NCBI GenBank assembly: GCA_020437545.1 | Contig: JAGQWH010000001.1 | Coordinates: 1 to 64,000, forward strand | DNA length: 64,000 bases | Direction of reading: 5' to 3' | DNA from: Ignavibacteriota bacterium | GTDB lineage: Bacteria > Bacteroidota > Ignavibacteria > Tepidaquicellales > Tepidaquicellaceae | Part shown: positions 1-64,000 of the stretch, piece by piece | Layout: every line of letters starts with the position of its first letter | How positions within the stretch are numbered: position 1 is the first letter of the stretch | The notes under the pieces: generated by a model | The model's input: only the letters and a program-made list of their open reading frames with translations | Told to the model about the DNA's origin: nothing | Database searches by the model: none | Translations under genes and position numbers: made by a program

Positions 1-646
1 ATGGAGGTGTCGGAACCCAGTAGCCGGTTCCTGCCGGTGGAACGTAACCCGGATCTGTATTGTGAAGCTGACCTTCATTTCCGCCGTCAGTTAAAGACCA
101 GTTGTATATTGCTGATGCAATATTTTCTCCGAAAATTTTTGATCGTGAAAAAATTTCAGAAGATACCTGTGTCTGATAAGTTGTATTAAAAGCATCCTCA
201 AGAGAATCTATTGATGCAAGATTTTGTGCGGAAGCATTAAAATACATTTTTCTTATAATGAAAGCCAGCGCTGCATTTGCGCAAACTGGCCAGCTATATA
301 CTTCTGTTGAATTAATTTCCGGAAGTGCCGTTAAATCGTTAAGCTGACCTTTTAAAGACCGGTAATCAGGCATTCCGGGAACCACAGATTCATAAAGTGT
401 AATTCCTGTGTAACCAAGTGCTCTGGAAGCTACGGGAGGTGTTATGCCGGATGTTTCTTTAATTAATCTGATTTCAAGATTATACCACTGTAAGGCTACA
501 TCAGAAGTATATGAACTTGTTAAAGTACTTGTTTGATTAGTACTGTTAACCGGTGAATCAGCATTATCACTGCAACCTGATAAATAGAATGATGAGATTA
601 CTACAATGCTGAAAAAAATAAACAAAGCAATAATGTTTTTTTTCAT
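1..646 (-). CDS. Vanadium haloperoxidase-like (PAP2 superfamily) lipoprotein, C-terminus off the window
   Basis: I translated this on the minus strand from the ATG at 646-644; the frame stays open to the window edge, so only about 215 N-terminal residues are visible. They begin MKKNIIALFIFFSIVV and reach a lipobox-like LSGC, so an outer-membrane or periplasmic lipoprotein is likely. The stretch ALQWYNLEIRLIKETSG, PPVASRALGY and TLYESVVPG matches the N-terminal helical part of vanadium-dependent haloperoxidase/PAP2 proteins, and GTGYWVPTPP near the edge fits too. The catalytic Arg/His motifs would lie beyond base 1, so I infer the family only and cannot say whether it is a haloperoxidase or a phosphatase. 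Confidence 0.7.
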   Translation of the reverse strand, partial: MKKNIIALFIFFSIVVISSFYLSGCSDNADSPVNSTNQTSTLTSSYTSDVALQWYNLEIRLIKETSGITPPVASRALGYTGITLYESVVPGMPDYRSLKGQLNDLTALPEINSTEVYSWPVCANAALAFIIRKMYFNASAQNLASIDSLEDAFNTTYQTQVSSEIFSRSKIFGENIASAIYNWSLTDGGNEGQLHNTDPGYVPPAGTGYWVPTPP

Positions 647-1069
647 GATAATATGTTTTGAAATTTGGAATATGTTGTCAGGTAAAACATTGGGTGATTT
701 CAAAGAGAGAATGCTGCCGGGCAGAATTTCTTCTCTTCTATAGAAGTATAAAAAATACGGAATCTCCCGTATATGAAAATTAATATTTTCAAAATACTAC
801 TTTACTTAAGCTGAGACCCGGTTGTTTATGCAAATTAAAAAAATCAAAAATCAAAGTTCAGTCTATATTTTATCACTATATACCATAGAATCATACATAA
901 GATGAAATGATCTTATTTATATTGAATTAAAAGTTCTTTCCATTTTCAATAATTTTTTGATCTGAATCAATAAGCATATTTAAAATCCCTTTTACTCTTT
1001 GTATCTTCTTTTCCGGGATCTGAGGCAGCGGAATTCCGGTAAGAAAATTATAAATTTAAAAAAACTGAA
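647..1069. other. Intergenic region with a possible gene remnant
   Basis: This is an AT-rich spacer between divergent genes. The only coding-like signal is a 42-codon open stretch on the minus strand (about 1055 down to the stop at 929-927), reading LTGIPLPQIPEKK followed by IQRVKGILNMLID. It has no start codon because an in-frame stop lies just upstream. It could be the tail of a decayed gene. I see no RNA gene or clear terminator here; promoters for the two divergent genes are presumably inside. Confidence 0.35.
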
Positions 1070-1450
1070 ATGAAATTTGATTCACAGATAACATTCCTCA
1101 GCGTTAAGGATCTTAAAGCCACTTCTTCCTTTTATGAAAATAATTTTGGGTTTAAATTGATACTCGATCAGGGTCAGTGCCGGATCTATAAGACACCGGC
1201 GAGTTCTTATATCGGGTTTTGTGAAAAGGAAAATGTGATCGTTAATGAAAATGTCGTGATCACATTTGTTACTGAAGAAGTTGATAAGGTTTTTGAAGAA
1301 CTTAAATTAAAAGTGTCTGAAATTGAAATCGTAAAAGAACCGGCTTTGAACGAACGGTTTAAAATTTATAATGGCTTTATAAAGGATCCCGATGGATATC
1401 TTATTGAAATTCAAAGATTTGAATCTCCTGAATGGAATGAGAATAAGTGA
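1070..1450 (+). CDS. VOC family (glyoxalase/bleomycin-resistance fold) protein
   Basis: A 126-residue protein, the usual length of a single-domain vicinal oxygen chelate protein. It starts with the typical strand-helix pattern (ITFLSVKDLKATSSFYENNF) and ends in the family's last strand, DPDGYLIEIQRF, whose Glu is commonly a metal ligand. Such proteins include glyoxalase I, ring-cleaving dioxygenases and antibiotic-binding proteins, and the sequence alone does not say which. psuG follows about 20 bases later on the same strand, so the two may share a transcript, although no functional link is evident. Confidence 0.8.
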   Translation: MKFDSQITFLSVKDLKATSSFYENNFGFKLILDQGQCRIYKTPASSYIGFCEKENVIVNENVVITFVTEEVDKVFEELKLKVSEIEIVKEPALNERFKIYNGFIKDPDGYLIEIQRFESPEWNENK

Positions 1451-1470
1451 TAATTTAAAACAAATTGTTA

Positions 1471-2382
1471 ATGAATACTGATTTTAAAAAATATTTAAGC
1501 TTTTCCGAAGAGGTAAAAGATGCTCTGTCTGAATCCAAACCCATTGTGGCTCTTGAGTCAACGATCATATCCCACGGAATGCCTTATCCGCAGAATTATG
1601 AAACTGCCTATAAGATTGAAAACACTGTCCGTGAAAACGGGGCGGTACCGGCTACGATTGCTCTGCTTAACGGTAAGATAAAAACAGGTCTGAATAATAA
1701 TGAGATCGAATTTCTGTCAAAAGAATCCGGAATTCTCAAAGCTTCCCGGAGAGACTTACCGATCATCATTTCACAAAAACTGAATGCCGCTACAACTGTC
1801 TCTGCTACAATGATCTGCGCAGCGCTTGCCGGGATAAAGATATTTGCGACGGGCGGGATCGGCGGTGTTCACAGGAATGCGCAGAATACTTTTGATATCT
1901 CGGCTGACCTGACCGAACTTGCACAAACCAACGTAGCAGTCGTATCAGCCGGCGTTAAGTCAATACTGGATATAGGTCTTACGCTTGAATATCTCGAAAC
2001 AATGGGAGTTCCGGTCATAGGATATAAGACAGAAGAGTTCCCGGCGTTTTATACAAGGGAGTCCGGATATAAGGTTAATTACAAACTCAATACTCCGAAA
2101 GAAATTGCTGATGCGGTCAAAACTAAATGGGAGCTTGGATTAAATGGCGGAGTGATAATTGCCAATCCTATCCCGGAAGAATTTTCTTTTGATAAAATAT
2201 TGATAGACAAAGCTATCGATGAAGCTTTGGCAAAAGCAGATGAAAAAGGGATCAAAGGCAAGGATGTCACTCCTTTTTTATTATCGGAAATAAAGGAGAT
2301 CACGAAAGGAAAGAGTCTGGATGCGAATATACAACTGGTGCTGAATAATGCGAAGCTGGCGGCTCTTATTAGTATTGAGTAG
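1471..2382 (+). CDS. psuG: Pseudouridine-5'-phosphate glycosidase PsuG
   Basis: PsuG reversibly splits pseudouridine 5'-phosphate into uracil and ribose 5-phosphate in the cytoplasm during pseudouridine salvage. About 303 residues match the full family: the N-terminal VALESTIISHGMPYPQN motif, the ARENGAVPATIA-like segment, KASRRDLP, TGGIGGVHR, NTFDISADL and the conserved GVKSILDIG. I chose ATG at 1471; an in-frame TTG two codons earlier (1465) is possible. No pseudouridine kinase (psuK) is adjacent; the PfkB kinase at 26526 is far away. The last codons and the stop lie inside a heptamer-like repeat (AGTATTG units). Confidence 0.93.
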   Translation: MNTDFKKYLSFSEEVKDALSESKPIVALESTIISHGMPYPQNYETAYKIENTVRENGAVPATIALLNGKIKTGLNNNEIEFLSKESGILKASRRDLPIIISQKLNAATTVSATMICAALAGIKIFATGGIGGVHRNAQNTFDISADLTELAQTNVAVVSAGVKSILDIGLTLEYLETMGVPVIGYKTEEFPAFYTRESGYKVNYKLNTPKEIADAVKTKWELGLNGGVIIANPIPEEFSFDKILIDKAIDEALAKADEKGIKGKDVTPFLLSEIKEITKGKSLDANIQLVLNNAKLAALISIE

Positions 2383-2451
2383 TGAGTATTGTGTATTGAG
2401 TAAAAGAAATTACAAATTACAAATTTCGAATTTCGAATTTCGAATTACGAA
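2371..2451 (+). repeat. Heptanucleotide tandem repeats at the psuG 3' end
   Basis: From inside the last psuG codons, seven-base units run AGTATTG, AGTAGTG, AGTATTG, TGTATTG and then decay. A second block at about 2409-2451 is built of ATTACAA and AATTTCG/AATTACG units, again period seven. The array overlaps the stop codon. Function is unknown; similar heptamer arrays follow other genes in this window. Confidence 0.8.
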
Positions 2452-2543
2452 AAAATTATTTAAATAGGATCAGGAAACAATGACTATCAATCACTGAAAC
2501 CATTCTCTGGAGCTTTAGAGATAGTGAGAAAACTAAAACAAGT

Positions 2544-2575
2544 TGTCATTCCCGAGTGCTTCTGGCGGGAATCCA
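2544..2575. repeat. REP-like palindrome (GTCATTCCCG type)
   Basis: ATTCCCG at 2548-2554 pairs with CGGGAAT at 2566-2572, inside a sequence of the form GTCATTCCCG...CGGGAATCCAT. A related copy occurs at about 50184-50210. The core is a word I have seen in intergenic regions of many unrelated bacteria, which suggests a dispersed REP-type element. There is no T-run, so it is not a typical terminator. Confidence 0.65.
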
Positions 2576-2723
2576 TTAAGGTTGAGCAGATAATATTTTA
2601 TGAACGAAAACTTTTAACAAACCGTATTCGCTGACAATTAAATCGAACTGTTCGAAAATTCCAAATAGTTAAGACTTAAGGAAAAAGATATGTTTCAATG
2701 GTTATCTCAAATTATAAATTTTT

Positions 2724-4136
2724 ATGAAACACATTTTTAAAATATTATTTCTGACTTTTATTGTCTCTAATATTTCAGCTGCTCAGCAGGTGATGTGGCA
2801 GAGATATTATGATGTTAATAATAAACCGGACTCCGGTCAGGATGTGTTACATACCTTTGACGGAGGATACGCGTTTTGCGGGTACGGAGGAGGTAGTTTA
2901 CTTTTGATGAAAGTAAATTCTATGGGAATACCAGAGTGGCAAAGAGTAATACCAGATAGTAACTCAAGATACAGAGCTTATTCTATGCAACAAACAAACG
3001 ATAGCGGTTTTATAATTACAGGAGATGTCAGAAATGATTCAATGTTATTACTGAAAACTGACAAAAACGGAATTCAGGAATGGCATAAAACTTTTACGAA
3101 TCCAAACGGACTTTCCAGAGGATATTCGATAAAAATTACTAATGATAACGGCTATATTATTTGCGGAGATATATTTTATTTTTCACCGCCGGGTATCAAA
3201 GCTTATGTTGTAAAAACAGATTCAGTAGGAAATTTACAATGGTCAATGGAATATGACAGTCTATTTAGTTCAGACATTATTCAAACATCTGATAACAATT
3301 ATTACTTTATTGGAGGTTCGAGCTTGAAAAAAATAAATTCGGATGGTTACCTCTTATGGACAAGATTTATTGGAAATGGATTATATAAATTCATTATATA
3401 TTCGGATAGTATTTTTTTTATATGTGGTACTCAAACAATTTCTTACTCTTACATGAAATTATCAAAAGTTGATACTACTGGTAATATATATTGGCAAAAA
3501 ACTTATAATGAAAATTCAAATTGTGTTAATTTATGTATGACTAATAATGGAGATATTGCGATGATAGGTACAGCATTTTGTGACAGTATTAATCCAGTTG
3601 TAAACGTAGCAATTTTAAAAGTTGATCAAACAGGCAAATTGCTTTTTTCAAGCAGGATTAATTCCACTACTAACATTAATGGTGAGGCATTTGCAATCAA
3701 AAGTACTTTTGATAATGGTTTTATAATTTCAGGCGCAACTGATTACGGAGGGACAAGCTTTAATATAAATGCCTTAGTAATTAAAACCGATTCATTAGGA
3801 AATACTTCCAAAATTGTAAATATTGAAAACAATGGAGTTTCATTTTCAAATGATTTTGTTTTATATCAAAATTATCCAAATCCATTTAATCCAACCAGTA
3901 TTTTGGAATTTGAGATTTCGGAAAATGGTCCGCCGCGGCGGATTGTTTCATTAAAAGTATATAATGCTTTGGGAATGGAAGTCGCTGATTTGGTTAATGA
4001 GAAGAAGTCTGCCGGAAGATACTCTGTTTCATTCGATGGCAGTAATTTACCGAGCGGAGTTTATTTTTATAAGCTGTCCGTCACAGGCGGTGGGAGAGAT
4101 TTTACTGAGACGAAACGGATGGTTTTGCTGAAATAA
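2724..4136 (+). CDS. Secreted protein with tandem beta-propeller-like repeats and a T9SS sorting domain
   Basis: A 470-residue protein with an N-terminal signal peptide (MKHIFKILFLTFIVSNISA) and a repeated pattern, about every 45-50 residues, of (N/D)GG(Y/F)(A/I)(F/I)xG followed by LLLMKVNSMGIPEWQR-type strands, as in delta-60 or propeller-like proteins. The last about 90 residues are a type A T9SS C-terminal domain: YQNYPNPFNP, VYNALGMEV, and a terminal SGVYFYKL...KRMVLLK. It is therefore expected on the cell surface or outside. Inside the sorting domain PPRRI is encoded by a perfect 12-base palindrome (3930-3941) that looks inserted. Ligand unknown. Confidence 0.88.
   Translation: MKHIFKILFLTFIVSNISAAQQVMWQRYYDVNNKPDSGQDVLHTFDGGYAFCGYGGGSLLLMKVNSMGIPEWQRVIPDSNSRYRAYSMQQTNDSGFIITGDVRNDSMLLLKTDKNGIQEWHKTFTNPNGLSRGYSIKITNDNGYIICGDIFYFSPPGIKAYVVKTDSVGNLQWSMEYDSLFSSDIIQTSDNNYYFIGGSSLKKINSDGYLLWTRFIGNGLYKFIIYSDSIFFICGTQTISYSYMKLSKVDTTGNIYWQKTYNENSNCVNLCMTNNGDIAMIGTAFCDSINPVVNVAILKVDQTGKLLFSSRINSTTNINGEAFAIKSTFDNGFIISGATDYGGTSFNINALVIKTDSLGNTSKIVNIENNGVSFSNDFVLYQNYPNPFNPTSILEFEISENGPPRRIVSLKVYNALGMEVADLVNEKKSAGRYSVSFDGSNLPSGVYFYKLSVTGGGRDFTETKRMVLLK
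3930..3941. repeat. GC-rich palindrome inside a coding region
   Basis: CCGCCGCGGCGG is a perfect 12-base palindrome in an otherwise AT-rich gene, encoding Pro-Pro-Arg-Arg within the T9SS domain. The following bases, giving CCGCGGCGGATTGT, recur exactly at 4196-4209 in the inverted-repeat element just downstream of the gene; a variant (CCGCGGATTG) is at about 42613. Confidence 0.7.
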
Positions 4137-4152
4137 AAAATAATTAATATGC

Positions 4153-4380
4153 AAAACAGGAGTTTTGCTTACAAGTGCGTTCCCAAACAGTCTGGCCGCG
4201 GCGGATTGTAAACGAGCAATAAAGAAGGATCTGCCTCGGAGTCTCAAAGACTCCAAGGTAAAAATCTTTAAAATGCTCTTCTTTGATCCGCCGCTGCGGA
4301 TTAGAGACTTCGAGGCGGATTTGAGGCAAAAATGCATTTTCGGATAACTTGAGAGTTCGGGAACGAGCAACTTCCTGTTT
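4153..4380. repeat. Inverted-repeat element, copy A (GTTCCCAAAC termini)
   Basis: A roughly 228-base element. Its left end has a mini-hairpin (GCAAAAC-AGGA-GTTTTGC, 4151-4168) followed by AAGTGCGTTCCCAAAC (4173-4188); its right end has GTTCGGGAACGAGC followed by AACTTCCTGTTT, complementary to the left end with some mismatches. The interior holds nested short palindromes (CCGCGG cores; GGAGTCTCAAAGACTCC). Much of the interior matches copy B at 48492-48650, including AAAATGCTCTTCTTTGA. Short open frames inside it are produced by the repeat and are not called as genes. Confidence 0.8.
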
Positions 4381-4456
4381 ATACCATTATTTCAATTACA
4401 ATTTAAACTATAATAAATTATTTTACACAATTCCAAAAACTAAAATTAAACCTTAT

Positions 4457-4891
4457 ATGAAAACTTTAAAAATAAATTCAGCTATTCTGTTACTATCCTT
4501 TATATTAATCACCGGCTGCGGGAAGAGCGATGACAAAACTGCCGGGAATGATGCGGGTAAGAAGGAAGTTACCGAACAGACTCAAAAATCAACTGAAGAG
4601 AATACTGCTGTAATTGAAGGCGAAGTGGTCGAGATCAAACTCCCGACAATGCAGTGCAGTATGTGCAAGAAAACCATTGAAAAAGAAGTTAAGAAACTCG
4701 AAGGTGTGAACGATGTCAATGTAGTTGTAAAAGAGAAAGTTGCAAAAGTAACCTACGACAAGTCAAAAACTGATGTTGGTTCGATAGAAGGTGTGATAAT
4801 TTCAGCAGGTTATCAGGCAAATGACAAACCGGCGAATAAAGAGGCTTATGAGAAGCTGGATGACTGTTGTAAAATAGGAGCGCACGATTAA
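4457..4891 (+). CDS. Heavy-metal-associated (HMA) domain lipoprotein
   Basis: A 144-residue protein starting at ATG 4457. Its signal peptide ends in the lipobox ITGC, followed by a charged linker (about residues 22-60) and an HMA-type ferredoxin-like domain with the CSMC metal site (LPTMQCSMCKKTIEKEV) and the usual GVNDVNV and KVTYD strands. By family it would bind Cu or a similar soft metal in the periplasm; it lies about 320 bases before the copper-dependent respiratory operon, so a role in copper handling is a reasonable inference. CC near the C-terminus (DDCCKIG) is an extra possible metal site. Confidence 0.85.
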   Translation: MKTLKINSAILLLSFILITGCGKSDDKTAGNDAGKKEVTEQTQKSTEENTAVIEGEVVEIKLPTMQCSMCKKTIEKEVKKLEGVNDVNVVVKEKVAKVTYDKSKTDVGSIEGVIISAGYQANDKPANKEAYEKLDDCCKIGAHD

Positions 4892-4896
4892 GAGCA

Positions 4897-4975
4897 GTTA
4901 AAAGTTAAAAGTTAAAAGTTAAAAGTTGAAAGTTAAAAGTTGAAAGTTAAAAGTTAAAAGTTAAAAGTTAAAAGT
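4897..4975 (+). repeat. Heptamer array, AGTTAAA/AGTTGAA units
   Basis: About 11 copies of a seven-base unit (AGTTAAA with AGTTGAA variants) start six bases after the stop of the HMA lipoprotein. The unit is nearly identical to the one at 12267-12344, so the same word seeded two sites. No spacers and no palindromic structure, so this is not CRISPR. Confidence 0.9.
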
Positions 4976-4997
4976 ATCTCAGACTTATGAGCTTTTA

Positions 4998-5027
4998 TTT
5001 AATACTTAATACCTAATACTTAGTACC
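4998..5027. repeat. Short heptamer array, AATACTT/AATACCT units
   Basis: About four copies of AATACYT in tandem, the same word as the array behind dnaN at 60554-60582, lying immediately before a terminator hairpin. Confidence 0.75.
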
Positions 5028-5034
5028 ATTTTCT

Positions 5035-5069
5035 AAGACTGTATAATTTAATTTGTACAGTCTTTTTTT
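5035..5069 (+). terminator. Rho-independent terminator before the respiratory operon
   Basis: AAGACTGTA (5035-5043) pairs with TACAGTCTT (5056-5064) across a 12-base AT loop and is followed by a run of T. It would end transcription from the HMA lipoprotein and insulate the ActA promoter. Confidence 0.8.
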
Positions 5070-5185
5070 ATATAAAAGAAAAGTAAAAGGTCAATGGAAA
5101 AATGAGATTATTTCAGTGTAAAGAAAATTTTAAAAAAGTGTGAAAAGAGTTTAAATAAGTCATAGAAATGAAAAAAGAATTTTCC

Positions 5186-5193
5186 TATATTTG
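5186..5193 (+). promoter_or_regulatory. Probable -7 box for the ACIII operon
   Basis: TATATTTG fits the Bacteroidota -7 element TAnnTTTG, ending 17 bases before the ActA ATG. A TTTG -33 element at the ideal 19-base spacing is not present, so this is a partial match. Confidence 0.45.
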
Positions 5194-5210
5194 CAGACAA
5201 TAAATATTTA

Positions 5211-5798
5211 ATGAAAAATTTTTTACTCGACTACAACCTCAAAGTTCGCTTACCTATCCTGATTTTCGTTGTTTTAGCAGTTTTTGTAATCACTTATTAT
5301 GTTTCTTATGCAGAAAGAATGGGTGTCGGATATCAGCCCGTACAGCCGATTCTTTATTCACATAAGCTTCATGCAGGTGATCTCAAAATTGACTGCCGTT
5401 ACTGCCACAGTGACGTCGAAAAATCAAGACAGGCGAACATACCGTCTGCAAAAGTGTGTATGAATTGTCATACGCAGGCAAGAACTGACAGACCTGAAAT
5501 TCAGAAACTTACAGAATATTACAATAAAGGCATTCCCATTGAATGGGTAAGGATTCATCGTGTGCCTGATTTTGCATACTTCAATCACAGTGTTCATGTC
5601 AATAAAGGCATAGACTGTTCCAACTGTCACGGTGATATAGCCGGGATGGATGTAGTGGAACAGGTAAAAGACTTTTCTATGCGGGCATGTCTGGATTGTC
5701 ACAGGAATCCGGAGACTACTATTAAGAACATTGTTCCGGGAAAGGATGCAAAAAACATTAACAATGGTCCGACCAATTGCGCTGCATGTCACAGATAG
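5211..5798 (+). CDS. actA: ActA, pentaheme cytochrome c subunit of alternative complex III
   Basis: A 195-residue membrane-anchored cytochrome with one N-terminal transmembrane segment (about residues 12-30) and five CxxCH heme sites: CRYCH, CMNCH, CSNCH, CLDCH and CAACH. Length, heme number and position as first gene of an ACIII cluster match ActA, the periplasmic electron-exit subunit of the quinol:cytochrome c oxidoreductase that replaces cytochrome bc1 in many Bacteroidota. The partners ActB, C, D/E and F follow on the same strand. Confidence 0.93.
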   Translation: MKNFLLDYNLKVRLPILIFVVLAVFVITYYVSYAERMGVGYQPVQPILYSHKLHAGDLKIDCRYCHSDVEKSRQANIPSAKVCMNCHTQARTDRPEIQKLTEYYNKGIPIEWVRIHRVPDFAYFNHSVHVNKGIDCSNCHGDIAGMDVVEQVKDFSMRACLDCHRNPETTIKNIVPGKDAKNINNGPTNCAACHR

Positions 5799-5910
5799 AT
5801 TTTTTAACCGGGATTTGGAATGGTATTCATGATGACTATGAAGAGATGATATTTCAGAACAGGATAAGTCTTCAGGTAATTTTTGAAACAGAAATTAATT
5901 AAAAATTAAA

Positions 5911-6153
5911 ATGACAAGCGTTACAAAAGAAAGCAAAAAAATAGAACGGAAAAAGTTTTTTATGTATTCCGGCGCAGCAGCGCTCGGGATATATGCGCTG
6001 CTAAAGAATCCCTTCAAATTATTGGGTAGTGACAGTAATAAAACAGGAGATAAAAAATCTGAATTGTATTCAGGCAAAATCAAGATCACTCAAAACCCAA
6101 ATGCCGTCACAAGAAACACAGGAAGAAATACTACTAAATTAAACAATGGATAA
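5911..6153 (+). CDS. Small Tat-signal-like protein between ActA and ActB
   Basis: An 80-residue protein. ERKKFFMYSGAAALGIYALL resembles a twin-arginine-type leader with the second position changed (KK rather than RR), then a basic, Asn/Thr-rich tail containing ITQNPNAVTRNTGRN. Small proteins with this layout are found beside molybdopterin-type and iron-sulfur oxidoreductase genes, but I know no assigned function. Its end overlaps the ActB start by 8 bases, so it is translated with ActB and may help assembly or export of that subunit (inference). Confidence 0.6.
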   Translation: MTSVTKESKKIERKKFFMYSGAAALGIYALLKNPFKLLGSDSNKTGDKKSELYSGKIKITQNPNAVTRNTGRNTTKLNNG

Positions 6154-9100
6154 TAAAAATATTAATTCGGAAAAATCAGAATCCGGTAAAGATACAGACA
6201 GAGAGAAGTCAACTCCGGTAAAACTAATACCGGACACTGCTATGCAATCTCAGGAACATCAGAACAGTCAGGAAAAGGATATCAATTACTGGCAGAGTTT
6301 CAGAGATCTTTACAATGATCCTGATTTTATTGCGGAAAAGAAAAAAGAATTCTCACCGGGTGCATTGGACAGACCGGATGAAAGTTCATTTTCAAAATTC
6401 TCAAGAAGAAAATTTCTTGCGCTTTTAAGTGCATCTGCTGCAGTAGCGGCTTCGGGCTGTTCGAATTTCAGAGATAAAGGAAAGTTTGTTCCATATAACA
6501 GCAAGCCCGAATCAGTAACGATCGGAAATCCGACTTACTATGCTTCTACCTGCACAGGCTGTTCGAGCGTTTGCGGACTTTTGATAAAGACACTTGAAGG
6601 ACGTCCCGTGAAAGTTGACGGTAATCCCGATCATCCTGTCAGCAAAGGCAAGATCTGCGCTATAGGACAGGCAAGCGTGATGAATCTGTATGATCCGGAA
6701 AGATTGAAGAATCCTGTTTCAGGTGGCAATGATGTTACCTGGGCTGATGCTGATGATAAGATCATTGGTGAATTGAAAAATGCCGCTTCCGGCGGAAAAG
6801 AGATCGCTATTGTAACCAATTCAGTAACTTCACCTTCCGGAAAAAAATTATTAAACGAATTTGTAACAGCTTATCCGACAGCAAAGATATATTCATACGA
6901 ACTTGTAAATGACTCACCGAGAAATTCCGCATGGGAAAAGTGCTACGGTCAGAAATTATACCCGGTAATAAAATGGAATGATGCAAAGATCATACTTTCG
7001 CTTGAGTCTGATTTCCTCGGCTCGGAAGGCAATAAAGTCGAAACGTCAAGACTCTATTCAGAGAACAGGGATGCATTCAACGGTAAAGAATTCAACCGTC
7101 TTTACTCAGTAGAAGGAAGCGCGAGTGTCACGGGACTGAATGCTGATTACAGAATGATCTTAAGAACCGATGCCATTGAAGAATTTGTAATTTGTCTTTT
7201 AAATGAATTTTTAGTCAAAGAGAAAATTTCAGATTATGCCGCTGATACAGGCATTGCATCGAAATTATCTTCATATAATTTAGATGCTTTTGCAGAGGCG
7301 AACGGAATTTCAAAAGAAGTACTGGAGCATTTGATCTCTGATCTTAAGAAAAATCAGGGCAGCTCTTATGTAAGCGCAGGATCTTCACTTCCTGAGTCCA
7401 CGCACATTGCAGTCAACCTCTTAAATGAAGTTTTAGGAAATTCAAAATTATATTCCAAAGAAGTTTCTAATGTATCCCAGATCCCGCTCAGCACAAAAGC
7501 AGAGCTGGAAGATCTTGCAAATGACATGAGATCAGGAAAAGTCGGAGCGGTAATACATTACGATTCAAATCCTGTTTATCACTTACCTTCAGATCTTGGA
7601 TATGCAGAAGCCATTAAGAACATTTCTCTTGTGATATCAATGTCAGAAGGTGAGAATGAGTCTACTGCAGTAAGCAGTTATGTGCTACCGATAAATTCTA
7701 TGTTCGAGTCATGGGGAGATTTCCAGACGAGAAGTACTTTTATCAGCCTTCAGCAGCCGGTAATTGCTCCTCTGTACAATACAAGACAGAAGGAAGAAAT
7801 TTTACTGACATGGGCTAAAGGAAATAAAGATGCATTTAATATTGATGTTTATCACAATTATATAAAAGACAACTGGAAAGCCGGCGTACTTTCACAAAAT
7901 ACTGCGGAAGCTGATTTTATGAAAGCATGGTACGGTGCTCTGAATGACGGTGTAGTATCGGTTAAGAAAGCGGTAGTAGAATCTGCCGGAGAGACTGAAA
8001 CTGTCACAACTCCAACCGGATTTAAACCCGAAGCATTCACAGCCGGAAGTCAGAAGATGACTCCGGGAAGCGATTTTGTTGTATTGCTTACAAGAAACTC
8101 TTCACTTGGAGACGGAAGATTCGCAAACAATGGCTGGCTTCAGGAATTACCTAAGTCAGTATCCAGAGTTGCATGGGACAATTATGCTGCAATATCGGTG
8201 CAGGATGCAAAGGAAATGGGACTTGAAAGCAATGACCTTATTAAAATAACTACAGCAGGCGGAGAACTTGAGATTCCGGTTTTTATTCAACCGGGCGCTG
8301 CTAAAGGCGTTCTTGCGATCGAACTCGGATACGGAAGAAGTGAATGCGGTACTGTAGGTAAAGATGTAGGATTTAATGCAAATAAACTTATGTCAAAAAA
8401 TTCCGCTCTTACTCCATGGCTGATGAATGACGCAAAGGTCAGCAAGGCAGGCGGTACATATCAGATAGTTACCACTCAGGATCACTATGCATTTGACGAA
8501 CCGCTTTATAAAGACATACAATACAGAAGAGAGATCATTCAGGAAGGTACATATTTCGGATATAAAGAGAATGCAAATTTCCTTGAAGACAGACATACAA
8601 AATATACGGAAGAAGAAAGAGACAAACTTAAAGTTGGAAGTATAAACAAGCAGTATAAACACACAGGTACAAAATGGGGAATGGTCATTGACCTCAATAA
8701 GTGTACAGGATGTAATGAATGTGTAGCTGCCTGTAATGTTGAGAACAATATCCCGGTAGTCGGTAAAGAACAGGTTGGCAAGCACAGAGTAATGCAATGG
8801 TTGAGAATTGACAGATATTATGCAGGTACGCCCGAAGCTCCTAAAGCAAGTTTCCAGCCGATGCTTTGTCAGCATTGCGACTTTGCGCCATGCGAGAATG
8901 TATGTCCGGTAGCGGCAACGACTCACAGTCCGGACGGTATCAACGGAATGGCATACAACAGATGCGTAGGTACAAGATACTGCTCAAACAACTGTCCTTA
9001 CAAAGTCAGACGTTTCAATTATTTCAATTTCAGAGATCATTTCAGAGACAGCATTCAGCAGGAAGAGTCATTTTCGCTGATGGCTAATCCGGAAGTAACT

Positions 9101-9409
9101 GTCAGATCAAGAGGTGTGATGGAGAAATGTACTTTCTGTCTGCAGAGGATAATGGACGAGAGGCAGATGGCAATTCAGGAAAACAGACAGGTGATCGGTT
9201 CGAATGTAAAGACAGCATGTCAGGAAGCATGTAATACGAATGCGATCGCTTTCGGTGATCAGAATGATGAAAGCGCTGAATTCTATAAACTGAACAACAG
9301 CAGTCTGGGATACAGTGTACTTGAAGAAATTAAAGTTAAACCTAACGTAACATACTTGGCAAAATTAAGAAATGTTTATGAAACTGAAACAGAGGAGGGT
9401 CATCATTGA
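6146..9409 (+). CDS. actB: ActB, fused molybdopterin-oxidoreductase-like and iron-sulfur subunit of ACIII
   Basis: A 1087-residue protein. An extension containing [16 protein letters not shown] precedes an internal Tat signal, [20 protein letters not shown] (about residues 86-105), as is usual for ActB. The first domain resembles formate dehydrogenase/polysulfide reductase catalytic chains ([17 protein letters not shown] near 135; [13 protein letters not shown]) but in ACIII is thought to lack the Mo cofactor. The C-terminal domain (about 845-1040) carries cysteine motifs for four Fe-S clusters: [31 protein letters not shown], and CTFC with CQEAC. It forms the periplasmic electron wire from quinol to ActA. 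Confidence 0.95.
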
Positions 9410-10821
9410 GTCTTGACGCTACTTACACGAGAGAGCTTCCTCTCGTAGAAAACAATGCTACACTGAAGGATCTTGATAATATTATTGCGCTTCCCACCGA
9501 AACCAAGCCTACCAAAGGCTGGTGGATCGCTATCAGTATCTCTTCCACAGCATTACTGATCGGAGCAATCTCACTCTTCTATACGATCTATTACGGTATA
9601 GGAATGTGGGGAAACAATCAGCCGGTCGGATGGGCATTCGGAATTATCAACTTCGTTTTCTGGATCGGTATCGGTCACGCCGGAACGCTTATCTCTGCTA
9701 TCCTTTTCCTTTTCAGACAGAAATGGAGAACGGGTATTGCGAGATTTGCTGAAGCCATGACGATCTTCGCCGTTATGACTGCGGGTATTTTTCCGATCAT
9801 ACATACAGGAAGACCATGGCTCGGAGGTTATCTTCTTCCTCTGCCGAATCAAAACGGTGTCTGGGTAAATTTCATGTCGCCTTTGCTCTGGGACGTGTTT
9901 GCGGTTTCAACTTATTTTACTATCTCATTCTTATTCTGGGGCATTGGACTTATTCCTGACCTTGCGATACTAAGAGATAAGACAACAAGCAAAATCAAGA
10001 AAAACATATATAAAGTATTAAGTCTCGGTTGGACAAACTCTAACAGAAACTGGAGCAACTACGAGAGAGCTTACCTTATCTTAGCCGGTATCTCTACACC
10101 GCTTGTGCTTTCGGTTCATACGATCGTTAGTTTTGACTTTGCCGTTTCGGTAATACCCGGATGGCATACGACTATCTTCCCGCCATACTTTGTTGCGGGA
10201 GCTATATTCTCGGGATTCGGTATGGTATCGACAGTGCTTATCATTGTGAGAAAAGTATTTAACATGGAGCATATTATTACCATCGGTCATCTTGAAAAAA
10301 TGAACAAGATATTGCTTGCAACAGGTACAATGGTTGGTTTTGCATATTCGATGGAATTTTTCGTTGCATGGTACAGCGGTAATACATTTGAGAGTTTCAC
10401 TTTTGTGAACAGGGCGTTTGGTCCTTATGCATGGGCATACTGGATCATGTTCAGCTGTAACGTATTTTTCCCGCAGCTTTTCTGGTTCAGAAAAATAAGA
10501 AGATCTATTCCTATAACTTTTATACTGGTAATTTTAGTGAACGTAGGTATGTGGTTCGAAAGATTTGTAATTATCGTAACATCTCTTCACAGGGATTTTT
10601 TACCATCGAGCTGGGCAATGTTTACTCCAACGCTGACTGACATGGGATTACTTTTAGGAAGTTTCGGATTCTTCTTTACTCTGCTGTTCCTGTTCCTGAA
10701 GACACTTCCGCTTGTATCAATATCGGAGGTTAAGGCAGTAGTCGAAGGCGCTCAGCCTACAGTACATCCACATCCTCACACTAACGGAAAAGCAATACAG
10801 GAAGGAGGAGACGGACATTGA
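9406..10821 (+). CDS. actC: ActC, NrfD/PsrC-type quinol-binding membrane subunit of ACIII
   Basis: A 471-residue polytopic protein with about ten transmembrane helices, of the NrfD/PsrC family ([54 protein letters not shown]). It is one of the two quinol-site subunits. The start is TTG at 9406, overlapping the actB stop as TTGA, with a strong ribosome-binding site (GAGGAGGG) just upstream. The C-terminus is His-rich ([10 protein letters not shown]). Confidence 0.93.
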
Positions 10822-12035
10822 TTAAGAAATTGATAGATAAACTGAATGAGATAAATAAATTTGACAGAAATGCAGATAACGGTGAAAGAAGCAAAAAGCT
10901 TTTTGGTCTGGCTGCTCTTTACGAGACTCCTAATGAGATCATTGAAGCCGCAGCAGTAGTTGCAGGAAAAGGATATGAGAAGTTTGATGTTTATACACCA
11001 TATCCGTTACACGGAATGGACGATGCAATGGGAATGGATAAACCAAAGGTCGGATATGTTTCATTTATATTCGGATTAACAGGAATGTGTCTTGCGTTGC
11101 TTATGATCGGATGGATGAGCGGAATTGATTATCCGAACATCATAGGCGGAAAACCGTTTTTCTCGCTGCCTCCTTCGATTCCAATAACATTTGAAGGTAC
11201 TATACTTTTGACAGGTATAGCAACTGTTCTCGGTATGCTTGTATTATTCAACAAACTCCCGAAGATAGACAGTCCATTGAATGACACAGATTTCATGAGA
11301 AATGTTTCTTCCGATAAATACGGAATTGTGATTCAGACTGATGATGATCTGTTTACAGAGCAGGATGTAAAGAATTTATATTTATCGACAGGGGCATATA
11401 ATGTACAGGAAATATTTTACAGGGAATCCAACTTAACAACGAAGACTCCTTTATTTGATAAGAAATTTATAAGTGCTATAATCGGTACAGCCGTAGTCAC
11501 TGCTGTGGTAACATATTTTATTGTAAACTTTGTACTTTACAGTACAGTACCATTTGACTGGATGTGGGTACAGCCGAGGATCGATTCACAGAGTCCGAGC
11601 ACATTTTTCCCGAATAATTCGGGAATGCGTGAGCCGGTCAACGGAACCGTTGCAAGAGGTTTTCTTCCTTATGAATACAAAGGTCTGCCTGATTCATCGG
11701 TAAAGCTGCTGGCAAATCCGCTGGCTGTAAGCAAAGAAGTGCTCGAAAGAGGTCAGGACAGATTCAATATATACTGCAGTCCGTGTCACGGATATTTCGG
11801 TGAAGGTGACGGAAGATTAAAAGGATTATTCCCGAAACCTCCTACACTTCATTCAAAGAAAGTCAAAGAATGGACTGACGGAAATATTTATCATGTAATA
11901 ACAAACGGACAGAATGTGATGCCGAGCTATGCAGAGCAGGTTTCAAGAGATGACAGGTGGGCAATTATACATTATATCAGAGCTTTAGAGAGATCAAAGG
12001 ATGCGAGTGAGCAGGATGTGGAATTGGCGAAGTAG
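10818..12035 (+). CDS. actDE: Fused ActD-ActE subunit of ACIII
   Basis: A 405-residue protein in one uninterrupted frame. Residues 1 to about 195 are ActD (DUF3341): [31 protein letters not shown], two transmembrane helices and a soluble end. A third helix (about residues 213-238) leads into an ActE-type monoheme cytochrome c (CSPCHG near 317; VMPSYAEQV with the distal Met; [13 protein letters not shown]). In other Bacteroidota ActD and ActE are normally separate, ActE being a lipoprotein; here a transmembrane linker replaces the lipid anchor. Start is TTG at 10818 with TTGA overlap and a GGAGGAG ribosome-binding site. Confidence 0.9.
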
Positions 12036-12104
12036 TAGTTAATAGTTAATAGTTAATAGTTAGTAGTTAATAGTTAGTAGTTAATAGTTAGTAGTTAATA
12101 GTTG
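12033..12104 (+). repeat. Heptamer array, AGTTAAT/AGTTAGT units
   Basis: About ten seven-base units (TAGTTAA phase) starting with the stop codon of actDE itself (TAGTAGTTAATAG). It separates actDE from the 53-residue gene inside the operon. Confidence 0.9.
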
Positions 12105-12118
12105 ATTAAAGAAAATTT

Positions 12119-12280
12119 ATGGAGAAAAAAATAAACCCATATAACGGTGTAGAGATCGACCCAATGTTTGACGGTCATCTTGAGAAACCATTATCAAAGA
12201 TGACACCAAAGGAAAAGCTTGATTATTTATGGCTTCAGACCATGTTTAAATGGACAGTTGATAATAAAGTTGAAAGTTGA
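12119..12280 (+). CDS. 53-residue protein inside the ACIII operon
   Basis: A short open frame starting at ATG 12119: MEKKINPYNGVEIDPMFDG, then HLEKPLSKMTPKEKLDYLWL and QTMFKWTVDNK, ending VES. The composition is protein-like (conserved-looking DP, KPLSKMTPKEKLDYLW), with no membrane segment or signal. It lies between actDE and actF on the coding strand and is bracketed by two heptamer arrays; its last three codons and TGA stop are formed by the second array. Function unknown; a small soluble ACIII accessory or assembly factor is an inference from position only. Confidence 0.65.
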   Translation: MEKKINPYNGVEIDPMFDGHLEKPLSKMTPKEKLDYLWLQTMFKWTVDNKVES

Positions 12281-12344
12281 AAGTTGAAAGTTGAAAGTTG
12301 AAAGTTAAAAGTTGAAAGTTGAAAGTTGAAAGTTAAAAGTTAAG
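12267..12344 (+). repeat. Heptamer array, AGTTGAA/AGTTAAA units
   Basis: About 11 seven-base units beginning inside the 3' end of the 53-residue gene and supplying its stop codon. It uses the same word as the array at 4897-4975. Confidence 0.9.
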
Positions 12345-12375
12345 AATTTAAAATTTACAATATATAATTAGATAA

Positions 12376-13548
12376 ATGGATTATCAGAAAAAATTATTAC
12401 CGTCTAAGCTTGGCACAATAGGATACGCACTGCTTGGTATTGGTATTGTTTCAATCGGAGTTTCGTTTGCTGTGAATTCTCACAGGGCATTCTTTGACTA
12501 TCTCTGGATGTATATGTTTCTTATCAGCATTGGCGTAGGTTCACTTGCATTGGTAGCAATGGAATATTTGGTCGGAGCCACATGGAGTACTCCTTTCAGA
12601 AGAGTTTCAGAATTTTTAGCAGCGCTGATACCGGTACTGGTAGTTCTTACAATCCCATTATTTTTCGGATTACATGATCTTTTTCACTGGTCGCATCCTG
12701 AAGCGGTAGCATCTGATCCGATCTTACAGGCAAAAGAGCCGTATCTTAACGTTCAGTTTTTCACTATCCGTGTAGTAATTTATCTTGCAATATGGCTGAT
12801 ATTCTTTTTATTATTCTCAAGAAATTCCGAAAAGCAGGATCTTACAGGAGACCCGGCGCTTACAAAGCAAAGCATTAAACTTTCGGCACCGTTTGCAATA
12901 TTATTTTTACTTACTATCGCATTTGCATCAATTGACTGGATGATGAGTTTAGAACCGCACTGGTACTCGACAATGTTCGGTGTATATTATTTTGCAGGAA
13001 CTCTGGTTTCAGCTTTTGCAGCCGCCACATTCTGCTCCGTAATGCTGAATGAGAACGGATATTTTACAAAAAAATTAAGCAATAATCATTATTACAGTTT
13101 CGGTACACTTTTATTCGGATTCAATATCTTCTGGGCTTACATAGCATTTTCACAATATATGCTTATCTGGTATGCAGATCTTCCGGAGGAAACATTCTGG
13201 TTCATAATGAGGATGAAAGAAGGCTGGGCATATTATTCGATCGGATTGGTATTTGTTCATTTTATTATTCCATTCCTTATTCTTTTACCAAGGAGTTCGA
13301 AAGTAAATCCGAATCTTCTGAAAGTAATGTCAATTTGGATGCTGGTCGCACATGCTTATGATCTTTACTGGCTGATCATGCCGACATATTTTACTGACGG
13401 ATTTGGATTTGGATGGAGCGAAATAGGTGTAATGATGTTTGCAGCCGGACTTATGATCACAGTATTCAAATACAGGGCAGACAGAAAGAATCTTGTACCG
13501 GTTAAAGATCCGAAGCTTCAGGCAGGACTTGATTATCATCTTACTTAA
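12376..13548 (+). CDS. actF: ActF, second quinol-binding membrane subunit of ACIII
   Basis: A 390-residue, roughly ten-helix membrane protein related to ActC/NrfD. It begins after the second heptamer array, contains HRAFFDYLWMYMFLISIGVG, LHDLFHWSHPEAV and IDWMMSLEPHWYSTMFG, and ends in a short charged tail. Family knowledge places it beside ActC in the membrane core, where proton translocation or quinol binding is proposed. The helix count and the IDWMMSLEPHW motif make ActF the clear assignment. Confidence 0.92.
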   Translation: MDYQKKLLPSKLGTIGYALLGIGIVSIGVSFAVNSHRAFFDYLWMYMFLISIGVGSLALVAMEYLVGATWSTPFRRVSEFLAALIPVLVVLTIPLFFGLHDLFHWSHPEAVASDPILQAKEPYLNVQFFTIRVVIYLAIWLIFFLLFSRNSEKQDLTGDPALTKQSIKLSAPFAILFLLTIAFASIDWMMSLEPHWYSTMFGVYYFAGTLVSAFAAATFCSVMLNENGYFTKKLSNNHYYSFGTLLFGFNIFWAYIAFSQYMLIWYADLPEETFWFIMRMKEGWAYYSIGLVFVHFIIPFLILLPRSSKVNPNLLKVMSIWMLVAHAYDLYWLIMPTYFTDGFGFGWSEIGVMMFAAGLMITVFKYRADRKNLVPVKDPKLQAGLDYHLT

Positions 13549-13621
13549 GAAAGATTTTTTTAAAGATTCAGGTTGTTCAATTAAAGAAACTATAGAATTT
13601 AAAATATAAATATTTTTTGAA

Positions 13622-14572
13622 ATGAATTTCGACAGCGAGAAAAAAAAGAAAAAATTCAATGTATATGACTTATTCAGAGATCTGGAAAAGTTTTACGGAA
13701 TTCTGTATATGCTATTGCTTGCATTCCTGATATTATTAGGCTCAAAGTATGTAAAGACTCTTGACTACAATAATTTATTTTCGGCTCCCGGATTACTGGC
13801 TGCAGATTCTAATATGCGGGTTGCTCTTCCTGTGAAGAAAGGTCAGATGACACCTCCGGTAGATGTAATAAAATTCAGCACGGAAAGTCCTGAGCTCATT
13901 GCAAAAGGAAAAGAACTCTATAGCACAAATTGTGTTAGTTGTCACGGAGAGACAGGTGAAGGTAACGGTTCTGCCGGTGCCGCACTCAATCCGCCGCCAA
14001 GAAATTTTGTTAATCCGAAATTCTGGAAGAATTCTCCTTCATATGCCGGAATGTACGTAACACTTGAAGAAGGTATAGCAAATACAGGAATGGCAAGTTT
14101 CAGCAACATACCTCCTGAAGACAGATTTGCACTCATACAGTATCTTCATACTTTTAATCCGACATTCCCAAAAGCGAATCCGGACAGTATGAAAGCGCTT
14201 GATGAGAAATACAGTTTATCAACAGGTGTAAAAGCAGCAAATCAGATCCCCCTTACACTTGCAATGGAGCTTGAGATACTTAATAATGATACATTAACAA
14301 ACGATTTGAAAACTATTGCTTCGAATATTGCTTCTGATAAAAATGACACAGCAGCGGCAATAGTAAAATCTTTATTTTTAAATGAGAACAAAGCCTTGTA
14401 TTCCCTTTCTTCAAATATGAAGTGGACTGAAAGCTCTCAGGAGTTGGTAAAGTTCCTTTCGGTTGATCCGGTTGATAAAGGATTCAGAGCTTCAGTATAT
14501 CAGATAAGCGCAACAGATGCAGACAGAGTTTATGTGTATTTAAAAAATATGTTTATGAAAAACAGGTTATAA
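13622..14572 (+). CDS. Membrane-anchored monoheme cytochrome c between ACIII and oxidase genes
   Basis: A 316-residue protein: a basic N-terminus, one transmembrane anchor (about residues 27-43), then a class I cytochrome c domain with CVSCHG (near residue 103) and candidate distal Met in GMASFSNIPPEDRFALIQYLH. The C-terminal about 130 residues (from TLAMELEILNND) show no heme motif and I do not recognise them. The gene lies between actF and the oxidase assembly gene, so it is a natural candidate for the electron carrier joining ACIII to the aa3 oxidase (inference). Confidence 0.85.
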   Translation: MNFDSEKKKKKFNVYDLFRDLEKFYGILYMLLLAFLILLGSKYVKTLDYNNLFSAPGLLAADSNMRVALPVKKGQMTPPVDVIKFSTESPELIAKGKELYSTNCVSCHGETGEGNGSAGAALNPPPRNFVNPKFWKNSPSYAGMYVTLEEGIANTGMASFSNIPPEDRFALIQYLHTFNPTFPKANPDSMKALDEKYSLSTGVKAANQIPLTLAMELEILNNDTLTNDLKTIASNIASDKNDTAAAIVKSLFLNENKALYSLSSNMKWTESSQELVKFLSVDPVDKGFRASVYQISATDADRVYVYLKNMFMKNRL

Positions 14573-14574
14573 TT

Positions 14575-15396
14575 ATGAAAAAGCAAAAAAAATATTCACT
14601 ATTAATAATAGTATTATTATTAATATTTTATTCAGAGCAGATATACTCACAGGAAGATGCCGGGGTTCAGGATACTGAAGTAAATAAATCCGAAGTCGGT
14701 ATCACTGAAAAGTTAGGCGAGACAATTCCTGAAGGCATTATTTTAAAGGATGAGAACGGAAATGATGTGGATGTAAAAAGTCTTATAAATAAACCAACAA
14801 TATTTTCACTGGTATATTTCAGATGTCCGGGTATTTGTTCACCATTATTGAACGGGTTATCATCTGCAGTTGACAAGACAGATCTCGAACCGGGTAAAGA
14901 TTATGATCTGATCACTATAGGTTTTGATCATACGGAAGATCATGTCATGGCATCGGGAAAAAAAGAGAGTTATCTTGAGAATCTTGACAGAAAGATCCCG
15001 GCAGATTCATGGAGATTCCTGACCGGTGACAGCGCCAATATTAAAAAGATAGCGGATGCTCTGGGATTTGGTTTTCAGAGACAGGGAAATGATTTCATGC
15101 ACGGCGCCGGTATAATGGTAGTATCGCCGGACGGTAAAATAGTAAGATATCTTTACAGCATTGAATACCTGCCGTTTGATTTTAAAATGGCTGTAACAGA
15201 AGCTTCGGAAGGAAAAGTCGTTCCATCAATAAACAGGCTTATGAAAATGTGTTTCAGTTATGATCCTGACGGAAGAAGATATGTATTGAATATCACAAGA
15301 GTTGCAGGAACAGGAATTCTTCTGGTGTTAGGAATATTTTTCGGAATACTGGTTTTTAAAAAGAAAAAGAATAAAGTAAATTTAAACAACATATAA
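14575..15396 (+). CDS. SCO1/SenC-type copper chaperone
   Basis: A 273-residue protein of the Sco1/SenC family, which delivers copper to the CuA site of oxidase subunit II in the periplasm. It has an N-terminal signal or anchor, the thioredoxin-fold copper site CPGIC in SLVYFRCPGICSPLLNGL, the partner His in FMHGAG, and an extra C-terminal transmembrane helix (ILLVLGIFFGILVF). The start is 2 bases after the cytochrome stop and the oxidase subunit I gene follows directly, which agrees with the role. Confidence 0.93.
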   Translation: MKKQKKYSLLIIVLLLIFYSEQIYSQEDAGVQDTEVNKSEVGITEKLGETIPEGIILKDENGNDVDVKSLINKPTIFSLVYFRCPGICSPLLNGLSSAVDKTDLEPGKDYDLITIGFDHTEDHVMASGKKESYLENLDRKIPADSWRFLTGDSANIKKIADALGFGFQRQGNDFMHGAGIMVVSPDGKIVRYLYSIEYLPFDFKMAVTEASEGKVVPSINRLMKMCFSYDPDGRRYVLNITRVAGTGILLVLGIFFGILVFKKKKNKVNLNNI

Positions 15397-15402
15397 AATA
15401 TT

Positions 15403-17055
15403 ATGGCTAACGGAACTGTAGCTGTTTCAGATAAGACAGCTGAAGTTGATTTTTATCATGTAAAGACAAAGTATAAGGGAATTCTCTCATGGCTGCTTAC
15501 AACCGATCATAAAAGGATCGGTATAATGTATCTTTGCAGCATGTCATTATTCTTCCTTACAGCAATGTCATTAGGTGTGGTTATGAAGCTTGAGATGCTT
15601 TCACCCGGCTCAACATTTATTTCAGCCCAGACTTATAATTCCATTTTCACTTTGCACGGAGTTATAATGATTTTTCTCTTTATAATACCCGGTGTACCTG
15701 CGGTATTCGGGAATTTTATAATGCCGATACAGATAGGAGCTAAGGACGTTCAGTTTCCTAAACTGAATCTGCTTTCGTGGTATCTTTATATTATCGGAGG
15801 CGCAATTGCAATTTATTCAATAATGAGACCGGGCGGCGTAATGGATACGGGCTGGACTTTTTATGTGCCTTACAGTATCAGGACGACTACCAATGTATCA
15901 TTATCAGTATTTGCAGCATTTGTTCTCGGATTTTCCTCAATATTGACAGGACTTAATTTTGTTACAACAATTCACAGGCTGAGATGTCCGGGAATGACCT
16001 GGTTCAGAATGCCTTTGTTTGTATGGGGAATTTATGCTACAGCATGGATTCAGATATTAGCAACACCAGTGATCGGAATCACACTTGTACTTGTCATACT
16101 TGAAAGAGCTTTCGGCATTGGAGTATTTGATCCGACACTTGGAGGTGACCCGCTTCTCTATCAGCATTTGTTCTGGATATATTCACATCCTGCGGTATAC
16201 ATTATGATTTTACCTGCGATGGGTGTGGTATCTGAGATAATCCCTACATTCTCAAAAAAGACAATATTCGGATATGTGCCGATTGCAATTTCGAGTCTTG
16301 GAATTGCACTTGTAGGATATCTGGTATGGGGACATCACATGTTCTCAAGCGGTATCAGCGATACATCAAGAGTCATCTTTTCATTGCTTACATTTATAGT
16401 AGCTTTACCTTCGGGAATAAAAATATTCAACTGGGTTGCAACTTTATACAAAGGATCCATTGAAGTAACGGCTCCGATGCTTTATACGCTTTTGTTCATA
16501 TTCATATTTTCCATAGGAGGACTTACTGGATTAGTACTTGGAGCTCTTAATACTGACCTTCACTTAACTGATACATATTTTGTAGTTGCTCACTTCCATT
16601 ATGTAATGTTTGGAGGAATGGGTCTGATATTTTTTGCATCGATACATTACTGGTTCCCGAAATTCTTCGGAAAGATGTATAATGAAAAAATGGCTAAAGT
16701 AGCAGCTTACTGGATAGCGATCGGATTCAACACATTATATTTTCCAATGTTCATAATGGGTTATATGGGAATGCCGAGAAGATATTATGATTATCTGCCT
16801 GAGTTTACGACATATCATATCATATCAACAGTAGGATCCTGGATACTTGTATCCGGAATACTTGTAATGACAGCAAATCTTCTGAGCGGACTCAGAAACG
16901 GAAAGAAAGCATCTGATAATCCATGGGGCGGAACGACACTTGAGTGGTCAGTTCCTTCACCGCCGCCACTGGAGAATTTTGATGAGATCCCTACAGTAAC
17001 AACAGGTCCTTACGACCATTCACACATTCACGGACAGGAGGAAACAACAAAATAA
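15403..17055 (+). CDS. ctaD: Cytochrome c oxidase subunit I (A2-type heme-copper oxidase)
   Basis: A 550-residue, twelve-helix catalytic subunit. Low-spin heme and CuB ligands are visible: LHGVIMIF, HPAVY with the cross-link Tyr, WGHHMF, and AHFHYVMFGG. The segment YSHPAVY replaces the Glu of A1 oxidases with the YS motif that defines A2-type enzymes such as the Rhodothermus caa3 oxidase. It reduces O2 to water with cytochrome c electrons and pumps protons. Its TAA overlaps the next ATG by one base. Confidence 0.96.
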   Translation: MANGTVAVSDKTAEVDFYHVKTKYKGILSWLLTTDHKRIGIMYLCSMSLFFLTAMSLGVVMKLEMLSPGSTFISAQTYNSIFTLHGVIMIFLFIIPGVPAVFGNFIMPIQIGAKDVQFPKLNLLSWYLYIIGGAIAIYSIMRPGGVMDTGWTFYVPYSIRTTTNVSLSVFAAFVLGFSSILTGLNFVTTIHRLRCPGMTWFRMPLFVWGIYATAWIQILATPVIGITLVLVILERAFGIGVFDPTLGGDPLLYQHLFWIYSHPAVYIMILPAMGVVSEIIPTFSKKTIFGYVPIAISSLGIALVGYLVWGHHMFSSGISDTSRVIFSLLTFIVALPSGIKIFNWVATLYKGSIEVTAPMLYTLLFIFIFSIGGLTGLVLGALNTDLHLTDTYFVVAHFHYVMFGGMGLIFFASIHYWFPKFFGKMYNEKMAKVAAYWIAIGFNTLYFPMFIMGYMGMPRRYYDYLPEFTTYHIISTVGSWILVSGILVMTANLLSGLRNGKKASDNPWGGTTLEWSVPSPPPLENFDEIPTVTTGPYDHSHIHGQEETTK

Positions 17056-17693
17056 TGAGTCAAACAAACGAAAATACACAGCCGGATTATCACGTAGTTC
17101 ATATTCACAGGGATGATTTCGGTTCAAAAATGGGATTATGGCTTTTTCTCTTTACAGAGATTCTTCTGTTTGGAGGTCTGTTCATTTTATATGCAGCTTA
17201 CAGATTCATCTATCCGGATGGATTTGCAGCAGCAGCATCCGAACTTGATGTTCTTTTAGGAGCTGTAAACACTGTCATACTTCTTACAAGCAGTCTGACA
17301 GTTGTGCTTGGAATTGTAGCCCTTCAGAAGAATAATAAAAAGCTTAGTCTTTTCTTTCTCTGGGTAACGGTTATCTGCGGATTGTTATTTCTTGTAAACA
17401 AGTATTTCGAATGGGGAGCAAAATTTCATCACGGCATATATCCAAAAGGTCCTGCACTTCAGGAAATGAGTGAAGGGGAAACCATGTATTTCGGACTTTA
17501 TTACGTAATGACAGGATTACATGCCCTTCATATTGTTGTAGGACTTATATTCATTGGAGTCGTAATGTGGCAGATAAAAAAGGACGTACTTACATCAACT
17601 AATTTTCAGCGGATGGAAAATGCAGGTTTATACTGGCACTTGGTCGATATAATCTGGATATTCCTTTTCCCTTTATTGTATTTAATTCATTAA
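17055..17693 (+). CDS. ctaE: Cytochrome c oxidase subunit III
   Basis: A 212-residue protein with about five transmembrane helices and the subunit III signature (KMGLWLFLFTEILLFGGLF; GLHALHIVVGL; WHLVDIIWIFLFPLLYLI). Its start overlaps the subunit I stop by one base, implying coupled translation. It stabilises the catalytic core and is thought to feed dioxygen and protons. Confidence 0.95.
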   Translation: MSQTNENTQPDYHVVHIHRDDFGSKMGLWLFLFTEILLFGGLFILYAAYRFIYPDGFAAAASELDVLLGAVNTVILLTSSLTVVLGIVALQKNNKKLSLFFLWVTVICGLLFLVNKYFEWGAKFHHGIYPKGPALQEMSEGETMYFGLYYVMTGLHALHIVVGLIFIGVVMWQIKKDVLTSTNFQRMENAGLYWHLVDIIWIFLFPLLYLIH

Positions 17694-17705
17694 TAAAAAA
17701 TATTT

Positions 17706-18038
17706 ATGAGCTCAAATAATAATTCAGAACATAACGATCAGCATGGCGAAGGTCACATAGCCGAAGTTCATCATCCCAGTTACGGTGTCAATGTACTAGT
17801 ATGGATCGGATTACTTTCGCTGACTTCAATAACAGTAGCAGTAGCAGGAATCAATCTCGGCAGTCTTGCCCTTACGGTTGCGTTATTAATTGCTCTTGTC
17901 AAATCAATGTTCGTGGTGAATTTTTTCATGCATGTAAAATTTGATAATAAGATCATAAAGCTGTTTATTGGTGTCTGTATGATAATTTTTATTGTTGTTT
18001 TAATTTTAACTTTCTTTGATTTAACTTTCAGATATTAA
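17706..18038 (+). CDS. ctaF: Cytochrome c oxidase subunit IV (prokaryotic type)
   Basis: A 110-residue protein with a His-rich N-terminal tail (HNDQHGEGHIAEVHHP) followed by three transmembrane helices and the family motif VNFFMHVKFD. Length, topology and position between subunits III and II match the small subunit IV family. Its role is structural. Confidence 0.88.
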   Translation: MSSNNNSEHNDQHGEGHIAEVHHPSYGVNVLVWIGLLSLTSITVAVAGINLGSLALTVALLIALVKSMFVVNFFMHVKFDNKIIKLFIGVCMIIFIVVLILTFFDLTFRY

Positions 18039-18042
18039 AAAA

Positions 18043-18837
18043 ATGAGACCTAGTATAGTAAATGAAGTAGATTTTACCTTTTGGTTTATCATGGGTATAT
18101 CAATTATTCTACTGCTGTTAATTACAATTGTGATGCTTTATTTTGTATATAAGTACAGCAGAAAAAGAAATCCTGTAGCGACACAAATCGAAGGTAATAC
18201 AACTCTTGAAATTGTTTGGACAGTTATCCCCATAATTCTTGTATTGATAATGTTTTTTATCAGCTGGTCTGGTTTCAGGAATATGAGAGATGTTCCGAAA
18301 GATGCTATGATAGTAAAAGTAAACGGACAGATGTGGAAATGGACATTCGAATATGATAATAAGAAAAAATCCGATACACTGTTTCTGCCTGTAGATAAAA
18401 ATATTAAATTTGAAATTACATCCACTGATGTACTTCACAGTTTCTATCTACCTGCATTCAGATGCAAGGAAGATGCAGTACCCGGCAGAACGAATTATTA
18501 CTGGATAAGAACTACTGAAACAGGAACATTTTTTGCTGCATGTGCGGAATACTGCGGACTGAATCACTCTTATATGTATGCACCGATAAAAGTAGTTGAA
18601 GATGAAAAGTTTCAGGTCTGGAAAAATTATTTTCCGCCTGATACAACAAAGACAGCGGATTCTTTAAAAACGGATTCTACTGCCAATACAAAGGATACAT
18701 TAAATTCATCTTCCGGAATGACAGATTCTGCCAAAACAGGATCAGATAAACAAACAATTGATTCGGTTGCAAAAACAACACCTTCATCTGATATTAAAAA
18801 AGATGATGTTAAAAAAACAGATTCATTAAAAAAGTAA
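18043..18837 (+). CDS. ctaC: Cytochrome c oxidase subunit II with CuA site
   Basis: A 264-residue protein: two transmembrane helices (about residues 10-35 and 60-82) and a cupredoxin domain with the CuA ligands (LHSFYLPAF; CAEYCGLNHSYM). It accepts electrons from cytochrome c; no cytochrome c domain is fused to it. The last about 65 residues form an unusual Ser/Thr/Asp/Lys-rich tail (from TTKTADSLKTDS to KKTDSLKK). The TAA stop at 18835-18837 is in the same reading frame as the next gene, ctaB. Confidence 0.94.
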   Translation: MRPSIVNEVDFTFWFIMGISIILLLLITIVMLYFVYKYSRKRNPVATQIEGNTTLEIVWTVIPIILVLIMFFISWSGFRNMRDVPKDAMIVKVNGQMWKWTFEYDNKKKSDTLFLPVDKNIKFEITSTDVLHSFYLPAFRCKEDAVPGRTNYYWIRTTETGTFFAACAEYCGLNHSYMYAPIKVVEDEKFQVWKNYFPPDTTKTADSLKTDSTANTKDTLNSSSGMTDSAKTGSDKQTIDSVAKTTPSSDIKKDDVKKTDSLKK

Positions 18838-18843
18838 TTTAAA

Positions 18844-19782
18844 ATTATCCATACTTCATCAGCAAATAAAAAGGAAATATCATTAGAAGCCGGAAGACAC
18901 ATTGGACTTTCAGGATGGGTAAAGATATTATTTGAGATCACCAAGATCAGGATAACCGTACTTGTAGCTTTTACCACAACACTCGGATATGTCCTTGGCC
19001 TGGATAACCTTCAAGCATTTTCATTATATCCTATAATCGGGATCTTTTTCCTCGCATGCGGAGCATCAGCTTTGAATCATTATCAGGAAAGAAGAACAGA
19101 TCTGTTAATGGACAGGACCAAAAACAGACCTATTCCATCAGGCACAGTAACGCCTTCAGCAGTTCTTATAATTGCTGCATCGTTCTTACTGCTCGGAAGC
19201 GCTACGTTGCTTATTAAGTCAACTGTGCTGACGCTTGGGATCGGACTGCTGACATTCTTCTGGTACAATGCAGTTTATACGCCAATGAAAAAAGTATTTT
19301 CACTGGCAATCATTCCCGGATCTCTTGTAGGCGCTTTACCTCCACTGGCAGGATGGGTAGCAGCCGGCGGAGATGTATTTGATCCTAAAATAATGCTGAT
19401 CGCAACATTCTTTTTCATCTGGCAGATCCCGCATTTCTGGATACTTCTGCTTGTGTATGGAAAGGATTACGATAAAGGCGGATTCCCGACGCTTACTAAT
19501 ATATTCAGCAGCAGACAGCTTATAAATATTACATTCTGCTGGATCATACTTACGATTGTGATAGCATTGTCATTTAATTTCTTCGGAATTATGAATTACA
19601 ATGTAACAAGTATATTTCTTGTATTGCTTTGCGGATGGTTATTATATCATTCTCTGATCTTCCTCAGATCAGGCGGCGATAATAAAGGATTCAAAAATAT
19701 GTTTATAAGAATAAACATATTTGCTTTGCTTATTATTACATCTTTGTCTTTGGATAAATTAATAAAACTCTTTCTGGAATAG
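18844..19782 (+). CDS. ctaB: Heme O synthase (protoheme IX farnesyltransferase), non-standard start
   Basis: CtaB farnesylates heme b to heme o, the precursor of heme a for the oxidase. The prenyltransferase motif is clear: NHYQERRTDLLMDRTKNRP with the Asp pair, and a second loop YGKDYDKGGFPTL. Conserved sequence begins upstream, at GWVKILFEITKIRITVLVAF (first helix), but no ATG, GTG or TTG lies in frame between the ctaC stop and the TTG at 19072, which is inside the catalytic motif. I place the start at ATT 18844 tentatively. That gives about 312 residues, the normal length; readthrough of the ctaC TAA or a sequence error are alternatives. Confidence 0.85.
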   Translation: MIHTSSANKKEISLEAGRHIGLSGWVKILFEITKIRITVLVAFTTTLGYVLGLDNLQAFSLYPIIGIFFLACGASALNHYQERRTDLLMDRTKNRPIPSGTVTPSAVLIIAASFLLLGSATLLIKSTVLTLGIGLLTFFWYNAVYTPMKKVFSLAIIPGSLVGALPPLAGWVAAGGDVFDPKIMLIATFFFIWQIPHFWILLLVYGKDYDKGGFPTLTNIFSSRQLINITFCWIILTIVIALSFNFFGIMNYNVTSIFLVLLCGWLLYHSLIFLRSGGDNKGFKNMFIRINIFALLIITSLSLDKLIKLFLE

Positions 19783-19840
19783 ATGCTGATGAGTTTTATA
19801 ATAATTTTAGAATAAATTTAAACAATTTTATATAACATAA

Positions 19841-21208
19841 ATGGATTTCTTAGATAATTTAGTTATACCGGCTACGACACAGCATCTCAATCTGCTGAAA
19901 ATAATACTGGTAATGTCTATGCTCATATTCATTCCTTTTTTCGGAATGATCTTCGGAGGGACAGCGTTCTCCGTGATATTCAATGCTTACGGAAGAAAAA
20001 GAAAGAATGCACTGTTTATCCGTTTTGCAAAGGATATTATTGATAAATTAGCCATTAACAGATTTGTAGGAGTAGGGCTTGGTTTGATTCCTCTTCTTGC
20101 AATTACTTTCTGCTATGCGCAGCTTATGTTTGAGGTAAAAGTGATAAGTGTCAGTCTGCTATTTGTATCGACTTTATTCATGGCTCTCGCCATAAATTTT
20201 GTTTACAGTTATCAGAACACTTTTCAGATCGAACTCCTTATCGAAACATTCAAGGATATTACGGGATTAAAAAAACATGAACTTGAAACAAAGATACCGG
20301 AAGACATTGTCGATTATGAATTTGATCTTATGAATACAAATTCAAATTCAGGTCTTTATGCGTTTGTTCTTCTTGTACTTACTGCTGTTTTTTTTGCAGG
20401 CGGTACATCCATCGCTCTTTTTTCAGATAACTATGAATACTTTCAGAACATAGCTCAGATGTTTCTTTCCGGCGCTACACTGCTTAATTTTTTATTCTTG
20501 GTAGTGTTATCCATTACAGTAACCGGCAGTTCAATACTTTTCTTCTTTTTCTACTGGCAGGGAGGAATTCATGATCTCGAAAAGGACAAAGAGTATTATA
20601 ATTTTGTAAAAAAGATCGGAGGAAATATTGCATTCACTGGAGCTGCATTGTTACCGATATTCCTTTTCTTCACTTTTATAATGATCCCTAATGTAGCTTT
20701 ATCCGGAACTGTCTTTACATACACCGGTCTTTCATTTGTTTCTATACTGATACTTTGTAATTTCCTTTATGCCGTTATTAAGAACAAGGACATGAAATAT
20801 ATTGGGGCTGCGTTTTATGTTTTAATCTTGTCTATTGGATTTACAATTATGAAAAATCAGGCAGCATTCGGCACAGCTTCTTACAAGCATCTTGCAGCAA
20901 TTAATCTTGCAGCGGAAGAGCTTGAAAAGGAAAAGAAAAGCAAAACAATCAGTACCGCAGGAGTAGATGGAGAAGAAATTTTTACTAGAATTTGCTCTGC
21001 CTGCCATAAATTTGATGCTAAACTGGTTGGTCCCCCATATAATCAGACCGTTCCTACATTTAACGGCGATGTAAAAAAATTATCTGCATGGATACAGAAT
21101 CCTACAAAAGTTTTTCCTGATTATCCGCCAATGCCTAATCCCGGATTAAAGCCGAAAGAAGCAGATGCGGTTGCAAAGTACCTGATAGATAAGGTTGCGG
21201 GAAAGTAG
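19841..21208 (+). CDS. Multi-helix membrane protein fused to a C-terminal cytochrome c
   Basis: A 455-residue protein. Residues 1 to about 350 hold roughly nine to ten transmembrane helices; the start (GMIFGGTAFSVIFNAYGRKR, then DKLAINRFVGVGLGLIPLL) recalls, faintly, cytochrome bd subunit I-type cores. After an Ala/Glu/Lys-rich linker (about 350-380) comes a monoheme cytochrome c with CSACH (near residue 386), KLVGPPY and PPMPNPGLKPKEADAVAKYL. It is last in the ACIII-oxidase operon. Function unknown; an electron-exchange partner for the supercomplex is an inference. Confidence 0.72.
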   Translation: MDFLDNLVIPATTQHLNLLKIILVMSMLIFIPFFGMIFGGTAFSVIFNAYGRKRKNALFIRFAKDIIDKLAINRFVGVGLGLIPLLAITFCYAQLMFEVKVISVSLLFVSTLFMALAINFVYSYQNTFQIELLIETFKDITGLKKHELETKIPEDIVDYEFDLMNTNSNSGLYAFVLLVLTAVFFAGGTSIALFSDNYEYFQNIAQMFLSGATLLNFLFLVVLSITVTGSSILFFFFYWQGGIHDLEKDKEYYNFVKKIGGNIAFTGAALLPIFLFFTFIMIPNVALSGTVFTYTGLSFVSILILCNFLYAVIKNKDMKYIGAAFYVLILSIGFTIMKNQAAFGTASYKHLAAINLAAEELEKEKKSKTISTAGVDGEEIFTRICSACHKFDAKLVGPPYNQTVPTFNGDVKKLSAWIQNPTKVFPDYPPMPNPGLKPKEADAVAKYLIDKVAGK

Positions 21209-21270
21209 TTGATAGGTTTCCGCCACTGCAAATGGTAGATTGGAAAAAATTATATAAGATTTTATACAAA

Positions 21271-21297
21271 AGCGAGACGTAAAGTTTCGCTTTTTTT
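21271..21297 (+). terminator. Terminator of the respiratory operon
   Basis: AGCGAGAC pairs with GTTTCGCT (one G-T pair) across a short loop, followed by seven T. It lies about 60 bases after the last respiratory gene and 19 before the sirtuin ATG. Confidence 0.85.
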
Positions 21298-21315
21298 AAT
21301 GATATCAGAAATATT

Positions 21316-22008
21316 ATGAAAAAAAAATTAGTAGTTCTTACAGGTTCGGGTATCAGCGCTGAGAGCGGACTTTCTACATTCAGGGATTCCGGCGGATTAT
21401 GGGAAGGTCACGATGTTATGGAAGTTGCATCTCCAGAAGGATGGAGAAGAAACCGCGAGTTGGTTCTTGATTTTTATAATAAGAGAAGAAGACAGCTTAA
21501 GGAAGTTGAACCGAATGATGCCCACATAGCACTGAAAGATCTTGAAGATAAATATGACGTGACTATAATCACTCAGAATGTAGATGATCTTCACGAAAGA
21601 GCCGGTTCGACGAAAATAATTCACCTGCATGGAGAATTAAATAAGGCGAGAAGCACAATAGATGAGAATGATATCTATGATCTCGACGGAAAAGACATTA
21701 CGACTGAGAGTAAATGTGTAAAAGGATCTCAGCTGAGACCTCATATTGTATGGTTCGGTGAAATGGTTCCGATGATGGATGAAGCGATAAGAATTTCTCT
21801 TTCCGCTGATATATTTATTGTTATTGGTACTTCCCTTGTAGTTTATCCTGCAGCAAGTCTGCTCGGTTTTGTAAAAGAAGATATTCCCGTTTATTTAATT
21901 GATCCGAATGAACCCGAGTTATATTACAGAAATGAGAATTTAAAATTCATAAAGGAAAAGGCTACAAAGGGTACAAGAGAATTAGTAAAAGAACTTCTGC
22001 AAATATAA
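21316..22008 (+). CDS. cobB: Sir2-family NAD-dependent protein deacylase
   Basis: A 230-residue class III sirtuin that uses NAD to remove acyl groups from lysines. Visible motifs: LTGSGISAESGL (NAD site), TQNVDDLH, HLHGE with the catalytic His, VWFGEMVP and GTSLVVYPA. The YxxR motif (FYNKRRRQ) typical of desuccinylase/demalonylase sirtuins is present. The zinc-binding cysteines are mostly missing: where family members have CxxC pairs there are ARST and SKCVKG, leaving one Cys. It is monocistronic between terminators. Confidence 0.92.
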   Translation: MKKKLVVLTGSGISAESGLSTFRDSGGLWEGHDVMEVASPEGWRRNRELVLDFYNKRRRQLKEVEPNDAHIALKDLEDKYDVTIITQNVDDLHERAGSTKIIHLHGELNKARSTIDENDIYDLDGKDITTESKCVKGSQLRPHIVWFGEMVPMMDEAIRISLSADIFIVIGTSLVVYPAASLLGFVKEDIPVYLIDPNEPELYYRNENLKFIKEKATKGTRELVKELLQI

Positions 22009-22034
22009 ATTTCCAACACAGTTTATAAATAAAA

Positions 22035-22067
22035 AAAGCTGTTACCGCTTTTCGCAGTAACAGCTTT
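22035..22067. terminator. Bidirectional terminator between sirtuin and OmpA genes
   Basis: AAAGCTGTTAC (22035-22045) pairs with GTAACAGCTTT (22057-22067). The hairpin lies between convergent genes; an A-run precedes it and a T-rich stretch follows, so it can act in both directions. Confidence 0.85.
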
Positions 22068-22088
22068 ATATTTCTTGTTTAATCCTGT

Positions 22089-23534
22089 TTATCTGATTCT
22101 CTTGAATTCTATCCTTCTGTTTTTGTAACGGCCTTCTTCGGTGTCATTGGTTGCTATAGGATTATTTTCTCCGTAACCAATAGTTTCGATCCTTGAGGCA
22201 CTTATACCATTTGAGACCAGCCAGTCTTTCACTGCATTAGCGCGGTTCTGTGAAAGATTGATATTGTAATCATATCCTCCTCTGTTATCAGTATAGCCTG
22301 CGATCTCAACATCTATTGCCGGATTATCCTGCATGGTTTTTAATGCCATTCCAAGGATCTCATCCGAGCCCGCGGAAATTTCATAGCTGCCGCTTGCAAA
22401 ATTTATTCCTTCAAGAACTATAACAGCTCCGACCTTCATTGGCTCTTCAACCGGTGCAGGGGGAAGGTCATCAGCAGCATTAAGAGGATCTGTGCCTCTT
22501 CCTACTTCTATTCCGTCTCCTATGGTTCCGAGATCTGTATCAACCATTTTTGGATTTGTTTTATAAGTCAGAACCTCGTCACCATCCAATAAAGTATCGT
22601 CATCAGTATCATTATCATTTGGTAAAGTATTGTAAGTATTTACTTCTTCATTATCCATCAGTTTGTCTGAATCAGTATCTTTGTTTAATGGATTTGTACT
22701 GTACAACTTTACCTCGTCACCATCGGTAAGTGTATCACCGTCTGTATCTTTATTCAGAGGATTAGTTGAATAAATATTTACTTCATCCCCGTCATTTAAT
22801 CCGTCACCGTCTGTATCAGCTATATCAGGATTTGTTCCGATCTCTTCTTCTTTACATTTAGTAAGACCGTCTTTATCATAATCGGTATCGCAATCGTCTC
22901 CGCCGGCAAAGGTCAGACCTAAACTTACATTAGCCATTCCGTCAGTCCAGCTCGGAACAACAAAATTGTTCAGCTGATCGGTTGTAGTATATGTATATCC
23001 GATATTGAAATCGAGCATTACATTTTTCGACATCCTGATCTCTGTACCCATTCCGACAGGAAAAATAGATGTCCAGCCGTCATTGTTTTTACTTACGGTA
23101 TCAGGATCATTCTTAACGTTATAATTCATTATACCTGCTCCGATGTAAAAGTACGGATTCCAGTTTTTTGCAGTTTTTGCCCACGGGGACAGTCTTACTC
23201 TTGCATCAACAGGAATAATATCTGCTTTGATATAATCCCCGTAAGTATTTTGAAATGAATTACCGTTATTATCATAAATACCTGTAACAGGATTGTAGTT
23301 ATCCTTGGTTTTGAATTGCCCGTATCCTCCGCTGATCTGAATACAAACATTGTTTGTAATTTCAAATCCAAGGAAGGCTCTACCGATAAATGAATATGAT
23401 GAATTGTATTCCGAAAGCGGTATTAGCTGGTCATAAATTATTCCGCCTTTAACATTATAGTTCTTAAATTGCGCATCAGCATTCATAGAAATAAATGCAA
23501 ACAGCGCAATTAAAAGTAATATGGTTTTTTTCAA
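22089..23534 (-). CDS. OmpA-family outer-membrane protein with thrombospondin type 3 repeats
   Basis: A 481-residue protein: signal peptide to about residue 21 (NADAQ), an eight-strand-type beta-barrel (about 22-215), four to five calcium-binding TSP3 repeats (DTDGDGLNDGDEV, NPLNKDTDGD; about 216-350), a Pro linker, and a C-terminal OmpA/MotB peptidoglycan-binding domain (about 370-481; GYTDNRGGYDYN, LSQNRANAVKDWL, NRRIEF). It links the outer membrane to the cell wall. The start is TTG at 23534, preceded by a GGGGGAAA ribosome-binding site. Confidence 0.92.
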   Translation of the reverse strand: MKKTILLLIALFAFISMNADAQFKNYNVKGGIIYDQLIPLSEYNSSYSFIGRAFLGFEITNNVCIQISGGYGQFKTKDNYNPVTGIYDNNGNSFQNTYGDYIKADIIPVDARVRLSPWAKTAKNWNPYFYIGAGIMNYNVKNDPDTVSKNNDGWTSIFPVGMGTEIRMSKNVMLDFNIGYTYTTTDQLNNFVVPSWTDGMANVSLGLTFAGGDDCDTDYDKDGLTKCKEEEIGTNPDIADTDGDGLNDGDEVNIYSTNPLNKDTDGDTLTDGDEVKLYSTNPLNKDTDSDKLMDNEEVNTYNTLPNDNDTDDDTLLDGDEVLTYKTNPKMVDTDLGTIGDGIEVGRGTDPLNAADDLPPAPVEEPMKVGAVIVLEGINFASGSYEISAGSDEILGMALKTMQDNPAIDVEIAGYTDNRGGYDYNINLSQNRANAVKDWLVSNGISASRIETIGYGENNPIATNDTEEGRYKNRRIEFKRIR

Positions 23535-23601
23535 ATTTCCCCCTTTTTTAGTTTATTTGTTAAAATTAAACAAATTAAAAGAAACTTGAAATATAAAACT
23601 A

Positions 23602-23615
23602 TAATCCCGGGATTA
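23602..23615. promoter_or_regulatory. 14-base perfect palindrome upstream of the OmpA-family gene
   Basis: TAATCCCGGGATTA lies in the 126-base gap between the PorD-like and OmpA-family genes, about 70 bases upstream of the latter's start. Its symmetry and place suggest an operator site, but nothing else identifies the regulator. Confidence 0.4.
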
Positions 23616-23660
23616 ACATATTTTAAAAAATTATTCAAAAACTGACACCGGATTTACTAA

Positions 23661-24596
23661 TTACCGCGCCCGTTTTTTTGCATCTTCATAAATACTCTGA
23701 TGAGATCTGTCAATTGCCATAAGTTTATCATATACTGATTTATCTCCGTATTCTATAAAGGTCTCGGCTATTTCATTTGCTTTGGAGTCAAAGAAAATAT
23801 CAATGTTATATGTTTTGACTTCTTTGCTTTTGACTTTTCCAATTGTTTCAAGCGCATCGAGTATATTTTTATAGGCATTTGTTTTGTTTATTGCCAGTGA
23901 ATCAAGACCTGTCCACATATATTCAAAATATGCTTTTCTGAAATCATCAGATCTTATATCGAGCATTTCCTGAACAAGCTGGAGTCTGGAAGGTTTCGAA
24001 CCGCCGCCTGTCTCATTCCATCCGTTCAGATTTCCCGATACCTTATTACAGATATCAAGAGCTTTCTGAAAATATTTATTACCGCCTTTTACATAATAGG
24101 AATCCTCATCATATCCCACAATTAAATATGCATAATAATCAAGAAGACTTAAGAACGGATCAAACCTTAAGTCGTTTTTAAGAAATACCATATTGTCATT
24201 GTAATAAAACTGACATCTTTCATCAAGATATCTGAATGCAACTGTGAATTTCGGATCATTGGTTTTAAAAGGATTATATATTTCACGCTGACTTGCTATG
24301 AAAACCTTTGCCTGATAGGTTGATGAAGACGCATCGGCACTGGTAAAGCTGAACTGCATCTGTGCTCGGATGGTTGGTATTTTATCGCTGTGATATTTGT
24401 TTTTATTAAGATAATCCTCAACTTTCTGTTTGAAATTTGACAGTTTTTCCTGTTCCGCCTGATTCAACTGTTCCATATCGACTATCACATCCACATACAG
24501 ATCAGTTTGCTGGGAAAAAGTTATATTAGTTTTACTTAAAAAAAATATTATTAAAATTAAAAACCATTTAATTTGACTTTGCATTTTGGGTCTCAT
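23661..24596 (-). CDS. porD: PorD-like T9SS component (DUF4835)
   Basis: A 311-residue protein with an N-terminal signal peptide (FLILIIFFLSKTNITFSQ). The body matches the DUF4835/PorD family: VIVDMEQL, IPTIRAQMQFSF, YNPFKTNDPKFTVAFRYLDE and LLDYYAYLIVGYDEDSY. PorD is a periplasmic or outer-membrane protein needed for type IX secretion in Porphyromonas. It is divergent from a PorV-like gene and serves the same system that exports the sorting-domain proteins of this window. Confidence 0.88.
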   Translation of the reverse strand: MRPKMQSQIKWFLILIIFFLSKTNITFSQQTDLYVDVIVDMEQLNQAEQEKLSNFKQKVEDYLNKNKYHSDKIPTIRAQMQFSFTSADASSSTYQAKVFIASQREIYNPFKTNDPKFTVAFRYLDERCQFYYNDNMVFLKNDLRFDPFLSLLDYYAYLIVGYDEDSYYVKGGNKYFQKALDICNKVSGNLNGWNETGGGSKPSRLQLVQEMLDIRSDDFRKAYFEYMWTGLDSLAINKTNAYKNILDALETIGKVKSKEVKTYNIDIFFDSKANEIAETFIEYGDKSVYDKLMAIDRSHQSIYEDAKKRAR

Positions 24597-24674
24597 TAGC
24601 TAAATTTATTTTGTTAAAATATGGATTCTGATATTAAAGAATCAATACATTTATTTTTTAATTAATATACGGGG

Positions 24675-25550
24675 ATGATTATGAATATGATTAAGATCAC
24701 AGTTGTTTTATGTATTTTAGCTTTAAAAAGTTCCTTTGCACAATTTGAATTCTCCAGTGTCGGTGCAAGAGCGGTTGGCTTAAACGGAGCTTTTACTTCT
24801 TTATCCGATAATTCACTTGCAGTATTTTATAATCCGGCCGGACTTGGACAGATCTCTTTCAGGGAAATATCCGCTTATTACGGACCTTCTCAATATGGAA
24901 TAAGTGAGATCTCCACGGCAGCGCTTACTTATACTGAAGCGCTGGATTTCGGAACATTTGGTATCGGATTAAAAACTTACGGATTTGAACTTTACAGAGA
25001 ATCTGAATTAACATTGTCTTACGGAAATAATTTCGGAAAAAAGATCTTTCTGGGATTAAATCTGAATTATTATGATCTGACAATTCAGAATTATAATTCA
25101 GCTTCATCTTTTGGTGCGGATATAGGAGGGCTTGCTTATCTTACCGGATTTCTTAAATGGGGCTTTTTCGCAGGGAACATAACAGGATCTAAGATCGGGG
25201 AATCGGATCAGAGGATCTCTCAGATATACAGGACAGGTTTTACAGTTCAGCCTGAAACCGATCTGAATATGATTCTTGAATTCGAAAAAGATGTAAAATT
25301 TCCGCTTTCATTCCGTGGAGGACTTGAGTATTTTGTGAATGAATATGTTGATCTCAGAGCAGGCATTGGCACGCAGCCTGATTCTTTTTCAGGCGGGATA
25401 AGTCTGAATTATAATATCCTGCAGCTTGATTATGCAATTACTAATCATCAGGATCTGGGTATGACAAATCAGATCTCAGTAACAGTTAATTTCGGCGGAA
25501 GTAAAGCGAGAAAACTTATCAGAGAACAATTAAAAAATTCTTTTAAATAA
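24675..25550 (+). CDS. PorV/PorQ-family outer-membrane beta-barrel
   Basis: A 291-residue protein: signal peptide to about residue 22, then the family start GARAVGLNGAFTSLSDNSLAVFYNPAGLGQ, followed by alternating barrel strands ending FGGSKARKLIREQL. PorV/PorQ proteins are FadL-related barrels that shuttle T9SS cargo on the outer membrane. It is divergently transcribed from the PorD-like gene with a 78-base shared promoter region. Confidence 0.82.
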   Translation: MIMNMIKITVVLCILALKSSFAQFEFSSVGARAVGLNGAFTSLSDNSLAVFYNPAGLGQISFREISAYYGPSQYGISEISTAALTYTEALDFGTFGIGLKTYGFELYRESELTLSYGNNFGKKIFLGLNLNYYDLTIQNYNSASSFGADIGGLAYLTGFLKWGFFAGNITGSKIGESDQRISQIYRTGFTVQPETDLNMILEFEKDVKFPLSFRGGLEYFVNEYVDLRAGIGTQPDSFSGGISLNYNILQLDYAITNHQDLGMTNQISVTVNFGGSKARKLIREQLKNSFK

Positions 25551-25572
25551 TTTTTAATAAAACATATAAATT

Positions 25573-26529
25573 TTGGAATACAGAAGGTTAGGAAACTGCG
25601 GAGCCAGGGTAAGTGTGATCGGTCTCGGAAGCTGGATCACAATTGGCGGTACAGTAGATAAAAAAACAGGTAATGATCTCATTAAATTTGCTTTTGATAA
25701 CGGAATAAATTTTTTTGACACTGCTGATGTCTATGCAATAGGCAGAGCCGAAAAATTTCTCGGGGTATCACTTAAAAATTTCAGACGACAGGATCTTTTT
25801 ATTGCATCAAAATGCTTCTGGCCAATGAGCCGGAATACCAATGATAAAGGATTATCCCGTAAACATGTTACTGAATCCGTTCACAATTCACTGCAAAATC
25901 TAAAGACAGATTACATCGATCTTTATCAGTGTCACAGATATGATACTGAAACTCCGGTTGAAGAAACCTGCAGGGCATTTAATACCCTTATAGAGCAGGG
26001 AAAGATCTTATACTGGGGCACGAGTGAATGGACAGGTAAGCAGATAAAGGAAGCAGTTACAGTTTGTGAAAAATACAATCTTCATAAACCCGTAAGTAAT
26101 CAGCCTCAGTACAGTCTGTTATACAGAGACATTGAAACCAACGGAGTGCTTGATTATTGTCAGAAGGAAGGAATTGGTCAGGTTGTTTGGTCACCTCTCG
26201 CTCAGGGAGTTTTGACCGGAAAATACAACAGGAAAAAAATTGACAGGGATTCCAGATTGATGGACAAGAAGAACAGCGTATTTGTGCAGAGACTTGCAAC
26301 AGAAGAGAATTTAAAGAAAGTGGAAAAGCTTATAAGTATTGCAGAGGAACTTAAAACTCCGGTCTCAAACGTTGCTCTGGCATGGTGTCTGCGTAATCAA
26401 ATAATTTCAAGCGTAATAACATCGGCTACAAAACTTTCACAGTTAAAGGAAACAATTAAAGCTTCAGAACTTGAACTTTCGGGACAAATCATAAAGAAAA
26501 TTGAAAATAATTTTAAACTCAAGAAATGA
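25573..26529 (+). CDS. Aldo/keto reductase
   Basis: A 318-residue NADPH-dependent (alpha/beta)8-barrel oxidoreductase. The catalytic set is visible: Asp and Tyr in FFDTADVYAIGRAEKFLG, Lys in FIASKCFWP, His in LYQCHRYD; a cofactor-binding end is in WSPLAQGVLTGKY. It resembles the branch that includes potassium-channel beta subunits and YghZ. Substrate unknown. The start is TTG at 25573; its stop overlaps the PfkB kinase ATG by 4 bases, so the two are co-translated. Confidence 0.9.
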   Translation: MEYRRLGNCGARVSVIGLGSWITIGGTVDKKTGNDLIKFAFDNGINFFDTADVYAIGRAEKFLGVSLKNFRRQDLFIASKCFWPMSRNTNDKGLSRKHVTESVHNSLQNLKTDYIDLYQCHRYDTETPVEETCRAFNTLIEQGKILYWGTSEWTGKQIKEAVTVCEKYNLHKPVSNQPQYSLLYRDIETNGVLDYCQKEGIGQVVWSPLAQGVLTGKYNRKKIDRDSRLMDKKNSVFVQRLATEENLKKVEKLISIAEELKTPVSNVALAWCLRNQIISSVITSATKLSQLKETIKASELELSGQIIKKIENNFKLKK

Positions 26530-27461
26530 ATTATATAATAATCGGAGAACCTTGTGTAGATGTTATTCATAAGGTAAACGGGGAAGTTTTAAAAAGCTAC
26601 GGCGGAATACTTTACTCAGTAATAAGTATGGCAGTGCTGGCAAAAGAAAATGATCATATCACACCTGTTATGAATGTGGGTGAGGATGAATATGAAAACA
26701 TTATGGAAATACTTGGACTATATCCTAATATTAATACTCACGGACTCAATAAAGTAAAACATCCCACAAGAAAAGTATTTTTACATTATAATCTTTATAA
26801 TAATGATAAAAGCGCTCGGGTAGAAACTTCGTCAGAACCGACTTATACGGTTGCCTATAATCAGATAGAAAATTTTCTTTCCGGCGCAGATGCCATTCTT
26901 GTAAATATGATCTCCGGAATTGACATTTCAATTGAAACGCTGAAAAATCTCAGAAAAAACTTCAGCGGATTTATTCATATTGATATTCACAATATAGTAA
27001 TGCATACAAAGCCTGACGGAACAAGGGTTCATACTAATGTTGAGAACTGGTATGAATGGTGTACCAACTCAGATACAGTTCAGATGAATGAATTTGAGAT
27101 CGCAACACTTACTAAAGAGAAATTAAGTGAATACAAGATAGCCGAAGAGGTCCTTTTCAATAAACGGAATCCCGTTGTTGGAATGATAGTAACAAGAGGA
27201 GTTAACGGTGTTACGGGTATTACAAAAAAAGAGAAAAGTTTCGGAGGAGAGACGTTTTATGATCTGGATCATATCCAGCTTGCCGCAGTTGAGAATCCTC
27301 ATTTTATCGACTCTACCGGATGCGGAGACGTATTCGCCTCATCATTTACACTTGATTATTCCGTAACTTCAGACTTTAAAAAGAGTCTGAATTATGCAAA
27401 CAGAATTGCTTCAATTAATGCATCAATAGGCGGCATTAACAAACTTTATAAACTAAAATAA
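26526..27461 (+). CDS. PfkB-family sugar or nucleoside kinase
   Basis: A 311-residue ribokinase-fold kinase. It opens with IIGEPCVDVIHKVNG and a Gly-rich YGGILYS segment, and closes with the active-site signature DSTGCGDVFASSF, in which GCGD replaces the usual GAGD. It phosphorylates a sugar or sugar-like alcohol. Context (aldo/keto reductase upstream, RmlD-like reductase downstream) suggests carbohydrate metabolism, but the substrate cannot be read from the sequence. Confidence 0.85.
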   Translation: MNYIIIGEPCVDVIHKVNGEVLKSYGGILYSVISMAVLAKENDHITPVMNVGEDEYENIMEILGLYPNINTHGLNKVKHPTRKVFLHYNLYNNDKSARVETSSEPTYTVAYNQIENFLSGADAILVNMISGIDISIETLKNLRKNFSGFIHIDIHNIVMHTKPDGTRVHTNVENWYEWCTNSDTVQMNEFEIATLTKEKLSEYKIAEEVLFNKRNPVVGMIVTRGVNGVTGITKKEKSFGGETFYDLDHIQLAAVENPHFIDSTGCGDVFASSFTLDYSVTSDFKKSLNYANRIASINASIGGINKLYKLK

Positions 27462-27476
27462 CTACCGGTATATAAT

Positions 27477-28370
27477 TTGAAAATATTAATAACAGGTTCG
27501 AACGGGCTTCTCGGGCAGGCAGTCGCTTCGGTTATTTTAAGGGAAAGTGACCATGAAGTTATTTTATCATCAGTCGAGGAAAAATCATTTTATGATTTTG
27601 GTAAATTATATATAAAACTTGATATTACTTCAAAAGAGGAAGTTAAGAAAGTTGTTGAATATCATAAGCCATCCGTGATCATTAACTGCGCGGCTTTTAC
27701 CAATGTTGATAAGTGTGAAACAGAAAGAGAATTATCATGGAAGATAAATGTAGACGGAGTAAAGAATCTGATAATAGCAGCAAAAAAAAATGATGTTAAG
27801 ATCGTTCATTTTTCGACTGATTATGTCTTTGACGGAAAGAACGGTCCTTATGATGAATTATCTGTTCCGAATCCTGTCTCATTTTACGGCAGGGAAAAAC
27901 TGGCAAGTGAAAATTCACTTATTACCAGTGGCATAAATTATACTATAATCAGGACACTCGTGCTTTACGGGACGGGAAATAATGTAAAGCCTAATTTTGC
28001 CTTATGGATGCTGGACAATCTCAGAAATAACAGACCTGTAAATATAGTTACGGATCAGATCAGTAATGTAACAATGATAGATGATCTTGCTTACGGAACT
28101 CTTAAGATAATTGAAAAAAACTGCAGAGGAATTTATAACATTGCCGGTTCGGATATTTTATCAAGATATGATTTTGCAATGAATATGTGTGATGTATTTA
28201 ATTTAAATAAAAAACTTGTCTTTCCGATAACTACGGAAAGTCTGAATCAACCCGCACCCAGACCATTAAAGTCAGGGCTTATAATTCTTAAAATGGAATC
28301 TGAACTTGGATTTAAACCAATGGATTCTATTGAAGGTTTAAGGCTGCTGAAATTTCAACTTGGGTATTAA
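27477..28370 (+). CDS. dTDP-4-dehydrorhamnose reductase-like SDR (RmlD family)
   Basis: A 297-residue extended SDR with the NAD(P) motif TGSNGLLGQA, NCAAFTNVDKCE and FSTDYVFDGKNGPY (the catalytic Tyr-Lys pair is YGREK). These match RmlD, which completes dTDP-L-rhamnose synthesis, though no other rml gene is nearby, so a related nucleotide-sugar or sugar reductase is possible. The start is TTG at 27477, 15 bases after the kinase stop; serS follows 15 bases later. Confidence 0.85.
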   Translation: MKILITGSNGLLGQAVASVILRESDHEVILSSVEEKSFYDFGKLYIKLDITSKEEVKKVVEYHKPSVIINCAAFTNVDKCETERELSWKINVDGVKNLIIAAKKNDVKIVHFSTDYVFDGKNGPYDELSVPNPVSFYGREKLASENSLITSGINYTIIRTLVLYGTGNNVKPNFALWMLDNLRNNRPVNIVTDQISNVTMIDDLAYGTLKIIEKNCRGIYNIAGSDILSRYDFAMNMCDVFNLNKKLVFPITTESLNQPAPRPLKSGLIILKMESELGFKPMDSIEGLRLLKFQLGY

Positions 28371-28385
28371 TAAATAAAACATAAT

Positions 28386-29678
28386 ATGCTGGATATAAAA
28401 ATTGTCAGGGAAAATCCTGACTATATAAAAGAAAAATTATCACTCAGAAACGAAGATGTAACTGTAATTGACAGGATAGTCTCACTTGATAAAAACCGTC
28501 TTGATCTCATTCATAAAACGGAAACGCTTAAAGAGCAGAGAAATAAAGTATCGGATGAAATTGCAGTTATGAAAAAAAACAAGGAAGATGCTTCGGATAA
28601 AATTGCGGACATGAAAAAAGTATCCGATGAAATTAAGTTAAAAGATGATGAGCTAAAACAGTTTGACAATGATATTGATATACTCCTGAGATATATTCCC
28701 AACCTGCCTCATGATTCTGTACCTCAGGGAAATTCCGAAAAAGACAATGTCGAGATCAGATCAGCAGGTCAGAAAAAAGAATTTGACTTTAAGCCAAAGG
28801 ATCATGTACAGCTCGGAAAAACGCTTGATATACTTGATTTTGAAAGAGGTACGAAAATCTCAGGAAGCGGTTTTCCTTTATATAAAGGCAAAGGCGCAAG
28901 ACTCGAACGCGCATTAATAAATTTTATGCTTGACGAACAGGGAAAGAACGGATACAGGGAAGTGATAACTCCCGTACTTGTCAGCCGCGAATCCATGGAA
29001 GCCGCCGAGAAGATACCAAAATTTGAAGAAGATATGTATCATATGGAAAAGGATGATCTTTTTGCAATTCCAACGGCAGAGGTCTCGATACTGAATATCC
29101 ACAGGGATGAGATCCTTAAAGAAGAAGATCTTTCTATGAAATACTGCGGATTCACAAACTGTTTCAGACGAGAAGCCGGAAGTTACGGTAAAGATACAAA
29201 AGGTTTTCTGAGAGTTCATCAGTTTAACAAGGTCGAACTCATAAATTTCTGTACTCCCGAAAATTCATACAACGAACTTGAAGATATGCTTTCTCACGCA
29301 TGTGGTATTCTTGATAAACTTGGAATGTATTATCGTATCATCGAACTCTGTACTGCTGATCTCGGATTTGCAGCAAGCAAATGTTATGATATTGAGGTCT
29401 GGTCATATGCTGAAGATAAATGGCTTGAGGCTTCTTCTGTGAGTAACTGTACTGATTTTCAATCGAGAAGAGCCAGGGTCAGGTATAAAAAACAAATTGA
29501 AAACAATAAGACCAGAACCGAACTTGTGCATATTCTAAACGGATCCGGACTTGCGACTTCAAGACTGATGGTAGGATTACTTGAAGCAAATCAGACGAAA
29601 GACGGAAATATAGTAATACCGGAAGTGCTTAGAAGTTATACAGGGTTTGATGTGATAGAAACCGGAATGAAGGGTTAA
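28386..29678 (+). CDS. serS: Seryl-tRNA synthetase
   Basis: A 430-residue class II synthetase. The N-terminal coiled-coil arm (about residues 30-105) is followed by the catalytic core with class II motif 2 (FTNCFRREAGSYGKDTKG) and motif 3 (GSGLATSRLMVGLLEANQ); the Ser-specific TAEVSILN segment is present. It charges tRNA-Ser with serine. Normal length; last gene of the run 25573-29678. Confidence 0.97.
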   Translation: MLDIKIVRENPDYIKEKLSLRNEDVTVIDRIVSLDKNRLDLIHKTETLKEQRNKVSDEIAVMKKNKEDASDKIADMKKVSDEIKLKDDELKQFDNDIDILLRYIPNLPHDSVPQGNSEKDNVEIRSAGQKKEFDFKPKDHVQLGKTLDILDFERGTKISGSGFPLYKGKGARLERALINFMLDEQGKNGYREVITPVLVSRESMEAAEKIPKFEEDMYHMEKDDLFAIPTAEVSILNIHRDEILKEEDLSMKYCGFTNCFRREAGSYGKDTKGFLRVHQFNKVELINFCTPENSYNELEDMLSHACGILDKLGMYYRIIELCTADLGFAASKCYDIEVWSYAEDKWLEASSVSNCTDFQSRRARVRYKKQIENNKTRTELVHILNGSGLATSRLMVGLLEANQTKDGNIVIPEVLRSYTGFDVIETGMKG

Positions 29679-29699
29679 ATAATCAGGATGTTTGTTTTA

Positions 29700-29747
29700 A
29701 CCGGATAATCAGAGAAACCGTTTAAACGGTTTTTCTGATTATCCGGT
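29700..29747. repeat. 48-base near-perfect palindrome with core AAACCGTTTAAACGGTTT
   Basis: Twenty-four-base arms centred on TTTAAA (29721-29726); every base pairs except one G-T (29714/29733). The outer arms read CCGGATAATCAGA and its complement. It lies between convergent serS and nuoJ. It is not followed by a T-run on either side, so it is not a standard terminator. A second palindrome at 33835-33876 has the same core but different arms. Confidence 0.9.
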
Positions 29748-29799
29748 AAATTATGGAAGATCAGTTAAAACAGTTCATTTAAACAATTACCCTTTCAGG

Positions 29800-30318
29800 T
29801 CACTCGAACTTTTTCTTTGCCAGTACTACCGCTCCGACTATTGCAGCCAGAAGCAGGAATGATGCAAGTTCAAAAGGAAATGAAAAATTAGTGAACAACT
29901 CTGAACCAAGAAACTCTGCTGTACCAATCTCTACCGCTTTATCAGACATTGCAGTAAATTTTCCGCTGAATCCGAAATAAATCGTAAATGAAAGAAGACA
30001 AAACAAAAAAATTGAAAGCAGAACGGCTGTTATCTTTCTGTAAGTGAATTTTTCCTTTAATATTTTTTCATCCTGAAGATTTAAAAGCATGATCACAAAC
30101 AGGAATAACACCATAATTGCACCCATATATACCAGCACCTGTATTATGGCTATGAACTGGGCTTTCAGCAGAAGATATAAACCGGATACTGTGAAAAAGT
30201 TTAATATCAGATATAATGCACTTGTAATCGGACTCTTTCGCGTGATCATCATTATAGCAGAACCAATTGCCATTACCGCAAGCGAGAAAAAAAGTACAGT
30301 TTCGAGATCGAATTTCAT
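29800..30318 (-). CDS. nuoJ: NADH-quinone oxidoreductase subunit J (orphan)
   Basis: A 172-residue membrane protein with five transmembrane helices matching NuoJ: SLAVMAIGSAIMMITRKSPITSALYLILNF and the conserved IQVLVYMGAIMVLFLFVIML helix with the Gly of the pi-bulge. NuoJ is part of the proton-pumping arm of complex I. No other nuo gene is adjacent on either side, so it is separated from the rest of the complex. A TATATTTG promoter-like box lies 26-33 bases upstream. Confidence 0.92.
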   Translation of the reverse strand: MKFDLETVLFFSLAVMAIGSAIMMITRKSPITSALYLILNFFTVSGLYLLLKAQFIAIIQVLVYMGAIMVLFLFVIMLLNLQDEKILKEKFTYRKITAVLLSIFLFCLLSFTIYFGFSGKFTAMSDKAVEIGTAEFLGSELFTNFSFPFELASFLLLAAIVGAVVLAKKKFE

Positions 30319-30343
30319 TTAAATATTATGTTTGAAAGTAGTG

Positions 30344-30351
30344 CAAATATA
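30344..30351 (-). promoter_or_regulatory. Probable -7 box for nuoJ
   Basis: Read on the minus strand this is TATATTTG (TAnnTTTG type), followed by C as in the ActA copy. No TTTG lies at the ideal 19-base distance; the nearest is about 25 bases upstream. Confidence 0.4.
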
Positions 30352-30381
30352 TAATTTCTTAATCAGATTTGTAATTCAAAT

Positions 30382-31893
30382 TTACTTCAAAAGCATAAGT
30401 TTTTTTGTCTCTGAAAAATTACCAAATATAAGTTTATAAAAATAAATCCCGCTTGAATATTTGCCTGCATCCCAGGTCACTTCATATGTTCCGGAACCAA
30501 GCTGTTTATTTAAAAGACTTTCCACTTCTCTTCCGAGCTGATCATATATAATGAGTTTCACATCCGAAGAATTGTTTCCGGTTATCTGCGGTATATCGAA
30601 TTTAATTTTTGTAACAGGATTGAAGGGATTCGGAAAATTCTGATAAAGTTCAAATTTCTCAGGTACAGTACTTGAGATCTTATTTATGTCGAGTATAATA
30701 ATCTGTAATGATTTTCCATAAAGATTAGAGAAATTAAGACTATCCTTATTGAATACCACCCAAATAAAAGCATCAAACATTCCAAATTTTATTCCGCGGT
30801 TCATTGTCAATGAAATCTCAGAAGATGAATCAGAAACAGAAACACTGTCTCGTAAAAGAAAATAATCTGAGAACAATATTCTATTAGAATCTGTCTTCTG
30901 ATTATATACATTTGCATGATTGTAAAATCCACCGTCTGTAACAATTGGGAATAAATACGATTCATAATCAAAATTATCCGTTAAAGAATCCATAGTTAAT
31001 GGTTTTTGACCCTGAAATGAACCAATGACATTCCCGTAAATATTGTAATTTCCGGTTCGGTCAGAACTGAATATTCCGATAAGTCCGGAAAAATAATTTA
31101 CAAATCCGTTATTTATATTGTTACCTTCATAAGCAATAGTATCCGGTTGAGTCCAGTTAGGGAGTTTAGCTGATCTCCTGTAATCTATTTGATAATTACT
31201 GTCTGCTTTCTGTTTTTGATAGCTAACATAAAAATCATAATCTAATGACAGAAAAGGATTGGTGCAAATTGCACTTTCATTAGAAGTAAGATTTGTGTCA
31301 TATATGATATTATGCGTTTGTCCGTTTATGATCTTAAAAATTATATCGGTATCTTTTTCATAAGTTATTCCGAAATTTATTGTATCAATACAAACAGACT
31401 GTGGGTGAGATTTATCAGCATTTGAAGTATCAACGGGGAATGGAGTTTGCCAGCCGGTATTTTTGTTGAAATAAGAAGCATAAATATCCCACCTGCCATT
31501 TCTATTATATTCCCACACAGCTACAGCTTTTATGATACTACTTTGAAAAAATCCGGAATTTCCGAAATAAGATATGGAAGGATTCCGATTTAAACCTGTA
31601 TTATCCGAAATATATATCACTGAATCCAGCGGACCACTAGTTCCCATTTTTAAAACACAGATGTTAGAAGTTGAATCCTGATGCCGCTCAAACACCATGA
31701 ATTCCCAGTCAAACAATGTATAAAAGTATTCCTGCTTTGTACCGAATGCAGGATTTTTATCATTATAACCGGAAGTGATTTTCTGAAGCGGACTCCATGG
31801 ATAGATACCCGAATAAGAGAGTGAATTAAAACTAAATAAAATTGATATAACCAGAATGGTTTTAAAAGCTAATGTATTAATTAGTGTTTTCAT
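30382..31893 (-). CDS. Secreted protein with T9SS sorting domain, function unknown
   Basis: About 503 residues from the ATG at 31893, chosen because the signal peptide (MKTLINTLAFKTILVISILF) starts there and GGAAC lies just upstream; an earlier in-frame start at 31941 is less likely. The body resembles periplasmic WD40/TolB-like or sialidase-like sheets (NRNPSISYFGN, AVWEYNRNGRWDIYASYF, IFSSDRTGNYNIYG), suggesting a propeller. The end is a T9SS domain: YQNFPNPFNPVTKIKFDIP, GREVESLL, SGIYFYKL and KKLMLLK. Surface or secreted location expected; ligand unknown. Confidence 0.85.
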   Translation of the reverse strand: MKTLINTLAFKTILVISILFSFNSLSYSGIYPWSPLQKITSGYNDKNPAFGTKQEYFYTLFDWEFMVFERHQDSTSNICVLKMGTSGPLDSVIYISDNTGLNRNPSISYFGNSGFFQSSIIKAVAVWEYNRNGRWDIYASYFNKNTGWQTPFPVDTSNADKSHPQSVCIDTINFGITYEKDTDIIFKIINGQTHNIIYDTNLTSNESAICTNPFLSLDYDFYVSYQKQKADSNYQIDYRRSAKLPNWTQPDTIAYEGNNINNGFVNYFSGLIGIFSSDRTGNYNIYGNVIGSFQGQKPLTMDSLTDNFDYESYLFPIVTDGGFYNHANVYNQKTDSNRILFSDYFLLRDSVSVSDSSSEISLTMNRGIKFGMFDAFIWVVFNKDSLNFSNLYGKSLQIIILDINKISSTVPEKFELYQNFPNPFNPVTKIKFDIPQITGNNSSDVKLIIYDQLGREVESLLNKQLGSGTYEVTWDAGKYSSGIYFYKLIFGNFSETKKLMLLK

Positions 31894-31974
31894 ATTGGTT
31901 CCTTTTTTTTCTAAGCTAAATTTTACAATTTGCATTAGCAATTCAAAATTTTTAATTTGAATAAATTTAATTAT

Positions 31975-32832
31975 ATGGCAGATTCTCTTCTCACAGATAA
32001 AAACAAATCTGATATTATTTCAGCTTTAAAGAAAAACGATCTTAAAAAGATCATCTCGATACTTGAGAAATATAAGACAGGGCATGCCGGAACAGCCAAA
32101 ACAAAAGATAAAAGATTTGTAATAAAGGAAATTGTAAATCACATCGAATCAAATTCAAAGAATCCCGTTAAAGATTTTTTTACTACTGGAAATGCATTGT
32201 GCAACATGGAAGAACCTGCAGCCAGAGAGATCGGTGTTTCCGTTATATGGCGCGGATATAAACACTCTCCTGCTAAAGTAAAGAAACAGCTTTTGAAAAT
32301 TGCAGATGATCCGAACTGGGAAGTCAGGGAATATGCAGGTAATGCATTTGCTGCTGTTCTGGAAGATAATACAGAACTGTTTGATGAAATGCTAAAATTG
32401 ACAAATCACCCTTCTGAAAATGTAAGAAGAGCCCTAGTCTTTTCCGCGATTGGTTTAAGGAATGAGGAAGGTATTAAAAAAGCTTTTACGATATTTGAAC
32501 CACTAATGTATGATGATTCCCGATATGTTAAGAAAAATCTCGGTCCGTTTATTTTAGGTTGTTATTTCGGGAATGCATTTCCTGAACAGGTTATAGATCA
32601 GCTTAAAAAATGGAGTAAGATAAAAGATGAACATGTACGGTGGAATATCATAATGTCCTTTAATAACAGTTTCGGTAACAAATATCCCGAAAAAGCTTTG
32701 GATGTAATTAGTATGTTTTTGAATGATGAAAATAAAACCGTTAAGAGAGCTGTCAAATCCACCTTAAACCACATTAGCAAACGACATAAAGACAAGGTGC
32801 TGGACTTTAGAAAAAAACATAAATTGATTTAA
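31975..32832 (+). CDS. HEAT-repeat / DNA-alkylation-repeat-like protein
   Basis: A 285-residue, mostly helical protein built of HEAT-like repeats (DDPNWEVREYAGNAFAAVL, NHPSENVRRALVFSAIG, DDSRYVKKNLGPFILG, DEHVRWNIIMSF, DENKTVKRAVKSTLNHI). The WEVREYA type of repeat and paired helices resemble AlkD-family DNA glycosylases, but I cannot confirm catalytic residues. No signal peptide. I prefer ATG 31975; a TTG at 31957 is in frame. It stands alone between oppositely oriented genes. Confidence 0.7.
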   Translation: MADSLLTDKNKSDIISALKKNDLKKIISILEKYKTGHAGTAKTKDKRFVIKEIVNHIESNSKNPVKDFFTTGNALCNMEEPAAREIGVSVIWRGYKHSPAKVKKQLLKIADDPNWEVREYAGNAFAAVLEDNTELFDEMLKLTNHPSENVRRALVFSAIGLRNEEGIKKAFTIFEPLMYDDSRYVKKNLGPFILGCYFGNAFPEQVIDQLKKWSKIKDEHVRWNIIMSFNNSFGNKYPEKALDVISMFLNDENKTVKRAVKSTLNHISKRHKDKVLDFRKKHKLI

Positions 32833-32835
32833 AAA

Positions 32836-33795
32836 TTATGAACTTTGATTTTTTGTTTTTATAAGTTCTGCAGCAATGCTTATGGCAATCTCTTCAGGAG
32901 TATCGCTTCCTATTTCAATTCCTATCGGAGCATGGATCTTTTTTAACATCGGTTTTTTTATTCCTGCTCTTACAGTTTCAGAGAATATTTTTTTGATCTT
33001 TGCTTTTGTTCCCATCAGTCCAATGTATTTCAGATCTTTGTTAATGATCTGTAACAATGCTTCCTTATCTGATTCGAAACCTGTTGTTACAATTACGACA
33101 TAAGAATTATCTTCGATGAGTTTTCCGAGTTTACTGTAACTTCCAGTAATTAATTCATCAGCATATTCATTTTTTGAGAAACTCTGAACACCGGTCCGGT
33201 CATCTATTACAACAACATAAAAATCCAGTAGCGACAATACTTTGCTGAGAGCTAATCCGACATGTCCGCCTCCTAAAATGTAAACTTTATCAGAGTTTCC
33301 TGCCGGCTGTTCATATTTCCAGTTATGTTCATCCTTAAAAACAAACACCGGTTTTTCCCCGTTTGCTCCGTTTTGTGTGAGCTTTATCCCCGAAGGACTG
33401 AATTCTATTATACTCTGAGTTTTCTTTTTAAATGCCGTTAATATTTTTTTAACTTCCGGTAAATCAGATTTCGAAAGAGTAATAATGAAGTTGGTCTGTG
33501 ATCCTGAACAAATTAATCCGGAGCTTTTTAAATTCTTTAGTTTCTTATGATGAACTGTTTCGATCTCATTCAGAATAATATTTTCTTTAAAAGCATTTCT
33601 GCACTTTTTTAAAATATCATATTCCATAACCCCGCCTCCGATAGATCCGGTCATATCTCCGTTTGATGAAACAGCCATTTTAAATCCCTGTTTTCCGGGC
33701 GAACCTTTTTTATGATCTGCGACAACAGCTAAGTACACGCTGTTGTTTTTGATCAGTTCAGAGTAAATGAAATTCCATAAATGGATCTCTTTCAT
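32836..33795 (-). CDS. xdhC: XdhC-family molybdenum-enzyme maturation factor
   Basis: A 319-residue XdhC/CoxI protein, which binds and sulfurates Mo cofactor and loads it into xanthine dehydrogenase. The N-terminal domain has KGSPGKQGFKMAV, GSIGGGVMEYDI and the Cys site LICSGSQ; the C-terminal Rossmann domain has VYILGGGHVGLALSKVL and YVVVIDDR, ending with HAPIGIEIGSDTPEEIA. It is last in the xdhA-xdhB-xdhC order on this strand, after a gap holding a palindrome. Confidence 0.9.
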   Translation of the reverse strand: MKEIHLWNFIYSELIKNNSVYLAVVADHKKGSPGKQGFKMAVSSNGDMTGSIGGGVMEYDILKKCRNAFKENIILNEIETVHHKKLKNLKSSGLICSGSQTNFIITLSKSDLPEVKKILTAFKKKTQSIIEFSPSGIKLTQNGANGEKPVFVFKDEHNWKYEQPAGNSDKVYILGGGHVGLALSKVLSLLDFYVVVIDDRTGVQSFSKNEYADELITGSYSKLGKLIEDNSYVVIVTTGFESDKEALLQIINKDLKYIGLMGTKAKIKKIFSETVRAGIKKPMLKKIHAPIGIEIGSDTPEEIAISIAAELIKTKNQSS

Positions 33796-33834
33796 ATTTA
33801 AAGATCAGCTATATTAATATCTGTGTTAGTATTA

Positions 33835-33876
33835 CGGCAGACATAGAAACCGTTTAAACGGTTTCTATGTCTGCCG
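33835..33876. repeat. 42-base perfect palindrome with core AAACCGTTTAAACGGTTT
   Basis: Twenty-one perfectly paired bases on each side of TTTAAA (33853-33858), the outer arms being CGGCAGACATAG and its complement. The core is the same as in the palindrome at 29700-29747, but the outer arms are unrelated and fully compensated. It lies between xdhB and xdhC, 39 bases upstream of the xdhC start. There is no T-run. Confidence 0.92.
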
Positions 33877-33951
33877 GCTATTTATCATTACTATTTAAAA
33901 TCAATTTCTCTGAATATGCAGTTTACTATACTTTCTCAGAATTAATCCTAA

Positions 33952-36228
33952 TTACTCATCAGATAAAAAAACCGCTTTTTTAGAATTAAGATATAAAAAA
34001 ACTTTCTCCGGAGTGATAGGGGCTGAATATGGAAAATCATTCGAACCGGTGAATTCCATTAAGGCATTTCTGATGGCAAAATATGCTCCGATACCATACA
34101 TCAGTGGAGGTTCTCCTATGGCTTTTGAGTTGAATATTCCCGCAGGATTCGGAATACCGAGAAATTTGATCTCCATTTCTTCCGGCGAGAAATGTATGTC
34201 CGGCACCTTGTACGTAGAAAGCAGATCTGATAATAATTTACCGTCTTTATTATGTACAACCTCCTCAATAGTCATCCATCCTAATCCCTGAATTATAGCG
34301 CCTTCCGCCTGGCCGAGATCTATGACGGGATTCAGCGATTCACCGAAATCATGAACAGCTCTCACAGAGTCTATTTTATAAATACCGCGAAGACAATCTA
34401 CCGTAACTTCAATCACGGAAGTTCCATAAACGTGATATCTGAAAGGCGTACCTTTGTTTATGCTTTTATCGAAAAATATTTCCGGAGTGGAATAGTGAGC
34501 ATGTGCAGATAAACTTATCCGCTTGTGAAAAGTCCTTTCGATAAGAACACACCATTCCAGATTGGTTCTAATATCATTATAGTAAACAGTTTCATCCCGT
34601 ATCTCAATTTTATCTATATCACTTTTATTCAATTCCTCAAGAGCAGAATGTTTTATTCTGTCTAGAATTATTTTACAAGCCTTATATGCTGCATTACAAT
34701 TCAGATCAGCTCCGGAGCTTGCTGCAGTCGGTGAAGTATTTGCTGACCGGGTAGTGTTTGTAGATTCGTTTTTTATCTTTTCCTGAGAAACGGAGAACAC
34801 TCTAGACACAACTTCCCTTATCTTTGCATTTACGCCCTGACCCATTTCAACTGCTGCCGTGCTGAAACTCACGCTTCCGTCCGAATATATATTGATCAGC
34901 GCATTTGCCTGATTCATTTTTGTATTTGTAAATGCGATACCGAAACATATCGGCATAAAGGCGAAACCTTTTTTAAAATATTTATTTTCGGAATTGAATT
35001 TATTTATTCTGTCCCTGATCTCATCGGGTTTAAAAGATTCTTCCGCGGCTTTCCAGCTGTTTATTGCCTGAGCATGCAAAGCTTTCTGACCGTATGGAAA
35101 TTTATCACCTTCTTTTAAAAGATTCATTTTCTGAATCCCGGAAGGAAGTAAACCCATGCATTCGGCAGCTTTATGAATTGCGCATTCAATTACAAACTTT
35201 CCCTGCGGACCGCCGAATCCCCTGAAAGCGGTATTCGGAGCAAGATTGGTTTTGCAGCAATATCCTGTAGCTTTTACATTCGGGATGAAATAACTGTTGG
35301 TACAATGAAATAAAGTCCTGTCTAAAATAGCGGTCGAAAGATCCGCCGAAGCTCCGGCATTCTGATAAAAAGAAGCTTCATAAGCTATGATCTTTCCGTC
35401 TTTTTTCAGCCCTATTTTAAAATCTGAAGAATACGGATTTCTCTTACCTGTCATTACCATATCATCATGTCTGGGGAGAATCAGTTTAACCGGGCTATTT
35501 AATTTCATAGCTGCCAAAGCTGTCAGCACTGCCCACGGAGTAGCCTGATCCTCTTTACCGCCAAAGCCGCCGCCGAGTCTTAAAACTTCTACTTCAATTT
35601 TATTCATTGGCATTGCAAGAACTTTTGCGGCAACTCTCTGAACTGTTGTCGGTCCCTGTGTGGAAGAGATTATTTTCAATCCTCCTCCTTCAGAAGGGAA
35701 TGCAATTGCACCCTGAGTCTCCAGATAAAGATGTTCCTGTCCGCCTGAATCACATTCACCTTCAATTATTATATCACACTCATCCCATGCATTTTCCGTA
35801 TTGCCGCAGGAGAACGTTTCGGGAGGAACAATAAGATCTCCTTTTTTAAAAGCTTCTCTCGGATCAGTAATGACAGGATAGGGTTCAATTTCAATTTTAA
35901 TTTTCTTTGCTGCATTTCTTGCTGTAAGTTCATTATCGGCAATAACCAAAGCAACTGGCATTCCGATAAAGTGCACATGTTCTTCAGCCAGCAGGGGTTC
36001 GTCAAAAATAATCCCGCCGATCTGATTTTCGCCCGGGATATCTTTATATGTAATGATCTCCTTTACTCCCGGTAAAGATAGTGCTTCGTTTAAGTTTAAA
36101 TTCAGAATTTTTCCGTGTGCTAATGGAGAATAAAATACAGTTGCATACAATGTTCCGTCAGGAATGTTAATATCATCAATGAAAAGCGATTCACCTCTTA
36201 CGTGATTTATGATGTCATAATTTTTCAA
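33952..36228 (-). CDS. xdhB: Xanthine dehydrogenase, molybdopterin-binding subunit
   Basis: A 758-residue large subunit of the xanthine oxidase family. Mo-pterin motifs are present: GGGFGGKEDQA, AFRGFGGPQGKFVIE, EMGQGVNAKI, and the end motif KAIGEPPLMYG with the catalytic Glu. It oxidises hypoxanthine or xanthine, or a related heterocycle, in purine breakdown. The start is TTG at 36228, overlapping the xdhA stop as TTGA, with a GAAGGAG ribosome-binding site. Substrate specificity is inferred from family similarity only. Confidence 0.92.
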   Translation of the reverse strand: MKNYDIINHVRGESLFIDDINIPDGTLYATVFYSPLAHGKILNLNLNEALSLPGVKEIITYKDIPGENQIGGIIFDEPLLAEEHVHFIGMPVALVIADNELTARNAAKKIKIEIEPYPVITDPREAFKKGDLIVPPETFSCGNTENAWDECDIIIEGECDSGGQEHLYLETQGAIAFPSEGGGLKIISSTQGPTTVQRVAAKVLAMPMNKIEVEVLRLGGGFGGKEDQATPWAVLTALAAMKLNSPVKLILPRHDDMVMTGKRNPYSSDFKIGLKKDGKIIAYEASFYQNAGASADLSTAILDRTLFHCTNSYFIPNVKATGYCCKTNLAPNTAFRGFGGPQGKFVIECAIHKAAECMGLLPSGIQKMNLLKEGDKFPYGQKALHAQAINSWKAAEESFKPDEIRDRINKFNSENKYFKKGFAFMPICFGIAFTNTKMNQANALINIYSDGSVSFSTAAVEMGQGVNAKIREVVSRVFSVSQEKIKNESTNTTRSANTSPTAASSGADLNCNAAYKACKIILDRIKHSALEELNKSDIDKIEIRDETVYYNDIRTNLEWCVLIERTFHKRISLSAHAHYSTPEIFFDKSINKGTPFRYHVYGTSVIEVTVDCLRGIYKIDSVRAVHDFGESLNPVIDLGQAEGAIIQGLGWMTIEEVVHNKDGKLLSDLLSTYKVPDIHFSPEEMEIKFLGIPNPAGIFNSKAIGEPPLMYGIGAYFAIRNALMEFTGSNDFPYSAPITPEKVFLYLNSKKAVFLSDE

Positions 36229-37658
36229 AGTTCAACTCCTTCTGAGAAATATTCAGGAAAAAGTTTTATAAAGTGAGTTTTAATCAATCCGTTTAAAAGC
36301 ATTCTTTTATAATCAGAACTTCCTCTTGCATCGCTTATAGGTGAAATTTCAGATTGAGTTATTTCCAAAGCTTTATTTATATTTTCACGGCTGATCTTTT
36401 TATCTTTTAAAAATTCACATGTTTCTGCTAAATATAACGGTACTGGCGCAACACCGCCTGCTGAAAGATGTATTTCTTTGATAACATCTTTTTCCATAAA
36501 TATCAGAATTGCAGTATTTACGCTTGCTATATCAAGATATGTCCGTTTTGAAACTTTCTCAAAGTTAATATAATAATTTCCTTCAGGTAATTTAATATTA
36601 AGACACTCCATGTATTCATCCGGTTTTCTTTCAGTGGTTTTATAAGATCTGTAATAATTTTTAAGCGGGATAGTTCTTTTGTTTTCAGAATCAGATAAAA
36701 TCACATTGGAATCCAAAGCAAGAAACAAAGCAGTCATATCGCCGATCGGAGAGGCATTATTTATATTACCGCCAAGTGTAGCGGAGTTTCTTATCGGAGT
36801 CGAACCAAATAATCCCGCAAAATTAATTATACCGGGATAAAGATCATTCATTATTCCGGATTCAAGGATCTCTGTTACGGTAGAAAGACTTCCGATCGTG
36901 CAGACATCTTTATTCAGGAATATCCCCTTGAGTGTTGAATCATTACATAAAAAAATTATTTCTGAATTGAGCATTTCATCAGGTCTCTGAACAAACAGAT
37001 CCGTTCCTCCGCTGACAAAACTTTTTTTACCGGAATCTGAAGATACTTTAATATCAAAAGTATTGAGTTTGGAAAGTCTGTCTTTAATATTCAGAAAATA
37101 CTCGGGTATGATCTTATTTTCGGAAAGAAATTTATAACGAGTCCCATTGGAATGAACGGCAAAATCAAACTTATCTGATATTTTTTTCGCTGCTCTGATA
37201 ATTGAATTATGACCTGTGCATCTGCATATATTCCCGTCAAGAGAATCGATCACATTACCGGAGTTTAAGATCCCTTTATTTAAAAAATATCCTGTCAGAG
37301 AAACTATAAAGCCGGGTGTGCAGAATCCGCATTGTGAAGCGCCTTCATTGACAAATTCCTGTTGTATTGGATTAAGTTCTTTGCCGGGGAGATTCAGTCC
37401 TTCAATTGTAACAACATGTTTACCGTTGACATTCTGAACCGGGATCAGGCAGGAGTTTACAGCAGAATAAATTACTTCATCCCTGTCTGAATTAATTTCA
37501 CCGGTTAAAACAGTACAGGCACCGCAATCACCTTCTTTACAGCCTTCTTTGGTTCCGGTTAATTTTTTGTTTCGTATGAAGTCAAGAAGAACTGTTGCAG
37601 GATTCAGATCGGCGGATATAAGTTCTTTATTTAAAATGAAATTAATATTTCCGGACAT
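36225..37658 (-). CDS. xdhA: Xanthine dehydrogenase, fused [2Fe-2S] and FAD subunit
   Basis: A 477-residue protein. Residues 1-160 hold the plant-type cluster (CKEGDCGACTV) and the helical cluster (CGFCTPG ... CRCTGH). Residues about 190-470 are the FAD domain (FVSGGTDLFVQ; NSATLGGNINNASPIGD). It passes electrons from the Mo subunit to NAD. First gene of the three-gene minus-strand operon; no uricase or other purine-catabolism gene is in the window. Confidence 0.93.
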   Translation of the reverse strand: MSGNINFILNKELISADLNPATVLLDFIRNKKLTGTKEGCKEGDCGACTVLTGEINSDRDEVIYSAVNSCLIPVQNVNGKHVVTIEGLNLPGKELNPIQQEFVNEGASQCGFCTPGFIVSLTGYFLNKGILNSGNVIDSLDGNICRCTGHNSIIRAAKKISDKFDFAVHSNGTRYKFLSENKIIPEYFLNIKDRLSKLNTFDIKVSSDSGKKSFVSGGTDLFVQRPDEMLNSEIIFLCNDSTLKGIFLNKDVCTIGSLSTVTEILESGIMNDLYPGIINFAGLFGSTPIRNSATLGGNINNASPIGDMTALFLALDSNVILSDSENKRTIPLKNYYRSYKTTERKPDEYMECLNIKLPEGNYYINFEKVSKRTYLDIASVNTAILIFMEKDVIKEIHLSAGGVAPVPLYLAETCEFLKDKKISRENINKALEITQSEISPISDARGSSDYKRMLLNGLIKTHFIKLFPEYFSEGVEL

Positions 37659-37714
37659 ATAAAAATGATTTTAATAAATTAAAAATATTAGTTTTCATTT
37701 ACAACCGATATTAT

Positions 37715-37756
37715 ATAAAAAAAAACGGAAGACCTTCTTGTATGAAGATCTTCCGT
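37715..37756 (-). terminator. Rho-independent terminator of the lipoprotein gene
   Basis: ACGGAAGACCTTC (37725-37737) pairs with GAAGATCTTCCGT (37744-37756); read on the minus strand the hairpin is followed by a run of T (the A-run at 37717-37725). It lies about 30 bases beyond the stop at 37788 and upstream of xdhA. Confidence 0.88.
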
Positions 37757-37787
37757 AAGGAAAATTAAGTAAAATTATATGATCAAT

Positions 37788-38441
37788 TTATTTTGATACA
37801 ACGCCTGCACTTGCAAACTCCTGAGCAATTACCGGAGCAAATGAACTTGCAAAGCCACTTAAGGACTGAGGATCCATAGTTTCAGATTGTGCTGACCAAA
37901 TCAGTTCAGTATTTTTCATATTATAAAAATTTGAAGAAATAAAATAATTAGTCGTCTGAGTATAATATCCGGGTGTATTTATAGTGTTATATGCGCCCCA
38001 GTAATAACTGTTAAAGCCATAGAAACCTGCATAAGGTGTATAAAAAGAAGTACCCGGTACATACTGTTCTGATTTTTTTACATCCTGCAATGACAATACT
38101 AATGCTCCGTCAACACCTGCGTCTATTAATTTCTGAGCGATCTGCTCTTTGCTTCCGTCATCAACTTTTCCGTCACCGTCTGAATCTAAAAAATTGCTTG
38201 TCAGAATATTTGATCCTGAAATTGCATTTATACCGTATTGTTTTAAATTTGAAACTACTGCACTTTCTATTGTTGAATTATTGACTCTGCTTTTACTCAA
38301 CCCGAGAACAGCTATTTTTGTGTATTTCTGAGGTATAGTACCCGGCTTTTTCCAGGTTCCTGAAATATCTGTTACTGATGAGCACGAATAGAAGTAACAT
38401 GAGAATGTTAAAAGCAGTGTAAGATAAATGATTTTTTTCAT
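37788..38441 (-). CDS. Predicted lipoprotein (DUF4136-like), function unknown
   Basis: A 217-residue protein from ATG 38441, where a lipoprotein signal begins (MKKIIYLTLLLTFSCYFYSC); an in-frame start at 38477 would add 12 residues. The mature part has a strand-helix start (YTKIAVLGLSKSRVNNSTIESAVVSNLKQYG) like stress-related lipoproteins of the DUF4136 or GNA1162 type, then DSDGDGKVDDG, a calcium-loop-like insertion, a Tyr/Gly-rich stretch (FYTPYAGFYGFNSYYWGAY) and a closing WSAQSETMD strand. I do not recognise a defined function. Confidence 0.7.
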   Translation of the reverse strand: MKKIIYLTLLLTFSCYFYSCSSVTDISGTWKKPGTIPQKYTKIAVLGLSKSRVNNSTIESAVVSNLKQYGINAISGSNILTSNFLDSDGDGKVDDGSKEQIAQKLIDAGVDGALVLSLQDVKKSEQYVPGTSFYTPYAGFYGFNSYYWGAYNTINTPGYYTQTTNYFISSNFYNMKNTELIWSAQSETMDPQSLSGFASSFAPVIAQEFASAGVVSK

Positions 38442-38695
38442 AGTATATATTTTATTAGGAAAAATTTTTATTTTCACAAACTAAAAATAATAAATAATTA
38501 AAACAAGACAACCTAAGAACTTATTTAATTTCATAATATTAAATGTTTTCTGTATTATTTTAATTATTTTTACGTTATCTGTTAAATTTTTTGACCATAA
38601 CAAAAAGAATTTCCGAAGATTTTTATTTCTAATTATTATCTTGACTTTTTTATCAGATATATAAACGTTTGTTAAATCAAAACTTAAATATATAT

Positions 38696-40531
38696 ATGAA
38701 ATTTTTTAAAATTCTCACACTTATAATATTCATTTCTGTTTCCGCTTTTACTTTATATGACGGGAAAGATGATATTAATAATATCCGCAATAATGATATA
38801 TCCAAAGAAGAAATATATCAGCATATAAAATATTTATCATCTGATGAACTCGAAGGCAGATTTCCGGGTACTCCGGGCGATTCGCTTACAAACAGCTATT
38901 TAATAAATGAATTCATAAAATACGGTCTTGATCCTGCAGGAGAGAACGGTTACACTCAGCCATTCGAAATGTATACTCATGTAAGATTAAGCGGTGTTAA
39001 CAAATTCCAGATATTCTCAGACGGTAAAGAAAAAGATTATACTATTGAAGAAGATTTTTTGCCGCTGGGTTTTTCCGGTAACGGGATTGCACAGGGTGAA
39101 CTGGTTTTTCTCGGATACGGAATCTCAGCTCCCGAGCAGAATTATGATGATTACAAGGACAAAGACGGAAACGATATTGACATAGCAAATAAGATCATTG
39201 TGATCATGAAAGATTCTCCCGGTGGCGCAGATGTTCATAACAATCCTTTTCAGAAATATGAACAGGCAAGATTTAAAACTCTCAGCGCAAGGGACGGAAA
39301 TGCTGCAGGAATAATCCTTATCAGCGGACCCAATGCGGGTGATGATAAGATCTCGAAAATGAGATATGACAATGTTCTTCAGAATGAAGGAATTCCAATT
39401 ATAAACTGTAAGAGAGAGATCATTGAAAATATTTTCAGACAAAAAGGACTTGATCTGTTAGCAATTCAGAACAGGATCGACTCAACAAAAAAGCCGGATT
39501 CCTTTATTCTCAATGATGTAGATGCTGTAATTGAAACAAATGTAGAACCGGTAAAAGTTATAACCGAAAATATAGTTGGTATCATTGAAGGAAGTGATCC
39601 TGTTCTCAGGAATGAAGTAATTGTAATCGGCGCTCACAAAGATCATCTCGGTTACGGTCTCTACGGTTCGCTTTATGCCGGTAATGATAAGCAGATACAT
39701 AACGGTGCAGACGATAATGCTTCGGGTACTGCCGGTATGCTTGAGCTTGCACAGAAATTTTCTGCAGAAAGAAAAGATCTTAAAAGAAGTATTTTATTTA
39801 TTGGCTTTGGCGCTGAAGAAGCCGGATTGCTCGGTTCATCGTATTTTACAAAATCGAAATTGTTTGAAGATAAGAATATTGTTGCAATGCTTAATATGGA
39901 TATGGTGGGAAGACTAGCGGATAATAAACTTATAATTTACGGAACAGGTACTTCTTCCATATGGGATCCATTGATCGACTCAATAAATAATTCCTTTAAT
40001 TTTAATATTACAAAGACACCGGACGGATTCGGACCTTCAGATCATTCAAGCTTTTATGCAAAAAATATGCCTGTCCTTCATTTCTTTACGGGAACACACA
40101 GTGATTATCATTCTCCGACTGATGATGTCGAAAAGATAAATTCAGAAGGTGAGGCATTGGTTCTGAATATGGTCTATGATATTGCAATGACTCTTGATGA
40201 AATGGAAAATAAACCGGATTTTATCAAAGTTGTAAGTACCGATAATGAAAAACGATCAATGGGAAATGTTAAAGTATATGTAGGAACGATCCCTGATTAT
40301 TCTTCAACTGAAGAAGGAATGAAACTGGCCGGGGTAAAAGAAGGCAGTCCTGCTGATAAAGGCGGACTTCAGGCTGAAGATCTGATAATTAAATTCGGAA
40401 GCAAGGATGTAAAGAATATTTATGACTATATGTATGCTATGGGTGAATTCAAACCGGGTGAGGAAGCTGAAGTTACAGTTATGAGGAAGAATGAAAAAGT
40501 TGTGTTGAAGATCAAACTGGGTTCAAGATAA
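38696..40531 (+). CDS. Secreted M28-family metallopeptidase with PA and PDZ domains
   Basis: A 611-residue protein from ATG 38696 with a signal peptide (residues 1-20). A PA-type lid insert (about 120-260) precedes the M28 zinc peptidase: GAHKDHLGYG (about 311), NGADDNASGTAG (335), GAEEAGLLGS (370), NMDMVG (399) and DYHSPTDDVEKI (468) give all the metal ligands and the general base. A C-terminal PDZ domain (about 525-608) follows. It probably removes N-terminal residues from peptides in the periplasm or outside. Confidence 0.93.
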   Translation: MKFFKILTLIIFISVSAFTLYDGKDDINNIRNNDISKEEIYQHIKYLSSDELEGRFPGTPGDSLTNSYLINEFIKYGLDPAGENGYTQPFEMYTHVRLSGVNKFQIFSDGKEKDYTIEEDFLPLGFSGNGIAQGELVFLGYGISAPEQNYDDYKDKDGNDIDIANKIIVIMKDSPGGADVHNNPFQKYEQARFKTLSARDGNAAGIILISGPNAGDDKISKMRYDNVLQNEGIPIINCKREIIENIFRQKGLDLLAIQNRIDSTKKPDSFILNDVDAVIETNVEPVKVITENIVGIIEGSDPVLRNEVIVIGAHKDHLGYGLYGSLYAGNDKQIHNGADDNASGTAGMLELAQKFSAERKDLKRSILFIGFGAEEAGLLGSSYFTKSKLFEDKNIVAMLNMDMVGRLADNKLIIYGTGTSSIWDPLIDSINNSFNFNITKTPDGFGPSDHSSFYAKNMPVLHFFTGTHSDYHSPTDDVEKINSEGEALVLNMVYDIAMTLDEMENKPDFIKVVSTDNEKRSMGNVKVYVGTIPDYSSTEEGMKLAGVKEGSPADKGGLQAEDLIIKFGSKDVKNIYDYMYAMGEFKPGEEAEVTVMRKNEKVVLKIKLGSR

Positions 40532-40544
40532 AATATTACGAAAA

Positions 40545-41534
40545 TTGAAACCTAAAAAAGAATATGTCATATTACCAAAAAGTAATAATGACAAAGAAGT
40601 AACAGATCTTGGACTTGGAAGTTATATACCTGAAGGCAGTCACAGAATAATAAACAAGGACGGAAGTTTTAATGTGGTCAGAAAAGGACTTTCTTATTTT
40701 GAGACATTCAGTGTTTATCAATGGCTTATCACAATGTCCTGGCTGAAATTCGGTACATTGATCTTCAGCAGCTATTTACTCATCAATATATTCTTTGCAT
40801 TTTTATATTATATAGGCGGAGAATCCAACTTTGAAGGGATTGAAGCCAGCACTGAGTTTCATAAATTTTTAAATGAATTCTTTTTCAGCACTCAGACTTT
40901 CACTACTGTCGGTTACGGAAGAATAAATCCCGTTGGAATTTACTCAAATACAATTTCATCAATTGAATCTCTGATAGGATTACTTTCTCTTGCCGTTGCA
41001 ACCGGTCTTTTGATGGGAAGATTTGTAAAACCTGCAGCCAAGATAATATACAGTGAGAATGCATTGATTGCGCCATATAAGGATATTACCGGGCTTCAGT
41101 TCAGAATAGCAAATAAAAGAGCTGACCATCAGATGGTGGATGTGGAAGCAGACCTTCTTATTTCACATATAAATGATGGTAAAGTAAAGTTTGATAAATT
41201 AACACTGGAATATGACAAGATCACGTTTTTCACAACTACCTGGACTATTAATCATCCGGTCACTGAAGAAAGTCCTCTTTATGGAAAGACTGAAAAAGAT
41301 CTGAAAGACTCTAATGCAGAATTTTTTATTTTAATAAAAGGGTTTGACGATACGTTTGCTCAGATCGTTCATTCCCGTTCGTCATATAAATACAATGAAA
41401 TAATATGGGGTGCAAAGTTTGTAAGCATCTATGCAGCTCCTGAAGATGGCAAAACAATAATAGATCTTGAAAAAATAAGTTCGTTTACAAAAGCGGAATT
41501 ACCTGAAAGCAAAATATTATCTGCTGAAAATTAA
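40545..41534 (+). CDS. Inward-rectifier-type (KirBac-like) potassium channel
   Basis: A 329-residue protein: a cytoplasmic N-terminus with an interfacial segment (FNVVRKGLSYFETFSVYQWL), first helix (about residues 65-88), a pore with the TVGYG selectivity filter (about 121-125), a second helix, and a C-terminal immunoglobulin-like domain (VDVEADLLISHI, TTTWTINHPVTEESPLYG). These features match KirBac channels, which pass K+ across the inner membrane. The start is TTG at 40545, 13 bases after the peptidase stop. Confidence 0.92.
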   Translation: MKPKKEYVILPKSNNDKEVTDLGLGSYIPEGSHRIINKDGSFNVVRKGLSYFETFSVYQWLITMSWLKFGTLIFSSYLLINIFFAFLYYIGGESNFEGIEASTEFHKFLNEFFFSTQTFTTVGYGRINPVGIYSNTISSIESLIGLLSLAVATGLLMGRFVKPAAKIIYSENALIAPYKDITGLQFRIANKRADHQMVDVEADLLISHINDGKVKFDKLTLEYDKITFFTTTWTINHPVTEESPLYGKTEKDLKDSNAEFFILIKGFDDTFAQIVHSRSSYKYNEIIWGAKFVSIYAAPEDGKTIIDLEKISSFTKAELPESKILSAEN

Positions 41535-41551
41535 ATTTAAACTATTTATAA

Positions 41552-42526
41552 ATGAAAAGACGAAATCTGATCAAAGGTATAGGAGCATTCGGTATAGCCT
41601 CAATGCTTCCGTTCAAAAATACATTTGGAGCAATTGACAAAGCTGTAAAAGCCATTAGAAATGAAGGGCTTGAAGATTCCGCAGGATGCTGGCTGACTCC
41701 GGCAACCACTGAAGGACCTTATTATTTGAATGGTAATCTTGTAAGAATGGATATTACCGAAGGCAGACCGGGATTGGCTTTGAGAATGAATATCAATGTA
41801 ATAGATGCCCAGTGTAACCCGATCCCAAATGTTTTAGTTGATGTCTGGCATTGTGACATTAACGGGGATTATTCGGGATACAATGCTTTTGTTGGTCAGA
41901 CTTTCATGAGAGGAACTCAGATCACCGATGCAACCGGTACTGTTTTTTTTGATACTGTCTATCCGGGCTGGTATCCGGGAAGAGCAACACATATTCATTT
42001 TAAGGTTCGTCTGAATTCTTTTACTTATGTTACTTCACAGTTTTGTTTTCCTGATTCACTTAACAATATAATTTATGCAACTCCTCTTTATTCAGGCAGA
42101 GGACCGAATCCTACTACTAATGCAGCAGACGGAGTATTTCATAATTCAAATCCTCAGTATCTTGTCATGAATGCAGTGCCGAACGGTACCGGCGGATATG
42201 ACGGGAATTATACTATCGGTATTGATGTGCCGACCGGAATAAATGATCCTGTCGAAGAAGCAAACGGATATTCTTTATCTCAGAATTATCCCAATCCTTT
42301 TAATCCGTCTACAAAAATAAAGTATGTGCTCCCCGTAAATTCAAAAGTAAAAATAACTGTCTATGACGGTTTCGGCAAAGAGGTAATGGTATTGATTGAT
42401 AAAAATCAAAATGCAGGTATTCATGAAATAAATTTTATTGGAGAGAATTTAAGCAGCGGGTATTATTTCTATAAACTCGAAGCAGGTGAGTTTATACAGA
42501 CGAAAGAAATGCTTCTGCTGAAGTAA
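41552..42526 (+). CDS. Secreted intradiol ring-cleavage dioxygenase with T9SS sorting domain
   Basis: A 324-residue protein. The N-terminus MKRRNLIKGIGAFGIASML resembles a Tat signal. Residues about 40-230 match the protocatechuate/catechol intradiol dioxygenase fold: TEGPYYL, VDVWHCDINGDYSGY (first Fe Tyr), YPGWYPGRATHIHF (second Tyr and two His). A T9SS sorting domain follows (SQNYPNPFNPSTKIKY; ending KEMLLLK). So this iron enzyme appears to be folded, exported by Tat and then secreted by T9SS. Substrate unknown; secreted relatives are not proven to cleave catechols. Confidence 0.88.
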   Translation: MKRRNLIKGIGAFGIASMLPFKNTFGAIDKAVKAIRNEGLEDSAGCWLTPATTEGPYYLNGNLVRMDITEGRPGLALRMNINVIDAQCNPIPNVLVDVWHCDINGDYSGYNAFVGQTFMRGTQITDATGTVFFDTVYPGWYPGRATHIHFKVRLNSFTYVTSQFCFPDSLNNIIYATPLYSGRGPNPTTNAADGVFHNSNPQYLVMNAVPNGTGGYDGNYTIGIDVPTGINDPVEEANGYSLSQNYPNPFNPSTKIKYVLPVNSKVKITVYDGFGKEVMVLIDKNQNAGIHEINFIGENLSSGYYFYKLEAGEFIQTKEMLLLK

Positions 42527-42640
42527 GTCTATGAGTTGGAATGAGTTTGTATGAACTATGATTTGGAATGACCTGGAATGAAAACTATGATAGTATTTAA
42601 ACTATTCCGCCTCCGCGGATTGAAATGAATTAAATGAAAA
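42527..42640. repeat. Short-word repeats left of the GxxExxY gene
   Basis: A degenerate run of words of about ten bases such as GGAATGA, ACTATGATTTGGAATGA (42555-42571) and AAATGAAAACTATGA, with a CCGCCTCCGCGGATTG insert at about 42608. The words are complementary to those on the right side of the next gene. Confidence 0.7.
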
Positions 42641-42677
42641 CTATAAGATTTTCGAGTTTTATGTTTTTTAAATCGAA

Positions 42678-43097
42678 TTACTTATAATAGTCATGCCTTT
42701 TCAGTTGTTTTTCATTTTTCATGACTCTTTTGAATTGTAGTTTTTTCGATCCGAAATTTATTAACAACCCTACTTCAAGTTTAAATGCTTCGAGATAGTT
42801 AATAGCCTGAGCAAGATGAACATCATCGAGATTAATGATTGCTTTTAATTCAACCGACACTTTTTCTTCTGCAAAAAAATCTACACGTCTGTTACCAATA
42901 GGTTTTTCCATATCTTTATAATAAATGTCCATCTCCAGTTCTCTTTCAAATTCCAAACCTTCCAGTGAAAATTCATAAGCTAAAGCTCTCTGATAAATCA
43001 CTTCCTGAAAACCATTTCCGAGGTAATTGTGAACTGCATAAGCGCATTTAATAATTCGACCGGTAAGTTCTGAGTATTTATATTCTTCCTTTATCAT
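42678..43097 (-). CDS. GxxExxY-family protein (PD-(D/E)XK nuclease-like)
   Basis: A 139-residue protein with the defining motif GFQEVIY in VHNYLGNGFQEVIYQRAL. RRVDFFAEEKVSVELKA carries the Asp and Glu-x-Lys residues expected of a PD-(D/E)XK nuclease-type active site, followed by the helix INLDDVHLAQAINYLEAF. The family is widespread but has no agreed function. A strong ribosome-binding site (AAAGGAG) precedes the ATG. The gene is bracketed by inverted copies of a 17-base word (42555-42571 and 43190-43206), as though gene and flanks form one unit. Confidence 0.88.
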   Translation of the reverse strand: MIKEEYKYSELTGRIIKCAYAVHNYLGNGFQEVIYQRALAYEFSLEGLEFERELEMDIYYKDMEKPIGNRRVDFFAEEKVSVELKAIINLDDVHLAQAINYLEAFKLEVGLLINFGSKKLQFKRVMKNEKQLKRHDYYK

Positions 43098-43128
43098 TAA
43101 TCAACTCCTTTTTAGTTTTAAATTAAAC

Positions 43129-43206
43129 TCATAGTGTTCATTTAAATCATTACAAATCAAAGTGCAGACAGTCATAGTGTTCATTTAAATCATTACAAAT
43201 CATAGT
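43129..43206. repeat. 31-base direct repeat right of the GxxExxY gene
   Basis: Two copies (43129-43159 and 43172-43202) of a sequence beginning TCATAGTGTTCATTTAAATC and ending ATTACAAATCA, with a 43-base period. TCATTACAAATCATAGT (43190-43206) is the inverted copy, one mismatch, of 42555-42571. Confidence 0.88.
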
Positions 43207-43245
43207 TCAAACTATCTCATTGCAATCATTCCAATTCCCTGTCGG

Positions 43246-44772
43246 TCAGACCCAGCTCGTCCTGTCCAGACTCCTGTACTGTATCGCCTCGCTGATATGC
43301 GCCGTTGAAATTTTATCCTCGCCCGACAGATCCGCTATCGTCCGGCTGACCTTCAGTATCCTGTCATAAGCCCTTGCCGAAAGTCCGAGTTTGGTAATTG
43401 CAGTCTTCATCAGATTCTCACAGTCTGAATCTATCTTACAATACTCCTTGATCTCCTTGCTTGTCATGTTGGAGTTAGAGTATATTCCGGCTCTTTCTTT
43501 AAATCTCAATGTCTGTATATCTCTCGCCCTGATGACTCTTTCCCTGACTTTTTCAGATCTTTCATTTTCCGTTTTACTGGAAAGCTCCTGATACTTTACG
43601 GGATTTACGTGAATGTGAAGATCGATCCTGTCGAGAATCGGACCGGAGATTTTGGATAGAAATTTTTGTACATCAAAATCCGAATACATTGATGCTTCTT
43701 TCTGTGAACCGGCAGGCGTCGGATTCATTGCAGCTACGAGCATGAAATTACACGGATACATGACAGATATCTTCGAGCGGGATATTGTTACTACCCTGTC
43801 TTCCAGCGGCTGCCGCATTACTTCGAGAACATTCTTTTTGAATTCTGTAAGTTCATCTAAAAATAAAACACCGTTATGTGAAAATGATATCTCACCCGGT
43901 TTTGCATTCGGTCCGCCTCCGACAAGCGAAACGTCACTTGCTGTATGATGCGGAGAGCGGAAAGGTCTTGTTGAGATTATTGCCGAACTGTTGTGCAGTA
44001 TCCCGGCAATAGAATGAATTTTTGTAGTCTCAAGCGCTTCGTCAAGTGTCAGCGGCGGAAGGATGGTCGGAAGTCTTTTCGCAAGCATTGTCTTTCCCGA
44101 GCCGGGGAGCCCGATCATAATTATATTATGCGAACCTGCTGCGGCGACTTCCATAGCCCGCTTAACTTCTGCCTGTCCTTTTACATCTGCAAAATCCACG
44201 AGATAATTCTGATCCTGTGAGAACATTTTTTTAACATCCACTTTGAATGGCTGGGGACAGATCTCGTCATTTAAAAAATCTATGACCTCCATCAGAGTCT
44301 CAAACGGCATTACTTCGAGTTCCTCTACGATCGCTGCTTCTTTGGCATTATCAAGCGGCAGGATAATTCCTTTGAAATTATTCTTCTTTGCTTCGAGTGC
44401 AATTGGCAGAACGCCTGATACAGGACGCAGCTTTCCGTCGAGTGAGAGTTCGCCTGTAAATACATAGTCTTTTACTTTCACAGGGGATGCCTGTGATGTT
44501 TCACACAGAATGCCAATGGCAATAGGAAGATCAAATCCCGAACCTTCTTTTCTTACGTCAGCAGGTGCGAGATTAACAGTGTATCTTCTTGAGGGAAAAT
44601 GGAAAAGTGAATTCTTAATTGCGGCTGCTACTCTGTCTCTTGATTCTTTTACGGCGCTGTCGGGGAGTCCGACAATAGAAAAAGTAAAAAGACCTTTCTC
44701 AATGTGTGTTTCTTCTCTGATTATATATGCATCAACGCCGTAAGTTGAAGCCGTAAATACTTCAGTTATCAT
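43246..44772 (-). CDS. comM: YifB/ComM-family Mg-chelatase-like AAA+ ATPase
   Basis: A 508-residue protein: an N-terminal Lon-like S5 domain (VGLPDSAVKESRDRVAAAI; LNLAPADVRKEG-type segment), an AAA+ module with Walker A (GLPGSGKTMLAKRLP) and Walker B (GVLFLDELTEF), and a C-terminal helical domain (GLSARAYDRILKVSRTIADL). In competent bacteria ComM is a helicase that extends branch migration during natural transformation; a ComEA-like gene is also in this window. Normal length and all motifs present. Confidence 0.93.
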   Translation of the reverse strand: MITEVFTASTYGVDAYIIREETHIEKGLFTFSIVGLPDSAVKESRDRVAAAIKNSLFHFPSRRYTVNLAPADVRKEGSGFDLPIAIGILCETSQASPVKVKDYVFTGELSLDGKLRPVSGVLPIALEAKKNNFKGIILPLDNAKEAAIVEELEVMPFETLMEVIDFLNDEICPQPFKVDVKKMFSQDQNYLVDFADVKGQAEVKRAMEVAAAGSHNIIMIGLPGSGKTMLAKRLPTILPPLTLDEALETTKIHSIAGILHNSSAIISTRPFRSPHHTASDVSLVGGGPNAKPGEISFSHNGVLFLDELTEFKKNVLEVMRQPLEDRVVTISRSKISVMYPCNFMLVAAMNPTPAGSQKEASMYSDFDVQKFLSKISGPILDRIDLHIHVNPVKYQELSSKTENERSEKVRERVIRARDIQTLRFKERAGIYSNSNMTSKEIKEYCKIDSDCENLMKTAITKLGLSARAYDRILKVSRTIADLSGEDKISTAHISEAIQYRSLDRTSWV

Positions 44773-44832
44773 GGTTTATCGTGTTTGATTATCAAAAAGT
44801 CGTATTGAATATAAATCTAAATCGGGATCAGA

Positions 44833-46194
44833 TCAGTTTTTCTTTTTAAACACAAGTTCGATCGGCACACCTGTAAAACCAAACTTCTCCCTTAATTTTT
44901 TTTCAAGAAATCTTTTGTAATTGCTTTCTATCCCGTCGGGATCATTTGCAAAGAATGCAAATACAGGCGGAGATGATCTGAGCTGAGTAATATAATTTAT
45001 CTTAATCTCTTTTCCTCTTTGCGACTGAGGCGGTTTGAGTCTTATTTCATTTAGAAGAGCTTCATTAAGTTCACTCGTCTTGATCTTTCGAGCTCTCTCA
45101 TTATAAATAATTTTTGCTTCTTCGACCACTTTGTGAATTCTCTGTTTTGTAAGCGCTGAAATAAATATGAATTTCAGATAAGTATAACTTTTAAGATGTT
45201 CGGTAATTTTCTTTTCCACCTTCTTAGCTGTGTTAGAATCTTTCTCAACGAGATCCCACTTATTTATAACTATGAGGAGTCCTTTTTTTAACTGTACTAC
45301 ATCATTGATTATCTTTACATCCTGATTATCGAGTTTGAAAGTTGCAAGATCGATATCTGATGATTTACTCAGCTCTTCGAGCAGATCAGATGCATCAATG
45401 ACAAGAATGGCTACATTACATCTTTCGATAGCTTTGTATGTTCTGATAGCTGAATAAAACTCAAGCGATTCCTTCACCTTTGTTTTCCTTCTAAGCCCGG
45501 CTGTGTCAATGAGAATGATCTCATCTCCGTGATGTTTCAGAGTCGAATCTATTGAATCTCTAGTCGTTCCGGGGATCTCGGTAACAATATTTCTTTCTTC
45601 ATTGAGTAATGCATTTGCAATGGAAGACTTACCGGCATTTGGCTTTCCGATTATTGCAAACTTTATCCTGTTATCTTCTTTATCCTCATCTGCGGGTTTA
45701 AAGTCCTTTGTGATCTCATCCAGCAGATCGCCGGAATTATATCCGTTGATAGCCGAGAGGGGAAAAGGTTCGCCGAGTCCGAGTGAATAAAACTCCAGTA
45801 CGTTTGGTTCTTTCTCAACGACGTCAACTTTATTGGCAATAAGAATTATCTTTTTTTCTTTTGAATATTTCCTGAGCATATTACCAATCTCCATATCGAT
45901 CGGATGAATACCGTTCTTTGCATCGACTACGAATAAAATTTCATCGGCTTCTTCAATTGACATTTTCACCTGAGTCCGGATCGCCTGCTCGAATCTCTCT
46001 TCTGAATCCGGCACGAATCCGCCTGTATCAATGAGAAAAAACTTTTTATTCTGCCATTCCACTTCACCGTAATTCCTGTCTCGCGTGACGCCGCTTGTTT
46101 CGTGAACTATCGCTGTCTGCCCGCCGACCATCCGGTTAAAAAGCGTTGATTTCCCTACATTAGGTCTGCCTACTATTGTTACTATATTTTCCAT
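44833..46194 (-). CDS. der: Ribosome biogenesis GTPase Der (EngA)
   Basis: A 453-residue GTPase with two tandem G domains (GRPNVGKSTLFNRM with DTGGF; GKPNAGKSSIANALL with DTAGLRR, NKWDLVEK) and a C-terminal KH-like domain (about 360-453; INYITQLRSSPPVFAFFAND). It helps assemble the 50S ribosomal subunit. It is divergent from the three-gene unknown cluster across a 229-base spacer. Confidence 0.96.
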   Translation of the reverse strand: MENIVTIVGRPNVGKSTLFNRMVGGQTAIVHETSGVTRDRNYGEVEWQNKKFFLIDTGGFVPDSEERFEQAIRTQVKMSIEEADEILFVVDAKNGIHPIDMEIGNMLRKYSKEKKIILIANKVDVVEKEPNVLEFYSLGLGEPFPLSAINGYNSGDLLDEITKDFKPADEDKEDNRIKFAIIGKPNAGKSSIANALLNEERNIVTEIPGTTRDSIDSTLKHHGDEIILIDTAGLRRKTKVKESLEFYSAIRTYKAIERCNVAILVIDASDLLEELSKSSDIDLATFKLDNQDVKIINDVVQLKKGLLIVINKWDLVEKDSNTAKKVEKKITEHLKSYTYLKFIFISALTKQRIHKVVEEAKIIYNERARKIKTSELNEALLNEIRLKPPQSQRGKEIKINYITQLRSSPPVFAFFANDPDGIESNYKRFLEKKLREKFGFTGVPIELVFKKKN

Positions 46195-46423
46195 TAATGC
46201 TGCTGTTATTTTACTTTATGATATGAGTTAAATGGATTATTCTGTCCCATAAAACCTGTTTAACTTAAATAAATTATTCCGATTTTCCTAATTGTAAATT
46301 TTTCGATTTGTGAAATAACAATATCAGTAAAATATTTTCTTTTTTTATTATGTCAGATTATTTATTGGAAAAAAAATCATTTATTACTATATTAACAAAT
46401 TCATAAACTTAAATTATTTTGTT

Positions 46424-46942
46424 ATGTCAAATCCAATCTTAGAACCTTTCGAAGGAATTTCACTTGAACAGTGGGCAGCCGTAAACGCTAAAATGGCATC
46501 GGGTACTGCCGTCGAAGAAGCAATTAAAGACTTAGGCATAGATATGCCGAAGTGGGACCGCGTAAATGCTGAATGGCTTTCAAGAATGAAAAATGATACT
46601 TCATTTACCATTTCAACAAAATACGCAGCTGCATTCAACACTACTGCAACCGGAAATCTCGGAAGCGGGGCAGGAATCTCTGCTGACTCAATTCCTTTTG
46701 AAAAATATGTTGAATCAATGGTGGCTCAGGATGTTCTTGGTAAACAAGGCAGAGATGCACAGGATGTTTTAAAAGACTTCGGAATGACAGTAGCAGATTA
46801 CTCAAATGTGAGCTCCTACTGGACAGGTAAAATGATGTCCGACTTTTCACTTGCCGGAAAGATGGCTCAGCTTGATGCCGAGTTCAGAAAGAAATATGAG
46901 AGCATGAAAGGCGAAGGTTCTCACGGAGATCTTGAGTTTTAA
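46424..46942 (+). CDS. Unknown protein with two related helical repeats (first of three-gene cluster)
   Basis: A 172-residue protein with no signal or membrane segment. Residues about 8-55 (GISLEQWAAVNAKMASG, LGIDMPKWDRVNAEWLSRM) and about 88-140 (SIPFEKYVESMVAQD, FGMTVADYSNVSSYWTGKM) align as two copies of one helical unit ending in a W-x-x-(R/K)-M motif. It resembles what I recall of DUF6620 proteins, without certainty. It is followed within 24 bases by a zinc-ribbon protein and then a second one. Function unknown. Confidence 0.72.
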   Translation: MSNPILEPFEGISLEQWAAVNAKMASGTAVEEAIKDLGIDMPKWDRVNAEWLSRMKNDTSFTISTKYAAAFNTTATGNLGSGAGISADSIPFEKYVESMVAQDVLGKQGRDAQDVLKDFGMTVADYSNVSSYWTGKMMSDFSLAGKMAQLDAEFRKKYESMKGEGSHGDLEF

Positions 46943-46965
46943 GAATATTCTAATTTGTTAAGTCT

Positions 46966-47466
46966 ATGAATTCTAACATTACCGAATTCAATTCTGAAAC
47001 TGACAAAGCATTTCAGACTGCCTGGCATTCTGCGAAAGGCGGTGATGATAATTGGTACGGTTTTCTGAAATCTTACGAAGCTGTCCCGCTTACTATTGAA
47101 GAAAAGGAAATGCTTCTTAATTCAGAAATGAAAATTGCAAAAGGAGCTTTTCCGATCGAACTCAGAAGAGTCTATGAAAAGATTGTAGAAAAACATTCTG
47201 CAAAAAATGATGCCGAACTTAATAACATCTTAGCATCATTCAATATTGAATCCAAAGTAAAAGAATATTATCAGAAGATAAAACCTTTTTCGGGAATGAA
47301 TGACATATTCAGCAATGCTTCGACTACCATGAACAAGTATTCAGAAGGTCTCCAAAAAGAAAAGCACCATACATTTAAATGCAAAAACTGCGGCGCTCCG
47401 AGACTTGAGGAAATGCAGTATGACAATTGTCTTTTCTGCGGAAGCGTACTTTTTGAAACTAAATAA
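46966..47466 (+). CDS. Unknown zinc-ribbon protein (second of three-gene cluster)
   Basis: A 166-residue soluble protein. The first about 130 residues are helical and unlike any family I recognise (ITEFNSETDKAFQTAWHSAK, IELRRVYEKIVEKHSAKND). The C-terminal about 28 residues are a zinc ribbon with two CxxC knuckles (FKCKNCGAPRL and CLFCGS). It is only 9 bases from the next gene and its start follows the previous stop by 23 bases, so the three are an operon. Confidence 0.72.
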   Translation: MNSNITEFNSETDKAFQTAWHSAKGGDDNWYGFLKSYEAVPLTIEEKEMLLNSEMKIAKGAFPIELRRVYEKIVEKHSAKNDAELNNILASFNIESKVKEYYQKIKPFSGMNDIFSNASTTMNKYSEGLQKEKHHTFKCKNCGAPRLEEMQYDNCLFCGSVLFETK

Positions 47467-47475
47467 ATCATATCT

Positions 47476-48237
47476 ATGCTTTCCAAACTATTCGGCGGTA
47501 AAGGAGCGGATTCATCTGAATTTCAGAAGCTCGTTGAAAGGTGGGATTCTTTTCTTTCAAAAATACAAACACGGTTTCATGAGGTCATTCAGCAGTCGGA
47601 AGAACCTCTTAACGGCGTCATAGAAAATCTTCAGTATGACAATGTCATAATTCACAACATCAAGAACGGTCTGCATGACCAGGCAGTCACTCAGCTTTCC
47701 GGAAAGACCGATGAGGGTTGGGAAAAAATGAAACTGGAAATGAGTAAACTCGGTGTCTCATGGGATCTCATAACTCAGCAGCACAAAAAAGCGGATGAAA
47801 TGAAATACCAGCTTGCAGAGGAATTTCAAAAGTTTGAAGTCAGGATCTATGCTGATGCAGCAAGAAAGATTCTCGATAATGTGAAAAAGCATATTGATAT
47901 GAACAAGCTTCACTCCTGCACACAGTGTGCAGCCGAGCTCCCGATCAGGATCTATTCTTTCATGGCTGTTAACATAAAATGTGAAAGCTGCGGATCGGTG
48001 AATACATATCAGCCGGATGACAGGATCAGAGCGCTTGAATATTATGTGCTGAATCATCTTGCCGAAGAGCATGCGTTTCCCGCCAAACTCAAAGCCAAAA
48101 CCGATAAAAATGCACAGAAAGAATATTATCAGTTGTACTACGGATATCTGATAGATAATATTCCCGATAAGAAAGAGTATTATGAAAGGGATATGAACGA
48201 AAGGATAAACAATCCAATGTTCAGCGTTGGATTTTAA
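47476..48237 (+). CDS. Unknown coiled-coil and zinc-ribbon protein (third of three-gene cluster)
   Basis: A 253-residue soluble protein that begins MLSKLFGGKGADSSEF. A long helical, probably coiled-coil part (about residues 12-145) is followed by a zinc ribbon with two CxxC pairs (HSCTQCAAELP, IKCESCGSVNTYQPDD; about 148-187), then a helical tail (YYQLYYGYLIDNIPDKKEYYERDM). It shares ribbon architecture with the preceding protein but no longer similarity that I can see. A terminator-like hairpin follows at 48301. Confidence 0.72.
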   Translation: MLSKLFGGKGADSSEFQKLVERWDSFLSKIQTRFHEVIQQSEEPLNGVIENLQYDNVIIHNIKNGLHDQAVTQLSGKTDEGWEKMKLEMSKLGVSWDLITQQHKKADEMKYQLAEEFQKFEVRIYADAARKILDNVKKHIDMNKLHSCTQCAAELPIRIYSFMAVNIKCESCGSVNTYQPDDRIRALEYYVLNHLAEEHAFPAKLKAKTDKNAQKEYYQLYYGYLIDNIPDKKEYYERDMNERINNPMFSVGF

Positions 48238-48266
48238 AATTAAAAATTCCATTCTCTCTGTTAACT

Positions 48267-48292
48267 CGTTCCCAAACTCCGGTTTGGGAACG
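48267..48292. repeat. Short copy D of the GTTCCCAAAC inverted-repeat family
   Basis: CGTTCCCAAAC (48267-48277), a 4-base loop and GTTTGGGAACG (48282-48292), flanked by CT on the left and CACTTG on the right as at the ends of copies A and B. It looks like the two termini joined with the interior missing. Confidence 0.8.
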
Positions 48293-48300
48293 CACTTGCG

Positions 48301-48324
48301 AATGAAACTCTGTTTCATTTTTCT
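48301..48324 (+). terminator. Terminator-like hairpin after the three-gene cluster
   Basis: AATGAAAC pairs with GTTTCATT over a 3-base loop and is followed by TTTTT. It also corresponds in position to the variable mini-hairpin at the end of the repeat element (compare 4151-4168), so it may be part of that element that happens to terminate. Confidence 0.65.
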
Positions 48325-48491
48325 ATAACTCATTTTATTAATATTATTTTAAAAAAGACTTGTAACAAAACCGGACCATTGAAGATACAGTTCGGCAGTT
48401 TCATGTACTCTTGGTATAAAAGGAGAACTGGAATTTGATAAGCTTGAATAAAACTAATTACATGTAAGAATTTAAGCGGAGCTTCTGGTTC

Positions 48492-48650
48492 AAGTGCGTT
48501 CCCAAACGGACAGGCTGTCCGAAAACGTTGACTTTGCCTCTAAGGCTCAAAGACTCCAAGATAAAAACCTTCAAAATGCTCTTCTTTGAGCCTTTGAGGC
48601 AGGTATATCTGAATTGTTTTCGGACAGTCTGGGAGTTTGGGAACGAGCAT
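48492..48650. repeat. Inverted-repeat element, copy B
   Basis: Bounded by AAGTGCGTTCCCAAAC on the left and GTTTGGGAACGAGCA on the right. The interior has a GGACAGGCTGTCC palindrome, GGCTCAAAGACTCC and AAAATGCTCTTCTTTGA shared with copy A, and GAATTGTTTTCGGACA shared with the fragment just after it. No transposase is present, so it is non-autonomous. Confidence 0.82.
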
Positions 48651-48673
48651 GAACTTTAAAAAATAACTTCTTT

Positions 48674-48745
48674 CAGCCTTGGAGTCTTTGAGGCAGAGTA
48701 AATGGAATTGTTTTCGGACACTCCGGGGGTTTGGAAACAAGCTTT
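48674..48745. repeat. Truncated copy C of the same element
   Basis: A partial direct copy of the right half of copy B: GGAGTCTTTGAGGCAG, GAATTGTTTTCGGACA and GGGTTTGGAAACAAGC line up in the same order, with point differences. It lacks a left end. Confidence 0.7.
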
Positions 48746-48828
48746 TGAAGTAATTTCCGCAGACTTTTAATCAGTAAAGTATTGAATTACAGAACTATTA
48801 ATAATATATTGTAAAAAAAAAGAGTAAT

Positions 48829-49242
48829 ATGAATCGAAATTTAACAGAGAATGAAATTTTAGAAGAGGTCGAAAAGGGTTCTTCTGAAATTGATAATAAC
48901 AAACTCGATCTGATTGTAAATGATGAAGAAGAGATAAAGAAAAAATCTTCCAGGCTGGATAGTAACAAATTCATGAAACTCATCAAACAATTGAAACTTG
49001 CTGTAAGTCTCATCAAAGATTTTAAAAATAAAGTGTACACTGATATTCCATGGAGGTCAATTGCCTTTTTAGGAGCAGCTGTTATTTATTTCATAAATCC
49101 ATTCGATATGGTACCTGATATGCTTCCTGTATTTGGATTTGCAGATGATGCCGTTTTGTTTGCTTCAATATTCAAATCCATACAGTTCGATCTGGAGAAG
49201 TATGCCGAATGGAAAGGTCTTGATAGAAACGAATATTTTTAA
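48829..49242 (+). CDS. YkvA-family (DUF1232) membrane protein
   Basis: A 137-residue protein. The N-terminal 65 residues are charged and helical; the C-terminal part is the DUF1232 core, WRSIAFLGAAVIYFINPFDMVPDMLPVFG, in which the NPFDMVPD motif is diagnostic. The family's role is not established. The ATG follows an AT-rich spacer beyond the repeat elements; YmdB-like follows 50 bases later. Confidence 0.85.
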   Translation: MNRNLTENEILEEVEKGSSEIDNNKLDLIVNDEEEIKKKSSRLDSNKFMKLIKQLKLAVSLIKDFKNKVYTDIPWRSIAFLGAAVIYFINPFDMVPDMLPVFGFADDAVLFASIFKSIQFDLEKYAEWKGLDRNEYF

Positions 49243-49291
49243 TTTTCACAATTTTTATATTAATATTAACTAATCAGAAAGCAAAAAATAC

Positions 49292-50089
49292 TTGCCCGAA
49301 AAAATCAAATTATTATTTATCGGTGACATTATCGGAGAGCCGGGATTTAATCTGACCAAGACTCTATTACCTACCTATGTCACAAAACACAAGATCGATT
49401 TTGTAATTGCCAACGGAGAGAATATCACCGATGGTAAAGGCATTGTCGAAAAAGACGGAAAGAAACTACTTGATCTGAATATAGACGTTCTCACCGGCGG
49501 AAATCACACAATGGATAAAATACAGGCTCATAAATATCTGAATGAGACGCCCAATGTACTCAGACCGCAGAATTATCCGAGAGGAGCTTACGGTCACGGT
49601 TACGGGATATTTAAGATTCCAAACACAGAACTGAAGATTGCAATTATAAATCTTCAGGGAAGGGTTTTCATGAAAAGCATTGACTGCCCGTTCAGAGCGT
49701 TTGACTGGTTCTATGAAAAAGTTAAGTACGATACCAATATGGTGTTCGTTGATTTTCACGGCGAGGCAACCGCAGAGAAGATTGCATTCGGATGGTATGT
49801 AAACGGACGAGCTTCGGTTGTAGTCGGTACTCATACACACATACCTACTGCTGACAGCAGGATCCTCTCGGGCGGAACTGCTTACATTACTGATGTAGGC
49901 ATGACAGGTTCATATGACTCGGTAATTGGAATGAAAAAAGAAGGCTCGATTAAAAGATTCATTTATTCGACTCCTCAAAAATTTGAAGTGGCAGATGAAG
50001 ATCTCAGATTCTCGGCCGTGCTTTGTGAAATAGACCAGCAGACCGGAAAAGCGACTTCAATAAAGAAGATCTTCTACCCGGAGTTTTAA
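49292..50089 (+). CDS. ymdB: YmdB-family metallophosphoesterase
   Basis: A 265-residue calcineurin-like phosphoesterase. Metal and substrate motifs: FIGDIIGEPG, VIANGENITDGKG, LTGGNHTMDK, HGEATAEK, GTHTHIPTAD and TDVGMTGSYDSVIG. The Bacillus relative hydrolyses 2',3'-cyclic nucleotides and affects global regulation. The start is TTG at 49292. Full family length. Confidence 0.92.
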   Translation: MPEKIKLLFIGDIIGEPGFNLTKTLLPTYVTKHKIDFVIANGENITDGKGIVEKDGKKLLDLNIDVLTGGNHTMDKIQAHKYLNETPNVLRPQNYPRGAYGHGYGIFKIPNTELKIAIINLQGRVFMKSIDCPFRAFDWFYEKVKYDTNMVFVDFHGEATAEKIAFGWYVNGRASVVVGTHTHIPTADSRILSGGTAYITDVGMTGSYDSVIGMKKEGSIKRFIYSTPQKFEVADEDLRFSAVLCEIDQQTGKATSIKKIFYPEF

Positions 50090-50333
50090 CTATGAGCGTT
50101 TTAGTCTAAGATCTGGAATGAATTTAATGATTACTTTGATTGGTTTACAAATTGCTTCTGACCGATAAGTTTTCTTTTCTTTTGTCATTCCCGCATGCTC
50201 CTTGCGGGGCGTAACCTATGGGTTATCCATTTTACTTTAACGTTTGGATTTGATTAAATTACATTATTTAAATAAAACCAATAATTATTTCTTTGAGTCT
50301 TTGAGACTTAGAGGCAAATAAAATTTGACTTAA
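50090..50333. repeat. Spacer with REP-like and GAGTCTTTGAG-type repeats
   Basis: It contains GTCATTCCCGCATGC with a complementary GCGGG (about 50184-50208), the second copy of the REP-like palindrome seen at 2544, and at about 50295-50320 GAGTCTTTGAGACTTAGAGGC, which recurs almost exactly at 59139-59160. A word run like GGAATGAATTTAATGA opens the spacer. I see no gene here. Confidence 0.65.
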
Positions 50334-50984
50334 ATGAAATCAGTAAACATTAACGAACAGATCTACAATTACATAGTCGACAGATTCGCACCTGACGAGA
50401 CACTCTTAACAGACCTCATCGCCGAAACCGAAAAGCTTGAGATCCCGCTTATACATATCTCAAGGGATCAGGCAAAGTTTATTTATCTCACAGCAAAAAT
50501 GATGAATGCTTCGAACGCGCTCGAGATAGGCACTCTGACAGGATTCAGCGGGATCCATATTGCAAGAGGTCTGAATGACGGCGGTAAACTTGTTACCGTA
50601 GAACTTGAAAAAAAGCACGCGGATATTGCCGCCAAATATTTTGAGAAAGCCGGACTCAGAGATAAAGTTGAGATCATGAATATGCCTGCACTGGATGCAA
50701 TGAAGAAACTCGTTTCGGAGAATAAAAAATTTGATCTCATCTTTATAGATGCGGATAAAACGTCCTATCCCGGTTATTATGAGAATGCAATCAAACTCTC
50801 TCACAAAGGTACCGTCATCATTCTCGACAACATGCTTAAATCCGGCAGAGTCATTGAAGACGCGGGAGATGACGCAGATCTGAAAGCCATTCAGTTTACA
50901 AATGATCTTATTTCTAAAGACGAAAGGACTGAATCCATTCTTATGACCATCGGTGACGGATTTACGCTTTCTGTTGTGAAGTAA
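50334..50984 (+). CDS. SAM-dependent O-methyltransferase (CCoAOMT-like)
   Basis: A 216-residue class I methyltransferase of the caffeoyl-CoA O-methyltransferase type. SAM motif I is ALEIGTLTGFSGIHIA; the metal-binding Asp lies in FDLIFIDADKTSYPGYYE, and a second Asp-Asn pair in VIILDNMLKSGRV. Bacterial members methylate catechol-type hydroxyls of small molecules; the natural substrate is unknown here. Confidence 0.9.
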   Translation: MKSVNINEQIYNYIVDRFAPDETLLTDLIAETEKLEIPLIHISRDQAKFIYLTAKMMNASNALEIGTLTGFSGIHIARGLNDGGKLVTVELEKKHADIAAKYFEKAGLRDKVEIMNMPALDAMKKLVSENKKFDLIFIDADKTSYPGYYENAIKLSHKGTVIILDNMLKSGRVIEDAGDDADLKAIQFTNDLISKDERTESILMTIGDGFTLSVVK

Positions 50985-51053
50985 AATTTCTTACTGACTA
51001 TGTCTTCCTTTAATAAAACATATTTTTTGTATCGCCTGACTTTCATTTCCAAA

Positions 51054-52133
51054 ATGAAAAATATAATTTCCTTTCAGGTTTGTATTTTTACTGCACTTTG
51101 TTCTGTGTTCATTGTTTCCTGCAGCGAAGATAGCCCAGTCACTTCAAACGAAGATCCGTATCAGTTTGACAGTGCGAGGTATGACTGGACTCTTTATTCT
51201 AATTCAAATTGGTTATTAGATTTTAATGCTTTTGATACATCTAACATTTTTTTACTGGGAACCGGTAATCTATTGAAATATGATGGAGTGAATTTTACTG
51301 AAAATTATTATAATGATCAGAGTTTTGATCCTCTTTCAATGGGTAGCTATGATAAAGATAATATTTATATTGGAGGAAATGACAGATCTGTATCAGTTAA
51401 TAACGGTAAGCCGAGATTAAAAAAATGGAATGGGAGCACTTTTAATGAAATAACGATAAATGATTCTACAAACAGGTTGTATCAAATTTTTTGTATAGAA
51501 GCAATAAATGAAAACGAAATTTGGATGGGTTCTACAAAAGGTGATTTAATTCATTATGATAATGGAAATTTTGAATTTTTGAGAATTGATTCGACTTTCT
51601 TTATTCGAATGTTCGGAACGGATGAAACAGGCAATTCTTATGCAGTTGCTACAAAAACAGTTTTTGATTCGTTAACTTTTAATTTTTTTAATATTTATAA
51701 AAAGGAAAATAATCAGTGGAAATGGACATTGGAATATTCGGATGTATATACAGGATATGATTTGAATGAGATAAGTCCTTCAAGGATCAAAACAGAGATT
51801 TCGGGTTTTAGAAACAACAATATTGTAAAATACAGAAATAATACATTTCAGGAAATTTTTCAGGTTAGACCAATTGTACCATATCCTTTAACTCAGTTAA
51901 GTGATACAAGTACGAATTATTTTCTTTTACCCGGAATTTCCGGAGATCGTGGATTTGAATTTTTTCACTGGAATGGAACAAAATGGAGCAGAGAAATTGA
52001 TCTTTCTCAAATGGGTATATACAGTCAAATAATTAGTAAGGTCGAAAATGTTGATGGTAAATATTTTACTTTATTTCAGAATGGATCTAATGGTATGAGT
52101 ATGTTTGGAGTAGGTGTTATAAAGAATAAGTAA
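51054..52133 (+). CDS. Predicted surface lipoprotein with propeller-like repeats
   Basis: About 359 residues from the ATG at 51054, where the lipoprotein signal starts and ends in FIVSC; a start at 51000 would add 18 residues. The mature part has repeats such as NWLLDFNAFDTSNIFLLGTGNLLKYDG, YDKDNIYIGGND and INENEIWMGSTKGDLIHYDNG, the pattern of two-component-regulator-type propellers. Many Bacteroidota and Ignavibacteria carry such lipoproteins; function unknown. It is followed by 155 bases of AT-rich spacer with nothing I recognise. Confidence 0.75.
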   Translation: MKNIISFQVCIFTALCSVFIVSCSEDSPVTSNEDPYQFDSARYDWTLYSNSNWLLDFNAFDTSNIFLLGTGNLLKYDGVNFTENYYNDQSFDPLSMGSYDKDNIYIGGNDRSVSVNNGKPRLKKWNGSTFNEITINDSTNRLYQIFCIEAINENEIWMGSTKGDLIHYDNGNFEFLRIDSTFFIRMFGTDETGNSYAVATKTVFDSLTFNFFNIYKKENNQWKWTLEYSDVYTGYDLNEISPSRIKTEISGFRNNNIVKYRNNTFQEIFQVRPIVPYPLTQLSDTSTNYFLLPGISGDRGFEFFHWNGTKWSREIDLSQMGIYSQIISKVENVDGKYFTLFQNGSNGMSMFGVGVIKNK

Positions 52134-52288
52134 AGAATTACCATTACTTCTATGTCAAATACCGTTTCCATATTTTTAATCACTCCTGCCTTTCTCTCAG
52201 CATAATTATAGTTTAGTTTTATTATAAAATTATAATAGTTATTTTTGAACTGGTGTTTTTGATTTAATTAAAAGGAGTTGGACATACG

Positions 52289-52738
52289 ATGAATAAATTA
52301 ATGAAGAATATTTCTTTTACAAAGAATGAGACCAGGGTTATCTTATTTGTTATAACAGTTCTTGTCACCGGATTTTCTATAAAGTTTTATAAACAGATTT
52401 TAAACAGTCCATCTGTCAGGTTTGACTATACTGCCGAGGATTCTGTTTTTAAGTCTTTGTCTGACAGTAAAATTGATCAGGATAAAAGTATTTCAGGCGA
52501 TTCTGTAAAATCTGAAATTGGATCAAATGAAACTAGTTCAGACGGACTTTTAAACATTAATACAGCCACGAGATCGGAGCTGATAGACCTTCCGGGAGTA
52601 GGCGAGTCGACGGCCGATAAGATAATTTCTTACAGAGACCGGAATAAAAAATTCAATAAAGCCGAAGACATAATGAAAGTAAGTGGCATTGGTAAAAAGA
52701 AGTTTGATAAATTGAAAAGCCACATCAAAGCGGAATAA
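52289..52738 (+). CDS. ComEA-like helix-hairpin-helix protein
   Basis: A 149-residue protein: a membrane anchor (about residues 16-36), an acidic Ser-rich linker (about 45-88) and a C-terminal double helix-hairpin-helix DNA-binding domain (LLNINTATRSELIDLPGVGESTADKII and VSGIGKKKFDKLKSHI). ComEA proteins bind incoming DNA in the periplasm during natural transformation. A strong AAAGGAG ribosome-binding site precedes the ATG. The next gene follows its stop immediately. Confidence 0.88.
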   Translation: MNKLMKNISFTKNETRVILFVITVLVTGFSIKFYKQILNSPSVRFDYTAEDSVFKSLSDSKIDQDKSISGDSVKSEIGSNETSSDGLLNINTATRSELIDLPGVGESTADKIISYRDRNKKFNKAEDIMKVSGIGKKKFDKLKSHIKAE

Positions 52739-52741
52739 TAG

Positions 52742-53647
52742 ATATATAAAAAAGATTATAAAAACTACTGGATAAATCTAAACATAGAGTTCTCCGACAA
52801 TACAATACGCATCCTGCGACTGGATAAATTAAAAAGAATTTTATCTAAAGATGAAGTAAATATCAGCTTCAGTCTCAGTGATGAAACTGTCATGAGAAAG
52901 GATAAATTTGATCTCATACATGAATTCGAAGATGCTATATCTGAAGTGCTGAAGAAAGATCCGGAAATTGAAAATAATGATGCAAATGTTACAGCAGGGA
53001 TTCTGATCGGTACAGAACAGACATTTCTAAACGTTACTCCGGTGGATTTTGAAGAGGACAACAGTTCGGTCACTTCACACATTATCTGGGAGCTCTCCAA
53101 TTATTTTCCCGATACTTACAAAGATTTTAATGTCAGATATTACAGGCTTAACAATAACAGAGTCAGTGAGAATATTGACGATACTTTGCTCATTGCCATC
53201 AATAAAAAAAAGCTGGAGTTCATCAAAACGCTGTGTGACAGTTCGGGAATAAAAATCAGAAATATAGAGATCGATCATATAGTGATAGAAAAATGTCTGA
53301 AGGAGAAATATCCCGATGATATAATCGGAAAAACAGTACTTGTCATAGGCATTAAAAAAGGAAGAGTGGATTTCAGTCTTCTCAGTGACGGAGAGATCAG
53401 ATATTATGACTATGCCTGTCTTGGCGGGTCAAATCTTAAATATCTGGTTGTCAATGAGATAAATCTCTTAAATTCACTTCTGTTCAATATTGAAAATATG
53501 TTTATTTATGGTGAGGACAGTAATAATGAATTAAGGGAATTCCTGAAAGAGCAGTTTGAAAATACAGGTGTTTTCAATATCAATTATGATAACACGGATG
53601 ATACGGCATTTTCGCCATTGTACGGTCTTGCGCTAAAGAATGTATGA
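52742..53647 (+). CDS. PilM-like actin-fold protein, non-standard start
   Basis: The frame opens right after the ComEA stop (TAATAG). The first beta strand of the actin/PilM fold is recognisable well before any normal start: INLNIEFSDNTIRILRLDKL at about codons 11-30. No ATG, GTG or TTG occurs until ATG 52892, which would remove that strand. I tentatively place the start at ATA 52742 (301 residues); ATG 52892 (251 residues) is the alternative. Later features include VLVIGIKKGRVDFSLLSDG and a closing SPLYGLALKNV. If PilM-like it would act in type IV pilus or competence machinery. Confidence 0.6.
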   Translation: MYKKDYKNYWINLNIEFSDNTIRILRLDKLKRILSKDEVNISFSLSDETVMRKDKFDLIHEFEDAISEVLKKDPEIENNDANVTAGILIGTEQTFLNVTPVDFEEDNSSVTSHIIWELSNYFPDTYKDFNVRYYRLNNNRVSENIDDTLLIAINKKKLEFIKTLCDSSGIKIRNIEIDHIVIEKCLKEKYPDDIIGKTVLVIGIKKGRVDFSLLSDGEIRYYDYACLGGSNLKYLVVNEINLLNSLLFNIENMFIYGEDSNNELREFLKEQFENTGVFNINYDNTDDTAFSPLYGLALKNV

Positions 53648-53683
53648 GTTGAATTCGGAAAATAAAACAATTGATCTTTACAG

Positions 53684-54208
53684 ATGAGGATAATTTCCGG
53701 GATCCATAAAAGCCGCGTATTAAAATCTCCGGAAACGGATAAGGTGAGACCAACCTCAGACAGAGCAAAGGAAACTTTGTTCAATATGCTGACTAACAGA
53801 TTTGACCTGACGGGAATTATTTTATTCGATCTGTTTTGCGGAACGGGGAATCTGGGACTGGAAGCGATCTCACGCGGAGCTGAGAAATGTTATTTTGTTG
53901 ATGAAGATGTAAGGACTGTTAAAAAAAATATTGAGATGCTTAAAGTACAGGACAGTTCGGAAGTCATAAAATCAGAAGTCCTGGGGTTTTTAAATTTGAA
54001 CTATGCAATCAAACCCGATCTTGTATTTTGCGATCCGCCTTATGAATATAAAAAATATCCCGAGCTGACGGAGAAGATCTCAGATATGAAAACTATATTA
54101 GTATTGGAACATTCGGATAAATTTGCACATGAAGAAAAATATTCGGAGCAGCTGGTATTCATTAAAAAAGTTGGAACGGTAAACTTTACAGTTTATGATT
54201 TCAGCTGA
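53684..54208 (+). CDS. rsmD: 16S rRNA (guanine-N2)-methyltransferase RsmD
   Basis: A 174-residue SAM-dependent methyltransferase that modifies G966 of 16S rRNA in the RsmD family. Motifs: VRPTSDRAKETLFNML, LFDLFCGTGNLGLEAISRGA (SAM motif I) and the catalytic FCDPPYEYKKYP. Its coupling to coaD 40 bases downstream is a very common bacterial arrangement. Confidence 0.93.
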   Translation: MRIISGIHKSRVLKSPETDKVRPTSDRAKETLFNMLTNRFDLTGIILFDLFCGTGNLGLEAISRGAEKCYFVDEDVRTVKKNIEMLKVQDSSEVIKSEVLGFLNLNYAIKPDLVFCDPPYEYKKYPELTEKISDMKTILVLEHSDKFAHEEKYSEQLVFIKKVGTVNFTVYDFS

Positions 54209-54248
54209 CGATTTTAATTTTCTGAAAATAAATTAAAACTTTCTATAT

Positions 54249-54737
54249 ATGAAAAAGATCACAGCAGTATATGCCGGAACATTCGATCCGCTCACAAACG
54301 GACATCTCGATGTCATAAAAAGAGCTTCGGATATTTTTGATAAAGTGATTGTTGCAATCGCAGTCAATCCTGCAAAGCTGCCTGTATTTACTGTTGAGGA
54401 AAGGCTTGGTATGATAAAAGGCGCAACAGGAAGAATAAAGAATGTAGAAGCTGATCACTTTGAAGGACTTCTTGTAAAATATGCTAAACGAAAAAAAGCA
54501 TCAGTGATAGTAAGGGGTTTGCGTGCGATATCGGATTTTGAATACGAATTCCAGTTGTCACTCACCAACAAAAAACTTAGTCCGGACATAAATACTGTTT
54601 TTTTAATGCCAAATGAGAAATATACTTATCTGAATTCCTCGCTTGTAAGAGAACTAGCTTTTTACGATTCAAACATAACTGAATTCGTACCGCCGAATGT
54701 TTTAAAAGTCCTTAAGAAAAAATTCAAAAAGAATTAA
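54249..54737 (+). CDS. coaD: Phosphopantetheine adenylyltransferase
   Basis: A 162-residue nucleotidyltransferase catalysing the fourth step of coenzyme A synthesis (4'-phosphopantetheine plus ATP to dephospho-CoA). The TxGH motif appears as TNGHLDVI in AGTFDPLTNGHLDVI; the C-terminal EKYTYLNSSLVRELA holds the ISS-type loop. Full length; rsmD-coaD pair. Confidence 0.96.
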   Translation: MKKITAVYAGTFDPLTNGHLDVIKRASDIFDKVIVAIAVNPAKLPVFTVEERLGMIKGATGRIKNVEADHFEGLLVKYAKRKKASVIVRGLRAISDFEYEFQLSLTNKKLSPDINTVFLMPNEKYTYLNSSLVRELAFYDSNITEFVPPNVLKVLKKKFKKN

Positions 54738-54746
54738 AAACAAAAT

Positions 54747-55244
54747 TTAATTAGAGAATATCGTTGAAAGATCCGAATTCTGATGTTTATTCTGAGCAAA
54801 GAAATTCAGCATATCTGCAAAATCATCTGCACCCATAAAACCCGAAATATTTGAAGTTACATCACCGTTATATTTAAAAGAAATTACGCTGCCGTCAGGA
54901 TTCATGAAAACAAATGTCGGATAACCTGTTCCGCCGAATTGTTTTGCAAGATCGGATGAAGTATACTCTTTTTTATTGTAAGTAAACTTATCCGGACTGT
55001 CAGCATTAAGTCTTATAAATGTAAAAGCTTCCAGAGCTTTTTTTACTCCATCGGAAGCAATGACCTCGGTATCTGTTTTTTTACTCCAGCTGTCTGATTC
55101 AGAATAAATATAAAGGAAGATTTTTTTGCCGCTCGATTTTGCGGCGTTAAGACCGGAATTGAATGTTTGAGAATTCTGGGCATAAGTTCCTGTAACTATA
55201 AACAAACTGATTATAACAGTGAATAAAATTTTTGAAGCTTTCAT
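54747..55244 (-). CDS. Periplasmic thioredoxin-fold protein lacking the CxxC site
   Basis: A 165-residue protein with a signal peptide (to about residue 22, TYAQ). It aligns with thioredoxin/DUF255-like folds: KKIFLYIYSESDSWSKK, IRLNADSP, QFGGTGYPTFVFMNPDG with the cis-Pro. Where active thioredoxins have CxxC it reads SDSW-S, and there is no Cys in the mature protein, so redox activity is not expected; a binding or chaperone role is an inference. It is convergent with coaD, 10 bases apart. Confidence 0.8.
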   Translation of the reverse strand: MKASKILFTVIISLFIVTGTYAQNSQTFNSGLNAAKSSGKKIFLYIYSESDSWSKKTDTEVIASDGVKKALEAFTFIRLNADSPDKFTYNKKEYTSSDLAKQFGGTGYPTFVFMNPDGSVISFKYNGDVTSNISGFMGADDFADMLNFFAQNKHQNSDLSTIFSN

Positions 55245-55330
55245 TTCTTAATTTTATTTAGTTTTGTTAATATCTAACATTTTAAAATACAAAATAATTC
55301 GTAACATCAAAACGTAAAAAGAATAAAATT

Positions 55331-55506
55331 TTGGTTGATTGGTGATTGGTTAATTGGTTAATTGGTTGATTGGAGATTGGTTAATTGGTTAATTGGTTAA
55401 CTGGTTAATTGGTTAATTGGTTAACTGGTTAATTGGTTAACTGGTTAATTGGTTAACTGGTTAATTGGTTAACTGGTTGATTGGAGATTGGTTAATTGGT
55501 TTAATT
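55331..55506. repeat. Octamer tandem array, GGTTAATT/GGTTAACT units
   Basis: About 20 units of eight bases (GGTTAATT, GGTTAACT, GGTTGATT), interrupted at places by seven-base units (GGTGATT, GGAGATT). There is second-order order: GGTTAATT and GGTTAACT alternate as a 16-base unit. Contiguous perfect units make this a tandem repeat and not CRISPR. Confidence 0.92.
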
Positions 55507-55513
55507 ATTCATC

Positions 55514-55681
55514 TTTAATCTCACGTCCGACATCTCACGTCTCACCTCTGACGTCTCACGTCTGACCTCTGACGTCTGACCTCTGACGTCTGATGTCTCA
55601 CGTCTGACATCTCCCGTCTCGCGTCTCACGTCTGGCGTCTCACCTCTGACGTCTCACGTCTTGCGTCTCACGTCTCACGTA
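55514..55681. repeat. Heptamer array, GTCTCAC/GTCTGAC units
   Basis: About 23 degenerate seven-base units (GTCTCAC, GTCTGAC, CTCTGAC, ATCTCAC, GTCTTGC, GTCTGGC), GC-richer than the surrounding DNA. It ends flush against the uppP stop codon at 55682-55684. Read in the sense of uppP the unit is AGACGTG/AGACGTC. Confidence 0.93.
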
Positions 55682-56512
55682 CTATTCCAGATTTGTAAGT
55701 ATTCCCTGTGACAAAAGAATGAGAATTATTATTCCAAGCGCTATTCTATATATAATAAATACCATATTGCTCTTTGTTTTGAGATATGAAATCAGAAATG
55801 CTATGGAAAGATATCCTACTATTCCCGATACAACAGTTGCAACTGTTAAGCTGAGCAGATTTTCGTTTAGAAGAAGATCTCTTTCTTTATACAGTTCATA
55901 AAGCCCGCTGAGACCAATTGCGGGTATGCTCAGGAGAAATGAAAATCTTGCTGCAACATCCCTTTTCAATCCTCTGAAAAGACCGGCTGTGATAGTGACG
56001 CCGCTTCTCGAACTTCCGGGTATAAGCGCAAGTGCCTGAGCAAAGCCTATTACCAATCCGTCTTTTACGGTAATTTCCGAAAGATCCTTTTTTCTTGAAC
56101 CGACTTTCTCTGCAATGAAAAGAATGATGGCAAGTAAGATCAATGCAGCGCTGATCACATAGAGCCCTCTGGCATCACCTTCTATGAATCTTTTGAAAAG
56201 TAATCCGCAGACACCTATAGGGATAGTTCCTACAATGATAAGTATGAAATTTCTTGATTCGGAATTGGTAAGAAAGTCCTTTTTCTTAAATGCTCCGAGG
56301 AATCCGTTTATAAGATTAATGATGTCTTTCTTGAAATAGATAAGCGTTGCGACGAGTGTTCCGATCTGCATCACTGCTGAGTAAGCAGCTCCGATATCTT
56401 TCCAGCCGAGTAAAGCCGGTATTATTCTGAGATGTGCTGTGCTGCTGACCGGAATGAATTCCGTGGTACCCTGTATTATTCCAAGAACAATTGCTCTGAA
56501 TATTTCTTCCAA
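55682..56512 (-). CDS. uppP: Undecaprenyl-diphosphatase (BacA/UppP)
   Basis: A 276-residue, eight-helix membrane enzyme that dephosphorylates undecaprenyl pyrophosphate to recycle the cell-wall lipid carrier. The catalytic motifs are GTTEFIPVSSTAHLRI and PGSSRSGVTITAGLFRGL. Full family length. Its 3' end is abutted by the heptamer array. Confidence 0.95.
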   Translation of the reverse strand: MEEIFRAIVLGIIQGTTEFIPVSSTAHLRIIPALLGWKDIGAAYSAVMQIGTLVATLIYFKKDIINLINGFLGAFKKKDFLTNSESRNFILIIVGTIPIGVCGLLFKRFIEGDARGLYVISAALILLAIILFIAEKVGSRKKDLSEITVKDGLVIGFAQALALIPGSSRSGVTITAGLFRGLKRDVAARFSFLLSIPAIGLSGLYELYKERDLLLNENLLSLTVATVVSGIVGYLSIAFLISYLKTKSNMVFIIYRIALGIIILILLSQGILTNLE

Positions 56513-56598
56513 AGGTAATTTTTATCTGTTAGAATTTATGATGTAGCCCGTTTTAAAATATTACATCCATTCACTCCATTCACTCCATACACCCGAGA

Positions 56599-58620
<2,022 letters not shown>

Positions 58621-58628
58621 TTAAAATT

Positions 58629-58940
58629 TTATACAAATATTATGTCTCTGATTAATTTCTTTTTGAAACTGTCGTTTAATTTGTCCACTATCTGCGCTTT
58701 TTTTAAAGAAAGCTCATATCGCCATGCTGCATTCTCTACCCTTACAAATAATTTGTTTTTTCTGATCTCAAGCGGTGTTGAATATTTGGCTATTGCCTCA
58801 CCCACACATTCTTTCCAGATATTCAATACCTGAAGCTCCTGCATTCTGTTGTCAAGCCCTATGTGATTCATAAAATTATCCATCTCGTTTTTCAGACAGA
58901 CTGTTTTATTGAACCGGGTTTTTGTTTCTATGCTTTTCAA
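58629..58940 (-). CDS. DciA/DUF721-family protein
   Basis: A 103-residue protein with the DUF721 pattern: LNIWKECVGEAIAKYSTPLEIRKNKLFVRVENAAWRYELSL. DciA loads the replicative helicase in bacteria without DnaC, and it is often next to recF or gyr genes, as here. The start is TTG at 58940; a Met at residue 20 is an alternative. It ends 14 bases before the gyrB ATG. Confidence 0.85.
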   Translation of the reverse strand: MKSIETKTRFNKTVCLKNEMDNFMNHIGLDNRMQELQVLNIWKECVGEAIAKYSTPLEIRKNKLFVRVENAAWRYELSLKKAQIVDKLNDSFKKKLIRDIIFV

Positions 58941-59222
58941 TTCAGATTGTTTATTAAAAAATTATATGCCTCAAAGGCTCTAAGGATCAAAAACAACAAC
59001 AACTTAATATTAACTATACAATTCGTTTTTTATACCTGGGTACTTTTTTTCGCTCATTGCAAAATTCTTATACTTTCGGAAAAATAAATCTTACATTCCT
59101 GCCTCATTTTTTCCGGGGCTCAAAGTGTTTGGACTTAGAGTCTTTGAGACTTAGAGGCAATAATGTCGTTTTTCACCTTTCCCCTTCCAAATCCTCCGCG
59201 GCTGATTGGTGGTAAATGTAAC
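58941..59222. other. Intergenic spacer with degenerate repeat words
   Basis: Contains GCCTCAAAGGCTCTAAGG near 58970 and, at 59138-59161, GAGTCTTTGAGACTTAGAGGCAA, which repeats the motif at about 50295-50320 and parts of elements A-C. No gene is supported; open frames here overlap the repeat words or recF. Confidence 0.5.
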
Positions 59223-60419
59223 TCAATCCAGTACCTTTCCTTCTTCAATCTCAAATACCGATATCTCTTTTTCATCATAAAACTCCCCAAGGTTATCCAG
59301 ATAAGATCTGTCAGTAGTAGTAAGAAAGATCTGACCGTATTCCTTAAGATGCGAGATGATCTTTGAGACTCTGCTTTGATCCAGTTCAGATAATACATCA
59401 TCAAGCAGCAGAACGGGATTTGTTCCTTTTTTATCTTTTAAAATATCAAACTCAGATAATTTTAAAGCAACAAGAAATGTCTTGTGTTCGCCCTGTGAGG
59501 CAAAATTTTTAAGATCAAATCCTTTACTCATATCATTTTTTTCCGGATCAGACTTCTTAAGTCTGAATATATAATCATCTCTCTGCGGTCCGCAGAGTGA
59601 AACTGCTCTTTTTATTTCATCATCAAGCCGGTTATCTATTGCTGTTTTCATCTTACGGCAGATCTCATCAAAATCTATTTGGCTTTTAAGAGGATCAGTT
59701 TCGCCTGTTGCATCGGAATTATAACTAATGCTGCCTTCATGCTCTTCAACGGTCAGCATCGAAAAATTATTACTGAAATAACTGTCAAACTCTTTCAGAA
59801 AATTCAGTCTTTTAAAAATAACATTCGCTGATACTGTTATAAGTTTTTCGTTGTAAGACTGAACAAGATCCTCAAACTGACTTCGGGAATATTTTTTAAA
59901 GACTGTATAATTCTTTAAAAGTGCATTCTTTTGTCTGAGTATCTTGGCTAGTTCCTTAAGATAATCCAGATATAGCCTGCTTGACTGAGAGATCAGAATG
60001 TCAAAGAACTTTCTCCTGTCCGAAGGATTACCGTATGTAATATTCAGACTGTGAGGAGAAAGGAACACAATAGGATATCTTCCGAATATCTCCGATGAAA
60101 ATGATGACACCTTTTCTTTGTTCCTGCTGATCGACTTTGAGCGGGTTTCAGAATTATAATTAATAACCAACCTGTCTTCATTGTCCAGGTCATTCAGAAA
60201 ATCTGATTCTATAAAGAACTCTTTTTCGCCAAACTTTACACAGTCTGCTTCGGCAGCTCCGAGAAAGCTCTTCCCGAAAGTTGTGAATGAAACAGCTTCG
60301 AGAATATTAGTTTTTCCGTGTCCGTTATTTCCGTATATAAAATTAAACTTATCATTAAAAATTATTTCCTGCCCGGAATAATTTCTGAAATTTTTCAATA
60401 AAATTTTCTTTAAAATCAT
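59223..60419 (-). CDS. recF: DNA replication and repair protein RecF
   Basis: A 398-residue SMC-like ATPase. Walker A is GNNGHGKTNILEAVSF, the signature segment SQGEHKTFLVALKLSEF, and Walker B PVLLLDDVLSELD with a following TTTD switch. RecF binds gapped DNA and helps load RecA. Normal length; dnaN lies upstream on the same strand. Confidence 0.96.
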   Translation of the reverse strand: MILKKILLKNFRNYSGQEIIFNDKFNFIYGNNGHGKTNILEAVSFTTFGKSFLGAAEADCVKFGEKEFFIESDFLNDLDNEDRLVINYNSETRSKSISRNKEKVSSFSSEIFGRYPIVFLSPHSLNITYGNPSDRRKFFDILISQSSRLYLDYLKELAKILRQKNALLKNYTVFKKYSRSQFEDLVQSYNEKLITVSANVIFKRLNFLKEFDSYFSNNFSMLTVEEHEGSISYNSDATGETDPLKSQIDFDEICRKMKTAIDNRLDDEIKRAVSLCGPQRDDYIFRLKKSDPEKNDMSKGFDLKNFASQGEHKTFLVALKLSEFDILKDKKGTNPVLLLDDVLSELDQSRVSKIISHLKEYGQIFLTTTDRSYLDNLGEFYDEKEISVFEIEEGKVLD

Positions 60420-60553
60420 AATTGGTCTTATCCGTCATGACCACTCAGTAAAATTTAGTTAAGTAATGATAATTTTTTACAATGTATATGTTCAGTGCTG
60501 TTGAACGGCAGGATATATAATTAATGACTATTTTTTTTAATATAAAAATTTCT

Positions 60554-60582
60554 TAATACCTAATACCTAATACTTAATACCT
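60554..60582. repeat. Short heptamer array behind dnaN
   Basis: TAATACCTAATACCTAATACTTAATACC: four seven-base units, five bases beyond the dnaN stop, with the same word as at 4998-5027. Confidence 0.8.
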
Positions 60583-60586
60583 GTAA

Positions 60587-61813
60587 TTATCCGACTCTCA
60601 CAGGCATAATAAGCTCAATATAATTCTCATTCTTCTTCTGCTCTGATGGAGTAATTATAGCTGCTTTGGATGAACTTCCGAAACTTATATTAATCTCACC
60701 CTCAGGCATGTGTTTCGAATCATCACCATCATCAATCAGAACTCCGTCTGCTCCGATCTTTGGTTCTTCATCACCGGAACTGTGTCCTGTATCCATCTGC
60801 GAGACTGCATCAAGTAAATATCCGGCATTGAATGCTATCACAAAAGGATTGCTGTCAAAATCTTCGTCACCTCCTGTGCTTGTAAATGAACCTTCGATTG
60901 TCTCTTCACCTTCCGAACCAATTTCCGGATTATCAGCCTTGATGGTCAGCGCATTGTTCGATATCTCAAGTCTTACTCTTTTTGTTATTGCATCTGCAAA
61001 TATAAGCGCTCTTCTCAGTGATGCTGATAATGAACTCTTTTCAATTTTCAGGATCTTGTCATTGTTGTCCGGGATCACATTTTCATAACTCGGGAATGTA
61101 TCATCTATCAATTTTGAAAATATTTCAAAATCCCCGAAGGTAACCTTAAGGTCATTTTCATCAAAATCGATCACAGAATCTTCACCGTTATTTAATCTTA
61201 AAATTAAGTTACTGGTCTTCAGCGGAATAATGATCTTTTCTTCAAGATCGGATTTCACTTTGAAATTATCCTTAATGATCTTTCCGAGTCTGAATCCGTC
61301 TGTAGCAACAAACTTAAGTTCGCCGGGCTTAACATCAAGTAAAACACCCGACATATTCCTTCTGAGTTCGTCAGTATTGACAGCATGAATGACTTTTGAC
61401 AGAAATCTTCTTAAGAGACGTCCGTCAAATTCCAGTTTATTCATCTCACCTTTTTCTTCCGGTACAGGAAATTCCTCAGCCGGCTCACCGCCTATTGTAT
61501 ATTTTCCGTTTTTGGTTTTTATGGTAATACGGTTCTTTTCATTAACACTAAAATCCAGCTTTGCAGAAGTCAGAGTTCTCGAGATCTCAAGTAATTTTTT
61601 AGCCGGAATTGCAACTTTCCCGTCTTTTTCACCTTTGACTTCAAGAGTCGTACGGATAAAGATCTCCAGATCCGAAGCTAAAAGCTTCAGTTCGTTTCCG
61701 TTTAATTCGAATAATATATTATCAAGAATCGGAAGGGGAGAGCGTGTTGGTATTACTGAATTGAGTTTACTAAGATAATCTACAAGTTTGTCACCTGTAA
61801 CAGAAAATTTCAT
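60587..61813 (-). CDS. dnaN: DNA polymerase III beta subunit (sliding clamp), with C-terminal acidic insertion
   Basis: A 408-residue beta clamp, longer than the usual about 370. The three-domain fold is intact (PTRSPLPILDNILFELNGNEL; RRNMSGVLLDV; the end YIELIMPVRVG). An insertion of about 30 residues rich in Asp, Glu and Gly (GHSSGDEEPKIGADGVLIDD and following) lies between the DAVSQMD segment and the ISFGSSSKAAIITP strand in domain III. It tethers the polymerase to DNA. A consensus promoter lies 30-60 bases upstream. Confidence 0.95.
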   Translation of the reverse strand: MKFSVTGDKLVDYLSKLNSVIPTRSPLPILDNILFELNGNELKLLASDLEIFIRTTLEVKGEKDGKVAIPAKKLLEISRTLTSAKLDFSVNEKNRITIKTKNGKYTIGGEPAEEFPVPEEKGEMNKLEFDGRLLRRFLSKVIHAVNTDELRRNMSGVLLDVKPGELKFVATDGFRLGKIIKDNFKVKSDLEEKIIIPLKTSNLILRLNNGEDSVIDFDENDLKVTFGDFEIFSKLIDDTFPSYENVIPDNNDKILKIEKSSLSASLRRALIFADAITKRVRLEISNNALTIKADNPEIGSEGEETIEGSFTSTGGDEDFDSNPFVIAFNAGYLLDAVSQMDTGHSSGDEEPKIGADGVLIDDGDDSKHMPEGEINISFGSSSKAAIITPSEQKKNENYIELIMPVRVG

Positions 61814-61842
61814 TTGTGATTAAATTTAATTTGAGAAAAATA

Positions 61843-61873
61843 CAAATTTAATCCTCTATATTCAATTGACAAA
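61843..61873 (-). promoter_or_regulatory. dnaN promoter, Bacteroidota type
   Basis: Read on the minus strand: TTTG (61873-61870), 19 bases, then TAAATTTG (61850-61843). This is an exact match to the Bacteroidota consensus TTTG-N19-TAnnTTTG, 30 bases upstream of the dnaN ATG. Confidence 0.8.
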
Positions 61874-61995
61874 CTACGGCATTTTAATAAAATTTAATTT
61901 TTTAACACAGTTTAAAGTCAATGTTTATAAGGCTTAACGGAGATATGCAGTATTCCGGAACATTAACTCTCAGCGGTTATCAAATTTGTATTACT

Positions 61996-62049
61996 CACAG
62001 GAGAAAAAGTCTCTTCTGAGGATAAAATTTTTTTTAAATTTCTCCTGTG
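61996..62049. repeat. Long-loop inverted repeat between dnaN and the epimerase gene
   Basis: CACAGGAGAAA (61996-62006) and TTTCTCCTGTG (62039-62049), 11-base perfect arms with a loop of about 32 bases. It lies beyond the epimerase 3' end and upstream of dnaN. It could be a weak terminator or a regulatory structure. I found no clear DnaA boxes in the 280-base spacer. Confidence 0.5.
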
Positions 62050-62093
62050 TTTGTATTTTTAAAAATTTCATTTCTGTTTTTTTTGTTAAAATT

Positions 62094-63083
62094 TTAATTT
62101 GTCATCATTTCCCATTTTTTTATTAACTCAGCTTCCCTCTCCGGTGACAATCCTGCTCTCAATTTATTATCTTTTCTCGAGCGGTCAAAATCAAGTGTGT
62201 CTTTTAATGTTTCTTCAAGCGGTCTGAATTTCAATCCGTCATTAATGGCTTTACTTATATTTACATTGCTTATTCCCTGATCTGAAAGCGGCACCCACAT
62301 AGGAAGCTCTGACCATGGAATGATCTTTTCATCTTCTATGAATTTTTCGTTTACCCAAACCATTTCAGTATCCTTTCCGGCAAACTTTATACACTTATTA
62401 GTAAAATCCCCGAAAGTAAGTTTTTCTCCCGGACCTGTTGCATTATACAATCCTGACTTTTTCTCTTCTGCCATTTTTATTATCCAGTCGGCAAGATCTT
62501 TCACATCTATAAACTGGACAGAGCTGTTCTTATCATCCGGCGCAAGTACTTTCCCTCCCTGAGCTATTCTGTGGATCCAGTATGTAAATCTGTCTGACCA
62601 GTCATTCTCACCTACTATCAGCCCGGGTCTTATATTCAATGCTCTGTCTCCGAATACATCGGTAACAGCTTCTTCACACAGAACCTTCATTGCTCCGTAA
62701 TTTTCCATTGTCATTTCGGTAGTGTTTCCATCAGTGATCTTACAGGTAGCCGAACCTTCTTTAATATGCATATCTGAAAAATCCGAATAAGCTGAAATAC
62801 TTGAGATGAAAGTATAATGTCCGGCATTGTCCTTTAATAATTCGGCCGAGTTGCGGACCTCTCCGGGAATATGACCTGAAGTATCAATTACAGCATCGAA
62901 AGTTTTTCCTTTCAAAGCATCAAGCGAACCGGCTCTGTCACCGATCAGTTTTTCCACTTCAGGAAATATATCGGGATTACGTTTGCCTCTGTTGAATAAT
63001 GTTACTGTGTGATTGTTTCTTAGTGCGGAATTTACAAGCTGAATTCCGAGGAAGACGCTGCCGCCGAGAATTAGTATGTTCAT
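62094..63083 (-). CDS. NAD-dependent epimerase/dehydratase-family protein
   Basis: A 329-residue extended SDR: NAD motif ILGGSVFLGIQLVNSAL, DTSGHIPG, FISSISAYSDF and the catalytic YGAMK. Later features (NIRPGLIVGENDWSDRFTYWI, FIDVKDLADWII) match the family of isoflavone-reductase-like or nucleotide-sugar epimerases found alone in many Bacteroidota. Substrate unknown. Confidence 0.85.
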   Translation of the reverse strand: MNILILGGSVFLGIQLVNSALRNNHTVTLFNRGKRNPDIFPEVEKLIGDRAGSLDALKGKTFDAVIDTSGHIPGEVRNSAELLKDNAGHYTFISSISAYSDFSDMHIKEGSATCKITDGNTTEMTMENYGAMKVLCEEAVTDVFGDRALNIRPGLIVGENDWSDRFTYWIHRIAQGGKVLAPDDKNSSVQFIDVKDLADWIIKMAEEKKSGLYNATGPGEKLTFGDFTNKCIKFAGKDTEMVWVNEKFIEDEKIIPWSELPMWVPLSDQGISNVNISKAINDGLKFRPLEETLKDTLDFDRSRKDNKLRAGLSPEREAELIKKWEMMTN

Positions 63084-63172
63084 TTTTTTTAATTTGATTT
63101 TCGGAAATGATTTAACTTACGGAAGGAATGTGGAATTGTTTAACTATGCTACTTTGAAACCTCTTTAACACA

Positions 63173-63245
63173 AAGGCACGAAGACTCTAATCCGGAAAGC
63201 TAAAAAAAATCCTTTTAACTTTTCAGATTAGAGTCTTCACGCCTT
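63173..63245. repeat. Long hairpin of the AAGACTCTAATC type
   Basis: AAGACTCTAATC (63181-63192) pairs with GATTAGAGTCTT (63226-63237); outer AAGGC...GCCTT and an inner AAAG/CTTT extend it to about 73 bases. It lies just beyond the 3' end of the dienelactone hydrolase gene and contains the AACACAAAGGCACGAAGACT word that resembles dispersed spacers in other bacteria. Confidence 0.6.
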
Positions 63246-63305
63246 AGAATCAATTTCACTGTAATTCTTTTTCAGTGTATTCGCGTCTTGAAGGTAATAA
63301 AACAG

Positions 63306-64000
63306 TCACCATGAGGTTGCAAAGATCTCTTTCAAAAACATCTTCATCGCTTCCCATGATCTCTTATCGGCATTTTCGTTATAAGCTGATCCCTGAGTAA
63401 CATCATTACCCGCGCTTTTCTGGGTGAAAGAATGAACTGCTCCGGAGTATTCCGTAAGTACATAATCAACATTAGCATCTTCCATCTCTTTCTTGAAGCC
63501 TATTACATCTTCTTCTTTTACAAACGGATCAATTGCACCGTGCTGTACCAGCACTCTGCATTTTATGTTTTTGGCATCATCCGGATTCTGAGATTTCAGA
63601 CTTCCGTGAAAAGTAACTACACCAAGTATTTCCGCTCCGCTTCTTGCAAGTTCGAGTACACCACCTCCGCCGAAACAATATCCTATTGCCGCTATTTTAT
63701 CAGGATCTACAAGCGGCTGCATTTTGAGTTCATTCAATCCTGCATTAAGTCTTTCCCTGTAAAGCATTACATCAGCATAAAACTGACCTGCGGTCTTGCT
63801 TGCTTCCTCGGAAGTTGAAGGTCTGATGCCTTTTCCGTATATGTCAACGGCGAAAGCCACGTATCCGAGTTCGGCGATCTGAACTGCTCTGGATTTTTCA
63901 TAATCAGTAAGACCTTTCCATTGATGAACAATCAGAACTCCCGGGCGTTTTTCCTGTGAACTGTTGTCATATGCAATGTAACCCTGAAGAGTCACATCAC
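63306..64000 (-). CDS. Dienelactone hydrolase-family protein, N-terminus off the window
   Basis: At least 230 residues of an alpha/beta hydrolase. A GTG at 63995 is in frame, but the frame stays open beyond it and the family normally has a few more residues before VTLQGYIAYD, so the gene probably continues past the edge. The nucleophile elbow is GYCFGGGG with a Cys, the acid is the Asp of GAIDPFV, and the His lies in AVHSFTQ: the Cys-Asp-His triad of dienelactone hydrolases. Natural substrate unknown. Confidence 0.88.
   Translation of the reverse strand, partial: DVTLQGYIAYDNSSQEKRPGVLIVHQWKGLTDYEKSRAVQIAELGYVAFAVDIYGKGIRPSTSEEASKTAGQFYADVMLYRERLNAGLNELKMQPLVDPDKIAAIGYCFGGGGVLELARSGAEILGVVTFHGSLKSQNPDDAKNIKCRVLVQHGAIDPFVKEEDVIGFKKEMEDANVDYVLTEYSGAVHSFTQKSAGNDVTQGSAYNENADKRSWEAMKMFLKEIFATSW

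Follow-up and report, generated by a model that had tools for sequence, protein, structure and literature searches.

Seven-base tandem arrays at gene edges of an Ignavibacteriota genome lead outward with a nearly C-free strand

The window, a 64-kb stretch of DNA on contig 111 (C111) of the draft genome of an Ignavibacteriota bacterium (G000; 4.29 Mb in 429 contigs), contains tandem arrays with a seven-base period, six of which lie against a stop codon or overlap it. The psuG-like gene (1471-2382, + strand; Pfam Indigoidine_A) terminates with the residues ISIE within an array of the GAGTATT type (TATTGAG; 2367-2402, +) that spans its stop codon at 2380-2382 and has its G strand directed outward. 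A second array, AATTAC(G)/AATTTCG (2408-2451), follows 24 bp past the same stop and has nearly equal G and C, so that no orientation can be assigned. The HMA-domain gene (4457-4891, +; Pfam HMA) has its stop at 4889-4891, and an array of 11.4 AGTTAAA/AGTTGAA copies (4896-4975, +) begins 4 bp past it. Together with a short, four-copy TAATACY array (4998-5027, -; AGTATTA type on the minus strand) it forms a facing arrangement, and just past both lies an intrinsic-terminator-like hairpin with a T-run (5035-5064, +). The arrays 2408-2451 and 4998-5027 are not at a gene end. Further downstream, the TAG stop (12033-12035) of an actD/cytochrome c gene (10818-12035, +; Pfam ActD and cytochrome c) opens a TAGTTAA/TAGTTAG array of period 7 (14) (12033-12103, +), and an AGTTGAA array (12266-12343, +) overlaps the 3' end of a 53-aa gene (12119-12280, +), encoding its final residues (KVES) and its stop. 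On the minus strand, a degenerate array of the AGACGTG type (55519-55681, -; about 23 copies, 76% matches) lies 1 bp downstream of the stop of uppP/bacA (55682-56512, -; Pfam BacA), and four copies of the RGTATTA type (60554-60582, -) lie 4 bp downstream of the dnaN stop (gene 60587-61813, -; Pfam DNA_pol3_beta). The uppP array faces an array of period 8, TTGGTTAA (55331-55506, +), which is absent from the initial annotation. All seven arrays listed there are present, one of them (2371-2451) being in fact the two arrays 2367-2402 and 2408-2451, and the gene names psuG-like, HMA, actD, uppP and dnaN agree with the Pfam assignments. Rfam gave no hits within the 64-kb window.

Heptanucleotide tandem repeats are also known from cyanobacteria as STRR, with units differing from those described here. 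In 672 kb of G000, a lag-based scan for periods 2-30 detected 112 arrays of period 7, compared with 14 of period 9, nine of period 8, eight of period 14 and eight or fewer of the remaining periods, and first-order Markov simulated sequence contained no period-7 array; the arrays are confirmed as real and far beyond chance. Almost all of them (109/112) are intergenic. Both the excess at length 7 (112 versus at most 14 at any other period) and the avoidance of coding DNA by units that are not a multiple of three are features of the long simple sequence repeats of Mrazek et al. (2007), for which the summary in PMC4679880 reports that heptamers are the most abundant among units of 5-11 bases, that coding DNA is avoided and that slippage was proposed; unlike the present case, a gene-edge or strand rule is absent from that summary. 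The total for G000 is in the hundreds of arrays, the sampled density being biased upward because part of the contigs were picked for their AGTTAAA arrays; positions relative to genes should be unbiased. Since gene calling used a simple Markov model with long ORFs as the training set, stop positions are exact and start positions are estimates. Draft contigs often begin or end within heptamer arrays, in the sister species G001 and G002 as well as in several public drafts, and assemblies thus undercount them. An assembly or sequencing artefact, for which the many draft contigs terminating inside arrays might speak, is extremely improbable: the same structures occur in separately assembled genomes, in isolates and in one nearly complete genome, and ORFs end cleanly there.

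The arrays are concentrated at gene edges. With periods 7-9 taken together, 75 of 125 lie at most 15 bp from an ORF edge, whereas random placement of each array within its own spacer predicts 33 and never exceeded 46 in 2000 trials. Per edge, a hugging period-7 array is carried by 13-16% (about 14%) of stop edges, by 5.5-6% (15/256) of tandem start edges and by none of the 116 divergent start edges (Fisher p = 0.001 and 0.004 for these differences), and stop edges are preferred about 2.7-fold over tandem start edges. Among the stop-hugging period-7 arrays, 19 of 47 have their beginning inside the ORF, whose final codons they provide or overlap. The hugging of stop codons noted in the initial annotation is therefore real (54 arrays at most 15 bp from stops), but it makes up the more frequent half of a rule about gene edges in general, starts (16 arrays) and tRNA edges being hugged too. 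In G000 and the sister species, 16 arrays sit 2-10 bp from the edge of a tRNA gene, on 3' and on 5' sides, and none at 11-20 bp (78 distinct tRNA genes). Hence translation is not required for hugging. Of the arrays scored as distant, one, at 329 bp from the nearest ORF, proved to lie 7 bp past tRNA-Tyr, and a second follows a terminator hairpin. A period that is not a multiple of three, the reason initially offered for the arrays stopping at genes, accounts for their exclusion from ORFs but not for the empty divergent starts, which indicate that promoters are avoided too. An even spread over gene starts, gene ends and other spacers without strand bias was looked for in the 672 kb and is clearly not the case.

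The preference for stops is also what would be expected if the arrays arose or acted in the 3' untranslated RNA or marked transcript ends, as was first suggested for the window. This reading is largely refuted and very unlikely, since the 16 start-edge arrays have the reversed strand sense, tRNA genes are hugged at both ends, and intrinsic terminators follow stop-hugging arrays (3/54) about as often as array-free stop edges (9/196). An excess of period 7 in the 3' flank consists mostly of other arrays and is small once these are masked.

The arrays are strongly asymmetric in composition and in orientation. One strand has less than 3% C in 88 of 103 period-7 arrays, and the C-poor strands overall contain 2.1% C and 23.3% G. 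When each array is oriented by this nearly C-free strand and contact is defined as a distance of at most 15 bp from an ORF, the 5' end makes the contact in 70 of 116 arrays and the 3' end in four (p ~1e-16), with median distances to the ORF edge of 7 bp and 120 bp, respectively. The ratio of 5' to 3' contacts is 54:2 at stops and 16:2 at starts, and spacers with exactly two oriented arrays hold 20 facing pairs, no back-to-back pair and five pairs of the same orientation. Convergent spacers are as polar as the remaining ones. Far from any ORF the polarity is reduced (31/45), and it is weaker at tRNA genes than at ORFs; at the tRNA genes the numbers are small, with eight arrays pointing outward, four inward and four unassignable. 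The initial annotation had tied orientation to transcription; a strong orientation does exist, but its strand sense is reversed at starts, so the gene edge decides. The orientation tracks neither transcription, given that starts and stops show the same behaviour, nor replication, given that one spacer can hold both orientations; both directions were rejected as the source of polarity. Background base composition was rejected as well: array-free regions downstream of stops have a G/C skew of 0.09 and then 0, and array-free upstream spacers are mildly G-depleted (skew about -0.1). A designed hairpin between facing arrays was likewise discarded, as the two members had the same unit in 0 of 18 facing period-7 pairs (9% expected), 18 pairs being too few to prove avoidance of the same unit. 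Arrays of period 8 and 9 (TTGGTTAA and GAGTGTATA types), located on contigs 222, 77, 110, 22, 221, 321 and others besides 55331-55506 in the window, follow the outward rule too, in fewer cases (period 9 contacts within 15 bp, 6 versus 0).

Selection at the RNA level could set the polarity, in which case a transcribed array would have to be G-free upstream of a gene and C-free downstream of it. Upstream, this might prevent spurious start codons or Shine-Dalgarno-like sites, and downstream, for example, C-rich, G-poor sequences that load Rho. The G-depletion of array-free upstream spacers, the exclusion of arrays from divergent promoters, the weaker polarity far from genes and the mixed orientation at tRNA 5' edges (two outward, two inward) agree with such selection. 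However, array-free 3' regions are almost skewless, polarity is just as strong in convergent spacers, which have no start codon close by, and two separate reasons are required for one geometric rule. We consider this explanation rather unlikely, though not negligible. Inside the arrays, the 5' junction is phase-locked (|AGTTAAA, |GTATTGA), and unit divergence compared along arrays is U-shaped, with no age gradient from 5' to 3'; directional growth is consequently not visible there.

Comparison with the sister species, of which G002 is a genus-mate, revealed turnover at fixed sites (coding identity of G000 to the sisters, 73-92%; loci given as contig:position). Of the G000 arrays examined, about half are matched by an array at the corresponding edge in a sister. 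The unit family is the same at C222:31292, C66:11969 and C222:28649. At the actD stop it differs by genome (TAGTTAA, TTAGTAG or AAGTATT), at the end of the 53-aa gene AGTTGAA stands against GAATTAG, and units have also been replaced at tRNA-Val and tRNA-Arg(tcg). Other orthologous edges are empty, as at C110:7090, where 107 bp with two arrays correspond to 17 bp without. At two loci a sister retains the lone seed. At the 53-aa gene, the coding end in G001 contains one AGTTGAA, followed by an alignable 3' flank, and at C210:6271 a single TGATTTGG in G002 corresponds to a GGGATTT array in G000. In both sisters, moreover, a gene of about 180 codons (at about 1820-2360 of the locus in one of them), which by eye may be nucleotidyltransferase-like, lies between the actD and 53-aa genes. 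It has been lost in G000 (12033-12118), where the array is now in place and the DNA 3' of the actD array is missing. On the 3' side of tRNA-Pro(cgg), all three sister species have a decayed 7-periodic stretch (TTCAATT TTAAATG ...), apparently the relic of an old array.

Comparable repeats have been described in other bacteria. Rehm et al. (2015; PMC4692102) studied the G-rich heptamers GGGAATC of Xanthomonas and GGGGA(C/T)T of Nostoc PCC 7120, which lie near an ORF on the 5' side of the repeat whatever its orientation, at most 50 bp from the stop (coding strand) or the start (non-coding strand), with the G strand leading away from the ORF. These repeats are scarce between divergent ORFs, often overlap stop codons and vary in length among close relatives; quadruplexes were discussed and a regulatory role was not found. 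The G000 arrays share the period, the intergenic location, the avoidance of divergent spacers (0/116) and the outward G strand (70 versus 4 contacts, and 20 versus 1 in a second genome). They differ in that most heptamers contain only one or two G (AGTTAAA, GAGTATT, GATTTTT), in the coexistence of several unit families, in the switching of units between sisters and in the hugging of tRNA edges. Runs of at least three G are missing from the main units AGTTAAA, GAGTATT, AGTTGAA and GATTTTT, and only a few GGGATTT or GGGTATT arrays occur in the G000 sample. Since most units thus lack quadruplex capacity, the G4 rationale put forward in print cannot account for the rule. In marine Beggiatoaceae, some Cyanobacteria and Bacteroidetes, MacGregor (2015; PMC4679880) found TAACTGA direct repeats, mostly of two to six copies and directly upstream of start codons. 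These are intergenic heptamers too, and in Beggiatoaceae their AGTT strand (TCAGTTA) leads away from the start codon; unlike them, the arrays studied here comprise many units, reach 24 copies and lie chiefly downstream of stops (54 stop versus 16 start edges), and TAACTGA is not among the unit families found in the G000 sample.

For the TAACTGA repeats of Beggiatoaceae, regulation of translation or binding was proposed (PMC4679880), and the present arrays might analogously be functional sites for protein or RNA binding, with a role in marking or insulating gene edges or in translational control. Conserved positions with varying copy number at several orthologous edges would suit this proposal, as would the core phase-locked at the 5' end and the transcription of most such repeats in Xanthomonas (PMC4692102). 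Yet sister species differ in the unit at the same edge, many orthologous edges are array-free, only about 14% of stop edges carry an array and the functions of the genes are diverse, so that a binding function appears improbable.

The polarity is not confined to Ignavibacteria. Among the matches listed for the exact 28-base (GAGTATT)4 were Bacteroidota, Ignavibacteria, Cyanobacteria, Gammaproteobacteria, Desulfobacterota, Planctomycetes, Omnitrophota, Acidobacteria, Chloroflexota and others, with Taibaiella and Aequorivita among the cultured representatives. Gene calls at these listed loci were crude; on their basis, the 5' end was nearer to an ORF in 40 of 49 cases (contacts within 15 bp, 24 for the 5' end and 6 for the 3' end). 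An unrelated Bacteroidales genome, selected for having arrays and not for their orientation, contains 40 period-7 arrays in 235 kb versus two of other periods between 4 and 12. The rule is replicated in this other class: hugging contacts involve the 5' end in 20 cases and the 3' end in one, the 5' end is closer in 27 of 34 arrays (p = 0.0008), simple pairs are facing in five cases and back-to-back in none, and the C content is 2.2%. Small samples from Taibaiella and Calothrix show the same direction of polarity. Viral contigs are nearly without arrays, the unit-permutation controls there yielding only four to nine stretches each and one control being itself an array family.

Templated repeat addition would account for C-freeness and polarity at once: starting at the gene edge, a reverse transcriptase, telomerase-like or of another kind, would elongate a 3' end in the outward direction. 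Telomeric repeats have the same geometry and strand composition, with the C-free strand running 5' to 3' away from genes, and the phase-locked 5' junction and the DNA lost 3' of the actD array in G000 are compatible with such a step. The RVT_1 reverse transcriptase, however, was found in none of the array-rich genomes G000, G001 and G002, though 12 of the 40 relatives searched have it; the units are too many for one template, and seeds in situ exist at two loci. This mechanism is thus very improbable indeed.

Among the simple repeats of bacteria with longer units, heptamer arrays are the most common, and there is no agreed account of their origin. The explanation we favour, with about even confidence, is that they are locally seeded seven-base expansions in dispensable gene-side DNA and not transcript-end signals. 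The window arrays would accordingly be members of a genome-wide class that arises in place by duplication in seven-base steps, the seed being any short sequence in dispensable DNA that touches a gene. Turnover would be rapid, and arrays would be kept where they are tolerated (directly after stops, in the gaps that precede tandem starts and next to tRNA genes) and excluded from ORFs and promoter-bearing divergent spacers. Units would be retained chiefly when one of their strands is almost devoid of C, which leaves no G-C hairpin on either strand. We infer slippage as the generating step and purifying selection as the filter. The dominance of period 7, the avoidance of ORFs and the per-edge rates support local expansion, as do the 70 versus 4 contacts, the facing pairs, the C-poor strand amid near-skewless array-free spacers, the hugged tRNA edges, the two seeds, the turnover of units at fixed edges and the Bacteroidales replicate. 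Plain slippage, however, predicts neither polarity nor hugging by one end, nor the phase-locked 5' junction, and seeds need not be C-free; the weaker polarity far from ORFs and at tRNA edges is a further difficulty. In addition, the recurrence of few unit families at unrelated loci and in at least 10 phyla suggests a sequence preference beyond local seeding. As to the polarity itself, we lean towards directional turnover, with one end anchored at or advancing to a functional boundary and the other decaying, the main alternative being selection on the transcribed strand.

It is conceivable, although short of probable, that one geometric law holds across unrelated phyla, by which the 5' end of the C-free strand adjoins the boundary of a functional element (a stop, start, tRNA or terminator) and the strand runs outward, independently of transcription and quadruplexes. 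Such a law might reflect an undescribed polarised process of array building or eroding common to many bacteria. The outward rule, previously reported for the G-rich repeats of Xanthomonas and Nostoc, is in any case more general than thought. That AT-rich units obey it too, at starts and stops as well as at tRNA edges, and that units are replaced between sister species, removes quadruplexes and transcription as its cause, and the 70 versus 4 contacts and 20 versus 0 facing pairs are a countable signature that any model of array birth must reproduce.

Two short sequences occur beside some of the arrays. The 14-bp palindrome TCCGCCGYGGCGGA occurs in 25 copies in the 672 kb (3929-3942 and 42606-42619 in the window); nine non-coding copies lie at most 30 bp from the 3' end of a heptamer array and none at a 5' end, and 17 of the 21 spacers containing the palindrome also contain an array. 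A leader, AGAGC, precedes the first unit of three AGTTRAA arrays at unrelated genes (C111:4896, C222:50414 and C110:21469) and could hint at copying between loci.

Follow-up and report, generated by a model that had tools for sequence, protein, structure and literature searches.

To our knowledge, few bacterial genes with AUN starts have been documented, such starts being rare and usually weak. The textbook case is infC, whose AUU start is known to serve the autoregulation of IF3 (PMC5472188). For pcnB of Escherichia coli, an AUU start is reported (Binns and Masters 2002, as cited in PMC13009471), and according to this citation the weak start limits the expression of an enzyme. In Staphylococcus, cvfC1 (AUU) and ccpN (AUA) combine conserved non-canonical starts with extended Shine-Dalgarno sequences, and these starts were shown by profiling and reporters (PMC13009471). 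In Streptomyces, the proportion of two products of one operon is determined, under the influence of IF3, by the non-canonical start of sigR (PMC5472188).

The gene ctaB, located in a window of 64,000 nucleotides from an Ignavibacteriota bacterium (the whole stretch analyzed here, positions 1 to 64,000 of contig JAGQWH010000001.1), compares with each of these systems in part. Like infC of the same genome (AUU/AUC/AUA), it would have an AUN start that lacks a standard alternative and is kept by descent; the infC start serves IF3 autoregulation, whereas ctaB is a respiratory assembly gene behind ctaC with no feedback loop evident. A weak start limiting the expression of an enzyme, as cited for pcnB, is also what is proposed for ctaB, although the gene and the phylum are different and, as far as we know, pcnB does not directly follow the stop codon of a partner gene in its operon. 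The start is conserved as in cvfC1 and ccpN, but ctaB has no extended Shine-Dalgarno sequence and its start is proposed from sequence. The proposed setting of a ratio between two operon products under IF3 recalls sigR, which differs from ctaB in its GTC codon, its strong ribosome-binding site, its place as the first gene of the pair, and its having been tested in vivo. Literature searches for unusual ctaB starts or for Ignavibacteria start codons returned nothing relevant. The conserved non-canonical start appears to be real in a gene for which no earlier report was found, within a class of AUN starts that is already known.

The ctaC–ctaB junction

Both genes are read from the plus strand. ctaC (coxB), encoding cytochrome c oxidase subunit II, occupies 18043–18837, from the ATG at 18043 to the TAA at 18835–18837. 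Its product matches TIGR02866 (CoxB) with 189.8 bits, above the cut-off, as well as the COX2 and COX2_TM domains. The C-terminus (18640–18834) is a long low-complexity Ser/Thr/Asp/Lys tail with KTDSLK-like repeats, which is present family-wide in relatives and varies in length. Within the cox operon of the window and of relatives, ctaB stands immediately behind ctaC; its open frame in the window extends from 18838 to the TAG at 19780–19782. The gene is named for its best match, TIGR01473, and for its place behind the subunit II gene: TIGR01473 (heme o synthase) is by far the top NCBIfam match at 195.5 bits, 15 bits below the cut-off of 210.3 bits that NCBI curates as its calling threshold, and the UbiA prenyltransferase domain PF01040 is found at 142.8 bits against a Pfam cut-off of 34.2. 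As inferred below, the coding sequence spans 18847–19782 and encodes a CtaB-like UbiA-family heme O synthase of 311 amino acids, which would modify heme for the respiratory chain.

An earlier note on this DNA had pointed out that the ctaB frame contains no ATG, GTG, or TTG upstream of 19072, and that ctaC and ctaB share one frame and are parted by the single TAA at 18835–18837. Both statements are borne out by the sequence and its translation. The first standard start triplet, TTG at 19072–19074, lies inside the conserved core, where it encodes the Leu immediately preceding the Asn of the catalytic motif LNHYQERRTDLLMDRT, and is implausible as a start. Long gaps of this kind are by themselves unremarkable, since 62 of 465 ordinary genes of this genome (~13%) have no ATG, GTG, or TTG in the 74 codons past their start. 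Remarkable, by contrast, is the complete lack of a standard start in the stretch from the upstream stop to the conserved CtaB sequence, a lack observed in seven species. The adjoining cox genes have standard start codons in the window and in relatives.

Distribution and origin of the probable nonstandard start

ctaB was searched in all 29 genomes available for the family and found in 23. The comparison of start codons among relatives, which the earlier note had recommended as a check, revealed seven species without a usable standard start: the window species (L001), L002, L004, L005, L006, L008, and L009. Four named public records (L031, L033, L034, and L036) read likewise. In four further species, a standard triplet occurs only downstream of the conserved N-terminus and out of register, namely ATG at codon 14 of the open frame in L003, GTG at codon 28 in L007, ATG at codon 31 in L010, and TTG at codon 20 in L012; these triplets could serve as the ctaB start in those four. 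In other members of the family and of the class, ctaB begins with TTG, ATG, or GTG. TTG is the ctaB start in most of the Ignavibacteria sampled (L031–L110), so that across the class this gene as a rule has a weak start.

In a CtaB tree computed without the N-terminal columns and rooted for drawing only, the eleven rows (seven plus four) make up one side of a branch with a support of 91/81, recovered in 93% of the bootstrap trees, and none of 500 label shuffles was equally clustered. Because the eleven rows fall on one side of a branch, a single origin of the nonstandard start in this eleven-species clade is likely.

The same distribution bears on two explanations that the earlier note had offered. 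The window does come from a fragmented draft genome of 429 contigs, in which the start codon might have been lost through a wrong base or through faulty assembly; the feature, however, recurs in independently assembled relatives with identities down to 62%. Being common to at least seven species, the absence of a start is not a sequencing error, an explanation to which we attach a negligible probability. Readthrough of the ctaC stop, yielding a CtaC–CtaB fusion, is hardly more credible. It would draw on the shared frame and the single intervening stop, an arrangement found in the window, L002, L007, and L008. In contrast, the two genes lie in different frames in L003 (a congener, 91% identical), L006, L009, and L010, and additional stops interrupt the ctaB frame between them in L004, L005, and L012. 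With frames out of register or extra stops in these relatives, a readthrough fusion is excluded as a common mechanism. Slippage by −1, programmed at the A-AAA-AAG that precedes the ctaC stop, was also considered and rejected: it would reach a stop two codons later and does not lead into the ctaB frame.

Where ctaB translation begins

The in-frame codons after the ctaC stop are TTT AAA ATT ATC CAT ACT TCA TCA GCA AAT AAA. Among three congeners, all 12 pairwise differences within codons 3–14 of the ctaB frame fall on third codon positions, which indicates that the region is translated from about 18844 at least. In an unguided MAFFT alignment, most members share the N-terminal block I-[HQE]-T-x3-[NHY]-K (18847–18882, plus strand), which shows small departures, is conserved as protein across genera, and begins at the window's ATC, 18847–18849. 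In the column of this codon, ten species have ATC or ATT, and all 12 sister-family rows have TTG, which is evidently their start, as in the alignment of LKRSSAN (sister family) with IHTSSAN. The row of L009 is poorly aligned and has ATA in the column. That ATA is found in none of the ten species would have a chance of ~0.9% given isoleucine usage (86 ATC, 132 ATT, 132 ATA), a weak argument in view of the relatedness of the species. The codon after the inferred start is CAT, CAA, CAG, or GAA, unlike the A-rich second codon usual in this genome.

The alignment also qualifies the proposal in the earlier note of a rare-codon start right after ctaC at ATT 18844–18846. The position directly behind ctaC is strongly supported; as for the codon itself, ATC 18847 aligns better than ATT 18844. 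ATT is the best-known non-canonical start, and an isoleucine codon occupies the position of ATT 18844 in L001–L006 and L010. Isoleucine is, however, not kept there in L007 (AAA), L008 (GAG), and L012 (ACA), while the codon that follows is ATT or ATC in all ten species and is aligned with the sister-family TTG. A start at ATT 18844, one codon before ATC 18847, is thus unlikely. A rare codon further downstream (ATA 18877, CTT 18907, or similar) would produce a shorter protein. Such a protein would resemble that of distant Ignavibacteria, where the TTG start of ctaB lies ~11 residues ahead of the core, and in the congener L003 an ATG replaces ATA 18877. Yet the codons before ATA 18877 are kept as protein, differing at third positions only, and the codons aligned with the downstream candidates are neither start-like nor conserved over the clade, which makes this reading very improbable.

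With ATC 18847 as the inferred start, the leader TTTAAAATT (18838–18846, plus strand) is A/T-rich like other leaders of this genome and contains no Shine-Dalgarno motif. Such motifs are generally rare ahead of the ATG genes of this genome, AGGAG being found in 5%. No structure was predicted for the ctaB leader, as the RNA fold was no better than that of shuffles (z +1.0). The start-column codon was computed to lie 9 nt past the ctaC stop in the window and 9–24 nt past it across the ten species.

Probable weak initiation and other candidate nonstandard starts

Taken together, ctaB very probably lost its standard start in one clade of uncultured Ignavibacteria, where weak initiation at AUC or AUU (ATC 18847–18849 here) would keep CtaB scarce. 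CtaB is an enzyme needed in small amounts, and TTG is a generally weak start; the TTG start of ctaB in most other Ignavibacteria would accord with selection for low expression. Decoding of the AUC/AUU start would fall to the ordinary initiator tRNA. An altered initiator tRNA was rejected as an explanation: by pattern search, this genome yielded a single initiator tRNA, with the anticodon CAU, and the other match with CAT is not accepted as a tRNA by ARAGORN. IF3 is likewise ordinary and matches its family along the full length. Its gene reads TAA TTT ATT AAA AAC, a standard start being absent, and each of the 17 infC loci parsed has AT[TC] in that place and no standard start.

Since the start codon lies so shortly past the ctaC stop, ribosomes finishing ctaC would probably supply much of the ctaB initiation. 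Starts at AUC and AUU are weak, and IF3 discriminates against them; the level of CtaB would therefore likely be held well below that of the oxidase subunits from the same operon. In Staphylococcus growing in poor medium, non-canonical starts yield roughly one tenth of what AUG does (PMC13009471); in Streptomyces and E. coli they are under IF3 repression (PMC5472188), and reinitiation in the absence of a Shine-Dalgarno sequence is IF3-sensitive in E. coli as well (PMC2268962). From these precedents, we infer a weak translation of ctaB carried out mostly by ctaC-terminating ribosomes, with initiation at an AUC/AUU codon, coupling to ctaC, low yield, and sensitivity to IF3 as its parts.

A two-state coding screen was run over 1.26 Mb, ~30% of this genome; an earlier codon-usage screen of the same 1.26 Mb had been too coarse and missed ctaB. 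Ten open reading frames were found with coding-like sequence ahead of the first standard start, ctaB ranking first among the plausible genes, and the screen also picked up infC, a WzxE-like polysaccharide flippase, and two weaker cases. The flippase gene (G000:C10:10900-12411; L156, L255) has no ATG, GTG, or TTG until codon 50. Its start column contains ATT, ATC, or ATA, with no standard start nearby, in all eight species compared (homologs L256–L262). It is the second case in this lineage of a non-canonical start that is conserved. Two secreted proteins may be mentioned alongside. The signal peptide of a peptidase-like gene (G000:C4:4216-5040, minus strand; L150, L247; also L248, L249) has no standard start in the window species; an aligned ATA AAA TTT start occurs in a congener as well, and standard starts are nearby in other genera. 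In the other gene (G000:C35:37-2430; L181, L263), the signal peptide begins with ATA AAA CGT and relatives have an ATG near there; an error is possible, since the gene is close to a contig end. Two further loci (L149 113–1441 and L178 4004–4849, both minus strand) are probable frameshifts, one of them at a run of twelve G; they could stem from errors in assembly or from variable tracts. The main open frame of the release factor 2 gene prfB (L148 1099–2160) contains, close to its beginning, CTTTGAC, apparently the frameshift site usual for this gene.

The true number of nonstandard starts is probably larger, because a downstream ATG, GTG, or TTG hides most of them. It is conceivable, albeit doubtful, that Ignavibacteria possess a set of AUU/AUC genes, comprising at least infC, ctaB, the WzxE-like flippase, and perhaps more, which jointly answer to the level of IF3. 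If true, such a set would make the assembly of the oxidase and the export of envelope polysaccharides dependent on the state of the translation machinery, and this in a lineage where Shine-Dalgarno motifs are rarely used. On the practical side, gene finders limited to ATG, GTG, and TTG would start CtaB at TTG 19072 and lose the N-terminus together with the first membrane helices. A replacement of UUG by AUU/AUC throughout a clade, probably of single origin and in a gene located directly behind a stop codon, would provide, with the sister families as controls, a natural comparison for how evolution tunes the strength of start codons in bacteria where Shine-Dalgarno signals are mostly absent.
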